From Methylobacter sp. (GTDB lineage Bacteria; Pseudomonadota; Gammaproteobacteria; Methylococcales; Methylomonadaceae): a DNA stretch of 48,013 bases. Both the position numbers and the translations under genes were made by a program. Location of the stretch: assembly GCA_026399025.1 (NCBI GenBank), contig JAPLRU010000002.1, forward strand, positions 1-48,013. Direction: 5' to 3'. Positions 1 to 48,013 of the stretch are shown in pieces (within the stretch, counting starts at the first letter, position 1; every line of letters begins with the position of its first letter). The notes under the pieces are model-generated. The model did not search any database, was not told the origin of the DNA, and was given only the letters and a program-made list of their open reading frames with translations.

Positions 1-329
1 GGATGAGGGGATCAAATAAAGCTTTTTTCCTTATTTTTATTCTCCTCACCCCAACCCTCTCCAGCAGGATGCCTACATGGATGTAGGTAAGTAGAGCAAT
101 GCAGGAGCAATTGCCGAGAGGGAGCTTTTTTCTTAACTTAATGGCAGTGACGCTCCGGCGAGGGAACGATAGCGAGTCCATGCGTCGCTATATTAATTCC
201 AGACGCTATAATGCTCATAATCAATGCTGAAAAGGTATCGCTGCTGACAGCACTGACGAACGTAACAGGTAGGGCCATGCTTCAACGCCCGAATATATCG
301 AGTTTGCTTGATTAAAGCAGTGGCATTTA
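1..329. repeat. Spacer with composite hairpin repeat (copy A)
   Basis: No gene is visible here. Bases 1-62 are a unit that recurs inverted at 1747-1809. Bases about 43-126 begin with CCTCACCCCAACCCTCTCC, hold a palindrome of the form CCTACAT-gg-ATGTAGG, and close with GAGAGGGAG followed by a T run. The internal core of about 67 bases recurs in reverse orientation at about 8378-8444. The rest, about 130-329, shows nothing that I recognise. It may be a MITE-like or REP-like non-coding repeat. Confidence 0.7.
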
Positions 330-1415
330 TTAACCCATCACCACCGCTTTCCGCTTCGCTCCCCAATTCCCCGGTTTTTCATTAAATACCCCCGCACAAC
401 GCTGGCCGCAAAAACTGCAATTTCCCGACGCATCCAGATTCCACTCGGACAGCTCGTACCAATCACGGCCGATCAATAATTTTTTGCAATTGTGACAATA
501 GGTACTGCCTTTGGCTTTGTCATGCACGTTACCGACATAGGCATAATGCAGACCGTTTTTTACCGCACAAGCCTGGGCTTTTAATAAGGATGAAAGCGGC
601 GTAGGCGGCTTGTCGCGCATCTTCCAATCCGGGTGAAACGCAGTGAAATGTATCGGTACATCCGGCCCCAAATTTTCGACGACCCATTGAGTCATCGCTT
701 CCAATTCCGCGTCGGAGTCGTTCTCGTCGGGAATGATCAGGGTGGTCAGTTCCATCCAGACCGAGGTTTCATGTTTGATATATTTAATCGTTTCCAATAC
801 CGGTTGCAGATGCCCGCCGGCGATTTTGTAATAGAAGCGTTCGGAAAAAGCTTTTAAATCGATATTGACCGCATCCATCCATTGATAAAATTCGACTCTG
901 GGTTCCGCGCATACATAACCGGCGGATACCGCGACCGATTTTATGCCCAGACTTCGGCAAGCTTGAGCGGTATCAATCGCATACTCATGGAAAACCACCG
1001 GATCGTTATAGGTATAAGCGACGCTGTGGCAGCCGTTATCCTTTGCCGCCTGGGCAATCGCATCGGGCGACGCTTTGCTCGTTAAGGTATCCATTTGCCT
1101 GGATTTGCTGATGTCCCAATTCTGGCAAAAGTTGCAGGCCAAATTGCAACCGGCGGTGCCGAAAGAAAACACCGAGGTGCCGGGTAAAAAATGGTTCAGC
1201 GGTTTTTTTTCGATAGGATCAATCGCAAAGCCGCTGGAGCGGCCGTAACTGGTCATCACAATCCGGTCGTCCAGATTTTGTCTGACGAAGCACAAGCCGC
1301 GCTGGCCTTTGTGCAATTTGCAAAATCGGGGGCAAAGATCGCATTGCACCCGGCCATCGGCCAAAACATGCCAATAACGGGTTGTTACAGTATCTTGGCT
1401 AATAAATTCAGTCAT
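330..1415 (-). CDS. amrS: AmmeMemoRadiSam system radical SAM enzyme
   Basis: Radical S-adenosylmethionine enzyme of the three-gene AmmeMemoRadiSam system, whose reaction and substrate are not established. About 361 residues, cytosolic. The iron-sulfur motif CNLACNFC (CxxxCxxC) lies near residues 90-97. A cysteine-rich start (CDLCPRFC near residue 25, another Cys near 42) and two CxxC pairs near the C-terminus suggest extra metal sites. The ATG at 1415 is preferred to the one at 1421, because GGGAG sits at a proper distance only from the former. The two partner genes, amrB and amrA, lie just to the right on the opposite strand, which is strong support for the name. The gene is flanked by inverted copies of a repeat (1-62 and 1747-1809). 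Confidence 0.93.
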   Translation of the reverse strand: MTEFISQDTVTTRYWHVLADGRVQCDLCPRFCKLHKGQRGLCFVRQNLDDRIVMTSYGRSSGFAIDPIEKKPLNHFLPGTSVFSFGTAGCNLACNFCQNWDISKSRQMDTLTSKASPDAIAQAAKDNGCHSVAYTYNDPVVFHEYAIDTAQACRSLGIKSVAVSAGYVCAEPRVEFYQWMDAVNIDLKAFSERFYYKIAGGHLQPVLETIKYIKHETSVWMELTTLIIPDENDSDAELEAMTQWVVENLGPDVPIHFTAFHPDWKMRDKPPTPLSSLLKAQACAVKNGLHYAYVGNVHDKAKGSTYCHNCKKLLIGRDWYELSEWNLDASGNCSFCGQRCAGVFNEKPGNWGAKRKAVVMG

Positions 1416-1897
1416 TATCATTCTCCCGGTTTCGCTAATAAAGTGGGGCTTGTTTCAGTACCGCCGTCGTTCCGGCTAAGAAGCGGGCTACCTTTTCTAG
1501 CATGACTGATCAACGGCATAAAATAAATGATTTTTGTCGACCTAAGTAGTGATACTTATAGATGTCGGGGGAGCTTTAACCCTATCATGCCGCCCCACTG
1601 ATAAGACGTGGTTTGCGCTATAGCGTGGTTTTTATATTGTGATAATTAAATGTTACTATTTTGCGAACCAAAGCCCTCTCTCCCTTATAACCACGACCGG
1701 ATATAGAACCCGAAATTGATAAAGCGACGTAAAGCCCTCTCCAGCGGGAGAGGGTTGGGTGAGGGGAATCTAAAATAAGGAAAAAAGCTTATTTGAATCC
1801 CCCTCATCCCAACCTTCTCCCTGAGGGAGAAGGAGTAAATGTTATATTTCCGGCAATCGCTACCGCCTCGGGTAGTTATAAACAGCAGGACACGTTC
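1416..1897. repeat. Divergent spacer between amrS and amrB with hairpin repeats (copy B)
   Basis: No gene is supported. The spacer holds a tight hairpin, CCCTCTCC-agc-GGGAGAGGG, at about 1734-1754. This merges into a 63-base unit (1747-1809) that is the inverted copy of window bases 1-62. A further hairpin, CCTTCTCCctgaGGGAGAAGG, follows at about 1812-1832. Promoters for amrS (leftward) and amrB (rightward) should lie here, but none is convincing. Bases about 1500-1680 show nothing I recognise. Confidence 0.7.
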
Positions 1898-2677
1898 ATG
1901 AACAGACAGCCCGCCGTAGCAGGTTCTTTTTATCCGGCCAATCCGGAACAACTCCACTCGATGCTGGATCGGTATTTGAATGATGCGGCAAGCGATGAAA
2001 AAACGCCCAAAGCCATCATCGCGCCTCATGCCGGTTATATTTATTCCGGCCCGATTGCCGCGACCGCTTATGCACGCTTAAAACAAGCCCGTGACCGCAT
2101 AACCCGCGTGGTGCTTATCGGCCCTTCTCACCGTGTCGCGTTCAGAGGCTTGGCCGTGAGCGGAGCGGAAACCTTTACCACCCCATTGGGGAAGGTCCGT
2201 GTCGATCAGGCGGCGGTACAGGCTATAGCCCGGTTGCCTTTTGTCGAATACATCGAGCAAGCGCATGCCCATGAGCACAGCCTGGAAGTGCATTTGCCTT
2301 TTTTGCAGGAAGTATTGGATGACTTTGCGATTGTGCCCATTGTGGCCGGCAATGCGTCGCCGGAACAAGTCAGCCAAGTGCTGGCTGTGCTGTGGGGCGG
2401 AGCTGAAACATTGATTGTGATCAGTTCCGACCTAAGCCATTATCATGATTACCTAACCGCTCAGCGGATGGATAAGTCCACCAGCCAAGCCATAGAACAA
2501 TTGCAATATGAGCGGCTCGACTCGGAATCGGCCTGCGGCAAAGTGCCGGTCAGCGGATTGCTAAAACTGGCACGAGAGAAATCGCTGTCAATCACAACAA
2601 TAGACTTGCGCAACTCCGGCGATACGGCCGGCGATAAATCTCGCGTAGTAGGGTATGGAGCTTATGTCATTGAATAA
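1898..2677 (+). CDS. amrB: AmmeMemoRadiSam system protein B (MEMO1 family)
   Basis: MEMO1-family protein of 259 residues, related to nonheme-iron dioxygenases of the LigB type; its bacterial substrate is unknown. The N-terminal RQPAVAGSFYP, then APHAGYIYSGP, GPSHR, HSLEVHLPFLQ and SSDLSHY are the family's conserved blocks and contain the candidate metal-binding histidines. The reading frame stays open upstream to 1793, but that part lies in repeat DNA, and the family normally begins with the RQPAVAG segment, so the ATG at 1898 is chosen (AGGA lies about 11 bases upstream). It overlaps the start of amrA, which implies translational coupling. Confidence 0.93.
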   Translation: MNRQPAVAGSFYPANPEQLHSMLDRYLNDAASDEKTPKAIIAPHAGYIYSGPIAATAYARLKQARDRITRVVLIGPSHRVAFRGLAVSGAETFTTPLGKVRVDQAAVQAIARLPFVEYIEQAHAHEHSLEVHLPFLQEVLDDFAIVPIVAGNASPEQVSQVLAVLWGGAETLIVISSDLSHYHDYLTAQRMDKSTSQAIEQLQYERLDSESACGKVPVSGLLKLAREKSLSITTIDLRNSGDTAGDKSRVVGYGAYVIE

Positions 2678-3221
2678 TGCCCATCGGCAGTTATTATTGG
2701 ATTTGGCCGGAAACTCTATCGTGCACGGCTTGCAAACAGGTCGGCCGTTAGCGGTCAACTTGGACGATTATCCGGAAGAATTGAAGGCTCTGCGCGCTAC
2801 GTTTGTTACCTTAGAGATCAATCACCAACTGCGCGGCTGTATCGGCATGTTGGAAGCGATCAGACCGCTGGCCGAGGATATTGCTGAAAATGCATTTTCA
2901 GCCGCATTTAGAGATCGGCGCTTTCCACCGTTGGAAGCGCGTGAACTGTCTGAACTGGGCATCCATTTATCGATACTCACGCCTGCTGAGCCGATGTTGT
3001 TCAGTTCCGAGCTGGATTTGCTAGGTCAGTTGCAGCCCGGTATTGATGGTTTGATTTTACAAGAAGGCAAGCGGCGCGGCACTTTTTTGCCGTCGGTTTG
3101 GCAATCATTGCCGGAGCCTGAGCAATTTTTACGGCATTTAAAATACAAAGCCGGATTAGCGCCGGATTATTGGTCGAAAACGCTACAGATTTATCGGTAT
3201 ACGACCGAAATAATCAAGTGA
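2664..3221 (+). CDS. amrA: AmmeMemoRadiSam system protein A (AMMECR1 family)
   Basis: AMMECR1-domain protein of about 185 residues. The hallmark LRGCIG motif lies near residue 54, followed by the conserved AFRDRRFPPL block. The biochemical role is unknown; the family recurs with MEMO and radical SAM partners, as here. Two in-frame starts exist, ATG 2655 and ATG 2664. The latter is preferred because GGAG lies seven bases before it. Either start overlaps the end of amrB, so the two are one transcription unit. A strong hairpin with a T-rich tail follows at 3284-3319. Confidence 0.93.
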   Translation: MSLNNAHRQLLLDLAGNSIVHGLQTGRPLAVNLDDYPEELKALRATFVTLEINHQLRGCIGMLEAIRPLAEDIAENAFSAAFRDRRFPPLEARELSELGIHLSILTPAEPMLFSSELDLLGQLQPGIDGLILQEGKRRGTFLPSVWQSLPEPEQFLRHLKYKAGLAPDYWSKTLQIYRYTTEIIK

Positions 3222-3283
3222 AATGCTTTTTGCCGTTTTCCAAGGTTATCGACAATGATTGAATTAGGCGGCTTTCCGAGCGG

Positions 3284-3319
3284 GAGCGGAGCAAGCATTG
3301 GCTTCGGCTCCGCTCTTTA
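3284..3319 (+). terminator. Intrinsic terminator after amrB-amrA
   Basis: Nine-base stem GAGCGGAGC / GCTCCGCTC with an inner AAGC-attg-GCTT stem, followed by TTTAT. It stands about 60 bases past the amrA stop and reads as a rho-independent terminator for the plus-strand pair. Confidence 0.7.
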
Positions 3320-3331
3320 TGAAAGGGTTCA

Positions 3332-3439
3332 CTAACTCTCAAGGTCAACACAATGTAAATAAGTGTTACGATCAAAAAGCAGCACTATCATTAATGTCAG
3401 TTGAACGATGATGTTAAATATCCATGCTATGTTTTTCAT
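3332..3439 (-). CDS. Possible 35-residue membrane peptide
   Basis: Tiny ORF of 35 residues starting MKNIAWIFNIIVQ. Residues about 5-23 are almost entirely hydrophobic and could form one membrane helix; the tail is short and mixed. A GAGG box lies 8 bases before this ATG, and an alternative in-frame ATG exists at 3445. It stands alone, between the amrA terminator and exbD. I do not recognise a family. The hydrophobic stretch plus a correctly placed ribosome binding site is the only support, so it could be chance. Confidence 0.3.
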   Translation of the reverse strand: MKNIAWIFNIIVQLTLMIVLLFDRNTYLHCVDLES

Positions 3440-3445
3440 GATCAT

Positions 3446-3808
3446 GTCCTCAAGTCGAATTAATTTATCTGGGTGCGATAACATCTTGTCTTTATTATCG
3501 GCCGACGTTGGTTTTATTAAACCGCTGCCAACCGGTAACTGCTCAATAACACCTTAAGTGGAAAGACATAGACAGTTTACCGACTGATTTCCGTATTGCT
3601 TAAAATTAAGTGGTTTAGTTGCATAAATTTTAAAGCATAAAAAGCGCCATTTATTTAATTCGATGACTTAACAGTATGTTAGGTTTTGAGCGGCATCAAG
3701 GCTCGAACGTATTGTAATGAATGCAGGTTAGCGTCGAAAATTAGCCCTGCCTCTGGCAAAGAAGCCTCATGGGCAAAGGGGCATGATCTCGGCAATTTGG
3801 AAGCCGTT
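3446..3808. other. Non-coding spacer downstream of exbD
   Basis: AT-rich spacer between the possible 35-residue peptide and the 3' end of exbD. An imperfect GGTTTtattAAACC hairpin lies near 3510-3525. No convincing gene or terminator was found. Confidence 0.5.
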
Positions 3809-4219
3809 CTACCGCTCCACCGTCACGAACGCTATTTTAGTAATGCCGGCATGTTGTACCGCCGCCATGACTTCGGCGACTTTAGAATAAACCACATCTT
3901 GATCCGCGTATAAATGCAGGCCGATTTCAGGGTCTTTTACCAGCTCAGCCTTTAATGCCGCTTCCAAGGCGTTAAGATCGGCGTGCGGAAGCTTATTTAA
4001 CGTAATCCCACCGTGCGCGTCGATGCCGAGTTGCAACGGCTGTTGTTTAACATCCGCAGTGGTTTCGGCGGTTTTCGGCAAAGTCACATGCACCGATTGC
4101 GTGAGTAACGGTGCGGTCACCAATAAAATAATCACCAACACCAGCATGACATCGACGAGAGGCGTGACGTTGATTTCGCTCATCGCGCTTTCGTCTTCCG
4201 ATTGCGGTTTAAAAGCCAT
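3809..4219 (-). CDS. exbD: Biopolymer transport protein ExbD/TolR
   Basis: Inner-membrane subunit of the proton-driven ExbB-ExbD motor that energises TonB. 136 residues, the usual size. A short cytoplasmic N-terminus with the family motif SEINVTPLVDVMLVLVI contains the membrane aspartate (LVDVML) that takes part in proton conduction. One transmembrane helix follows at about residues 20-42, then a periplasmic domain. Start ATG 4219 has AAGGAG upstream, overlapping the exbB stop region. With tonB and exbB just upstream it is assigned to a TonB rather than a Tol system, since no tolA, tolB or pal is nearby. Confidence 0.93.
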   Translation of the reverse strand: MAFKPQSEDESAMSEINVTPLVDVMLVLVIILLVTAPLLTQSVHVTLPKTAETTADVKQQPLQLGIDAHGGITLNKLPHADLNALEAALKAELVKDPEIGLHLYADQDVVYSKVAEVMAAVQHAGITKIAFVTVER

Positions 4220-4221
4220 GT

Positions 4222-4887
4222 TTACTCCTTATCGATAGCGTTCGCGCTTAACGCGATGTGCATAAAGCTGACCACAAAATTTTCCAGACCGACGCGTTGC
4301 TGCTTGACCCGGCGTAAGAAAAAGTTATAAGCCAATACCGCCGGCACCGCGACCGCGATACCGATCGCCGTGGCGACCAAGGCGTCGCCGATCGGGCCTG
4401 CGACCACATCAAGGCTGGTCGAACCGCTTGCGGTAATATCATGCATCGCGTGCATGATGCCTAAAACGGTACCGAACAAGCCGACGAATGGCGCCGTGCT
4501 GCCGATACTGGCCAGCAGCGTCAGGCCGCTGTCCATCATCTGCTGTTCTTGCTGCATTTGCACAAGTAACGCGTGTTCCAACAACTCGGATGGAACGCCG
4601 CAATATTTGAGGTTTTTGCCGACGGCTTGCCGGCTTTCGTCGATCCAGGCAAAGCCTCGCCGGGCAATACGCGCTTGCGGACCTTTGGCTATCTCGTTAG
4701 GCAAGTTTTTTGCCTGCTCCAGATCGGGCGCATCCCAAAATGCCTGATTGAAGCGCCGGTTATACTGAGTATTCTTGATGAATTGCCACGTTTTAAACAG
4801 AATCAGCGTCCATGTCGCCACCGAAAAGGCCACTAAAGTATATAAAGTCCCGTCGATAATAATTTCCGGCGAAAGATGGTAAGGCAT
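4222..4887 (-). CDS. exbB: MotA/TolQ/ExbB proton channel family protein
   Basis: Inner-membrane channel subunit that pairs with ExbD. 221 residues, with one N-terminal membrane segment (about 10-30) and two more in the C-terminal half. Between the latter are the conserved blocks GSTAPFVGLFGTVLGIMHA and GPIGDALVATAIGIAVAVPA, typical of MotA/TolQ/ExbB proteins. Start ATG 4887 has AAGGAG at a good distance. It precedes exbD by only two bases, so the two are co-translated. tonB lies 156 bases upstream, across a spacer that carries a hairpin repeat. Confidence 0.94.
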   Translation of the reverse strand: MPYHLSPEIIIDGTLYTLVAFSVATWTLILFKTWQFIKNTQYNRRFNQAFWDAPDLEQAKNLPNEIAKGPQARIARRGFAWIDESRQAVGKNLKYCGVPSELLEHALLVQMQQEQQMMDSGLTLLASIGSTAPFVGLFGTVLGIMHAMHDITASGSTSLDVVAGPIGDALVATAIGIAVAVPAVLAYNFFLRRVKQQRVGLENFVVSFMHIALSANAIDKE

Positions 4888-4982
4888 TAAAGTCTCCTTG
4901 TTAGGTATTCAAAATAAAATTCAGGGATTCGGTCTCAAACTCCTCGTAATTTTTTATTAGTTACAAGGCTGAGAACTTTTAT

Positions 4983-5037
4983 TCACCACGAAGGCACGAA
5001 GAACACGAAGAAATAAAACTTCGTACCTTCGCGGTGA
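4983..5037. repeat. REP-like hairpin repeat (tonB-exbB spacer)
   Basis: Long imperfect palindrome whose left arm reads TCACCACGAAGGCACGAAG and whose right arm reads CTTCGTACCTTCGCGGTGA. Related hairpins occur at 8251-8294 and 10081-10130. In transcripts it would form a stem between tonB and exbB and could set relative expression or RNA stability. Confidence 0.75.
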
Positions 5038-5043
5038 TGATTT

Positions 5044-5856
5044 TTATCGGGTTAATTTAAATTGCAGCGTTTGAACGGCGCGTTGTTCAACAGCGACACC
5101 GTTAACTATTTTCTCTTTAAAAGTCCATTGGTTAATCGCTTTTAACGCGGCATCATTAAAAATTTCCGCGGGTTCCGCCTCAACCACGACGGCATTTTCA
5201 ACATTGCCGTCAGTGGTAATCGTAAATTCGATTTTAACCCAGCCTTCGATATGACGGTCGGCGGCACGAGGCGGATATTTCGGCGGAATCCGTTGCAACG
5301 GAATGACGCCGCTGCTGATTTTCGGCTCATGGCTGACCACAGCGGGCGCGGGCTGGCTCGCGGCAGGCGGCGTGACAACCGGCGTTACCGGAGGCGCGGC
5401 CGGGCTGGGAGGCGACGGTTTGGCTTCAACAATCGGTTGCGGCTTTGGCAATTCCGCCGGTTTAGGAATCACCGGCAGTGTTTTTTTGACCTGTTTTTGC
5501 ACCGGTTTCGGCGTGGGCTGCTTTTTCGGCGGTTCAGGTTTTGGCGGTGCGGGCGGCGCAGGTGGCGTAACCGGCGCTTTTGGCGTCGGCTGCGAAAGTA
5601 GCGAAACTTCCATCATCACCTGAGCCGGTGTTGGAGGCGGTAGATTCGGTTTTAACAACCAAAAACCAAGCCATAAGTGCAATAGCACCACTAAAACCAG
5701 CATTCCTCCGATAACGCGTGGGTGTTCCGCGTCGGCGGTTGCGGATAATGTTGGCTTCTGCGGCACTACCGGACTCTCCGCGTTATCCAAAGGTGTTAAA
5801 TGACGGTTAGACAAGCCGGTTTCGTGACTGTTCAATAATGGTGATTTCTTAAACAT
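5044..5856 (-). CDS. tonB: Energy transducer TonB
   Basis: Periplasm-spanning protein that carries ExbB/ExbD energy to outer-membrane TonB-dependent receptors. About 270 residues from the chosen ATG at 5856. Order of parts: cytoplasmic N-terminus, one membrane anchor (about residues 53-72, ending WLLKPNLPP), a long Pro/Lys-rich spacer with repeated KP and PP units (about 75-175), and the C-terminal TonB domain with PPKYPPRAADRHIEGWVKIEF. The frame is open upstream to 5958, but that extension overlaps the end of the DedA gene and does not look like protein, so it is excluded. No strong ribosome site is visible at either start. Confidence 0.92.
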   Translation of the reverse strand: MFKKSPLLNSHETGLSNRHLTPLDNAESPVVPQKPTLSATADAEHPRVIGGMLVLVVLLHLWLGFWLLKPNLPPPTPAQVMMEVSLLSQPTPKAPVTPPAPPAPPKPEPPKKQPTPKPVQKQVKKTLPVIPKPAELPKPQPIVEAKPSPPSPAAPPVTPVVTPPAASQPAPAVVSHEPKISSGVIPLQRIPPKYPPRAADRHIEGWVKIEFTITTDGNVENAVVVEAEPAEIFNDAALKAINQWTFKEKIVNGVAVEQRAVQTLQFKLTR

Positions 5857-5917
5857 TAATGCTGCGTTTGTTATGCTCAAAATCCGGATAAAGACCTGAA
5901 ACGTGCATAGAAAAAAT

Positions 5918-6574
5918 TTAGGCGGATTGTGTTTGTTTGAGTAGTTTAATTCTTGCAAACTGCCAAATCATGGGCATGATCGATACGAAAACAATGCCTA
6001 AAACAATTTTCTCGAAATTGTGTTTGACCCACTCATTTGAGCCGAGAAAATATCCCGCCAAGCTGATGCTGGTCACCCATAATGTCGCGCCGATGATGCA
6101 AAAAGTGATGTATTTGGTGTATTTCATGCTGCCCGCTCCGGCCACAAAAGGGGCAATGGTGCGGACGATAGGGATAAAACGGGCAATGATAACAGCTTTG
6201 CCGCCATGTTTTTCGTAGAATTCTTCGGTTTGGGTGATGTATTCCCGCTTAAAAAACAAAATTTGTTGTTTGGATTTGACGAAATTGCCGAAATGTTTGC
6301 CGATGAAATGGTTGACGTTATCGCCGAGCAAAGCCGCACCGATGAGAAGCGGAATGATGATTTGAATATCCAATTTCCCGGTCGACGACGCCAGCAGACC
6401 GACCGCGAACAGTAAAGAGTCGCCAGGCAGTAGCGGCATCACGATTAAGCCGGTTTCGACAAAAATAATCGTCGCTATAATCGCATAGGTAAACATCTCG
6501 TAATGCGTCAAGAAATCTTGCAGAGTGGTAAGAGGATCTCTAAGTAAATGTAATAAGAAGTAAATAATATCCAT
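5918..6574 (-). CDS. DedA family membrane protein (VTT domain)
   Basis: Polytopic inner-membrane protein of 218 residues in the DedA/SNARE-associated family, resembling E. coli YqjA/YghB. Members have been linked to lipid-carrier flipping and membrane-potential homeostasis. Visible blocks are LLPGDSLLFAVGLLA near residue 48, a GDNVNHFIGKHFG segment, and the diagnostic ARFIPIVRTIAPFVAGAGSM near residues 130-150. Several hydrophobic helices follow. It is the first gene of a minus-strand run with tonB, exbB and exbD, separated from tonB by about 60 bases; whether the promoter is shared is not clear. Confidence 0.92.
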   Translation of the reverse strand: MDIIYFLLHLLRDPLTTLQDFLTHYEMFTYAIIATIIFVETGLIVMPLLPGDSLLFAVGLLASSTGKLDIQIIIPLLIGAALLGDNVNHFIGKHFGNFVKSKQQILFFKREYITQTEEFYEKHGGKAVIIARFIPIVRTIAPFVAGAGSMKYTKYITFCIIGATLWVTSISLAGYFLGSNEWVKHNFEKIVLGIVFVSIMPMIWQFARIKLLKQTQSA

Positions 6575-7037
6575 AATGATGAGCCCTTATATCGTTAAAA
6601 ATGGATAAGCATAAAGTACGCTTCAAAACTTGACGACTGTTTATTATTACTTAAATTTAAGCGCTGCTGTTTATGGCCTTTTGAATGGGTCGTATAAAGT
6701 TATTCGTGCTAACAGTAACAAGCGCTCCGCCATCGATACTGCGACGAACGGAAAAACATGCCAATAACAGCATCTGCATGCCGTGTGCGCTAAAATGCGT
6801 AAGGATGTGTTGAAGGAAACAAGGCACTCGCTTGATTTTTAGTGTGTCGAAAAACTTTTTAGTCGGCGGTCAAAGCTATCTGTAAATAGTGCAAGGCCTG
6901 TCGAGAATCAAGACCGGAGATTGAAGCGCCGCACACGGAATCGAGTCGGGCTGTTAGAGAGGTTTTTTCTGCGCAGCTAAGGTTTTTTGCTGAACAGGGG
7001 GATTGAAAATAAGGGAGGAGGAGGAGTCGGCCAGTGT
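6575..7037. other. Spacer between DedA gene and secreted-protein gene
   Basis: About 460 bases with no supportable gene. A leftward frame at 6859-7128 overlaps the next gene and has no family features. The stretch should hold the promoter of the DedA-tonB group, but no clear -35/-10 pair was found. Nothing else recognised. Confidence 0.5.
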
Positions 7038-7400
7038 TTAATAATGATATTGAAGGCCGCATTTTCCAAACAATCGATTGCTGAGCGGTACATCGTCTAA
7101 AGTATTCTGAATGACATCCATATTGCAACGTACTTTAACGGGTGGGCTTTTTAATGCTGACGTTTGGGTTTCATTGTTATTACGCACCGCTACGTTTTGG
7201 TTAATTGATGGGCTTGATTTTTCTGCCCTAAACTCTTGGTCAGGCAGAGTTAGTATCAAATCGGAAGGCGGATCGTATTTATCGAATGCCTTCTGACTGC
7301 CGGCATGTGCAGGTAGTGAGCACAAAAAAACAAAACTGACGCCGACTAATACCCGTCCGGCTACACTCAATAACATTTTCAAGAAAATAACTATTTCCAT
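7038..7400 (-). CDS. Hypothetical small secreted protein
   Basis: 120-residue protein with a clear Sec signal peptide: a hydrophobic core LLSVAGRVLVGVSFVFLCS and a cleavage-like AHA-G site near residue 33. The mature part is about 87 residues, polar, with two cysteines near the C-terminus (CNMD... and ...GKCGLQYHY) that could pair in the periplasm. GGAAG lies upstream of ATG 7400, and a TATAAT box lies at 7429-7434, 29 bases before the start, with no good -35 box. I recognise no family. Export to the periplasm is the only function-level inference. Confidence 0.6.
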   Translation of the reverse strand: MEIVIFLKMLLSVAGRVLVGVSFVFLCSLPAHAGSQKAFDKYDPPSDLILTLPDQEFRAEKSSPSINQNVAVRNNNETQTSALKSPPVKVRCNMDVIQNTLDDVPLSNRLFGKCGLQYHY

Positions 7401-7593
7401 AATTTTTTCTTCCGATCTAATCTCAAATATTATAAAGGCTAGACAATATACCCGAAAAAATCAATAGGACGATTCTCTGTTAACTCAATTTCAGAGCGTG
7501 GATTAAATAGTATCGTCGACTTCAACGCGGCAGTTTTTAACTTTGCGGTTTAATCCGAACAGGCCTGTCATACCGGGCTTTAACCGACAACAC

Positions 7594-7744
7594 TGTTGAC
7601 TTAAGCATTGGTCGGACTTGATCCGAGCAGGGCTGACAATGGCGTCGAGCCGTTTCCGGAGCGAAGCCGAATCGAACAATTGGCTTATAGCCGCTTGGCT
7701 TGCAGCTTCGCTCAGGCAACGGGCTGCTCTCGTTTAAGTCAACA
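7594..7744. repeat. MITE-like element with 11-base inverted ends
   Basis: TGTTGACTTAA at 7594-7604 is matched exactly by its reverse complement TTAAGTCAACA at 7734-7744. The 151-base interval has no supported coding frame. The layout (short, non-coding, inverted ends) resembles a miniature transposable element. No second copy is seen in the window, so mobility is not shown. Confidence 0.4.
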
Positions 7745-7791
7745 ATATTGGCCTTGGCCGTAGGAAATACCTAACTTACTGGGTGCCGTTT

Positions 7792-7890
7792 TTATGAGTT
7801 TGATTCGTCGGCCATTATTTTTTTGATAAAAACATGGGCATAAAAAACAGCTACGCAAAAAACACTGGTCAATACAATTTCTTCTATCAT
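7792..7890 (-). CDS. Possible 32-residue membrane peptide
   Basis: Tiny ORF of 32 residues starting MIEEIVLTSVFCVAVFY and ending with a charged KKIMADESNS tail. Residues about 5-23 could form one membrane helix, with an acidic N-terminus and a basic end to the helix. An AGAGAA box lies about ten bases upstream of the ATG. I recognise no family, and the surroundings are repeat-rich spacer. Support is limited to the hydrophobic profile and a weak ribosome site. Confidence 0.3.
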   Translation of the reverse strand: MIEEIVLTSVFCVAVFYAHVFIKKIMADESNS

Positions 7891-8250
7891 GGCAATAATT
7901 CTCTTCTCGGTAAAAAAACGAAATAGTCGTTCAACGTAAGTTCATACATGCTAAACAATGAAGCAAAGTGACTTTAGCAAGCACTTGCAGATCACCAAGC
8001 CGGTTCTATGCCAATTTTAAACAATATGATAAAAATCAGTTATCTCGGATAAATAGAGGCGGGATAAACGGCTACGGGAAAGCGTAAAGGTTGAAATGAA
8101 CCTCCCGCATACGGTTTTTTTCAACCATCGATTACACCGGCTTTAACCGGATTTTTAAAGTCCATGATTAAATGATCGGATACAAGGCATAATTAAATAT
8201 TTTTGACCGCGACAGACTTTGGTTGGCCCGGATCAGGAAAGATAATGGCT

Positions 8251-8294
8251 CAACACGAAGGCACGGAGAATAAAATTTCGCGTCTCTTCGGGTT
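8251..8294. repeat. Decayed REP-like hairpin
   Basis: AACACGAAGGCACGGAG followed by TTCGCGTCTCTTCGGGTT, a worn version of the palindromes at 4983-5037 and 10081-10130. Confidence 0.5.
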
Positions 8295-8336
8295 TAAATA
8301 AAAAACAGTTTACCGGCCTTTGGCGCTTAGGAACAT

Positions 8337-8467
8337 GCATGAAATAACTTGAGCATTTGATTCTCCTCACCCCAACCCTCTCGGTAACCGCTCCTGCATT
8401 ACCCTACCTCCTGCATCCATGCAGTCGTCCAGCAGGAGAGGGAGCCAGTTGCCGAGTTATTTCATGC
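8337..8467. repeat. 131-base hairpin element (copy C of the composite repeat)
   Basis: Bounded by perfect 13-base inverted repeats, GCATGAAATAACT (8337-8349) and AGTTATTTCATGC (8455-8467). Inside lie CTCCTCACCCCAACCCTCTC and a core of about 67 bases that matches, in reverse orientation, the core at about 56-122. The core includes the palindrome CTGCAT-cc-ATGCAG, whose counterpart in copy A is CTACAT-cc-ATGTAG, a paired change that keeps the stem. Non-coding. Confidence 0.65.
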
Positions 8468-8547
8468 GCGCTCCTTAGCAGACTTGATTCTAAGGGTTAC
8501 TGCGTAGCTAATCGGGAATTACATAAAGCTTATGCTCCGCCTTACTA

Positions 8548-8676
8548 ATGCCTTTTCTTGCAATTGGGCTTATTATATCGGCCATTGTTGTGATGGGCGT
8601 AAAGACAGTCGATCACTCGCCCAGCACCCTGCTTATCAACCATGACTTAATGATGACGCGCGATGAAACTTTATAA
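8548..8676 (+). CDS. Possible 42-residue membrane peptide overlapping lptM
   Basis: ORF of 42 residues beginning MPFLAIGLIISAIVVMGV, a likely single membrane helix or uncleaved signal, followed by a polar tail ending TRDETL. It overlaps the first 14 bases of lptM in another frame, a layout that can give coupled translation. No good ribosome site is visible before the ATG. I recognise no family. It may simply be an open stretch upstream of lptM. Confidence 0.28.
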   Translation: MPFLAIGLIISAIVVMGVKTVDHSPSTLLINHDLMMTRDETL

Positions 8677-8821
8677 ATTATTACTGCTTTTGCTGCCGGT
8701 CAGCGCTTTAGCAGGCTGCGGACAGCCCGGCCCGCTTTATTTGCCCGGACAAGCGGCACCGATTCATGTCGAACCGGAACCCGCGCCAACCCCAGAACCC
8801 AAGCCCCAAAAAACTCAATAA
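8663..8821 (+). CDS. lptM: LPS translocon maturation lipoprotein LptM (YifL-like)
   Basis: 52-residue lipoprotein. It has a basic start (MKLYK), a Leu-rich core and a perfect lipobox LAGC with the lipidated Cys near residue 19. The sequence GQPGPLYLP follows and is the signature of the YifL/LptM group, then a Pro/Glu-rich tail. E. coli LptM assists assembly of the LptD-LptE LPS export complex. As in E. coli, it lies just upstream of dapF and xerC, here with lysA inserted. The lysA start follows the stop by one base. Confidence 0.85.
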   Translation: MKLYKLLLLLLPVSALAGCGQPGPLYLPGQAAPIHVEPEPAPTPEPKPQKTQ

Positions 8822-8822
8822 C

Positions 8823-10070
8823 ATGGATTATTTTAATTATCGAAACGGTGAACTTTTTGCCGAAGATTTCGCTGTTCAGGACATCGTCTATAAATACGGC
8901 AGCCCCTGTTACATCTATTCAAGAGCGACACTGGAACGGCACTGGAAGGCTTTCGACCAGGCCTTCGGCAAACAAGCGCATTTAATCTGCTATGCCGTAA
9001 AGGCTAATTCCAATATCGCGATACTCAACTTGCTGGCCCGTTTAGGCTCGGGCTTCGACATTGTTTCCTTGGGCGAACTGGAACGGGTGATCACCGCCAG
9101 CGGCGACCCTAAAAAAATCGTGTTTTCCGGCGTCGGCAAACGCGAGGATGAAATTCTGGCGGCCTTAAAAATCGGCATTCGCTGTTTTAATATTGAAGTC
9201 AGCGGCGAGTTGGATCGAATTAATCAATTGGCCGAGCAGTTGGGCGTACTCGCACCGGTGTCTTTTCGGGTCAATCCCGATGTCGACGCTAAAACCCATC
9301 CTTATATTTCCACCGGTTTAAAGGAAAATAAGTTCGGCATCGACATTCAACAGGCGCTGCTTGAATACCGCCGCGCCGCCGCGATGCCCCATATCAACGT
9401 GATCGGCATCGATTGTCATATCGGCTCGCAATTGACCGAAACCCGGCCTTTTTTGGATGCGCTGGATAAAATTCTTGATTTGGTTGCCGCGCTTGAAGCC
9501 GAAGGCATTAAGCTGCATCACCTGGATTTGGGCGGCGGCTTAGGCATTTGCTATAAAGATGAACAGCCGCCGGAACCTGCCGACTATATCCAAGCGGTTT
9601 TGGCGCGATTGGGCCAAACCGATTTTGAGATCTTATTGGAGCCGGGCCGTGCCATCGTCGGCAACGCCGGAATTTTAGTGACGCAAGTTGAATATCTCAA
9701 ACCGACGGCCAATAAAAATTTCGCTATCGTCGATGCGGCGATGAATGATTTGGTGCGCCCGTCTTTATACAGCGCGTGGCAGAATATTATTCCGGTCAAC
9801 CTGCAAAGCAATGCAGTTGAAACAACTTGGGATATCGTCGGCCCGGTTTGCGAAACCGGCGATTTTTTGGGTAAAACTCGCCCGCTTAAAATCGCTCAAG
9901 GCGATTTATTAGCGGTACGTTCATCCGGCGCCTATGGCTTTACCATGAGTTCGAATTATAATTCCAGGCCGCGTCTGGCTGAGTTGATGGTTGATGGCGA
10001 CAGCCTGCATGTGATCAGGGAAAGAGAAACGATTGCACAGCTTTGGACCGGCGAACATTTGTTGCCGTAA
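8823..10070 (+). CDS. lysA: Diaminopimelate decarboxylase
   Basis: PLP enzyme of the last step in lysine synthesis: meso-diaminopimelate to L-lysine plus CO2. 415 residues from ATG 8823. The PLP lysine is in CYAVKANSN (about K60). Other fold-III decarboxylase blocks are the HIGSQ segment, LDLGGGLGI, EPGRAIVGNAG and PVCETGDFLG. The frame extends upstream to 8766, but that part overlaps lptM and is not homologous, so the ATG one base after the lptM stop is chosen. dapF follows and supplies its substrate, with a strong hairpin repeat between them. Confidence 0.97.
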   Translation: MDYFNYRNGELFAEDFAVQDIVYKYGSPCYIYSRATLERHWKAFDQAFGKQAHLICYAVKANSNIAILNLLARLGSGFDIVSLGELERVITASGDPKKIVFSGVGKREDEILAALKIGIRCFNIEVSGELDRINQLAEQLGVLAPVSFRVNPDVDAKTHPYISTGLKENKFGIDIQQALLEYRRAAAMPHINVIGIDCHIGSQLTETRPFLDALDKILDLVAALEAEGIKLHHLDLGGGLGICYKDEQPPEPADYIQAVLARLGQTDFEILLEPGRAIVGNAGILVTQVEYLKPTANKNFAIVDAAMNDLVRPSLYSAWQNIIPVNLQSNAVETTWDIVGPVCETGDFLGKTRPLKIAQGDLLAVRSSGAYGFTMSSNYNSRPRLAELMVDGDSLHVIRERETIAQLWTGEHLLP

Positions 10071-10080
10071 CACATCACTA

Positions 10081-10130
10081 TTCACCCCGAGGGCGCGAAC
10101 CACATTGTTTCTTCGCGCCTTCGGGGTGAA
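10081..10130. repeat. REP-like hairpin repeat between lysA and dapF
   Basis: Nearly perfect 19-base inverted repeat (TTCACCCCGAGGGCGCGAA, with TTCGCGCCTTCGGGGTGAA), loop of about 12 bases and one G-T pair. Same family as 4983-5037. There is no T run on the downstream side, so it is more likely an RNA-stabilising or repeat element than a full terminator. Confidence 0.8.
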
Positions 10131-10153
10131 CCATTAAATCCATTATATTTAAC

Positions 10154-10981
10154 ATGATCAACTTCACTAAAATGCACGGCCTCGGTAATGATTTTGTCGT
10201 TATCGACGCGATCAATCAGCACATCGACTTAACATCCGAGCAAATCCGCCTGCTGTCCGACCGGCACTTCGGCATAGGTTTCGATCAATTGTTACTGGTC
10301 GAAGCGGCAGTCAGCGATAATGCCGATTTCAAATACCGGATTTTTAACGCGGACGGCAGCGAAGTCGCTCAATGCGGCAACGGCGCGCGCTGCTTTGCCC
10401 GCTTTGTCCGCGACAAAAAGTTGTCGGACAAAGACGAAATTCGCGTCGATACCGATTCAGGCCAATTGCTGCTGTGTTTTGACGACGATAACCTGATCAC
10501 GGTCAATATGGGCATTCCACGCCATGCGCCCGCTGAAATCCCCTTGCTGGCGGAAGAAGAATCCCGCTTTTACACGGTGCAGGTTAACGATACCGAAAAA
10601 GCGTTCGGCGCGGTTTCGATGGGTAATCCACATGCCGTTATTCAAGTCACCGATGTTAAATCCGCGCCGGTCGCTGAATTAGGCAAGGCCTTGGAAAGCC
10701 ATGCTTTTTTCCCGGAACGGGTGAATGTCGGTTTTATGCAAGTGGTAGACCGCCACCATATCAAGTTGCGCGTATTTGAACGCGGCGCGGCTGAAACCCT
10801 GGCTTGCGGCAGCGGCGCTTGTGCGGCCGTGGTTATCGGCATCGAACACAATCTGCTGGACCCTGTGGTCAGCGTGGACTTGCCCGGCGGAACTTTAACT
10901 ATTAATTGGCGTGGCCGTGGCGAACCGGTTTTAATGACGGGCCCCGCCGTTTCTGTTTTTGAAGGACAACTATCGCTATGA
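10154..10981 (+). CDS. dapF: Diaminopimelate epimerase
   Basis: Cofactor-free racemase that converts LL- to meso-diaminopimelate, the substrate of LysA and a peptidoglycan building block. 275 residues, the normal length. The two catalytic cysteines are seen at C74 (QCGNGARC) and C218 (ACGSGAC), within the duplicated dapF fold. The start MINFTKMHGLGNDF is the standard N-terminus. The stop overlaps the ATG of the next gene by four bases (ATGA), indicating translational coupling. Confidence 0.98.
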   Translation: MINFTKMHGLGNDFVVIDAINQHIDLTSEQIRLLSDRHFGIGFDQLLLVEAAVSDNADFKYRIFNADGSEVAQCGNGARCFARFVRDKKLSDKDEIRVDTDSGQLLLCFDDDNLITVNMGIPRHAPAEIPLLAEEESRFYTVQVNDTEKAFGAVSMGNPHAVIQVTDVKSAPVAELGKALESHAFFPERVNVGFMQVVDRHHIKLRVFERGAAETLACGSGACAAVVIGIEHNLLDPVVSVDLPGGTLTINWRGRGEPVLMTGPAVSVFEGQLSL

Positions 10982-11661
10982 ATGAACAAGCTGCTGAAAT
11001 CACTGCCGCCCAAGTTGAAGATTATCTACGAGAACACCCCGACTTCTTCCATAAACACTTGAGTTTGCTGGAACACATGAGCATTCCTCATCCCAGCGGC
11101 AGTGCGGTATCGCTGATTTCAAAGCAGTTGGAACTGTTCAGAAACCGGCATCAGGATATGGAAAACAAGCTCATTACCTTGGTCGATATAGCCCGAGATA
11201 ACAACACTTCGCTAAACCGTATGCACAAACTTACCTTGGCGCTGCTCGACGCCACCACGTTGGAAGAGGCGGTTGCCAATCTTGAGATAGCGCTATCGGA
11301 ATATTTTTTGGTTGACTTCGTAGCGGTGCTTATCATTAAACCCAATCCGGACAACACGCTTACCCATTTGTTTATTGAACCGGGCAGCAAAGATTTGGAA
11401 CCGTTTGCCGCCGAGTTGGCCGGTAATCAGCCCAAATGCGGGCGCCTGAGCATTGCCCAGGCCAGAGTGTTATTCGGCGGGATGGCGTTCGAAGTCAAAT
11501 CCTGCGCGATTATTCCGATGGCCTTTACCGAATTGGAAGGGATTTTAGCGATCGGCAGCCGCGATGAAGACCGCTTTCACCCCAGTATGGGCCATCTGTT
11601 TTTAAACCAAATGAGCGAAATCATAGGAACCCGACTGATTGCGTTATTGCAGCGGAGTTAA
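10978..11661 (+). CDS. DUF484 family protein (YigA-like)
   Basis: 227-residue cytosolic protein of the DUF484 family, which has a GAF-like fold and no settled function. The N-terminal VEDYLREHPDFFHKHLSLLE is diagnostic. A helical linker follows (about residues 45-75) and then the GAF-like part, with a family ELEGILAIGSRD stretch and HPSMGHLFLNQM near the end. It sits between dapF and xerC, exactly as yigA does in E. coli. The gene overlaps dapF and is separated from xerC by one base. Confidence 0.92.
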   Translation: MNEQAAEITAAQVEDYLREHPDFFHKHLSLLEHMSIPHPSGSAVSLISKQLELFRNRHQDMENKLITLVDIARDNNTSLNRMHKLTLALLDATTLEEAVANLEIALSEYFLVDFVAVLIIKPNPDNTLTHLFIEPGSKDLEPFAAELAGNQPKCGRLSIAQARVLFGGMAFEVKSCAIIPMAFTELEGILAIGSRDEDRFHPSMGHLFLNQMSEIIGTRLIALLQRS

Positions 11662-11662
11662 T

Positions 11663-12571
11663 ATGCATGAGGATGCCGAGCTTATGCTGGCTGAGTTTTT
11701 CCAGCAGCTTACCTTTCAAGTCCGCGCCTCAGAACACACCGTAAAAAGTTATCGGCGGGATATGGAGCAGCTGTGCCGCTATTGCACGGAAAAAGGCCTG
11801 GCTCACTGGGCCGATCTGCAACAAACCGATATTCGCGCTTTCATCGCCGCTCGGCATCGAGAAAAATTGAGTAGTAAAAGCCTGCAACGCCAGCTGTCGG
11901 CGATCCGCAGCTTTTATAATTATCTGCTGAAACAAGGTTTGGTCGACATCAACCCGGCCCAGCATATCCGAGCGCCCAAACAAGCCAGAAAGCTGCCTAA
12001 AGTCCTGGATGTCGATCAGTTATTCGGTTTGCTCGAAGCCGGAGCCGGTTCGCTACTGGAAATCCGCGATTTGGCCATGTTTGAATTATTCTATTCATCC
12101 GGCCTGCGCTTGAGCGAATTATCGGAACTGAATTTAACCGACCTGGACTTGCCCGACAGCACCGTGACTGTGCGCATAGGCAAGGGCGGCAAATCCAGAA
12201 TATTACCGATAGGCAGTAAAGCCGTCACGGCTATTGAAAACTGGCTGCGGCAACGCGCCGTAAAAATTCCCGCTGTCGAGTCCGCACTGTTTGTATCGGC
12301 GCGCGGCACCCGGCTCGGTCAACGCAATATTGAATTAAGGCTGGCGCAGTGGTGCATAAAAAAAGGCATTGCCGAACATATTCATCCGCACATGCTCAGG
12401 CACTCGTTCGCCAGTCATCTGCTTGAGTCCAGCCAGGATCTAAGGGCCGTTCAGGAATTGCTCGGACACAGCAATATCGGCACGACTCAGATCTACACCC
12501 ACCTGGACTTTCAACATCTGGCTGAAATCTATGATAAAGCGCACCCAAGAGCCAAAAAAAAACCGACATAG
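11663..12571 (+). CDS. xerC: Site-specific tyrosine recombinase XerC
   Basis: Partner of XerD in resolving chromosome dimers at dif before division. 302 residues from ATG 11663, which has CGGAG just upstream; an upstream in-frame start would overlap DUF484 more deeply and is not preferred. An N-terminal SAM-like DNA-binding domain (about 1-90) precedes the catalytic domain. Catalytic residues are complete: R149 (SSGLRLSEL), K174 (GKGGK), H243 and R246 (HPHMLRHSF), H269 (LLGHS) and Y278 (QIYTHLD). No dif-like site was noticed nearby. Confidence 0.97.
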   Translation: MHEDAELMLAEFFQQLTFQVRASEHTVKSYRRDMEQLCRYCTEKGLAHWADLQQTDIRAFIAARHREKLSSKSLQRQLSAIRSFYNYLLKQGLVDINPAQHIRAPKQARKLPKVLDVDQLFGLLEAGAGSLLEIRDLAMFELFYSSGLRLSELSELNLTDLDLPDSTVTVRIGKGGKSRILPIGSKAVTAIENWLRQRAVKIPAVESALFVSARGTRLGQRNIELRLAQWCIKKGIAEHIHPHMLRHSFASHLLESSQDLRAVQELLGHSNIGTTQIYTHLDFQHLAEIYDKAHPRAKKKPT

Positions 12572-12694
12572 CGGATTGCGCCGTAAGCAAATAACCAAAA
12601 AACCTGCTACCATGTAGCCAATTTTTCATATAAAAAAGCAGTAGGGTAAAATAGTTTTCGACTCTACGAAAAACCTCTTTACGGGATTCCAAAA

Positions 12695-13720
12695 ATGGCG
12701 GCAAACGATACACTGAACGATATAAAATCTAAAGGAATACTCTGGGGCTTTGGTGTTTTTGCCCTCATTGTCGTGGTCATTCTGATTTTCCTGGGCGCAT
12801 GGTGGGGCAGCGAGCCGGGGCAGTTTAATGTTCAGGACGAAGCCGTAAAACGTGCGGAAGAAACCCATTCCACCGACAGCATGCCGGTCGGCTATGTTTA
12901 TACCAACACCTTGGCTCATATCGCCGAGGTTCTGTTACATAAAAGCGGCGGTTATATCACTAACGATGTCGCGCCTCCGGGCGTTTTTTTAGACAACATT
13001 TCCAACTGGGAGTACGGCGCTTTAGTGATGCTGCGCGACGCCACCTCGGCATTAAGAAACCATTTTGCCAGAGATCAATCCCAATCGGCCGAAGATCCTG
13101 ATTTGGCGATTGCCGAACCGTATTTTTATTACGAAAACGACTCATGGGCGCTACCGTCAACGGAAGCCGAATATCAAAAAGGCGTCGAGGCTTTGCATAA
13201 ATACATGCAACGTCTGCAAAAATACGGCGGCAATGTAAAACAGGCGCAATTTTATTCCCGTGCCGACAACCTGTGGCAATACACCGAAGTGGTGATCAAA
13301 CGTTTGGGCGGTCTTTCCACCCGTTTGACCGCAAACAGCGCCAGCGGCAACTATGGCCCCGGATTAACCGAACTTGAGCGGGAAGCCGCCGATGAAAAAG
13401 GCACCACCGTCGCCAAAGTTACATGGCTGGAGATCGACGACGTTTTCTATGAAGCGCGGGGTGCAAGCTGGGCCTTATTGCATATACTCAGGGCCATCAA
13501 ACATGACTTTGAGGATATTTTGTTAGACAAACGGGCCATGCGCACCGTCGATATTATGATTAAAGCGCTGGAAAATGCCTTAACCCCCATTTTAAGCCCG
13601 ATGATCTTAAACGGTAGCGGTTACGGTCTTTTCGCCAACTACTCCTTATCCATGGCAAACTACATAGCGCGCTGTAACGCGGCGGCGCTTGATTTACGCG
13701 ACATTATGAACCGAGGCTAA
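12695..13720 (+). CDS. DUF2333 family membrane-anchored protein
   Basis: 341 residues. One membrane helix near residues 15-36 (GFGVFALIVVVILIFLGAWW), then a large soluble domain that is presumably periplasmic. Blocks seen include PPGVFLDNISNWEYGALVMLRD near residue 93 and a C-terminal LNGSGYGLFANYSLSMANYI. These match the DUF2333 family, which has no known function. The start has a GGGAT-like site upstream. Five bases separate it from the DUF4389 gene, so the two likely form an operon with dinB behind. Confidence 0.85.
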   Translation: MAANDTLNDIKSKGILWGFGVFALIVVVILIFLGAWWGSEPGQFNVQDEAVKRAEETHSTDSMPVGYVYTNTLAHIAEVLLHKSGGYITNDVAPPGVFLDNISNWEYGALVMLRDATSALRNHFARDQSQSAEDPDLAIAEPYFYYENDSWALPSTEAEYQKGVEALHKYMQRLQKYGGNVKQAQFYSRADNLWQYTEVVIKRLGGLSTRLTANSASGNYGPGLTELEREAADEKGTTVAKVTWLEIDDVFYEARGASWALLHILRAIKHDFEDILLDKRAMRTVDIMIKALENALTPILSPMILNGSGYGLFANYSLSMANYIARCNAAALDLRDIMNRG

Positions 13721-13725
13721 ACACG

Positions 13726-14034
13726 ATGGACGAACAAATAAACTACAACTTGACCCAACTCAGCACTTGGAAACGAATTTTCTTTATGCTGGTTTTTGCC
13801 GCGATCGGCGGACTGGTCAGAATGCTGCTTTGGGCTGTTATTATTCTGCAAGTGGCATCAACGCTGCTAACCGGCAAAGCTAACGTCAATATCCTTAATT
13901 TTGGCCGCAGCCTTTCCACCTATACCTACCACATCCTGCTGTTCCTGACCTTCAATACCGAAATCATGCCCTTTCCGTTCTCCGATTGGAATATGACCGC
14001 AGAACTGCAACAACCGGAAAGCAAAACAAAATAA
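13726..14034 (+). CDS. DUF4389 family membrane protein
   Basis: 102-residue protein with two hydrophobic helices: about 17-45 (IFFMLVFAAIGGLVRMLLWAV and following) and about 60-82. A conserved NILNFGRSLSTYTYHILLFL segment lies between and over them. This fits DUF4389, a small membrane family of unknown function. GAGG lies before the start. It is flanked by DUF2333 (5 bases upstream) and dinB (6 bases downstream), so all three are probably co-transcribed. Confidence 0.82.
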   Translation: MDEQINYNLTQLSTWKRIFFMLVFAAIGGLVRMLLWAVIILQVASTLLTGKANVNILNFGRSLSTYTYHILLFLTFNTEIMPFPFSDWNMTAELQQPESKTK

Positions 14035-14040
14035 CATTTG

Positions 14041-15126
14041 ATGAGCTCTACCCGCAAAATCATTCATATCGATATGGATGCATTTTTTGCGGCGGTAGAG
14101 CAACGCGATTTCCCTCAATACCGCAATAAGCCGCTGATCGTCGGCGGCGCTCCCGATTCTCGCGGCGTAGTTGCAACCTGCAGCTATGAAGCGAGACAAT
14201 ACGGCATCCATTCGGCCATGTCCTCCGCGCAGGCGTACCGGTTGTGCCCGCAGGCCATTTTTGTAAAGCCCCGCTTCGAGGCCTATCAACAAGCCTCAAT
14301 GGCTATTCGAAAAATCTTTGCCGACTACACCGACCTTTTCGAGCCTCTTTCCCTGGATGAAGCTTATCTGGATGTCAGCCATGTCAGTTTGCATCAAGGT
14401 TCCGCCACCTTAATCGCCAAAGCCATCAAAGCCGCGATTAAACAAGAAACTCAACTGATTGCTTCGGCGGGCGTTTCTTATAATAAATTTCTCGCTAAAA
14501 TCGCATCGGACATCAACAAGCCGGACGGACTCTATTTAATCGCCCCGGAACACGGCCCAGGCTTTGCCGAACAGCTCCCGATTGAGCGGTTTCATGGCGT
14601 AGGCAAGGCAACGTCGGCAAAAATGCACGCGCTAGGCATCAAAACCGGCAAAGACTTGAAAGCCCAGTCGCTGGAAACATTGCACTATTATTTCGGTAAA
14701 GCCGGGCTGCATTATTACACTATTTCCAGAGGCATCGACAATCGCCCCGTCAACAACGACCGCATCAGGAAATCGGTAGGCGTGGAGGTAACTTTTGAAC
14801 AGGATATCAAGTTTAAGCAAGACGTTATCGCGCAGTTGCAAAACCTGCTGCAAAAGGCCATGAGAAAGGTCGCCGAAAAGCAGATGGTCGCTTACACCCT
14901 GACTGTAAAAATCAAATATCATGATTTTGTCCAGATTACCCGCAGCCGAACATTGCCTCATGCCATTACGCCGAAATCGGCGCTAGGCGACACCTTCGAA
15001 GACTTACTGAAAGACACCGACATAGGTAGGCGCAATGTCCGCTTGTTAGGCGTTGCGCTGTCATCGCTGGAAAACAAGTCAGGACAAACGCATTTCCGGC
15101 AAATGGACTTGTTTAATGATGATTAA
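14041..15126 (+). CDS. dinB: DNA polymerase IV
   Basis: Y-family translesion polymerase. About 361 residues, usual for the family. Palm motifs with the catalytic acidic residues are visible: HIDMDAFFAAVEQRD at the N-terminus and SLDEAYLDVS near residue 102. A helix-hairpin-helix thumb (FHGVGKATSAKMHALGI) follows and then the little-finger domain. An upstream TTG at 14038 is in frame, but ATG 14041 is preferred. The terminal QMDLFND resembles a beta-clamp binding peptide (QxxLF), as expected for Pol IV. It converges with darP. Confidence 0.97.
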   Translation: MSSTRKIIHIDMDAFFAAVEQRDFPQYRNKPLIVGGAPDSRGVVATCSYEARQYGIHSAMSSAQAYRLCPQAIFVKPRFEAYQQASMAIRKIFADYTDLFEPLSLDEAYLDVSHVSLHQGSATLIAKAIKAAIKQETQLIASAGVSYNKFLAKIASDINKPDGLYLIAPEHGPGFAEQLPIERFHGVGKATSAKMHALGIKTGKDLKAQSLETLHYYFGKAGLHYYTISRGIDNRPVNNDRIRKSVGVEVTFEQDIKFKQDVIAQLQNLLQKAMRKVAEKQMVAYTLTVKIKYHDFVQITRSRTLPHAITPKSALGDTFEDLLKDTDIGRRNVRLLGVALSSLENKSGQTHFRQMDLFNDD

Positions 15127-15130
15127 CTCT

Positions 15131-15148
15131 TCAGCACTTAGCTGAAAG
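15131..15148. terminator. Small hairpin between convergent dinB and darP
   Basis: TTCAGC-actta-GCTGAA, a six-base stem in the 44-base gap between convergent genes. There is no long T run on either side, so terminator function is only suggested by position. Confidence 0.3.
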
Positions 15149-15170
15149 TTATGTCAGACATAGCGAACGG

Positions 15171-15740
15171 CTAATCAGCCTCGAATTCCGATTCCTGATC
15201 CTGGTCCGGCTCGCCTTCAACCTGAAACAATTCTTTCAAGCGGCGATATAACAGGCGGGAAGACTTAGGCGGCTTACCGGTTTCGGCTTCTTTCTGCGCG
15301 TTGCGTATCAACTGCCTTAATAGCTGCCGATCCGCATCGGGCTGTTCGTCGAGCAACGCGGTTAATGCATCGTTGCCTTCGGTTATCAGCCGATCCCGCC
15401 AACGCTCGACAATATGATGCTCCCGGACCGCATGGGCGCTTTTATTTTTGATACGCGACAGTTTTTCTAAAATAGGTTCCACATCAATCTTATTGAGCTG
15501 GCCGGCAATAAATTTCAGCAGCCGTTTTCTGGCGCCCTTATGCGGCATTCCCGCTACTTCGACGACGGCTTTATCGATAACCTCAGGCAGTTCAAGCGTT
15601 TTTATCTGGCCCGGCGATAACTCGGATATTTCTTCGCTTAAAACAAAAAGAGCCGCCATGTCCTTCTTGATTTGTGTTTTATTAGGGCGGATCGCGTAAT
15701 ATTCTTCCGCCTCATCATCGTATTCGTATTCTTCAGTCAT
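15171..15740 (-). CDS. darP: Dual-action ribosomal maturation protein DarP (YjgA, DUF615)
   Basis: 189 residues. YjgA/DarP binds late 50S precursors and promotes formation of the peptidyl-transferase centre. The acidic, Tyr-rich N-terminus (EEYEYDDEAEEYY) is followed by the conserved PNKTQIKKDMAALFVLSEEI, then AGMPHKGARKRLLKFIAGQL and the ERWRDRLITEGN block, all typical of DUF615. The family is used as a nuclear-encoded marker for beta- and gammaproteobacteria. It converges with dinB. The ribosome site before ATG 15740 is weak. Confidence 0.93.
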   Translation of the reverse strand: MTEEYEYDDEAEEYYAIRPNKTQIKKDMAALFVLSEEISELSPGQIKTLELPEVIDKAVVEVAGMPHKGARKRLLKFIAGQLNKIDVEPILEKLSRIKNKSAHAVREHHIVERWRDRLITEGNDALTALLDEQPDADRQLLRQLIRNAQKEAETGKPPKSSRLLYRRLKELFQVEGEPDQDQESEFEAD

Positions 15741-15951
15741 TTCATATCAAACCATTGCGATTAAAAAAGCTGCCGGAGAATAGACTATGGCGAGAGTACG
15801 TTGCTTTGCTTACGAACAAGCAAAGCAAGGTACCCGGCAAAAGTCCGGACTCCAGGCCGTTCAGGCATTTTACAGTATTTTTAATCGGCCTGTTTTTTGC
15901 CGGGCAATGCATGCGCTATTTCATAGACCGCTTGCCATGCTCCGCATCGCA

Positions 15952-16596
15952 TTACAGGGCCCGCTCTATCCGATCAACGGTACGGAAAACATCGGCAAAC
16001 ATAGCTTTAGTCAGCCGTTTGGTTTGCACGTTGTAGCGACTGCTATGATAAGAGTCGACCAATGTGCGGCCATCCGGCAAGGCATGCTGAGCATTATGAG
16101 CGAATTTGGCGCTACCCAGTTTCAGCCCATAAGCTTTTATTACCGCTTGGTGCGCCACCGAACCCAAGGCCAAAATGATCGCGCGCTCCGGCAATGTTTT
16201 TAACTCCGCAGCCAAAAAACGATTGCATTGATTGATTTCGTCAGTGGTCGGTTTGTTTTGCGGCGGCAAGCATTTAACCGCATTGGTGATACGGCAGTTT
16301 TTAAGCATCAAGCCGTCGTTTAATGACTCGGATTTTATTTGATTACTGTAACCGAACAGGTAAAGCGCCTCATACAGCAGTAGACCGGCATAATCGCCGG
16401 TAAACGGCCTGCCGGTGGCATTGGCTCCATGCATGCCGGGAGCCAGTCCGACTATCAGCAGTCGGGCCGAACTATCGCCAAACGGAGCAACCGGACTCGC
16501 ATGATAGTCCGGGTGCTTTTGTTTAACTTCACATAGAAAATCATCTAACCGCTGACACTGTCTGCAATCTCGATCGAATATAGGTTTTGAATACAT
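15952..16596 (-). CDS. Uracil-DNA glycosylase family protein (family 5-like, iron-sulfur)
   Basis: 214 residues. Base-excision repair enzyme, likely removing uracil or deaminated bases from DNA. Motif A is GLAPGMHGANATGRPFTGD near residue 50, and its alanine-rich form without a catalytic Asp/Asn in the usual place points to UdgB (family 5). Motif B is SYHSSRYNVQTKRLT near residue 182. The cysteines CRQC near the N-terminus, AVKC and INQC are placed as expected for a 4Fe-4S cluster. Family 4 is the alternative. It lies upstream of darP, on the same strand, about 211 bases away. Confidence 0.85.
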   Translation of the reverse strand: MYSKPIFDRDCRQCQRLDDFLCEVKQKHPDYHASPVAPFGDSSARLLIVGLAPGMHGANATGRPFTGDYAGLLLYEALYLFGYSNQIKSESLNDGLMLKNCRITNAVKCLPPQNKPTTDEINQCNRFLAAELKTLPERAIILALGSVAHQAVIKAYGLKLGSAKFAHNAQHALPDGRTLVDSYHSSRYNVQTKRLTKAMFADVFRTVDRIERAL

Positions 16597-16714
16597 GATT
16601 TAGTTAATGTCAGTCCATGGGTTTTATTGCTTATATAGAGAATAGTCGTTGTTGAAATGGTTTAATAAAACCGGACATATCTAAAGACACACTTATAATA
16701 TCAACAGAGGTGAA

Positions 16715-17035
16715 AAATAAGCGAACAAAATAAACATAAACGCCTCAAATACACTCTTGAGTTTAAATAAGATGCGGCAAAATTAGTTAACGAAAAGGCT
16801 ATATGCAGAAACAAGCAGCGGATAATTTAGGCATATCGCTGGGCGCTATTGGACGTTGGGTAAGAGCCGAAAAAGGGCCAACGATATCGTCAACGAAGAA
16901 GGATGTTTCGAATTTAACGGATCAGTCGGAATTATTACGCTTACGTAGAAGTTGAACACTTGCGGATGGAACACGAGATATAAAAAAGGCTTCAGTCTTC
17001 TTGTGCAAAAACTCAAATAAAATACAGATTTATTA
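16715..17035 (+). pseudogene. IS3-family transposase OrfA remnant
   Basis: Broken translation recovers the helix-turn-helix subunit of an IS3-family transposase. RLKYTLEFK, a stop, then DAAKLVNEK and, after a frameshift, QKQAADNLGISLGAIGRWVR and AEKGP. A weaker leucine-rich stretch (LLRLRR... EHLRMERD) follows, again with a stop. The resemblance is to the DNA-binding OrfA of the IS3 group. At least two stops and one frameshift rule out function. Confidence 0.8.
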
Positions 17036-17039
17036 GAGA

Positions 17040-17860
17040 GTAATAGAAGGCTTTTCCCGTTACTTTACTGTGTAAAGTCATACTGGTCAGCACCAGCGCC
17101 TTTTATGCGTGGACTAAAACGCCTGAAGATACTGATAAAAAAATTCTACAAAAAGAGCTTAAAGTTAAAGAAATTCAGTTATTTGAAGAGAATAAGCAAG
17201 TATAGGATTCCGGCCGTTTATCCGAACCCTTTATAAAAGAAGATATTCAGGTCAGACGCTATAAAGCGAAACAATTGATAAGTAAATTGGATCTGAATCC
17301 TCGCTATCTCAAACGGTCCAAAGTCACCACAGACAGCAATCATAATAATGCAATTTCTTCTGACCTAGTAAATAGGCAATTTGATGTCACTGCCCCAATA
17401 GGGCCTGAACGACCGACATGACTTACGTCTGAACGCTTGAAGGTTGAAGGTTAACTCTATGTCGTGATTGTCATCGACTTGTTTCCAGACAACTGGTAAT
17501 GGTCGATTGATAATCACATGCGGACTTCACTGTGTGTCAATACCCTGCAGATTGCATTTTTGAGGCTAAAGCCTCACCTTGCCCTACTGGATCATTCTGA
17601 CCAGGACAGCCAATGCGCAAACCACGAATACCGAGAACACTTGGGAATAATAAATATCCAGTAAAGTACGAGGTATGACAATTCGCCGACAGAGCGCTTT
17701 TCCGAAGCTTAAAACACTAGGAACTTAACTATGAAGAATTCATAACTAAAAAGCCCGCAAAGCTGAGCATTATTATCTTGCTTTTTATAATGGTAAACGC
17801 AGGGATTCAAATCAGGCTATCAATCCCCACTGGAATTTGAATGCGAATTCAATCGGAAGA
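17040..17860 (+). pseudogene. IS3-family transposase OrfB (DDE integrase) remnant
   Basis: Recognisable pieces in several frames: STSAFYAW, YKAKQLISKLDLNPRYLKRS, SSDLVNRQFDVTAP, YVVIVIDLF (first Asp of the DDE triad), LDHSDQDSQC (second Asp), YREHLGII, NSPTERF (Glu) and LNYEEFITKKPAKLSII near the end. This is the order of an rve-type IS3 OrfB. Several stop codons and frameshifts separate the pieces, so the gene is dead. No clear terminal inverted repeats were found, so the element limits are approximate. Confidence 0.85.
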
Positions 17861-17958
17861 GTATTTAAGAAACTCTCCTGTTTTAGTTGACCATTACAAA
17901 AGTTTACGGGGCCTTAAAAATAGCATCTCTTTCAAGGCGACTTCTAATAAATCCTCTT

Positions 17959-18011
17959 CTACCCAACTAGGAGAGAGCTATTGCCTCTGCTTCTGGGTAG
18001 ATTATTTTTTA
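17959..18011 (+). terminator. Hairpin with T run beside rplQ
   Basis: CTACCCA (17959-17965) pairs with TGGGTAG (17994-18000), with an inner AGAG/CTCT pairing, and is followed on the plus strand by ATTATTTTTT. It would stop rightward transcription coming from the IS remnant. On the minus strand the same stem could help end the alpha operon, but no T run follows there. Confidence 0.4.
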
Positions 18012-18032
18012 GCACACGCCTTAAACTCGTGA

Positions 18033-18410
18033 TCAATCTTCAACAACAGCAATAGACCTATCAACAAGCTCAACATAAGCCATTGGAGCATCATCACCGG
18101 ATCTGAATCCACACTTCATAATGCGTAGATACCCACCAGATCTATTTTTGTAACGGGGACCTAGCTCATTAAAAAGCTTAGTTACAACATCACGATCACG
18201 TAGTCGTGAAAAAGCGAGGCGCCTTTTAGCAACGCTATCTTCTTTAGACAAAGTAATTAATGGCTCAGCATAGCTTCTTAATTCTTTTGCTTTTGGTAAA
18301 GTTGTTTTTATTAATTCATGCTTAAACAATGAACTAACCATGTTACTAAACAGAGCCTTACGGTGACTGCTGTTTATATTTAATTTTCTTCCAGATTTAC
18401 GATGTCTCAT
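18033..18410 (-). CDS. rplQ: 50S ribosomal protein L17
   Basis: 125 residues. Large-subunit protein near the peptide exit tunnel. The N-terminus [20 protein letters not shown] and the [27 protein letters not shown] block are the family signature. Last gene of the alpha operon, 17 bases after rpoA. The C-terminal AYVELVD motif is complete, so the nearby IS remnant has not cut the gene. Confidence 0.98.
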
Positions 18411-18427
18411 TATAAGAAAACCTAATA

Positions 18428-19441
18428 TTAGTGTGTTAAAGCATGTGATTGATCTGCTAGATTATCAGGAGGCCAATTTTCTAAGCGCATTCCTAAAGAT
18501 AAACCTTTTAAAGCAAGAATATCTTTAATTTCTGTTAAAGATTTTTTCCCTAGATTTGGAGTTTTTAATAACTCTACTTCTGTACGTTGAATTAAATCTC
18601 CAATATAAAAAATATTTTCAGCTTTCAAACAGTTAGCAGATCGTACTGTTAATTCAAGGTCATCTACAGGGCGAAGAAGAACTGGATCAAATATTTCTTC
18701 AACCTCGACCTCTTCCTCGGTAAGTTGATCATTTACTTTTTCAAAATCAACAAAAACTGATAACTGATCATGAAGAATTGTCGCAGCAAGTTTAATAGTC
18801 TCTTCTGGATCGACAGTTCCATTTGTTTCCAGTTCAATGATTAGTTTGTCTAAATTGGTACGCTGTTCAACACGTGTACTTTCAACTTGATAAGCAACTT
18901 TAACAATCGGACTATACGAAGCATCAAGCTGAAGCGCACCAACAATAAGGCTATGTTCGGAATTTGATTTACGAACACTTACAGGTTCATAACCTCTTCC
19001 TCGACGCACTCGGATCTTCATATTTAACACACCAACCTGAGTTAGGTTGGCTATTACCAAATCAGGATTGATAATTTCCACGTCGTGTGGAACTATAATA
19101 TCAGCTGCAGTTACACAGCCTGCACCGTGTTTTGAAAGGGTAAGCTCAACTTCATCCTTAGAATGAAGTACAACCGCTAACTTTTTAAGATTAAGCAAAA
19201 TATCAATCACATCTTCTTGAACACCTTCTATAGTGGTGTACTCATGAAGAACGCCTTCAATTTCAACATCTGTGACAGCACAGCCTGGAATTGTAGACAA
19301 TAATACGCGACGCAATGCGTTACCAATAGAGTGACCAAACCCTCTTTCTAGAGGCTCAATAACAATCTTAGAATGATTAGGTGTTTTGCTTACAACCTCA
19401 ACTAGTCGAGGCTTCAACAAGCCAGAAATAGAATTCTGCAT
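18428..19441 (-). CDS. rpoA: DNA-directed RNA polymerase subunit alpha
   Basis: 337 residues. Scaffold subunit that nucleates polymerase assembly and contacts UP elements and activators. N-terminal domain with [20 protein letters not shown] (dimer and beta contact), acidic linker about 240-250 ([12 protein letters not shown]), and C-terminal domain beginning [16 protein letters not shown], which holds the DNA-binding Arg and Asn, then [16 protein letters not shown]. Length and order are as in E. coli. Lies between rpsD and rplQ in the alpha operon. Confidence 0.99.
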
Positions 19442-19462
19442 TTATATCCCTCAAAACTACGA

Positions 19463-20083
19463 TTATTTAGAATAAAGCTCAACTACTAACTGTTCATTTA
19501 TGTCACTTCCTAAATCTACACGATCAGGCAGAGAACTAAATGTACCTGACATAGCTTTTAAATTAACCTCAACCCAAGAAGGAAAACCATACTGCTCAGT
19601 TATATTTAAAGCATCGATAATCCTTTGTTGCTTTTTTGCTTTTTCTCTAACAGTAAGAACATCACCAGGGGCAACCTGATAAGAAGGAACATTAATCAAA
19701 ACGCTATTGACTTGAATCGACTTATGACTCACCAATTGCCGAGCTTCCGCCCGTGTAGAGGCGAAGCCCATACGATAAACAACGTTATCCAATCTTGATT
19801 CTAAAAGATTCAGCAAATTCTGACCTGTCGCCCCTTTCTTCGAATCAGCTGTCTTATAATAATTTCTAAACTGTTTTTCCAAAATACCATATATTCTACG
19901 TAAGCGCTGTTTAGCCCTTAACTGAATAGCATAATCAGAGCTTCTTGTCCGCTTAGCACCATGCTGCCCAGGACGCTGATCTAATTTACACTTATTTTCT
20001 AAAGATTTACCTCTGCTTTTTAAAAACAGATCCGTACCTTCTCTTCGACTTAATTTACAAGTAGGCCCAAGATATCTTGCCAT
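19463..20083 (-). CDS. rpsD: 30S ribosomal protein S4
   Basis: 206 residues. Primary 16S rRNA binder that starts 30S assembly, and in E. coli the translational repressor of the alpha operon. N-terminal [19 protein letters not shown] and the S4 RNA-binding domain ([30 protein letters not shown], about residues 95-125) are clear. No zinc cysteines are present in the N-terminal region, so it is the zinc-free form. It is 21 bases upstream of rpoA. Confidence 0.99.
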
Positions 20084-20103
20084 AACAAACTACTCCAGAT
20101 TTT

Positions 20104-20490
20104 TTATACGCGTCGTTTTTTCGGCGGGCGACAACCATTATGTGGAATCGGCGTCACATCAACAATATTATTTATTTTGAATCCCAAATTATTCAATGAA
20201 CGCACTGCAGATTCGCGACCAGGCCCTGGGCCTTTAATCATAACATCAAGGTTCTTCATACCATATTCCAGGGCAATCGAACCAGCTTTTTCTGCCGCAA
20301 CCTGCGCGGCAAATGGTGTACTTTTTCTAGACCCTCGAAAGCCTGAGCCTCCAGATGTTGCCCAAGAAAGAGCATTACCTTTTCTATCAGTAATAGTTAC
20401 AATTGTATTATTAAAAGAAGCGTGCACATGCACTATACCGTCTGCAATTTCTTTTTTTATACGCTTTCTAGAACGATTTTGACTCGCCAT
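20104..20490 (-). CDS. rpsK: 30S ribosomal protein S11
   Basis: 128 residues. Platform protein near the E-site. The [22 protein letters not shown] start of the folded domain, [17 protein letters not shown], and the terminal [18 protein letters not shown] signature are intact. It sits between rpsM and rpsD, as in the E. coli alpha operon. Confidence 0.99.
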
Positions 20491-20517
20491 TTACTTCAAA
20501 CCTCTTAAAAGAACATC

Positions 20518-20874
20518 TTATTTTTTAATTGCTTTACGTGGACCTTTACGAGTACGAGCATTAGTTCTCGTTCTCTGCCCTCTTAAAGGCAATCCTCTAC
20601 GATGCCTTATCCCGCGATAGCAACCCAGATCCATCAACCGCTTGATATTCATAGAAACCTCTCGACGCAGATCACCTTCCACTGTCATCTTCGACACTAC
20701 AGTGCGGATAGTTTCTAATTGCTCTTCAGTCAGTTCTTTTATCTTTATTGAAGGAGCTATACCTACTTCAACGCAAATTTCACTCGCAGTTTGACGACCA
20801 ATACCATATATAGCGGTTAAAGCAATTACCGCGTGCTTATGGTCTGGTATATTTATCCCGGCAATACGTGCCAT
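20518..20874 (-). CDS. rpsM: 30S ribosomal protein S13
   Basis: 118 residues. Head protein contacting P-site tRNA and forming an intersubunit bridge. The N-terminal [20 protein letters not shown], the helix-hairpin-helix YGIGRQTA, and the basic tail [17 protein letters not shown] are standard. First gene of the alpha group, after rpmJ. Confidence 0.99.
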
Positions 20875-20950
20875 CTAGATACTCCCCTTGGTAGCACTCT
20901 AAAGTTAAGCGTCGAATTATAGCACTGCGCTAATTATGACGCAATGATTA

Positions 20951-21064
20951 TTATCCTTGTCGTTGTTTATGTTTTCCGTCTTCACAGATAACTCTAATAA
21001 CGCCATTTCTTTTTACAACCTTACATTTTCTACAAATTTTTTTAACTGAGGCACGAACTTTCAT
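20951..21064 (-). CDS. rpmJ: 50S ribosomal protein L36 (zinc-binding form)
   Basis: 37 residues, starting [20 protein letters not shown] and ending [11 protein letters not shown]. The Cys11, Cys14, Cys27 and His32 set would bind one zinc, so this is the C+ form, normally replaced under zinc limitation where a C- copy exists. It lies between secY and rpsM, its usual place. Confidence 0.97.
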
Positions 21065-21098
21065 TACTAATTCCTTGACTATTTTTTGCGCAATTAAG

Positions 21099-22421
21099 TT
21101 ATTTTTTTAGATTGGCTTTTTTCATTAAGCCATCATACTGTTGAGACATAACATGGGTTTGCATTTGAGAAATAAAATCCATCACAACCACCACAATAAT
21201 TAACAAGGACGTTCCACCAAAGTAAAATGGGACATTCCAGTAAACTATCAAAAATTCAGGCAAGAGGCATACAAGTGTAATATAAAATGCTCCGAATAAC
21301 GTTAACCGAGTCATTACCTTATCAATATAAGAGCTTGTTTGCAGACCAGGCCTTATCCCCGGCAAAAACGCACCAGACTTCTTTAAATTCTCAGCAGTCT
21401 CTTTCGAGTTAAACACCAACGCTGTATAAAAGAAGCAGAAGAAAATTATAGCCGCAGCATAAAAGATAACATAAATAGGCTGCCCAGGAGATAACATAGT
21501 AGCTACGTCCTGCAGCCAAGAAAATCCATCACTGTGCCCAAACCAACCAGCAATAGTCGCAGGGAATAAAATTATACTTGATGCAAAAATAGGCGGTATA
21601 ACACCAGCCATATTTAATTTTAGAGGCAAAAAACTACTTTGACCGGCATACATCTTGCGGCCCTGTTGTCTTTTTGGATAATTAATAACTATTCTTCTCT
21701 GACCTCTTTCAACAAAAACAACTAACGCCGTAACAGAAATAGACAACAAAAATAATAATATAATGAAGCCCCCGTTCATTTCACCTGTTCTTGCCAACTC
21801 TAAGGTACCGCCAATCGCTTTTGGCAACCCAGAAACAATCCCCGCAAAAATGATCAGTGAAATGCCATTACCTATACCTCGCTCAGTTACCTGCTCACCC
21901 AACCACATCAAAAAAATCGTACCCGTAACCAAAGTAACAGTTGTAATTACAACAAAGCCAACACCAGGACTCAAGACAACAGAGAGCCCACCAGCCGTTT
22001 GATTTTGCAATGCAAAAGATATTCCAACCGCTTGAAAAGTCGCTAAAATAACTGTACCAAATCGAGTATATTGTGAAATCTTGCGCCGCCCCGCTTCCCC
22101 CTCTTTCTTTAACTGCTCCATCACCGGCACTACAACAGTCATCAATTGCATTATAATTGATGACGATATATAAGGCATAATTCCTAGAGCAAACAGACTT
22201 AAACGCATCAAAGCACCGCCAGAGAACATGTTAAACATATCCAAGATCGAACCACTCTGCTGCTCAAACATCACAGAAAGCGCCTTAGGATCAATCCCAG
22301 GCACCGGTATATGAGCACCAACCCTATACACAAAGAATGCCCCCAAAACGAAAAGCAATCTTGCTTTAAGCTCTGAAAAATTACCGACCTTGCCTGTCAC
22401 CTGAGCTCTTGAAGTACTCAC
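21099..22421 (-). CDS. secY: Protein translocase subunit SecY
   Basis: 440 residues with about ten membrane helices. Channel-forming core of the Sec translocon with SecE and SecG. The N-terminal segment ending [17 protein letters not shown], the plug region around [34 protein letters not shown] and the cytoplasmic [20 protein letters not shown] loop are all clear. Its stop is one base from the rplO start side. Its partner gene secE, at the other end of the window, is damaged in this sequence. Confidence 0.99.
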
Positions 22422-22856
22422 TTAAACCTCTACTTGTCCACCAGCCATCTCAATAGCTTCCTTCGCTCCCTTGGTTACTTTAATACCTTTTAAGGAAACA
22501 GCCTTATTTAACTCACCAGACTTAATAATTTTTACTTTCTTAGTAAATATTGGAACTATGTTGGCCGCAATCAAAATCTTAATATCTATTACATCAGCAT
22601 CCAAGCCATTCAACTCATTCAATCTTACTTCTGATGAATACTTCCCTATTTGCGAAGTAAATCCGATTTTTGGTAATCGACGCTGAAGGGGCATCTGCCC
22701 CCCCTCAAAACCAACCTTATGAAAGCCCCCACTACGTGCTTTTTGACCTTTATGACCTCTTCCACACGTCTTACCAAGCGTGCAACCAATACCTCGACCC
22801 ACACGCTTAGATTTTTTTCGAGCTCCTTCACTGGAACGAATGGTATTTAAAAACAT
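22422..22856 (-). CDS. rplO: 50S ribosomal protein L15
   Basis: 144 residues. Late-binding large-subunit protein. The Gly/Lys-rich N-terminal part ([20 protein letters not shown] and following) is typical; the C-terminal [15 protein letters not shown] is standard. It directly abuts secY and overlaps the end of rpmD by a base, as in tightly packed spc operons. Confidence 0.98.
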
Positions 22857-23041
22857 TACATTTCCTCAAGTTTTAACATATATGATATTTTACTTATCAT
22901 ACCTCGGTTTTCAGGAGTATTAAGCACAACAACCCTCTGGTTGATTTTACGCAATCCTAAACCTTTCAAACAGGCTTGATGTCGCGGTAAACGCCCAAAT
23001 CTGCTTTTTGTCATTGTCACACTAATTTTATTGCCAACCAT
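22856..23041 (-). CDS. rpmD: 50S ribosomal protein L30
   Basis: 61 residues from ATG 23041. A GTG at 23047 is in frame but overlaps the rpsE stop, so the ATG is preferred. The sequence [31 protein letters not shown] is the L30 signature. It sits between rpsE and rplO, the usual order. Confidence 0.97.
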
Positions 23042-23046
23042 TATCA

Positions 23047-23553
23047 CTACCCAATAATCTGTTCAACTGACAAGCCGCGTTTCGCCGCTATCTGGCTAGC
23101 ACTATGCATCCCAGTAAGCCCATTAATTGTAGCCCTCACAACATTAATAGGATTACTTGTCCCAATACACTTAGCCAATACGTTATGCACTCCAACTACT
23201 TCGAATACCGCTCTCATTGCACCTCCCGCAATAATACCTGTACCCTCAGAAGCTGGCTGCATATAAACCTTAGCAGCCCCCGTCGTATTCATAACAGGAT
23301 ATTGCAAGGTATCGCCATTTAAAGAAATCTTACGCATATTTTTTCGCGCCTGCTCTAAAGACTTTTGTATTGCAATAGGAACCTCACGCGCTTTACTCAC
23401 GCCATATCCGACCCTACCTTCGCCGTCACCAACCACTGTTAACGCAGTAAAACCAAAAACTCTACCACCTTTTACAACTTTGGCAACACGTCTTACGTTA
23501 ACTAACTTTTCCTGCAAACCATCCGCACTAACTTGAGAAGGCGCTGTAGACAT
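23047..23553 (-). CDS. rpsE: 30S ribosomal protein S5
   Basis: 168 residues. Small-subunit protein important for decoding accuracy. The double-stranded-RNA-binding-like N-domain holds [20 protein letters not shown] and [16 protein letters not shown]; the C-domain has [20 protein letters not shown]. The VKGGR loop, where spectinomycin-resistance changes occur in other bacteria, looks wild type. Confidence 0.99.
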
Positions 23554-23564
23554 CTTAATTTCCT

Positions 23565-23918
23565 CTAAAATTTCAGACCGGCTTCACGTGCCGCATCAGC
23601 CAATGCTTTAACGCGACCATGATATTTAAATCCTGAACGATCAAAAGCAACCTCAGAAACTCCTGCAGCAATTGCTTTTAGAGCAATAAATCTCCCCACC
23701 TCAACCGCCGCATTGATATTTCCTGTATTTTTCAAAGTAGATCTAATTTCAGCCTGAGCCGTAGATGCACTTGCTAAAGTTGTCGTTCCGTCAGCACTGA
23801 TAACTTGAGCATATATATGCTGAGAGGTTTTATGAATCGACAAGCGTGTTGCACTTAACTTTTTAATTTTGCAACGCAATTTTAATGCGCGCTTCATACG
23901 TGACTGTTTCTTATCCAT
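23565..23918 (-). CDS. rplR: 50S ribosomal protein L18
   Basis: 117 residues. Binds 5S rRNA with L5 and L25. Basic N-terminus [20 protein letters not shown], then [16 protein letters not shown] and the end block [20 protein letters not shown] are diagnostic. Ten bases separate it from rplF, and it precedes rpsE. Confidence 0.98.
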
Positions 23919-23927
23919 TACGCTACC

Positions 23928-24461
23928 TTACTTCTTTTTAGCTTCTTTTCTTGCAACATGCTCATCAGCATACCTCACGCCTTTCCCTTTATAAGGCTCA
24001 GGTGGGCGATACGCTCTAATTTTTGCTGCAACCTCACCTACCAATTGCTTATTACTCCCCTTAACAACAATTTCAGTTTGACTAGGCGTTTCAACAAAAA
24101 CACCATCAGGGACTTCAAAGTCAACTGGATGAGAAAAACCGAGAGCTAAGTTAAGTATATTGCCTTTAGCTTGAGCCCTATAACCAACACCAATCAAAGT
24201 TAATCTCTTTTCAAACCCGGCAGAAGCACCAATAATCATATTACTAACAATTGCTCTAGCCGTACCAGCTTGAGCAGTAGCTTTCTTATCTTCTCTATCC
24301 CATTGAACCTGAATCACATTATCCGTAATATTCAGACCAACCGACATATTAATATCATAAGATAATTGACCGTTATTTCCTTTAACAATTAAATTATTAC
24401 CCTCTAGCTTTACATCTACTCCACTAGGGATATTAACTGGGGCTTTAGCAATTCTTGACAT
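23928..24461 (-). CDS. rplF: 50S ribosomal protein L6
   Basis: 177 residues in two homologous domains. Start [17 protein letters not shown] and the C-terminal signature [20 protein letters not shown] match bacterial L6, which lies near the factor-binding site. Between rpsH and rplR as expected. Confidence 0.98.
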
Positions 24462-24476
24462 AACCTGACCTACACT

Positions 24477-24872
24477 TTAACAAACAGTACAAATAACTTC
24501 ACCGCCATGCCCAATCGAACGAGCAGCCCTATCAGTCATAACACCATTTGAAGTTGATACGATAGCAATTCCAAGCCCGCCAAGTACTTTCGGCAATTCA
24601 TCTTTAGATTTATAAATACGTAAACCCGGCTTACTAATTCTTTTGATGTTCTCAATTACAGGAAGTCCCTTATAATACTTCAATTCAATAGTCATTTCTG
24701 TATGACTACCTATCGTTTCTGTAGAATAACCACCGATAAAACCTTCTTCTTTCAGCACCTTAGCAATAGATACCTTCAACTTTGATGAGGGTAGCTTAAC
24801 GATCTTTTTACTCGCAGATTGACCATTTCTAATTCGGGTCAGCATGTCTGCAACTGGGTCTGTCATACTCAT
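24477..24872 (-). CDS. rpsH: 30S ribosomal protein S8
   Basis: 131 residues. Binds the 16S central domain and, in E. coli, represses the spc operon by binding its mRNA near rplE. N-terminal [18 protein letters not shown] and the C-terminal signature [21 protein letters not shown] are intact. An alternative start two codons later is possible. Confidence 0.98.
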
Positions 24873-24905
24873 TTTATAATCTCTCCAAACTTGATCTAAC
24901 AGATC

Positions 24906-25211
24906 TTACCAACTTGCCTTTACCAAACCTGGCACATCACCACGCATCGTTGCCTCTCTTAACTTATTTCGACTAAGACCAAATTTACGGTAGTATCCAT
25001 GCGGCCGTCCAGTTAAATTACAGCGATTACGAACCCTCGATAAACTCGAGTCTCTTGGTAGTTTTTGTAGCTGTAGCTGAGCAGAATCTTTATCTTCAAA
25101 AGTCGCATTTGGATTTCTAATAGTTTCTTTTAAAGATTTCCTTTTAGCATCATATTTTTTTACTAATTTCTTTCGCTTGTCTTCACGCGCAATCATTGAT
25201 TTTTTTGCCAT
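24906..25211 (-). CDS. rpsN: 30S ribosomal protein S14 (zinc-free form)
   Basis: 101 residues, the long form without CxxC zinc ligands. The block [20 protein letters not shown] and the following [23 protein letters not shown] are the family signature. It lies between rplE and rpsH. Confidence 0.98.
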
Positions 25212-25223
25212 TTTAATATGCCC

Positions 25224-25763
25224 TTAGCTCTTAAATGGAAAATTAAAAAGCTTCAACAAAGCGAGACCTTCTTCGTTAGTTTGAGCCGTTGTTGTGATCG
25301 TGATATCCATACCTCGTAACGCATCAATTTTATCGTAATCAATTTCTGGAAAGATGATTTGCTCTTTAACACCCATTGAATAATTTCCACGACCATCAAA
25401 ACTTTTAGAGCTTAATCCTCTAAAATCGCGAATTCTAGGAATAGATATAGATATTAAACGATCTAAAAACTCATACATTCTGTCGCTACGCAAAGTCACT
25501 TTACATCCTATAGGCATATCATCGCGAATTTTAAAACCAGCAATAGATTTTCTAGCCAGCGTGATAACCGGCTTTTGCCCGGAAATCTTTTCCATATCGC
25601 TAACGGCAGATTGCAAGACTTTTTTATCAGCAACGGCACCACCAACACCCATATTAAGTGTTATTTTTGTAATCCGTGGAGCCTGCATTACTGAGTTATA
25701 AGCAAACTGCTCCACCAATGCCGGAAGAATTTTTTCTTTATATACAGCTTCTAGTCTAGTCAT
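25224..25763 (-). CDS. rplE: 50S ribosomal protein L5
   Basis: 179 residues. Binds 5S rRNA and contacts P-site tRNA. N-terminal [20 protein letters not shown], then [20 protein letters not shown], and [20 protein letters not shown] in the C-terminal half are clear. In the spc operon after rplX. Confidence 0.98.
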
Positions 25764-25780
25764 GATTTTTATTTACACCC

Positions 25781-26098
25781 TTATACATCAACAACTGCGC
25801 TTGTTGATTTAAAATATCTGACTTTTTGTCCATTTTCTAGAAACTTAAAGCCGACACGATCTGCTTTTTTAGTCTCAGGATTATATAATCCTATATTGGA
25901 AATATTAATCGGCATATCCTTAACGATAATTCCACCTGAAACTCCAGCATTTGGGTTAGGTTTCTGGCTTTTCTTAACCTGATTAATTCCTTCAACCAAA
26001 ACCTTATTATCCCTCAAAACCTTGCTTACCCTACCTGTTTTACCTTTATCCTTACCTGTACGAACAATAACTTCATCGCCTTGCTTAATTCTTTGCAT
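25781..26098 (-). CDS. rplX: 50S ribosomal protein L24
   Basis: 105 residues. Assembly initiator of the 50S subunit. KOW motif at the N-terminus ([20 protein letters not shown]), then [20 protein letters not shown]. It lies between rplN and rplE. Confidence 0.98.
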
Positions 26099-26111
26099 TT
26101 CAAACCCTACC

Positions 26112-26480
26112 TTATAAAACTTCAGGAGCTAGCGAGATAATTTTCATGAACCTCTCCCCCCTTAGCTCACGTGTTACAGGTCCAAAAATACGCGTACCAA
26201 GAGGCTGTAAATTATTGTTCAAAATTACCGCAGCATTCCCATCAAAGCGAATAACAGAACCGTCCGATCTACGCACACCTTTACAGGTCCTGACAACCAA
26301 TGCGTTGTAAACTTCGCCTTTTTTTACCCTTCCACGAGGTATAGCGTCCTTTATACTGACCTTAATAATATCCCCTATACCCGCATAGCGCCTATGAGAC
26401 CCCCCCAACACTTTGATACACATGACCTTTTTTGCACCGCTATTGTCGGCGACGTCAAGGTTAGTTTGCATCTGAATCAT
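26112..26480 (-). CDS. rplN: 50S ribosomal protein L14
   Basis: 122 residues. Forms an intersubunit bridge. Starts [20 protein letters not shown], with [20 protein letters not shown] and a C-terminal [20 protein letters not shown]. First gene of the spc group after rpsQ; there is a 42-base gap upstream. Confidence 0.98.
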
Positions 26481-26522
26481 AATTTATTCCTAATTATCTA
26501 TTTGTTAAATAGCTTTTCGACA

Positions 26523-26786
26523 CTATTTGTTAACACTTTCTAAGATCTGAACCAGCCTGAAGGATTTATTTTTAGACATTGGCCGACATGATGTAATAGA
26601 CACTATGTCACCTTCATGACAGATATTCTGCTCATCATGAGCCATCATTTTAGTAGAACGCTTAATGTATTTACCATAAACAGGATGCTTTACAACTCGT
26701 TCAACTAATACTGTGATAGTCTTATCCATCTTATTACTAACAACCCGACCACTGATTGTCCGCAATTTAGCTACATTTTCACTCAT
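26523..26786 (-). CDS. rpsQ: 30S ribosomal protein S17
   Basis: 87 residues, OB-fold. [20 protein letters not shown] and the block [20 protein letters not shown] are the S17 signature. Last gene of the S10 group; starts two bases after rpmC. Confidence 0.98.
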
Positions 26787-26788
26787 TG

Positions 26789-26980
26789 CTATGCGCTCGT
26801 CATTTCGTTTAATATGGTATGAATGCGTGCTACATCACGTCTAACCGTTCTCACTTGATCTGGCTTAGACAACTGCCCAGTCCCTTTCTGCATTTTAAGG
26901 TTAAATTCTTCGCGAGACATCTTAAGCAACATAGACTTTAATTCGTCTTTTGATTTTTGGCGTAACTCACTTGCTTTCAT
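26789..26980 (-). CDS. rpmC: 50S ribosomal protein L29
   Basis: 63 residues, two-helix protein at the tunnel exit near the trigger-factor dock. [20 protein letters not shown] start and the [20 protein letters not shown] end are standard. It overlaps the end of rplP by one base. Confidence 0.98.
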
Positions 26981-27393
26981 TACATTATCGTCCGAGAGGT
27001 AAAAACTGTTTTCAGAGGCAACTTTGCAGCACCCAGTGCGAATGCTTCACGAGCCAATTCCTCAGAAACACCTTGTATTTCATATAACATGGTTCCAGGC
27101 TTAACTTGAGCAACCCAGTATTCTACACTACCTTTTCCTTTTCCCATACGAACTTCTAATGGTTTTTTTGTAATAGGTTTATCAGGAAAAATTCTAATCC
27201 ATATTTTACCGCCACGTTTAACATGCCGTGTAATCGTTCTACGCGCAGACTCAATTTGACGAGCAGTAAGCCTTCCTCGCTCTATCGACTTAAGACCAAA
27301 ATCACCAAAACTTACTGATGATCCACGCACAGCAGTACCGTTATTTCTGCCTTTATGTTGCTTACGGAATTTAGTTCTTTTAGGTTGAAGCAT
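26980..27393 (-). CDS. rplP: 50S ribosomal protein L16
   Basis: 137 residues. Organises the A-site region of the 50[20 protein letters not shown] start, [20 protein letters not shown] and [19 protein letters not shown] are signature blocks. Between rpsC and rpmC. Confidence 0.99.
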
Positions 27394-27411
27394 TTTTCTC
27401 TATCCCTTCAA

Positions 27412-28083
27412 CTATTTTTTAGATTCGGAGTTAATCGATGCCGTATGCGCATCCATGTCAAATACTTCTCCCTTGAATATCCACACCTTAATACCAATAA
27501 TTCCATAAGTAGTATGCGCTTCGGCCGTAGCATAATCAATGTCCGCCCTTAAGGTGTGTAAAGGTACTCGCCCCTCTCTATACCACTCACTACGAGCAAT
27601 CTCAGCCCCGTTTAATCGCCCGCCGATATTTATTTTTATGCCCTCCGCTCCCAGTCTCATAGTATTAGTTACGGCGCGCTTCATCGCTCGGCGATACATA
27701 ATCCTTTTCTCAAGCTGTTGAGCGACACCTTCCGCCACCAACTGAGCATCTAATTCAGGCTTCCTAATCTCTTCAACATTAAGCTGAACAGGAATACCCA
27801 TTATTTTAGAAACCCCCTGCCTCAATGCCTCTATATCCTCGCCTTTTTTTCCTATAACAATGCCAGGTCTTGCCGTATGAATTGTAATATGCGCATTATT
27901 TGGCGGACGGTTTATCTGAATACGGCTAACAGAGGCGTGAGCTAATTTTTTCTTTATATAGTCCCTAACTGTTAAATCTTGATGCAGGAATACCGAGTAA
28001 TCCTGACTATTCGCATACCACCTCGAATTCCAATCTTTAACAATACCTAGGCGTATACCTGTTGGATGTACCTTTTGACCCAT
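27412..28083 (-). CDS. rpsC: 30S ribosomal protein S3
   Basis: 223 residues. Head protein at the mRNA entry tunnel. [20 protein letters not shown] start; KH domain with [18 protein letters not shown] near residue 74; C-terminal domain with [20 protein letters not shown]. Normal length and position. Confidence 0.99.
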
Positions 28084-28092
28084 TTTCTGCCC

Positions 28093-28428
28093 CTACTCGT
28101 ATTCTGCGACTTTAACTGTAATATGGCAGGTTCTTTTAAGGATATGATTTGCACGTCCTTTAGCTCTTGCCTTGAATCTTTTCATAGTCGCCCCTTCATT
28201 TACATAAACGGTCGACACTTTTAATTCATCGATATCTGCACTGTCATTATGCTCTGCATTAGCGATAGCCGATTCTAGAATTTTTTTAATAATCGCAGCT
28301 GCTTTTTTTGAACTGAACTTCAATAGATTCAATGCTTTTTCAACTGGCATTCCACGAATTTGATCGCCTACTAACCGTGCTTTTTGCGCAGACAGCGGAG
28401 CATTTTTTAATTTTGCTGAAATTTCCAT
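28093..28428 (-). CDS. rplV: 50S ribosomal protein L22
   Basis: 111 residues from ATG 28428; a GTG six bases earlier is in frame but less likely. Lines the exit tunnel. The [20 protein letters not shown] block and the C-terminal [20 protein letters not shown] loop are clear. Between rpsS and rpsC. Confidence 0.98.
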
Positions 28429-28437
28429 GACCACGCC

Positions 28438-28710
28438 CTATCTAGATTTCTTATCAGCCACATGGCCTTTATATGTACGAGTTGGTGAAAATTCACCTAA
28501 TTTATGCCCGACCATATTCTCAGAAATTAGAACTGGTATATGCAGTCGTCCATTATGAATTGCAATGGTTAATCCCAACATATCCGGAATAATCATTGAT
28601 CTTCTTGACCATGTTTTAATCGGTTTCCGATTATTAGTACTTACAGCATCTTCAACTTTCTTAAGTAGATGATGATCAATAAAAGGACCTTTTTTAATTG
28701 AACGTGGCAC
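28438..28710 (-). CDS. rpsS: 30S ribosomal protein S19
   Basis: 90 residues. [20 protein letters not shown] start and the C-terminal [20 protein letters not shown] are the S19 signature. Partners with S13 in the head. Between rplB and rplV. Confidence 0.98.
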
Positions 28711-28722
28711 GTTAATTCCTCT

Positions 28723-29550
28723 CTATTTCAGCTTACGACGTCTGATAATCATATTATCAGTACGTTTATTATTTCTGGTTTTATAACCTTTAGTTGGCAT
28801 ACCCCAGGGAGATACAGGATGTCTACCACCGGATGTACGACCTTCACCACCACCATGCGGATGATCAACCGGATTCATTACAACACCACGAACAGTCGGA
28901 CGAACACCACGCCATCTTGAAGCCCCGGCCTTTCCAAGAGACACTAAGTTATGTTCTGAATTGGAAACCTCACCAATTACAGCACGACAATCAGCCATAA
29001 CTTTGCGCATCTCACCAGATCTTAGCCTGATAGTTGCATGAGCACCGTCTTTAGCAACTAATTGCACAGAAGCGCCAGCACTTCGAGCAATCTGAGCCCC
29101 CTTGCCTGGCTTTAGTTCCACACAATGCACCGTAGTGCCCATTGGTATATTTCTCAACGGCATACAGTTACCTGCTTTCACAGCGGTAGTTTCTGAAGAA
29201 AGCACCTCCTGCCCAACTTCAAGCCCTTTAGGAGCAATAATGTACTTGCGCTCCCCATCTTTGAATAAGATCAAAGCAATATTGGCAGTCCTGTTCGGAT
29301 CATATTCCAAACGCTCAACAACTGCGGGAATATTGACCTTATTTCTTTTAAAATCGATAATTCGGTAGTGCTGTTTATGACCACCACCCACATGACGTGT
29401 TGTTATACGACCCTGATTGTTACGCCCCCCACTTTTGCTGCTCTTACTCAACAAAGGCGCGTACGGCTTTCCTTTATGCAACTCATCATTTTTGATGCGC
29501 ACTACAAACCGAGAACCTGGTGACGTCGGTTTAGACTTTACAATAGCCAT
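28723..29550 (-). CDS. rplB: 50S ribosomal protein L2
   Basis: 275 residues. Highly conserved protein near the peptidyl-transferase centre. [20 protein letters not shown] in the N-half and the signature [20 protein letters not shown], with the key histidine, in the C-half. The end [13 protein letters not shown] is complete. Confidence 0.99.
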
Positions 29551-29591
29551 GCTTTCTACCGTTTCCTATTGATCTTTTAAAACTTAAATTA

Positions 29592-29891
29592 TTAAGCAGC
29601 AGAGAAATCTATATCATGACCAGACTTAAGTTTTATATAAGCCTTTTTCCAATCAGATCTCTGTCCCAGCGAGCCGCCAAATCTTTTCTTTTTGCCCTTG
29701 ACGTTTAAAACTTGAACTGAATCAACTTCAACGCTAAACATTAGCTCCACCGCACTTTTAACTTGCTTTTTAGTTGCTTGCTTTTGCACCCTAAAAACAA
29801 ATCGCTTATTTTTTTCGGCAGCAATAGTGCTTTTCTCAGACACAATCGGAGCTTGCAGCACACTTGCCAAGTGGTATTTATTTAAACTCAC
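29592..29891 (-). CDS. rplW: 50S ribosomal protein L23
   Basis: 99 residues. Docking site for trigger factor and SRP at the exit tunnel. APIVSEKSTIAAEKNKRFVF and the VEVDSVQVLNVKGKKKRFGG loop are diagnostic. It overlaps the 3' end of rplD by four bases. Confidence 0.98.
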   Translation of the reverse strand: MSLNKYHLASVLQAPIVSEKSTIAAEKNKRFVFRVQKQATKKQVKSAVELMFSVEVDSVQVLNVKGKKKRFGGSLGQRSDWKKAYIKLKSGHDIDFSAA

Positions 29892-30508
29892 GCCAAACGC
29901 TCCTCTATTCTCTTCAAGGCACCAGATGTAGCGATCACCTTATCAGCTGAAACCAATAAAACAGGACTTAAATTAACTGCTTCTATCACTTCCACATAAG
30001 GTAAGTTTCTTGATGCTAAAGCCAAGTTTACATCAACACTCTCTACAACAATCAGGACACGCTTAGCATCAACATTTTTTATCGCTGCATTCAACTCTTT
30101 TGTTTTTGGACTGGAAGGCAATATATCATTACTAACTAGCAGACGACCCTGCCTTAATAGCTCAGATAGAATTGACCGAATACCAACCCGAAACATTTTT
30201 TTATTCAACTTCTGGTCGTAATTTCTAGGCCTTGCAGCAAATGCAACACCACCCGTTCTCCAAACCGGACTACGAGTTGTACCTGACCGCGCCCGCCCAG
30301 TCCCTTTTTGTCTCCATGGCTTTGTACCACCACCACTCACATCTGAGCGCGTCTTCTGAGCTTTAGTTCCGGCACGAGCACCAGCTAAATGACGTACAAC
30401 CAGTTGATGAATTAAAGTTTCATTAAAAGCCTGACCGAAAATTGCTTCTGTTACCTCCACATTTCCAGCAGAGTCTTTTTCATTTAAAGCAGGTACTTGC
30501 ATACTCAT
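29888..30508 (-). CDS. rplD: 50S ribosomal protein L4
   Basis: 206 residues. Exit-tunnel protein, and in E. coli the autogenous repressor of the S10 operon. The tunnel loop contains GTKPWRQKGTGRARSGTTRS near residue 62. An in-frame ATG two codons downstream is an alternative start. It follows rplC by three bases. Confidence 0.98.
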   Translation of the reverse strand: MSMQVPALNEKDSAGNVEVTEAIFGQAFNETLIHQLVVRHLAGARAGTKAQKTRSDVSGGGTKPWRQKGTGRARSGTTRSPVWRTGGVAFAARPRNYDQKLNKKMFRVGIRSILSELLRQGRLLVSNDILPSSPKTKELNAAIKNVDAKRVLIVVESVDVNLALASRNLPYVEVIEAVNLSPVLLVSADKVIATSGALKRIEERLA

Positions 30509-30511
30509 AGC

Positions 30512-31162
30512 TTAACCTTTATTTCGCATTTTCATAGCGGGTGTAATTACTACATCACCACCCTTAGCACCAGGCACGGCACCTTTTACTAAAATTAAAT
30601 TTCTTGCCGCATCAATTGAATGTATAGTCAGGTTCTGCACTGTAACTTTCTCAGCCCCCATGTGTCCCTCCATTTTTTTTCCTTTAAATACACGACCTGG
30701 CGTTTGACACATACCAATAGAACCCAATACCCTATGTGAGCGAGAGTTACCGTGCGTTGCATCCTGCATGCTGAAATTATGACGCTTTATACCGCCAGCG
30801 AAGCCTTTACCAATGCTTCTGCCCTGAACATCAACAACTTGACCAGCAGAAAAAATATCTAAGGATAACTGGGATCCGGCAGATAAGCCTTCACCTTCGC
30901 CTTCTTCCAGCCTGAACTCCCAAAGACCACGCCCAGCCGTCACATTAGCCGCTGCATAATGACCCGCCATTGCTTTATTGACTCTAGAAGATTTTTTATC
31001 GCCCGCCGCTACTTGAATAGAACGATATCCATCAACTTCAATACCTTTAACCTGAGTAACTCTGTTTGAGTCAATCTGGAGTACAGTAACTGGTACTGAC
31101 GAACCATCTTCACAAAAAACCCTGGTCATACCACATTTACGACCTATAAGACCTATTGACAT
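30512..31162 (-). CDS. rplC: 50S ribosomal protein L3
   Basis: 216 residues. Early assembly protein near the peptidyl-transferase centre. [20 protein letters not shown] start and the [20 protein letters not shown] loop (which holds the methylatable Gln region in E. coli) are clear. Between rpsJ and rplD. Confidence 0.99.
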
Positions 31163-31181
31163 CTGCCAATTCCCCTGCTTC

Positions 31182-31493
31182 TTAATTCAACTTTATTTGA
31201 ACATCAACGCCAGCCGCAAGATCCAATTTCATTAATGCATCTACGGTTTTTTCTGTTGGCTCAACGATATCCAATAATCTTTTATACGTTCTTAATTCAT
31301 ACTGATCTCTCGCATCTTTATTTACATGCGGCGAAATCAAAATCGTAAAACGTTCTTTTTTAGTAGGCAAGGGTATTGGACCTTTTACCTGGGCACCAGT
31401 CCTTCTTGCTGTTTCTACTATCTCACCAGCCGATTGATCAATCAATTTATGATCAAATGATTTCAAACGGATTCTGATAGTTTGATTAGACAT
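31182..31493 (-). CDS. rpsJ: 30S ribosomal protein S10 (NusE)
   Basis: 103 residues from ATG 31493, the standard length; an ATG two codons upstream overlaps the tuf stop. Head protein that also acts as NusE, linking NusG and ribosome to polymerase. The block [20 protein letters not shown] and the [20 protein letters not shown] end are diagnostic. There is no long leader before it, because tuf ends right at its start, so it appears fused to the str transcript. Confidence 0.98.
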
Positions 31494-31498
31494 ATACA

Positions 31499-32689
31499 TT
31501 ACTCGATTATTGATGCAACGACACCCGCACCTACTGTACGACCACCTTCACGAATTGCAAAACGCAAGCCATCATCCATAGCAATCGGTGAAATCAGCTT
31601 TACCTTTACTGAAATATTATCGCCCGGCATAACCATTTCAACACCTTCAGGCAACTCAACAGCCCCAGTCACGTCTGTCGTTCTAAAATAAAACTGCGGA
31701 CGATAGCCATTAAAGAATGGCGTATGACGACCACCTTCATCTTTAGACAAGATATAAATCTCTGAGTTGAAATATGAATGCGGCTTAATGGTACCTTTAT
31801 GCGCCAACACCTGACCACGCTCAACATCATCTCTTTTTGTTCCTCTTAACAGGATACCGACATTATCACCCGCCTGACCTTGATCCAATAACTTACGGAA
31901 CATTTCAACACCTGTACAGGTTGTTGATACGGTAGGCCTGATACCGACAATCTCGATTTCCTGACCCACTTTAATCACACCACGCTCAATACGACCAGTC
32001 ACCACGGTACCACGCCCGGAAATTGAGAACACATCCTCAATCGGCATCAGGAACGCACCATCTACCGCCCTTTCTGGCAATGGAATATAGCTATCCAGCG
32101 CATCAACCAGCCTGACCACCGAAGGAACACCAATCTCACTGGTATCACCTTCCAGCGCCTTCAACGCCGAACCCACGATAATAGGCGTATCATCGCCGGG
32201 GAACTCATACATATCGAGCAGCTCACGAATTTCCATTTCGACCAGCTCTATCAATTCAGCATCGTCAACCATATCCGCCTTATTCAAGAACACAACCACA
32301 TAAGGCACACCCACCTGTCTTGACAGCAGAATATGCTCTCTGGTTTGCGGCATTGGACCGTCCGCTGCAGAACAGACTAAAATAGCGCCATCCATTTGCG
32401 CCGCACCGGTAATCATGTTTTTGACGTAATCGGCATGACCCGGACAATCAACGTGAGCATAATGACGCGTTGCCGATTCATACTCAACATGGGAAGTAGA
32501 AATAGTGATACCTCGAGCACGCTCTTCAGGCGCATTATCGATCTGATCAAAGGCTTTAACTTCTCCACCCTGAAGTTCTGCCATGACTTTGGTTAACGCG
32601 GCGGTTAAAGTAGTTTTACCGTGATCGACGTGACCGATGGTACCGACATTTACGTGTGGCTTGCTACGTGAGAATTTTTCTTTGGCCAT
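31499..32689 (-). CDS. tuf: Elongation factor Tu (complete copy)
   Basis: 396 residues. GTPase that delivers aminoacyl-tRNA to the A-site. Visible motifs: [14 protein letters not shown] (P-loop, about residue 18), [32 protein letters not shown] and NKADMVDD. Domains 2 and 3 are complete, ending ASIIE. A second copy begins to appear at the right window edge (47870-48013), identical over 128 bases. It lies between fusA and rpsJ, as in the str operon. Confidence 0.99.
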
Positions 32690-32716
32690 GAGTTAATACC
32701 TTTAATTATTCAATTT

Positions 32717-34813
32717 TTATGAAGATTTTTTAATAATCGCTTCCGCAATATGTGCAGGCGTTTCATTATATTTTTCAAACCGCATACTGTATGTAGCCCG
32801 CCCCTGTGTTGCAGAACGCAAATCAGTTGCATAACCAAACATTTCCGCTAATGGCACTTCGCAGCTAAGTGCTTTACCTGATAGAGTATCTTCCATCCCC
32901 TGTATTATTCCCCGCCGCCTGTTGATATCACCTACAACATCCCCCATGTATTCTTCAGGCGTAGCAATTTCAACTTTCATTATCGGCTCAAGCAAAACAG
33001 GTTCCGCTTTCCTTGCCCCCTCCCTGAAACACATGGAACCAGCAATTTTAAAAGCCATTTCATTCGAATCCACATCGTGATACGAACCGTCAAATAAGGA
33101 CACCTTTACATCCAATACAGGATAGCCAGCTAGGATACCACTCTTTAATTGCTCTTGGATACCTTTATCTACTGCAGGTATAAATTCTTTTGGAACCACC
33201 CCACCAACAATCTCATTAACAAACTCATACCCGGCACCAATTTTTTGCGGCTCAATGCGCAACCAAACATGCCCGTACTGCCCACGCCCACCAGACTGCC
33301 TTATAAACTTGCCTTCCTGCTCAATCGTTTTTCTAACAGTCTCTCTATATGCAACCTGCGGAGGACCCACATTAGCATCAACATTAAACTCTCTTCTCAT
33401 ACGATCAACAACAATCTCAAGGTGCAACTCACCCATGCCAGAGATAATTATTTGCCCCGACTCCTCGTCAGTATGCACTCTAAAAGAGGGGTCTTCCTGA
33501 GCTAACTTACCCAATGCGACCCCCATCTTCTCTTGATCTGCTTTTGTTTTCGGCTCAACCGCAACCGAAATAACAGGATCAGGAAACTCCATTTTTTCAA
33601 GCACTATAATCTCTTTCAGATCACAAAATGTATCACCCGTCGTTACATCCTTAAGGCCGATTACAGCCGCTATATCGCCAGCATATACCTCTTTAACCTC
33701 TTCGCGACTATTGGCATGCATTTGAACTATACGACCAATACGCTCTTTTTTCTTTTTTACTGAATTATAGACACTATCTCCAGTATTCAGCACACCGGAA
33801 TAAACTCTAAAAAACGTCAATGTTCCAACAAAAGGATCCGTAGCAATCTTAAAAGCCAATGCCGCAAAAGGAGCACCATCATCCGCAGGACGGAGTAACT
33901 CAGCCATATCATCCTCATCATGACCCTTTATGGCCCTGACATCGACAGGCGCAGGCATATATTCAACAACAGCATCCAGCATTGCCTGAACACCTTTATT
34001 TTTAAAAGCCGAACCACAAAATGCCGGAACAATTTGATTTGCTATCGTCCGCGAACGAATCCCCAACCTAATCTCATCATCTGATAAATACCCGCTTTCA
34101 AGATATTTTTCCAGCAAATCCTCGCTTGCCTCCGCAGAAGCCTCAACCATATGCTCTCGCCACTCATTACAAAGATCAAGCATATCACCAGGAATATCCC
34201 CTTCCTTAAAGGTCATCCCCATATTGGCCTCATCCCAATATATGGCTTTCATTTTGACAAGATCAACAACCCCTTCAAAAACACCCTCAGCACCAATAGG
34301 CAACTGCATTGGAACAGGTTTAGCACCCAGCCGATCCTTAATTTGCCCAATTACTCGCAAAAAATCAGCACCAGAACGATCCATCTTGTTTACAAAAACC
34401 AATCGAGGAACATTATACTTACTCGCCTGATGCCAAACCGTTTCAGACTGAGACTCAACACCACCAACAGCACAAAAAACCGCACAAGCCCCATCCAAAA
34501 CCCGTAACGACCGCTCAACCTCAATAGTAAAGTCTACATGCCCCGGCGTATCTATGATATTTATTCGATGCTGCGGAAACTGCCCCCTCATTCCACTCCA
34601 AAAACAAGTAGTCGCAGCCGAAGTTATCGTAATCCCACGCTCCTGCTCTTGCTCCATCCAATCCATTGTAGCCGCACCATCATGCACCTCACCTATTTTG
34701 TGAGAAACACCTGTGTAGTACAGAACTCGCTCTGTAGTCGTGGTCTTACCCGCATCAATATGCGCCATAATACCGATATTTCGATAAAATCCTATTGGAG
34801 TTTTACGCGCCAC
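32717..34813 (-). CDS. fusA: Elongation factor G
   Basis: 698 residues. GTPase driving ribosomal translocation. G motifs: [54 protein letters not shown] and [10 protein letters not shown]. Domain IV with [15 protein letters not shown] and domain V are intact. 28 bases upstream of tuf in the str operon. Confidence 0.99.
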
Positions 34814-34843
34814 AACTATACAACCACCAATGCAATCTATTGA

Positions 34844-35314
34844 CTACCAACGATAATGCGAGAAAGCCTTGTTTGCCTCTGCCATCCTATGAGTATCTTC
34901 ACGCTTCTTAGCCGCCGACCCCCTACCCTCAAAAGCATCCATCAACTCACCAGCTAACTTAGCCGGCATATTTCTTTCATTTCTTTTGCGCGACGCATCT
35001 ATCAACCAACGCATAGCCAAGGCCATACGCCTTGAAGGACGCACCTCAACAGGAACCTGGTACGTAGCACCACCAACACGACGAGATTTAACCTCAACCC
35101 TGGGCTGAACATTCTCCAAAGCCTTAGACAACACCTCCAACGGCTCACCATGCCCCTTACTTTCAATTACGTCCAAGGCACCATAGACAATCCCTTCCGC
35201 AATAGACTTTTTACCACTCTCCATAATCATATTCATAAACTTAGTCAGCATTACGCTGCTAAATCTTGGATCTGGAATAATTTCTCTTTTTGTAGCAACT
35301 CTTCTTCTAGACAT
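34844..35314 (-). CDS. rpsG: 30S ribosomal protein S7
   Basis: 156 residues. Nucleates the 30S head and in E. coli represses the str operon. [20 protein letters not shown] start; [20 protein letters not shown] and [20 protein letters not shown] are signature blocks. It follows rpsL by 19 bases. Confidence 0.99.
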
Positions 35315-35333
35315 TTATTTCACCAACCAACGT

Positions 35334-35708
35334 TTAGCCTTTAGGCCGTTTTGTCCCATATTTAGAGCGACCACACTTCCTATTAGTCACACCAGAGGCA
35401 TCCAAACTACCACGAACAACATGATACCTAACACCAGGCAAATCCTTAACACGACCACCCCTTATCAGAACCACCGAATGCTCCTGAAGATTATGCCCCT
35501 CACCACCAATGTAACTACTAACCTCAGACCCATTAGTCAACCTAACCCTAGCAACTTTTCTAAGAGCCGAGTTTGGCTTTTTAGGCGTTGTCGTATAAAC
35601 GCGAGTACATACACCTCTACGCTGAGGGCAAGCCTCCAACGCAGGAACATTACTTTTTTCTATTTTTTTAGCACGAGGCTTACGAACCAATTGGTTGATC
35701 GTGGCCAT
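35334..35708 (-). CDS. rpsL: 30S ribosomal protein S12
   Basis: 124 residues from ATG 35708 ([15 protein letters not shown]), the universal start; the longer frame to 35732 is not used. Decoding-centre protein. [20 protein letters not shown] and [17 protein letters not shown] are present with the streptomycin-sensitive lysines intact. First gene of the str operon, with a strong promoter at 35831-35859. Confidence 0.99.
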
Positions 35709-35830
35709 AACTTTGTTTACTCCGTGATACAATTTAACTGTCAGATAATAAAAGAACCGTCACACATTAAATACCGACGGCCAACTACAATTCGACCCGA
35801 CCCAAGCACGTTAGCTCATTTGAGCAGAGT

Positions 35831-35859
35831 ATATTACTTGCTAATGCCAAGCAGGTCAA
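35831..35859 (-). promoter_or_regulatory. Sigma70 promoter of the str operon
   Basis: On the minus strand: -35 box TTGACC (35854-35859), spacer of exactly 17 bases, and -10 box TAATAT (35831-35836). It lies 123 bases upstream of the rpsL ATG, in the rpoC-rpsL spacer. This is the best promoter match in the window and probably drives rpsL-rpsG-fusA-tuf and perhaps the S10-spc-alpha genes. Confidence 0.8.
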
Positions 35860-35894
35860 GCACATATTTACAATATACACTATATAATGAGCTT

Positions 35895-38800
35895 TTAAAT
35901 GTTCAAAGCTTGCTTAAGAGCCTCCTCCACATCTCCAGCATCCACTACTAGAGGAGCTTCACTTTCTACTATTTCATGCTGAGCAAATCTATTTTTTCTG
36001 CTCTCATGATAAGCTAATCCCGTCCCAGCAGGAATTAATCGACCAACAATGACGTTCTCTTTTAATCCCTGCAACCCATCGCTTAACCCACGAACCGCCG
36101 CATCAGTTAATACACGGGTTGTTTCCTGAAACGATGCCGCCGAAATAAATGACTCTGTCGCCAACGACGCCTTAGTGATACCAAGCAATACAGAATTGTA
36201 ACTCGCTGGAATTTTCCCTTCAGCTTCCACCTTGTCATTTTCTTCTCTCATTGCAGCACGCTCTACTTGATCACCTTTCAGAAAACTTGTGTCCCCAGAT
36301 GCAGTAATCTCAACCTTTCTAAGCATTTGACGAATAATGGCTTCAATATGTTTATCATTAATCTTTACACCTTGCAACCGATACACATCCTGAATTTCTT
36401 TAACCAGATAGTTTGCCAGCTCCTCAATTCCTCTTAATCTAAGAATATCATGTGGAGTTAACTCACCCTCAGCTATAGTTTCACCCTTTTCGACATACTC
36501 GCCCTCAAAGACTGTAATATGTCGCCATTTAGGTATCAGCGTTTCAATTTGCTCACCTGCCGAATCGGTGATTATCACTCGCTGCTTACCTTTTGTTTCC
36601 TTTCCAAAAGAAATAGTTCCACTAGTCTCAGCAAGAATTGCCGGATCCTTTGTTTTTCTAGCTTCAAATAAATCAGCAACCCGCGGCAAACCACCTGTAA
36701 TATCTCTTGTTTTACTGGATTCCTGAGGAATTCTGGCTAAAACATCACCGACTTTCACCTCCCCACCATCCTTGATCCCGGCAATCGCACCGGCAGGCAA
36801 GAAGTACTGAGCAGGTATTTCAGTACCTGGCAAATGAATGGCATTCCCTTCACCATCAAATAACTTCACCATTGGCCGTAATTCCTTACCCGCACTTCCG
36901 CGTTGCTTTGGATCAGTAACGACCAATGAACTCAAACCAGTGACCTCATCAGATTGTTTTTGGACAGTCACACCATCGACAAAATCAATCAACTCGACCA
37001 CACCGTCAACCTCAGTAATAACCGGGTGCGTGTGAGGATCCCAGTTAACTATAATGTCACCGGCATTAATTCGAGAACCTTCCTGCACGGACAATACTGC
37101 ACCATAAGGAATTTTATAACGTTCTTTCTCCCGACCGTAATCATCGACCACACCAACTTCGCCGGATCTTGAAACAGCAACGAGATTACCCTCTCGATTA
37201 ACTACCGATTTTAAATTATTAAGACGCACCGTACCCGCAGACTTAACCTGAACATTACTGATTGCAGCAGATCTGGATGCCGCCCCACCAATATGAAAGG
37301 TCCGCATAGTCAATTGAGTGCCCGGCTCGCCGATCGACTGCGCAGCAATAACACCCACCGCTTCACCGATATTTACCAGATGACCACGACCTAAATCACG
37401 CCCATAACAAGCAGCACAAACGCCATGCCTATTCTCACAAGTAATAATCGAACGAACCATAACTTGATCAATACTATGAGCTTCAAGGACAGACACCCAG
37501 TGCTCATTCAGTAATGTACCTCTTGGAGCAACAATAATATCACCAGCCGGATCCATGATGTCATTGACTGCAACACGACCTAATACGCGCTCTGATAAAG
37601 GCTCAACAACGTCGCCACCTTCAATAATCGGCGTCATAATCAACCCGTTTGATGTGCCGCAATCATCGCCGTTAATCACCAGATCCTGCGCCACATCAAC
37701 CAATCTGCGTGTCAAATACCCAGAGTTGGCTGTTTTTAATGCAGTATCTGCTAAACCTTTACGAGCACCATGCGTAGAAATAAAATACTGCAGCACATCC
37801 AAACCTTCTCTGAAATTTGCTGTAATAGGCGTTTCAATAATGGAGCCATCCGGCTTAGCCATCAGACCGCGCATACCAGCCAGCTGGCGAATCTGCGCCG
37901 CGGAACCCCGCGCTCCTGATTCAGCCATCATAAAGATAGAATTAAATGATTTTTGCTTTACTGTCTTACCGGCAGCATCGACAACAGACTCTTCCCCCAA
38001 TCCGTCCATCATTACTTTGGCTATTTGATCGTTAGCATGCGACCAAATATCAACAACCTTATTATATCGCTCACCATCAGTTACTAAACCGGAAGCGTAT
38101 TGGCTTTGAATTTCGTTAACCTCAGCATCAGAAGCCTTAATAATATCGACTTTTTTGGCAGGGATAACCATATCTTCGATACCGAACGAAACACCGGAGA
38201 TTGTTGCATATCTGAAACCCAGATACATCAACTGATCGGCGAGTATGACAGTATCTTTGTTACCTAAATAGCGATAACTGTAATTGATTAACCTGGATAT
38301 GTTTTTCTTAGTCATATCGCAGTTAACCAACTCGTACGGCGTCCGATCTGGAACGACCTCCCAAATTAACGCGCGACCTACGGTTGTTTCCACACGATGC
38401 GTTTTATCTTCAAGCTCACCCTGCTCATTCGCCACTTTTTCGGTGATGCGCAATTGAATTTTAGATTGCAACTCGACCGTTTTAGTGAGCAATGCTTTAT
38501 GTATTTCGCCGACGCTGACAAATATACTACCATCGCCTTTTGCGTTAATTTTTTCACGGCTAATATAATAAAGCCCTAAAACCACGTCTTGAGACGGATT
38601 AATAACAGGCTCTCCGTTTGCCGGAGACAAAATATTATTTGTCGCCATCATCAAAGTTCGAGCTTCCAGCTGCGCCTCGATAGACAACGGAATATGCACC
38701 GCCATCTGATCGCCGTCAAAGTCAGCATTGAACGCACTACAAACCAAAGGATGCAACTGAATCGCCTTACCTTCAATCAGCGTGGGCTCGAATGCCTGAA

Positions 38801-40100
38801 TGCCCAACCTATGCAGCGTAGGCGCACGATTTAATAAAATAGGATGTTCGCGAATAACTTCTTCAAGTATATCCCAAACTTCAGCACCTTCCCTTTCAAC
38901 CATTTTTTTCGCAGCTTTAATGGTTGTAGCTAAACCGCGAAATTGTAACTTACTAAATATAAATGGCTTGAATAACTCCAATGCCATTTTTTTCGGAAGT
39001 CCACATTGATGCAGCCTTAATGTCGGACCCACAACAATTACCGAACGACCTGAATAATCAACACGCTTACCAAGCAAGTTTTGTCTAAAACGACCTTGCT
39101 TACCTTTAATCATATCCGCTAATGATTTAAGCGGCCTTCTATTGGTTCCGGTAATAGCACGACCACGACGACCGTTATCCAGCAACGCATCAACTGACTC
39201 TTGCAGCATACGTTTTTCATTACGAACAATGATGTCCGGTGCATTCAAGTCCAGCAACCGGTTTAAACGGTTATTTCTATTGATAACCCGACGATACAGA
39301 TCATTCAAATCGGAAGTTGCAAAGCGGCCGCCATCCAAAGGAACCAGTGGACGCAATTCAGGCGGCAACACCGGTAATACTTTTAAAATCATCCATTCCG
39401 GACGATTTTTTGAACTCAATAACGCATCCATTACCTTCAGGCGCTTTGAATACTTCTTGATCTTGGTTTCTGAATTAGTCGAATTTATTTCTTCGCGCAG
39501 AATTTCAACTTGCTCTTTTAAATCAATTGATTTGAGCAAATCGTAAATCGCTTCCGCACCCATTTTCGCGACAAAATCATCGCCATGCAGCTCAACAGCA
39601 TCCAGATAATCGTCATCGGTAAGTAACTGCCCTTTATCCAAAGGCGTCATGCCGGGATCTAAAACAACGAACGATTCAAAATACAATACCCGCTCAATTT
39701 CGCGTAATGTCATATCCAATAACAACGCGATTCTGGAAGGCAGTGACTTTAAAAACCAAATATGAGCAACGGGACTGGCTAAATCGATATGTCCCATTCT
39801 TTCCCGACGGACTTTGGATAAAGTAACCTCAACACCACATTTTTCGCAAATAACGCCGCGATGCTTCAATCTTTTATATTTACCGCAAAGACACTCATAA
39901 TCACTAACCGGGCCAAAAATCTTGGCGCAAAATAAGCCGTCGCGCTCTGGTTTAAAGGTACGATAGTTAATTGTTTCCGGTTTTTTTACTTCGCCGTATG
40001 ACCAGGAACGGATCATATCCGGTGACGCCAAACCAATGCTAATTCCGTCAAAATCATCGGCACGACCTTGACGCTTTAGGAAATTCATTAAATCTTTCAA
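35895..40100 (-). CDS. rpoC: DNA-directed RNA polymerase subunit beta'
   Basis: 1401 residues, the gammaproteobacterial length. Catalytic subunit with the Mg site [12 protein letters not shown] near residue 460. Zinc site 1 uses C70, C72, C85 and C88 (CLCG and CEKCG). Zinc site 2 includes [15 protein letters not shown] near residue 890. The bridge-helix and trigger-loop regions ([34 protein letters not shown]) are intact. It follows rpoB after an unusually long 136-base, palindrome-bearing spacer. Confidence 0.99.
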
Positions 40101-40150
40101 GAGCTTATCCTCTTTAAATGCTTTCTGGCATTAACCAGATCAGGCTGTGG

Positions 40151-40235
40151 GTTGGGTTAGGCGCGTTTTTAACACCATAACCCAACGTGTGCGATCTTAA
40201 TTTGTCGTGTTACGCTACGCTAATTCGACCTTCGC
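40151..40235. repeat. Palindromic repeat in the rpoB-rpoC spacer
   Basis: GTTGGGTTA (40151-40159) pairs with TAACCCAAC (40178-40186). A second palindrome, GTCGtgTTA-cgctacgc-TAAttCGAC, lies around 40203-40228. The GTTGGGTTA and TTACGCTACGCTAA strings are of the type common in dispersed hairpin repeats. It would be transcribed inside the rpoBC message. Confidence 0.65.
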
Positions 40236-40236
40236 A

Positions 40237-43200
40237 CTAATCTCGCTGCAATTCTATATTGACAGCCAGTGAACGGATTTCCTTAATCAAAACATTAAAT
40301 GACTCCGGCATACCGGCTTCCATTTTATGATCGCCATCGACAATGTTTTTATACATTCGCGTTCTACCGGTCACGTCGTCCGACTTAACTGTCAACATTT
40401 CCTGCAAGGTGTAGGCGGCACCATAAGCCTCAAGCGCCCAGACTTCCATTTCCCCAAAACGCTGACCGCCAAATTGTGCTTTACCACCCAATGGCTGCTG
40501 CGTAACCAAACTATAAGGCCCTGTTGATCGCGCATGCATTTTGTCATCAACCAAATGGTTTAACTTCAACATATACATATAACCAACCGTGACTTCACGC
40601 TCAAACGGCTCTCCGGTCAAACCATCATAAAGCGTCACCTGCCCATGCTCGGGCAAATCAGCCAACTTCAGCATAGTGCGAATTTCTTCTTCGCTTGCAC
40701 CGTCAAATACAGGTGTCGCCATAGGCACACCACTTATAAGATTGGTCGCCATTTCCAGAATTTCTTGATCGGAAAATGAAGCCAAATCCTCTTTGCGCCC
40801 ACTACTGTTATAAATTTTATCTAAATAATCCCTAATCGCAGCAACCTTGGCTTTTTCCTGATCATACTGAGCCTCAAGCATTTTACCTATCTTGATGCCC
40901 AAGCCTTTTGCCGCCCAACCCAAATGCGTTTCGAGCACCTGCCCGACATTCATTCGCGAAGGTACACCTAACGGGTTCAAGACAATGTCAACCGGGTTAC
41001 CGTCAGCGGTATAGGGCATATCTTCAATCGGTCTAATCATGGAAATAACACCTTTGTTTCCATGACGGCCAGCCATTTTATCACCGGGCTGTATACGCCG
41101 TTTAACCGCCAAATAAACCTTGACCATCTTTAGAACACCTGGCGCTAAATCATCACCCATAGTGATTTTTTTACGCTTGACTTCAAACTTTTCATCAAAA
41201 TCTTTCCTTTGTTGCTCAACCTGAGCAACAACTGTTTCCAACTGAAGGTTAATATCTTCGTCCTTCATACGGATTTTCAGCCACTCGGAATGTTTCAGAC
41301 CGTTGAGATAAACTTGCGTAATTTCAGTACCCGCTCTCAATTGCCCCGGACCGGACTGCGCCACTTTTCCAATTAATAACTTAGCAACACGGGCAAATAT
41401 ATCTTCTTCAAGAATTTTAAGCTGATCATCAAGGTCTTTTCTGTACCGCTTGATTTCTTCCTGCTCAATATCCAGAGCTCGCTTATCCTTCTTAACTCCG
41501 TCACGAGTGAATACCTGAACATCAATTACCGTTCCTTCAATACTTCCAGGCACACGTAACGAGGTATCCTTAACATCGGCCGCTTTCTCGCCGAAAATTG
41601 CGCGTAATAATTTTTCTTCCGGCGTTAACTGCGTTTCGCCTTTAGGCGTCACTTTACCAACCAAAATGTCGCCACCTTTAACTTCAGCACCGACATAAAC
41701 AATTCCTGACTCATCGAGCTTGGACAATGCCTCTTCGCTGACGTTAGGAATATCGGCCGTGATTTCTTCCGGGCTGTGCTTGGTATCGCGCGCTACGCAA
41801 GTTTTCTCTTCGATATGGATAGTAGTAAAACGATCTTCCTTAACGACACGCTCTGAAACCAGTATCGAATCTTCAAAGTTGTACCCATTCCAAGGCATAA
41901 ACGCGACCAGCATGTTTTGCCCCAAAGCCAGCTCGCCTATATCCGTAGACGGGCCATCCGCCATAATATCGCCGGCATTCACGATATCACCAGGCTTTAC
42001 CAATGGTTTTTGATTGATACAAGTATTTTGGTTTGATCGGGTATATTTGATCAGATTATAAATATCAACGCCTGGCGTACCTGTTTCGGTCTCTGTATCA
42101 TTTACACGAACCACAATTCTAGCCGCGTCAACAGCTTCGATTTTACCACCCCGAGCCGCAACCACCGTCACCCCGGAATCTTTTGCAACCGTTCTTTCCA
42201 TACCCGTCCCTACTAGTGGCTTTTCAGCTCTTAGCGTAGGAACAGCTTGGCGCTGCATATTTGACCCCATCAACGCACGGTTAGCATCATCATGCTCCAA
42301 AAACGGAATAATTGAAGCCGCCACAGAAACAATCTGCTTAGACGAGACATCCATATACTGCACAGTGTCGGACATCGCTAAAGTAAATTCATCCTTATGG
42401 CGGCATGAAACCAGACCTTCGACCAGTTTACCGTTTGCATCGACAGCAACACTAGCTTGCGCAATTACAAACTCACCTTCCTCAATAGCTGATAAATAAT
42501 CAACGTGGTCAGTTACTTTACCATCAACCACTTTTCTGTAGGGCGTTTCCAAGAAACCATAGTTATTGGTGCGCGCATAAACCGACAATGAATTTATCAA
42601 GCCAATATTTGGCCCTTCAGGCGTCTCAATAGGACACACACGACCATAATGCGTTGCATGCACGTCACGAACCTCAAAGCCCGCACGTTCGCGTGCCAAA
42701 CCACCCGGCCCCAAGGCTGATACACGACGTTTGTGTGTCACTTGAGATAATGGATTATTTTGATCCATGAACTGTGACAACTGACTAGAACCAAAGAATT
42801 CTTTTACCGCCGCAGAAACCGGTTTCGCATTAATAATTTCTTGTGGCATCAAGCCTTCTGAATCAGCCAACGTTAATCGTTCTTTTACTGCTCTTTCAAC
42901 CCGGACCAATCCTACGCGGAATTGGTTCTCGATCATCTCTCCAACCGAGCGAACGCGTCTATTGCCTAAATGATCAATATCGTCAACATTACCGTTGCCG
43001 TTACGAATATCTATTAATTCTTTAAGTACATCAATGATGTCGTCTTTCGTTAAGGTACCCGGCCCTGTTGTTTCTTGACGACCTAAACGACGATTGAACT
43101 TCATCCGCCCAACCGTAGATAAATCATATCGCTCATCGGTAAAGAACAGATTCTGAAACAGATTTTCCGCTGAATCCTTAGTCGGCGGCTCACCAGGACG

Positions 43201-44331
43201 CATCATACGATAGATTTCAACCAACGCTTCAAGGCTGTTAGTTGTGGTGTCCAATCTCATCGCATTAGACATATACGGACCTTTATCAAGGTCATTGACA
43301 AAAAGAGTATTAATTTCAGAAATGCCGCTTTCAATGCATCGGTCTATTATCGCTACAGTAAGCTCTTCATTTACATTAGCAACCAATTCACCTGTAGATC
43401 GGTCAATTAAGTTATTTCCTAATATCTTGCCGACCAAATAATCCCTTGGCACTTCCACTTCAGTTAACCCTGACTTAAGCATTTCACGGATATGTTTGGC
43501 CGTGATTCGACGCCCCTCTTCAACCAATACTTGACCATTTTTACTTTTAATATCAAAAGCTGCAATTTCTCCTCGCATACGCTCTGGGACGATATGAAAA
43601 ATGCATTTTTGAGCATCAATAGTAAATTTATTCATTTCGAAGAAAATCTTGATCATTTCTTCGTTATCGTATCCCAGTCCTCTAAGCAAAATAGTTGCAG
43701 GTATCTTTCTACGTCGATCGATACGGACAAACACACAATCTTTATGATCGAATTCAAAGTCTAACCATGAACCGCGGTAAGGGATAACCCGTGCATTAAA
43801 TAACAATTTTCCTGATGAATGAGTCTTTCCTTTATCATGATCAAAAAAGACACCCGGCGAACGATGCAACTGGGAAACAATCACTCGCTCCGTCCCATTA
43901 ATGACAAATGTTCCATTGTCCGTCATTAACGGTAGCTCACCCATGTAAACTTCCTGTTCGCGGATATCCTTAACTACTCTTGCATTCGCAGACGCTTCCT
44001 TATCATAGATAACCAAGCGAACCAATACCCTTAAGGGCGCGGCATAGGTTGCCCCTCTTTGCTGGCATTCCCTTACATCAAAAACAGGCTCCCCCAATCT
44101 ATATTTCACATACTCCAGCACTGCATATCCGGAATGGCTTTCAATTGGAAAAACGCTGGAAAACGCAGCATGCAAGCCGCTGTCTTCACGCTTTTCAGCT
44201 TTAACACCTGATTGCAAAAAGCCCGCATATGAATTAATTTGCGTTGCCAGAAGATAGGGAACATCAAGTACTTCAGTACCTTTCCCAAAGTTATTTCGAA
44301 TACGCTTTTTTTCGGTAAAAGAGTAGGACAT
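40237..44331 (-). CDS. rpoB: DNA-directed RNA polymerase subunit beta
   Basis: 1364 residues from ATG 44331 ([17 protein letters not shown]), which aligns with the known N-terminus and has GGAAG upstream; the frame extends further upstream to 44376 without support. The rifampicin pocket [20 protein letters not shown] has the sensitive Asp, His and, just after, Ser ([10 protein letters not shown]). C-terminal [17 protein letters not shown] and [20 protein letters not shown] blocks are complete. It lies after rplL, behind an attenuator-like hairpin pair. Confidence 0.99.
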
Positions 44332-44389
44332 ATCGCTTCCAAACCTTTTCATCATAGATAATTTTCTACTGTGCAATTATTGCAAACAG

Positions 44390-44456
44390 TAAAAGGCCGG
44401 TGACAAGGGTGCCACCAGCCATACTTGGCAGAGACGTTTATTTCACCGTCTCTGCA
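44390..44456 (-). promoter_or_regulatory. Attenuator-like hairpin pair between rplL and rpoB
   Basis: Read on the minus strand, GCAGAGACG-loop-CGTCTCTGC is a perfect nine-base stem (44428-44455). It is followed by GGCTGGTG-loop-CACCGGCC (one G-T pair) and then TTTT. The second hairpin with its T run looks like a partial terminator, as known for attenuation between rplL and rpoB in E. coli. Efficiency cannot be judged from sequence. Confidence 0.65.
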
Positions 44457-44469
44457 ATTGAGTCAAAAT

Positions 44470-44838
44470 TTATTTAATTTCGACGGTAGCGCCTGCTTCA
44501 ACAAGCTGCTTTTTAACATCTTCTGCCTCGGCTTTAGAGACAGCTTCTTTCACAGTTGTTGGAACACCTTCAACTGCATCTTTAGCTTCTTTCAAGCCCA
44601 AACCAGTTAGACTGCGTACAGCCTTAATAACTGCAACTTTATTTTCGCCGAAAGATGTCATAATAACATCAAATTCAGTTTGCTCTTCAACAGCAGCAGC
44701 GGCCGCCGCAGGCGCTGCAGCTACAGCAACAGCTGCAGATACACCAAATTTTTCTTCCATCGCTGAAATCAAGTCAACGATTTCCATAACACTCATGTTT
44801 GAGACCGCTTCCAAGATATCTTCTTGCGAAATTGCCAT
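44470..44838 (-). CDS. rplL: 50S ribosomal protein L7/L12
   Basis: 122 residues. Stalk protein that recruits translation GTPases. N-terminal dimer domain (about 1-35), an Ala-rich hinge ([16 protein letters not shown], about 36-51), and the C-terminal domain with [20 protein letters not shown] and DAVEGVP. A GAGGA ribosome site precedes the start. Follows rplJ by 72 bases. Confidence 0.99.
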
Positions 44839-44910
44839 TGTATATTCCTCTAAAAATAATAAGTTTTAAACTGATTGTGGTAACAGAAACATTGCAATAC
44901 AACGTATCTA

Positions 44911-45405
44911 CTATGCCGCTTCTTTCTGGTCTCTAATTGCAGCCAAAGTACGCACAAATTTCTCTGTAGGCGCTCTCATTACCGACATCAACATACCAAT
45001 ACCTTGATCGCGAGTAGGCAAACTAGCCAGTCGAGCAAGCTCAGACCCACCGAACGCCTGCCCGCCAATAGCAACTACCTTAGTAATTAACTTGTCGTGA
45101 GTTTTGGCAAAATTACTGATCAACCGGGCTGCAGAACCAGGATCTTCCATAGAAAATGCAATCAGCAACGGGCCTACCAGCCCACTTTGCATGCACTCAA
45201 ACTCCGTACCGGCTACAGCTCGTTTTGCCAGCGTATTTTTTACCACACGCAAATACACACCTGTCTCTCTCGCAGTTTTACGCAATTCGGTTAATTCCGT
45301 AACTGTCAACCCACGATATTCTGCTGCAATTGCAGAATGAGCTTTTGCGGCGAATACAGCGACTTCTTCTACGACAGCTTTTTTGCTATCTAAATTTAGT
45401 GCCAC
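44911..45405 (-). CDS. rplJ: 50S ribosomal protein L10
   Basis: 164 residues. Base of the L7/L12 stalk, and in E. coli the L10-L12 complex represses its own leader. Starts with GTG at 45405 behind a strong GGAGGT. EYRGLTVTELTELRKTARET and LRVVKNTLAKRAVAGTEFEC are the signature blocks; the C-terminal helix that binds L12 is present. A structured leader lies upstream. Confidence 0.98.
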   Translation of the reverse strand: MALNLDSKKAVVEEVAVFAAKAHSAIAAEYRGLTVTELTELRKTARETGVYLRVVKNTLAKRAVAGTEFECMQSGLVGPLLIAFSMEDPGSAARLISNFAKTHDKLITKVVAIGGQAFGGSELARLASLPTRDQGIGMLMSVMRAPTEKFVRTLAAIRDQKEAA

Positions 45406-45575
45406 AACTTACCTCCGGACTTTATCCCCAGAATTAATAAAAAGTATTCATCGAATACCCCTTACGGTCCCTTTCCCCAGATTTTAGGTTCCAGCTTCCG
45501 TCTACGCAGGAAATATTAAGTTTTTACAACGCCTGCGGTCTTTGACGGCTACCGAACGAGTCGGCAACCCAAAGT
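45406..45575 (-). promoter_or_regulatory. rplJ (L10) autoregulatory leader
   Basis: The 180-base gap between rplA and rplJ contains CCTGCGTAGACGG (minus strand of 45498-45510), a string also in the E. coli rplJ leader that L10(L12)4 binds. The flanking bases can form stems. Boundaries are approximate. The known mechanism is translational repression of rplJ-rplL; that it operates here is inferred. Confidence 0.65.
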
Positions 45576-45585
45576 CTTTTAATGG

Positions 45586-46281
45586 TCACATTGAAATACT
45601 GCTTTGATCTAACCACAAACCCGGCCCCATGGTCGATGACAGCGTTATTTTCTTAATGTATATGCCTTTAGCCGCAGTCGGTTTTATCTTTCTCAAATCT
45701 GCCAGCAACGCTTCCAAGTTACCTTGAATTGCAGGAGCATCAAATGTGACTTTGCCAAGCGTACAATGAATAATTCCCGATTTATCAGTTCGGTAACGCA
45801 CTTGACCCGATTTTGCATTTTTTACTGCGGTAGCAACATCTGCAGTTACAGTTCCTACTTTAGGATTAGGCATTAAACCCCGTGGACCTAAAATCTGACC
45901 TAACTGACCAACCACTCTCATAGCATCTGGAGATGCAATAACCACATCAAAATTCATCTCGCCTTTTTTTACCAGCTCCGCTAAGTCATCCATACCTACA
46001 ATATCTGCCCCCGCTTCCCTGGCAGCATCAGCATTAGGACCTTGAGTAAAAACAGCAACTCTGACTGTTTTACCCGTACCATTTGGCAATACAGTTGCAC
46101 CCCGAACATTTTGATCGGACTTACGAGGATCCACACCTAAGTTAACACTAACGTCGATAGCTTCATTAAACTTTGCAGTACCTAGTTCTTTTAATAATTG
46201 AACCGCTTCAGTAATTGAATACTGCTTGGTTTTTTCAACTTTCCCTTTGATAATTTTTGCTTTTTTTGACAACTTAGCCAT
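45586..46281 (-). CDS. rplA: 50S ribosomal protein L1
   Basis: 231 residues. L1-stalk protein that moves deacylated tRNA out of the E-site; in E. coli it represses rplK-rplA. The start [40 protein letters not shown] and [15 protein letters not shown] are diagnostic. It overlaps the rplK stop by one base. Confidence 0.98.
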
Positions 46282-46712
46282 TACAGTCCCTCCACATTCA
46301 GGCCCATGCTATATGCACTGCCTGCAATGGTTTTTACCGCCGCTTCCAGATTTGCAGCATTCAAATCTTCCATCTTTGTTTTAGCAATTTCTTCCAATTG
46401 CGCCCTAGTTATCGTGCCTATTTTTTTTGTATTAGGGTTACTACTTCCACTTTTAATCCCCATCGCTTTTTTCAAAAGGATTGAGGCTGGCGGAGTTTTC
46501 GTAATAAAGGTAAAACTTCGATCACTATAGACCGTGATAACCACAGGCAAAGGCAAACCTTTTTCCGTATCCTGCGTTTTAGCATTAAAAGCCTTACAAA
46601 ACTCCATAATATTAACACCTCGCTGACCCAATGCAGGACCAACAGGTGGACTTGGATTTGCTTCACCCGCTTTAACCTGCAATTTTATATACGCGGTTAT
46701 TTTTTTAGCCAT
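46281..46712 (-). CDS. rplK: 50S ribosomal protein L11
   Basis: 143 residues. Factor-binding stalk-base protein, needed for RelA response and thiostrepton binding. [20 protein letters not shown] (N-domain with the proline pair) and the C-terminal [16 protein letters not shown] are clear. First gene after an intrinsic terminator that separates it from nusG. Confidence 0.99.
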
Positions 46713-46761
46713 TATTTACTCCAAATATGGGTACAAACGCATTTCAGCTCCCCTTAGACAC

Positions 46762-46793
46762 AAAAAATCACTGCCTTATTCAGACAGTGATTT
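46762..46793 (-). terminator. Intrinsic terminator between nusG and rplK
   Basis: Minus-strand RNA reads AAATCACTG, a loop of about 11 bases, CAGTGATTT, then more T (six-base T run overall). It lies just after the nusG stop, so secE-nusG and rplKA are probably separate or only partly linked units. Confidence 0.8.
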
Positions 46794-46818
46794 CACAAAA
46801 ACTAAAACTTAATTTTAA

Positions 46819-47352
46819 TTAACTTTTTTCCACTTGCCCGAAACCAAGCTCAACAGATGTTGACCGACCAAAAATAAGAACTGATATTTTTATTTTGCTC
46901 TTTTCATAGTTAACTTCTTCGACAACACCATTAAAATCTTTAAAGGGTCCATCAATAACCCTAATCACTTCACCAACCTCAAACATGGTTTTTGGACGAG
47001 GCTTATTAACCCCATCTTCCACCCTATTGAGAATCGCCATAGCTTCTTTCTCTGATATTGGCGCAGGACGATCAGAAGTACCACCTATAAACCCCAATAC
47101 CTTAGGCACATCTTTCACTAAATGCCAAGTTTCATCAGTCAAGTCCATTTGCACCAAAACATATCCGGGGAAAAATTTCCTTTCGCTTTTCCTTTGCTGC
47201 CCCATCCTCATTTCCACAACCTCTTCCGTAGGCACCAGAATCTTTCCAAAATACTGCTCCAGACCATCCCTCTTTATTCTTTCCTCTAAAGCTTGCTTGA
47301 CCTTATTCTCAAAATTTGAATAAGCATGCACAACATACCAGCGTAATGCCAT
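46819..47352 (-). CDS. nusG: Transcription termination/antitermination protein NusG
   Basis: 177 residues. Binds the polymerase clamp and, through its KOW domain, Rho or ribosomal S10. N-terminal [20 protein letters not shown], then [14 protein letters not shown]; the C-terminal KOW part has [20 protein letters not shown]. Start ATG 47352 has AGGGAGG-like bases 5-10 upstream, which also encode the tail of the ancestral secE frame. Confidence 0.99.
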
Positions 47353-47356
47353 TTCC

Positions 47357-47700
47357 CTACCCTCCTTGACCAGTTAAAAAACGCACTCCCCAAAATAGAA
47401 ACATATCTAGCAACCACAGAATCAAACCAACAATAAAAACCATCGCAAAGACGGCCAAACAACCTTCCTAACCTCCAGCTTAGATTCTAAAACGAAAGAC
47501 CAGACAGTACGTCCCATATCCGTAGTAAGCGTGATACCAGCCACAACAAGAACCACAAACATCAAACCGAGCACTCTATACAAAACTGAAACTTCTGAGA
47601 AATAATAGAACGCAGCCACACCAGCAACCACAAAGACGACAGAAAATACTTGCTTAACGACATCAAATACTGATGTGCTTGCTTCTACTTGAGTATTCAT
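47357..47700 (-). pseudogene. secE: secE with an apparent frameshifting deletion
   Basis: SecE is the essential helix-clamp subunit of the SecYEG translocon. From ATG 47700 (MNTQVEASTSVFD) the protein reads normally through two membrane helices into the signature SKLEVRKVVWP. There the expected TRQET-type segment is missing and the frame runs into LRWFLLLV and a stop at 47422. In the next frame the sequence continues as VFAMVFIVGLILWLLDMF and LTGQGG to a stop at 47357, five bases before nusG. Aligned by eye to E. coli SecE, about 11 codons (roughly 34 bases) are lost. This is either a sequence or assembly error or a real truncation. Between tRNA-Trp and nusG, as usual. Confidence 0.85.
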
Positions 47701-47745
47701 ATGATATTTACTATGAAAAATAGATTTGATATGCTTTAATCTGAA

Positions 47746-47821
47746 TGGCAGGCCAGGAGGGTCTCGAACCCCCAACCCGCGGTTTTGGAGACCGCTATTC
47801 TACCAATTGAACTACTGACCT
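47746..47821 (-). tRNA. tRNA-Trp (anticodon CCA)
   Basis: Minus strand, 76 bases with an encoded CCA end. Acceptor AGGTCAG pairs with CTGGCCT (one G-T pair). The anticodon loop CTCCAAA sits on the stem GCGGT/ACCGC and gives CCA, tryptophan. The T arm GGGGG-TTCGAGA-CCCTC is normal (one G-T pair). It lies between tuf copy 2 and secE, a common arrangement in bacteria. Confidence 0.96.
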
Positions 47822-47869
47822 ATTCAGACAAACTTTACATAAGTTATTATATTATACTAAATAATTTTA

Positions 47870-48013
47870 TTATTCAAGTATTGACGCAACGACACCCGCA
47901 CCTACTGTACGACCACCTTCACGAATTGCAAAACGCAAGCCATCATCCATAGCAATCGGTGAAATCAGCTTTACCTTTACTGAAATATTATCGCCCGGCA
48001 TAACCATTTCAAC
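47870..48013 (-). CDS. tuf: Elongation factor Tu, second copy (partial, 3' end)
   Basis: The last 47 codons and the stop of a second tuf gene; the rest lies beyond the window edge. The protein ends ASILE, against ASIIE in the copy at 31499-32689. Bases 47886-48013 are identical to the matching part of that copy; the only differences are in the last few codons. Presence of one tuf in the str operon and one before tRNA-Trp-secE-nusG is typical of gammaproteobacteria. Confidence 0.97.

Follow-up and report, generated by a model that had tools for sequence, protein, structure and literature searches.

Escherichia coli SecE is, in the sections of the published account that deal with it, an essential three-helix protein, and SecE a clamp that holds SecY by means of its membrane segment and cytoplasmic tail (PMC9360617). 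Broken genes in public records have been surveyed across 126,564 genomes, where, in extracts of that work, many putative pseudogenes were traced to assembly errors, and Illumina assemblies generally had the fewest frameshifted pseudogenes, with little variation between runs (PMC11017572).

The window, that is the whole stretch of DNA analysed here, is a complete contig (C23) of 48,013 bases from the 5.23 Mb draft genome of a Methylobacter sp., which comprises 138 contigs with an estimated completeness of 100% and contamination of 0.36%. On its minus strand, tuf (truncated where the contig ends, at 48013), tRNA-Trp, secE, nusG and rplK follow one another, with the secE site directly upstream of nusG and behind tuf and tRNA-Trp. 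ARAGORN places tRNA-Trp (cca) at 47746..47821 on the minus strand. nusG (46819..47352, minus strand) is an intact ORF of 177 aa, at most 99% identical to Methylobacter nusG; at the protein level NusG is 97-99% identical to the best 13 nusG loci, nearly all of them labelled Methylobacter.

Position and size of the gap in secE

The focal secE, on the minus strand from 47700 to 47357, lacks 34 bases, and the gap lies directly 3' of the RKVVWP codons. From the ATG at 47700, translation (MNTQ...LEVRKVVWP) is normal as far as Pro-83, whose codon occupies 47454-47452. A preliminary description of this DNA had claimed that the frame is normal through RKVVWP and then jumps, and the sequence, the ORFs and an alignment with 21 relatives confirm this. 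Past Pro-83, frame 0 reads SLRWFLLLV and ends at a TGA (47424-47422). The 5' part of the gene (47425..47700, minus strand), delimited from the ORF list and NCBIfam matches, is therefore made up of 83 native and 9 out-of-frame residues, and it holds TM1, TM2 and the amphipathic helix through RKVVWP.

The third membrane helix and a stop just before nusG were also said to survive in another frame, and that is where we find them. The 3' part (47357..47467, minus strand) is open from 47467, with the preceding stop in that frame at 47470, down to a stop at 47359-47357, and only 4 bases separate this stop from the nusG ATG at 47352. A TTG at 47458 could serve as its start. Over 46 bases (47467-47422) it overlaps frame 0.

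Alignment with the nusG-upstream sequences of the 21 relatives yields a single 34-base gap directly after TGGCC and no other frame-changing gap in the coding part of secE. By alignment and codon census, the deletion junction falls at the Pro codon CCG (47452..47454, minus strand); the exact breakpoint of the approximately 34-base loss lies there or one to two bases off. Relative to these sequences, eleven codons and one base are missing, and their counterpart is the TRQETLHTTL region of E. coli SecE, so that the lost stretch comprises the hinge that follows WP and the beginning of the third helix (E. coli WPTRQETLHTTL). The interval 47357-47700 is 344 bases long, or 2 mod 3. Its not being a multiple of three, the loss of about 34 bases and the shortfall of about 11 residues against E. 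coli SecE had all been read correctly from the sequence in the preliminary description.

No single ORF carries one continuous SecE domain above the curated cut-offs of PF00584 or TIGR00964. The Pfam SecE model (PF00584, 55 positions, cut-off 22.7 bits) matches the 5' ORF over positions 1-18 with 15.7 bits and the 3' ORF over positions 28-54 with 22.2 bits, whereas SecE of M. tundripaludum SV96, as a control, scores 67.6 bits over positions 2-54. Taken from stop to stop, the 3' frame alone reaches 23.8 bits, just above the cut-off. With TIGR00964 the two parts score 16.1 and 15.7 bits against a cut-off of 27.55, and SV96 scores 55.5. NCBIfam SecE models cover residues 1-84 of the 5' part with a best E-value of 6.2e-23, under their curated cut-offs. 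The amphipathic helix, the WPTR.ET hinge and the third helix do not stand together in a single frame, the hinge after WP being missing.

The same site in relatives, and the age of the lesion

All 80 nusG-linked loci kept for comparison (L040-L119) retain a single frame from WP to the end of the gene, and so do all 16 same-genus loci that span the site (L121-L136). A single frame was also seen in 29 of a further 30 loci (L002-L031); the thirtieth, L012, was missed by the text pattern, yet has a Pfam match over positions 2-54. In length, the 16 same-genus matches exceed the query stretch by 21 to 37 bases, and 13 of them by 31 to 34, an excess that includes contributions from intergenic indels. 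The nearest genome compared is 84% identical over the secE region. In a profile search of 60 relatives, 53 have exactly one SecE match, spanning the profile from position 6 or earlier to position 52 or later, and the 7 without a match are each less than 90% complete. A split SecE was found in none of the relatives examined.

We also searched a class-wide sample filtered for at least 95% completeness, in which 259 of 281 genomes, the focal genome included, have a SecE match. The best E-value of the focal genome, 2.4e-4, is the weakest in that table; the next weakest are 3.1e-7, from a 0.4 Mb genome, and 4.8e-11. Given the single frame at 80 of 80 and 16 of 16 loci and this weakest class-wide E-value, the broken state is peculiar to the focal record among the genomes examined. 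A lineage-wide feature was rejected, the broken frame occurring in no relative examined. In those parts of the literature on SecE truncation, on Methylobacter secE and on secE frameshifts, pseudogenes or assembly errors that were covered, we recognised no description of a split SecE. Separately, contig breaks at tuf/secE or a divergent SecE may account for the 22 class genomes that have no match.

An intact second secE would make the focal copy dispensable. Searched by family, the 5.23 Mb genome gave only one Pfam match, which is the 3' part of the focal gene; the first 83 residues as a protein query gave one true match and two others at E 0.3 or worse; and the 344 bases as a DNA query gave one copy and four chance matches of 24 bases or fewer. 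An additional copy within the genome's own sequence, which the preliminary description had offered as one reading, was thus not found and is rejected. That it lies on sequence absent from the assembly is extremely improbable: with 138 contigs a short piece could have gone unassembled, but the estimated completeness is 100%, the protein and DNA searches turned up no other match, and the relatives with a SecE match have exactly one each.

To judge the age of the lesion, we counted pN and pS by the Nei-Gojobori method against 16 same-genus genes. The 31 codons 3' of the junction, read in the third-helix frame, have a mean pN of 0.032, the lowest of the 17 genes (next 0.034), with an ordinary pS of 0.479, and the peptide they encode is identical to that of L125, L126 and L132. 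For the 83 codons 5' of the junction, pN is 0.135 and pS 0.562, both second highest of the 17 and within the range of the relatives. No decay or further lesion was seen in either half. Judged from these substitution patterns, purifying selection would have acted on the whole three-helix gene until very recently. Because the codons after the junction are conserved, any mutation must be very young, and the lesion would appear to be either very young or absent from the organism. Conservation in both halves rules out an old pseudogene. The absence of decay in either half, together with a state that no relative shares, also disfavours a truncation tolerated over a long time, another of the readings first proposed.

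A fixed deletion could be tolerated in either of two ways: the cell might make SecE in two pieces and begin the third helix internally, at TTG 47458 behind AGGAAGG, or a -1 shift within 47467-47422 might join the frames into a protein about 11 residues shorter. We regard this as very unlikely. The third-helix frame is open and conserved and overlaps frame 0, AGGA stands 7 bases before the candidate TTG, and one of the three membrane stretches of E. coli SecE reportedly suffices for function, to judge by the title of Schatz et al. 1991. However, the AGGAAGG simply encodes the conserved Arg-Lys and does not set the focal gene apart, the C piece would be without the conserved cytoplasmic hinge TR.ET, the relatives examined include no split SecE, and each ORF alone stays under the Pfam cut-off, which the C frame passes only when taken from stop to stop. 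The 46-base overlap also contains no slippery heptamer of the form X XXY YYZ; the only XXXYYYZ heptamers in the gene, at 47394 and 47381, lie past the frame-0 stop and out of frame, and programmed -1 frameshifting was rejected on this criterion. The specific form in which a real, fixed deletion leaves a Sec translocon with a two-piece SecE, consisting of the N piece and a separately started third helix of 33 residues with no hinge, is highly improbable. A working two-piece or frameshifted SecE is thus conceivable but unsupported.

The contig end and the quality of the assembly

The deletion junction lies about 0.56 kb from the end of the contig, and the contig ends within a tuf repeat. What remains there of the second tuf gene is its 3' end (47870..48013, minus strand), recognised by its match to the tuf gene at 31499-32689: the contig's final 128 bases repeat a part of that gene without a difference, and the next 16 contain four differences. 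Three other genomes of the genus (G015, G019 and G021) have as many differences between their tuf copies. Close to the end, the Ile/Leu difference recurs in 8 of 9 genus pairs; the ninth pair, from G003, has no difference and one tail that is unreadable. Random errors at the contig end were accordingly rejected, tuf giving no sign of them.

The two tuf copies of the window (31499-32689 and 47870-48013) thus part after 128 identical bases, their last codons reading SIIE and SILE. Such copy-specific endings recur in 8 of the 9 genus pairs; across the final 144 bases, six of these pairs have 3 to 6 differences and the other two have 11 and 17. At the opposite end of the window, the stretches at about 32-149 (118 bases) and 1759-1842 (84 bases) recur at other contig ends and are interspersed repeats. 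The second of them covers the listed TTG start of an ORF at 1793-2677 (MNPPHPNLLPEGEG...); translation of this ORF probably begins downstream of that TTG.

Among 68 contig ends tested against the stretches of the genome that were covered, five have a longest exact match of exactly 141 bases, and two pairs of ends share overlaps of exactly that length; the window's own end shares 128 bases, not 141. 'k141' also occurs in the names of several related records. These 141-base overlaps and record names suggest a de Bruijn assembly with k=141, of the kind that MEGAHIT makes. De Bruijn assemblers should not build a junction on just a few bases in common when no read runs across it, from which we infer that the library held some molecules with the deletion. 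In the profile search of relatives, at least 16 of 54 SecE matches start no more than 1.3 kb from the first base of their contig (a lower bound, matches near far contig ends not being counted), so the neighbourhood of secE is a common assembly breakpoint.

To look for split frames, we then set 1.02 Mb of focal DNA against 1.2 Mb of SV96 (G019), accepting ORFs whose best piece had at least 60% identity and 80% coverage. In a first pass, 256 SV96 ORFs were well covered and 4 of them were flagged as frame-split. By their coordinates, two are antisense to ribosomal protein genes; a third, in C12, is a shadow frame, the focal genome having an intact long frame at that place. secE itself is the fourth. 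Once overlapping ORFs had been taken out, secE and the C12 case were the 2 flagged among 145, and only secE is a confirmed split; the remaining 907 of the 1052 non-overlapping SV96 ORFs have no match passing the thresholds in the 1.02 Mb. The reverse comparison flagged 0 of 137. An in-frame stop in the focal alignment was seen for 8 SV96 ORFs (5 in the reverse comparison), three of which lie on the plus strand of the window's ribosomal/rpo region, where the genes are on the minus strand.

One further stretch of the focal genome (L157, contig C7 of G000, 3579-5992) aligns with three SV96 ORFs, at 60-92% identity, and interrupts them by in-frame stops; these ORFs could be antisense frames or mark a decaying region.

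With one confirmed frame split among 145 ORFs, a generally error-prone assembly was rejected for the part compared. About 1.0 Mb was compared and no confirmed split apart from secE came to light, which makes a base-calling error unlikely; the isolation of the lesion in the part compared tells against careless sequencing.

Origin of the junction and comparison with known systems

We favour a flaw in the record, in which the junction stems from chimeric or minority molecules while living cells have an intact secE, and give this reading a probability of roughly 0.7. The organism, a Methylobacter-like methanotroph, would encode a normal three-helix SecE between tuf/tRNA-Trp and nusG; the 34-base gap would be a consensus flaw from a junction present in chimeric library fragments or in a few cells; and that junction would have been carried into a short-read de Bruijn contig close to the end where the tuf repeat broke the graph. 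Single-frame relatives, conserved halves, a sole copy and a contig end in tuf all point this way, as do the frequent contig breaks in this neighbourhood, the 141-base overlaps and the published tracing of many putative pseudogenes to assembly (PMC11017572). Molecules with the junction were most likely not the majority in living cells, and the type of assembler named here is likewise the most likely one. The main result against an artefact is the isolation of the lesion in an otherwise clean compared part (1 of 145); further points against it are that Illumina assemblies generally have the fewest frameshifted pseudogenes (PMC11017572), that the junction probably needs real molecules and that tuf at the contig end shows no random errors. 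Sequence or assembly error, the first of the three readings in the preliminary description, is thereby favoured, though short of proof, and in a narrower form: a spurious junction near a repeat-bounded contig end fits better than an assembly that is generally error-prone, which this one is not.

The main alternative is a true deletion allele of very recent origin that the assembler took as the consensus although only some of the sampled population carried it; its carriers would be dying cells or cells that also possess an intact copy. We consider it unlikely. The probable need for real molecules would suit it, as would the absence of decay around the junction, which is expected of a very recent mutation, and the clean remainder of the compared assembly. 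Yet SecE is essential in E. coli, according to portions of the published account (PMC9360617), and a deletion allele could hardly replace an intact one. Nor do the likely breakpoints indicate ordinary replication slippage. Just before the Val on the right of the gap, 73 of the 80 loci L040-L119 have Leu and the other 7 have Met, and L121-L136 have Leu in 16 of 16. Since all 96 loci have Leu or Met, a lost sequence of the same kind would give the breakpoints at most about one base in common, and slippage between direct repeats is then not favoured. In the one relative searched for it (L123) there is no direct repeat of 8 bases or more at a spacing of 34, and slippage between repeats of that length was rejected on this one sequence. 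A 7-base repeat, TTGGCCG, is possible if the focal genome had an Ala codon before Val.

Were the lesion real, a membrane protein that ranks among the most conserved would be split in nature, and the hinge between the surface helix and the membrane helix of SecE would be shown to be one that can be cut. The likeliest account is a flawed record or a transient mutant, not new biology, and the case mainly warns against reading biology, without the reads, into a secE that is absent or interrupted in a draft.

Like the artefactual pseudogenes of public bacterial assemblies, as parts of the survey describe them (PMC11017572), the focal gene belongs to a draft assembly and is broken by an indel whose length is not divisible by three; unlike them, it sits in an assembly whose compared part shows no enrichment in frame splits, and its indel measures 34 bases. 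It departs from gammaproteobacterial SecE (PF00584, NCBIfam PRK05740.2-5) in the 34 bases missing between the amphipathic helix and the third membrane helix, no single ORF amounting to the whole domain. In other respects it resembles that family: the gene order is tuf, tRNA-Trp, secE, nusG, rplK, both halves match SecE models, and with M. tundripaludum SV96 SecE the two parts share 81% and 88% identity.
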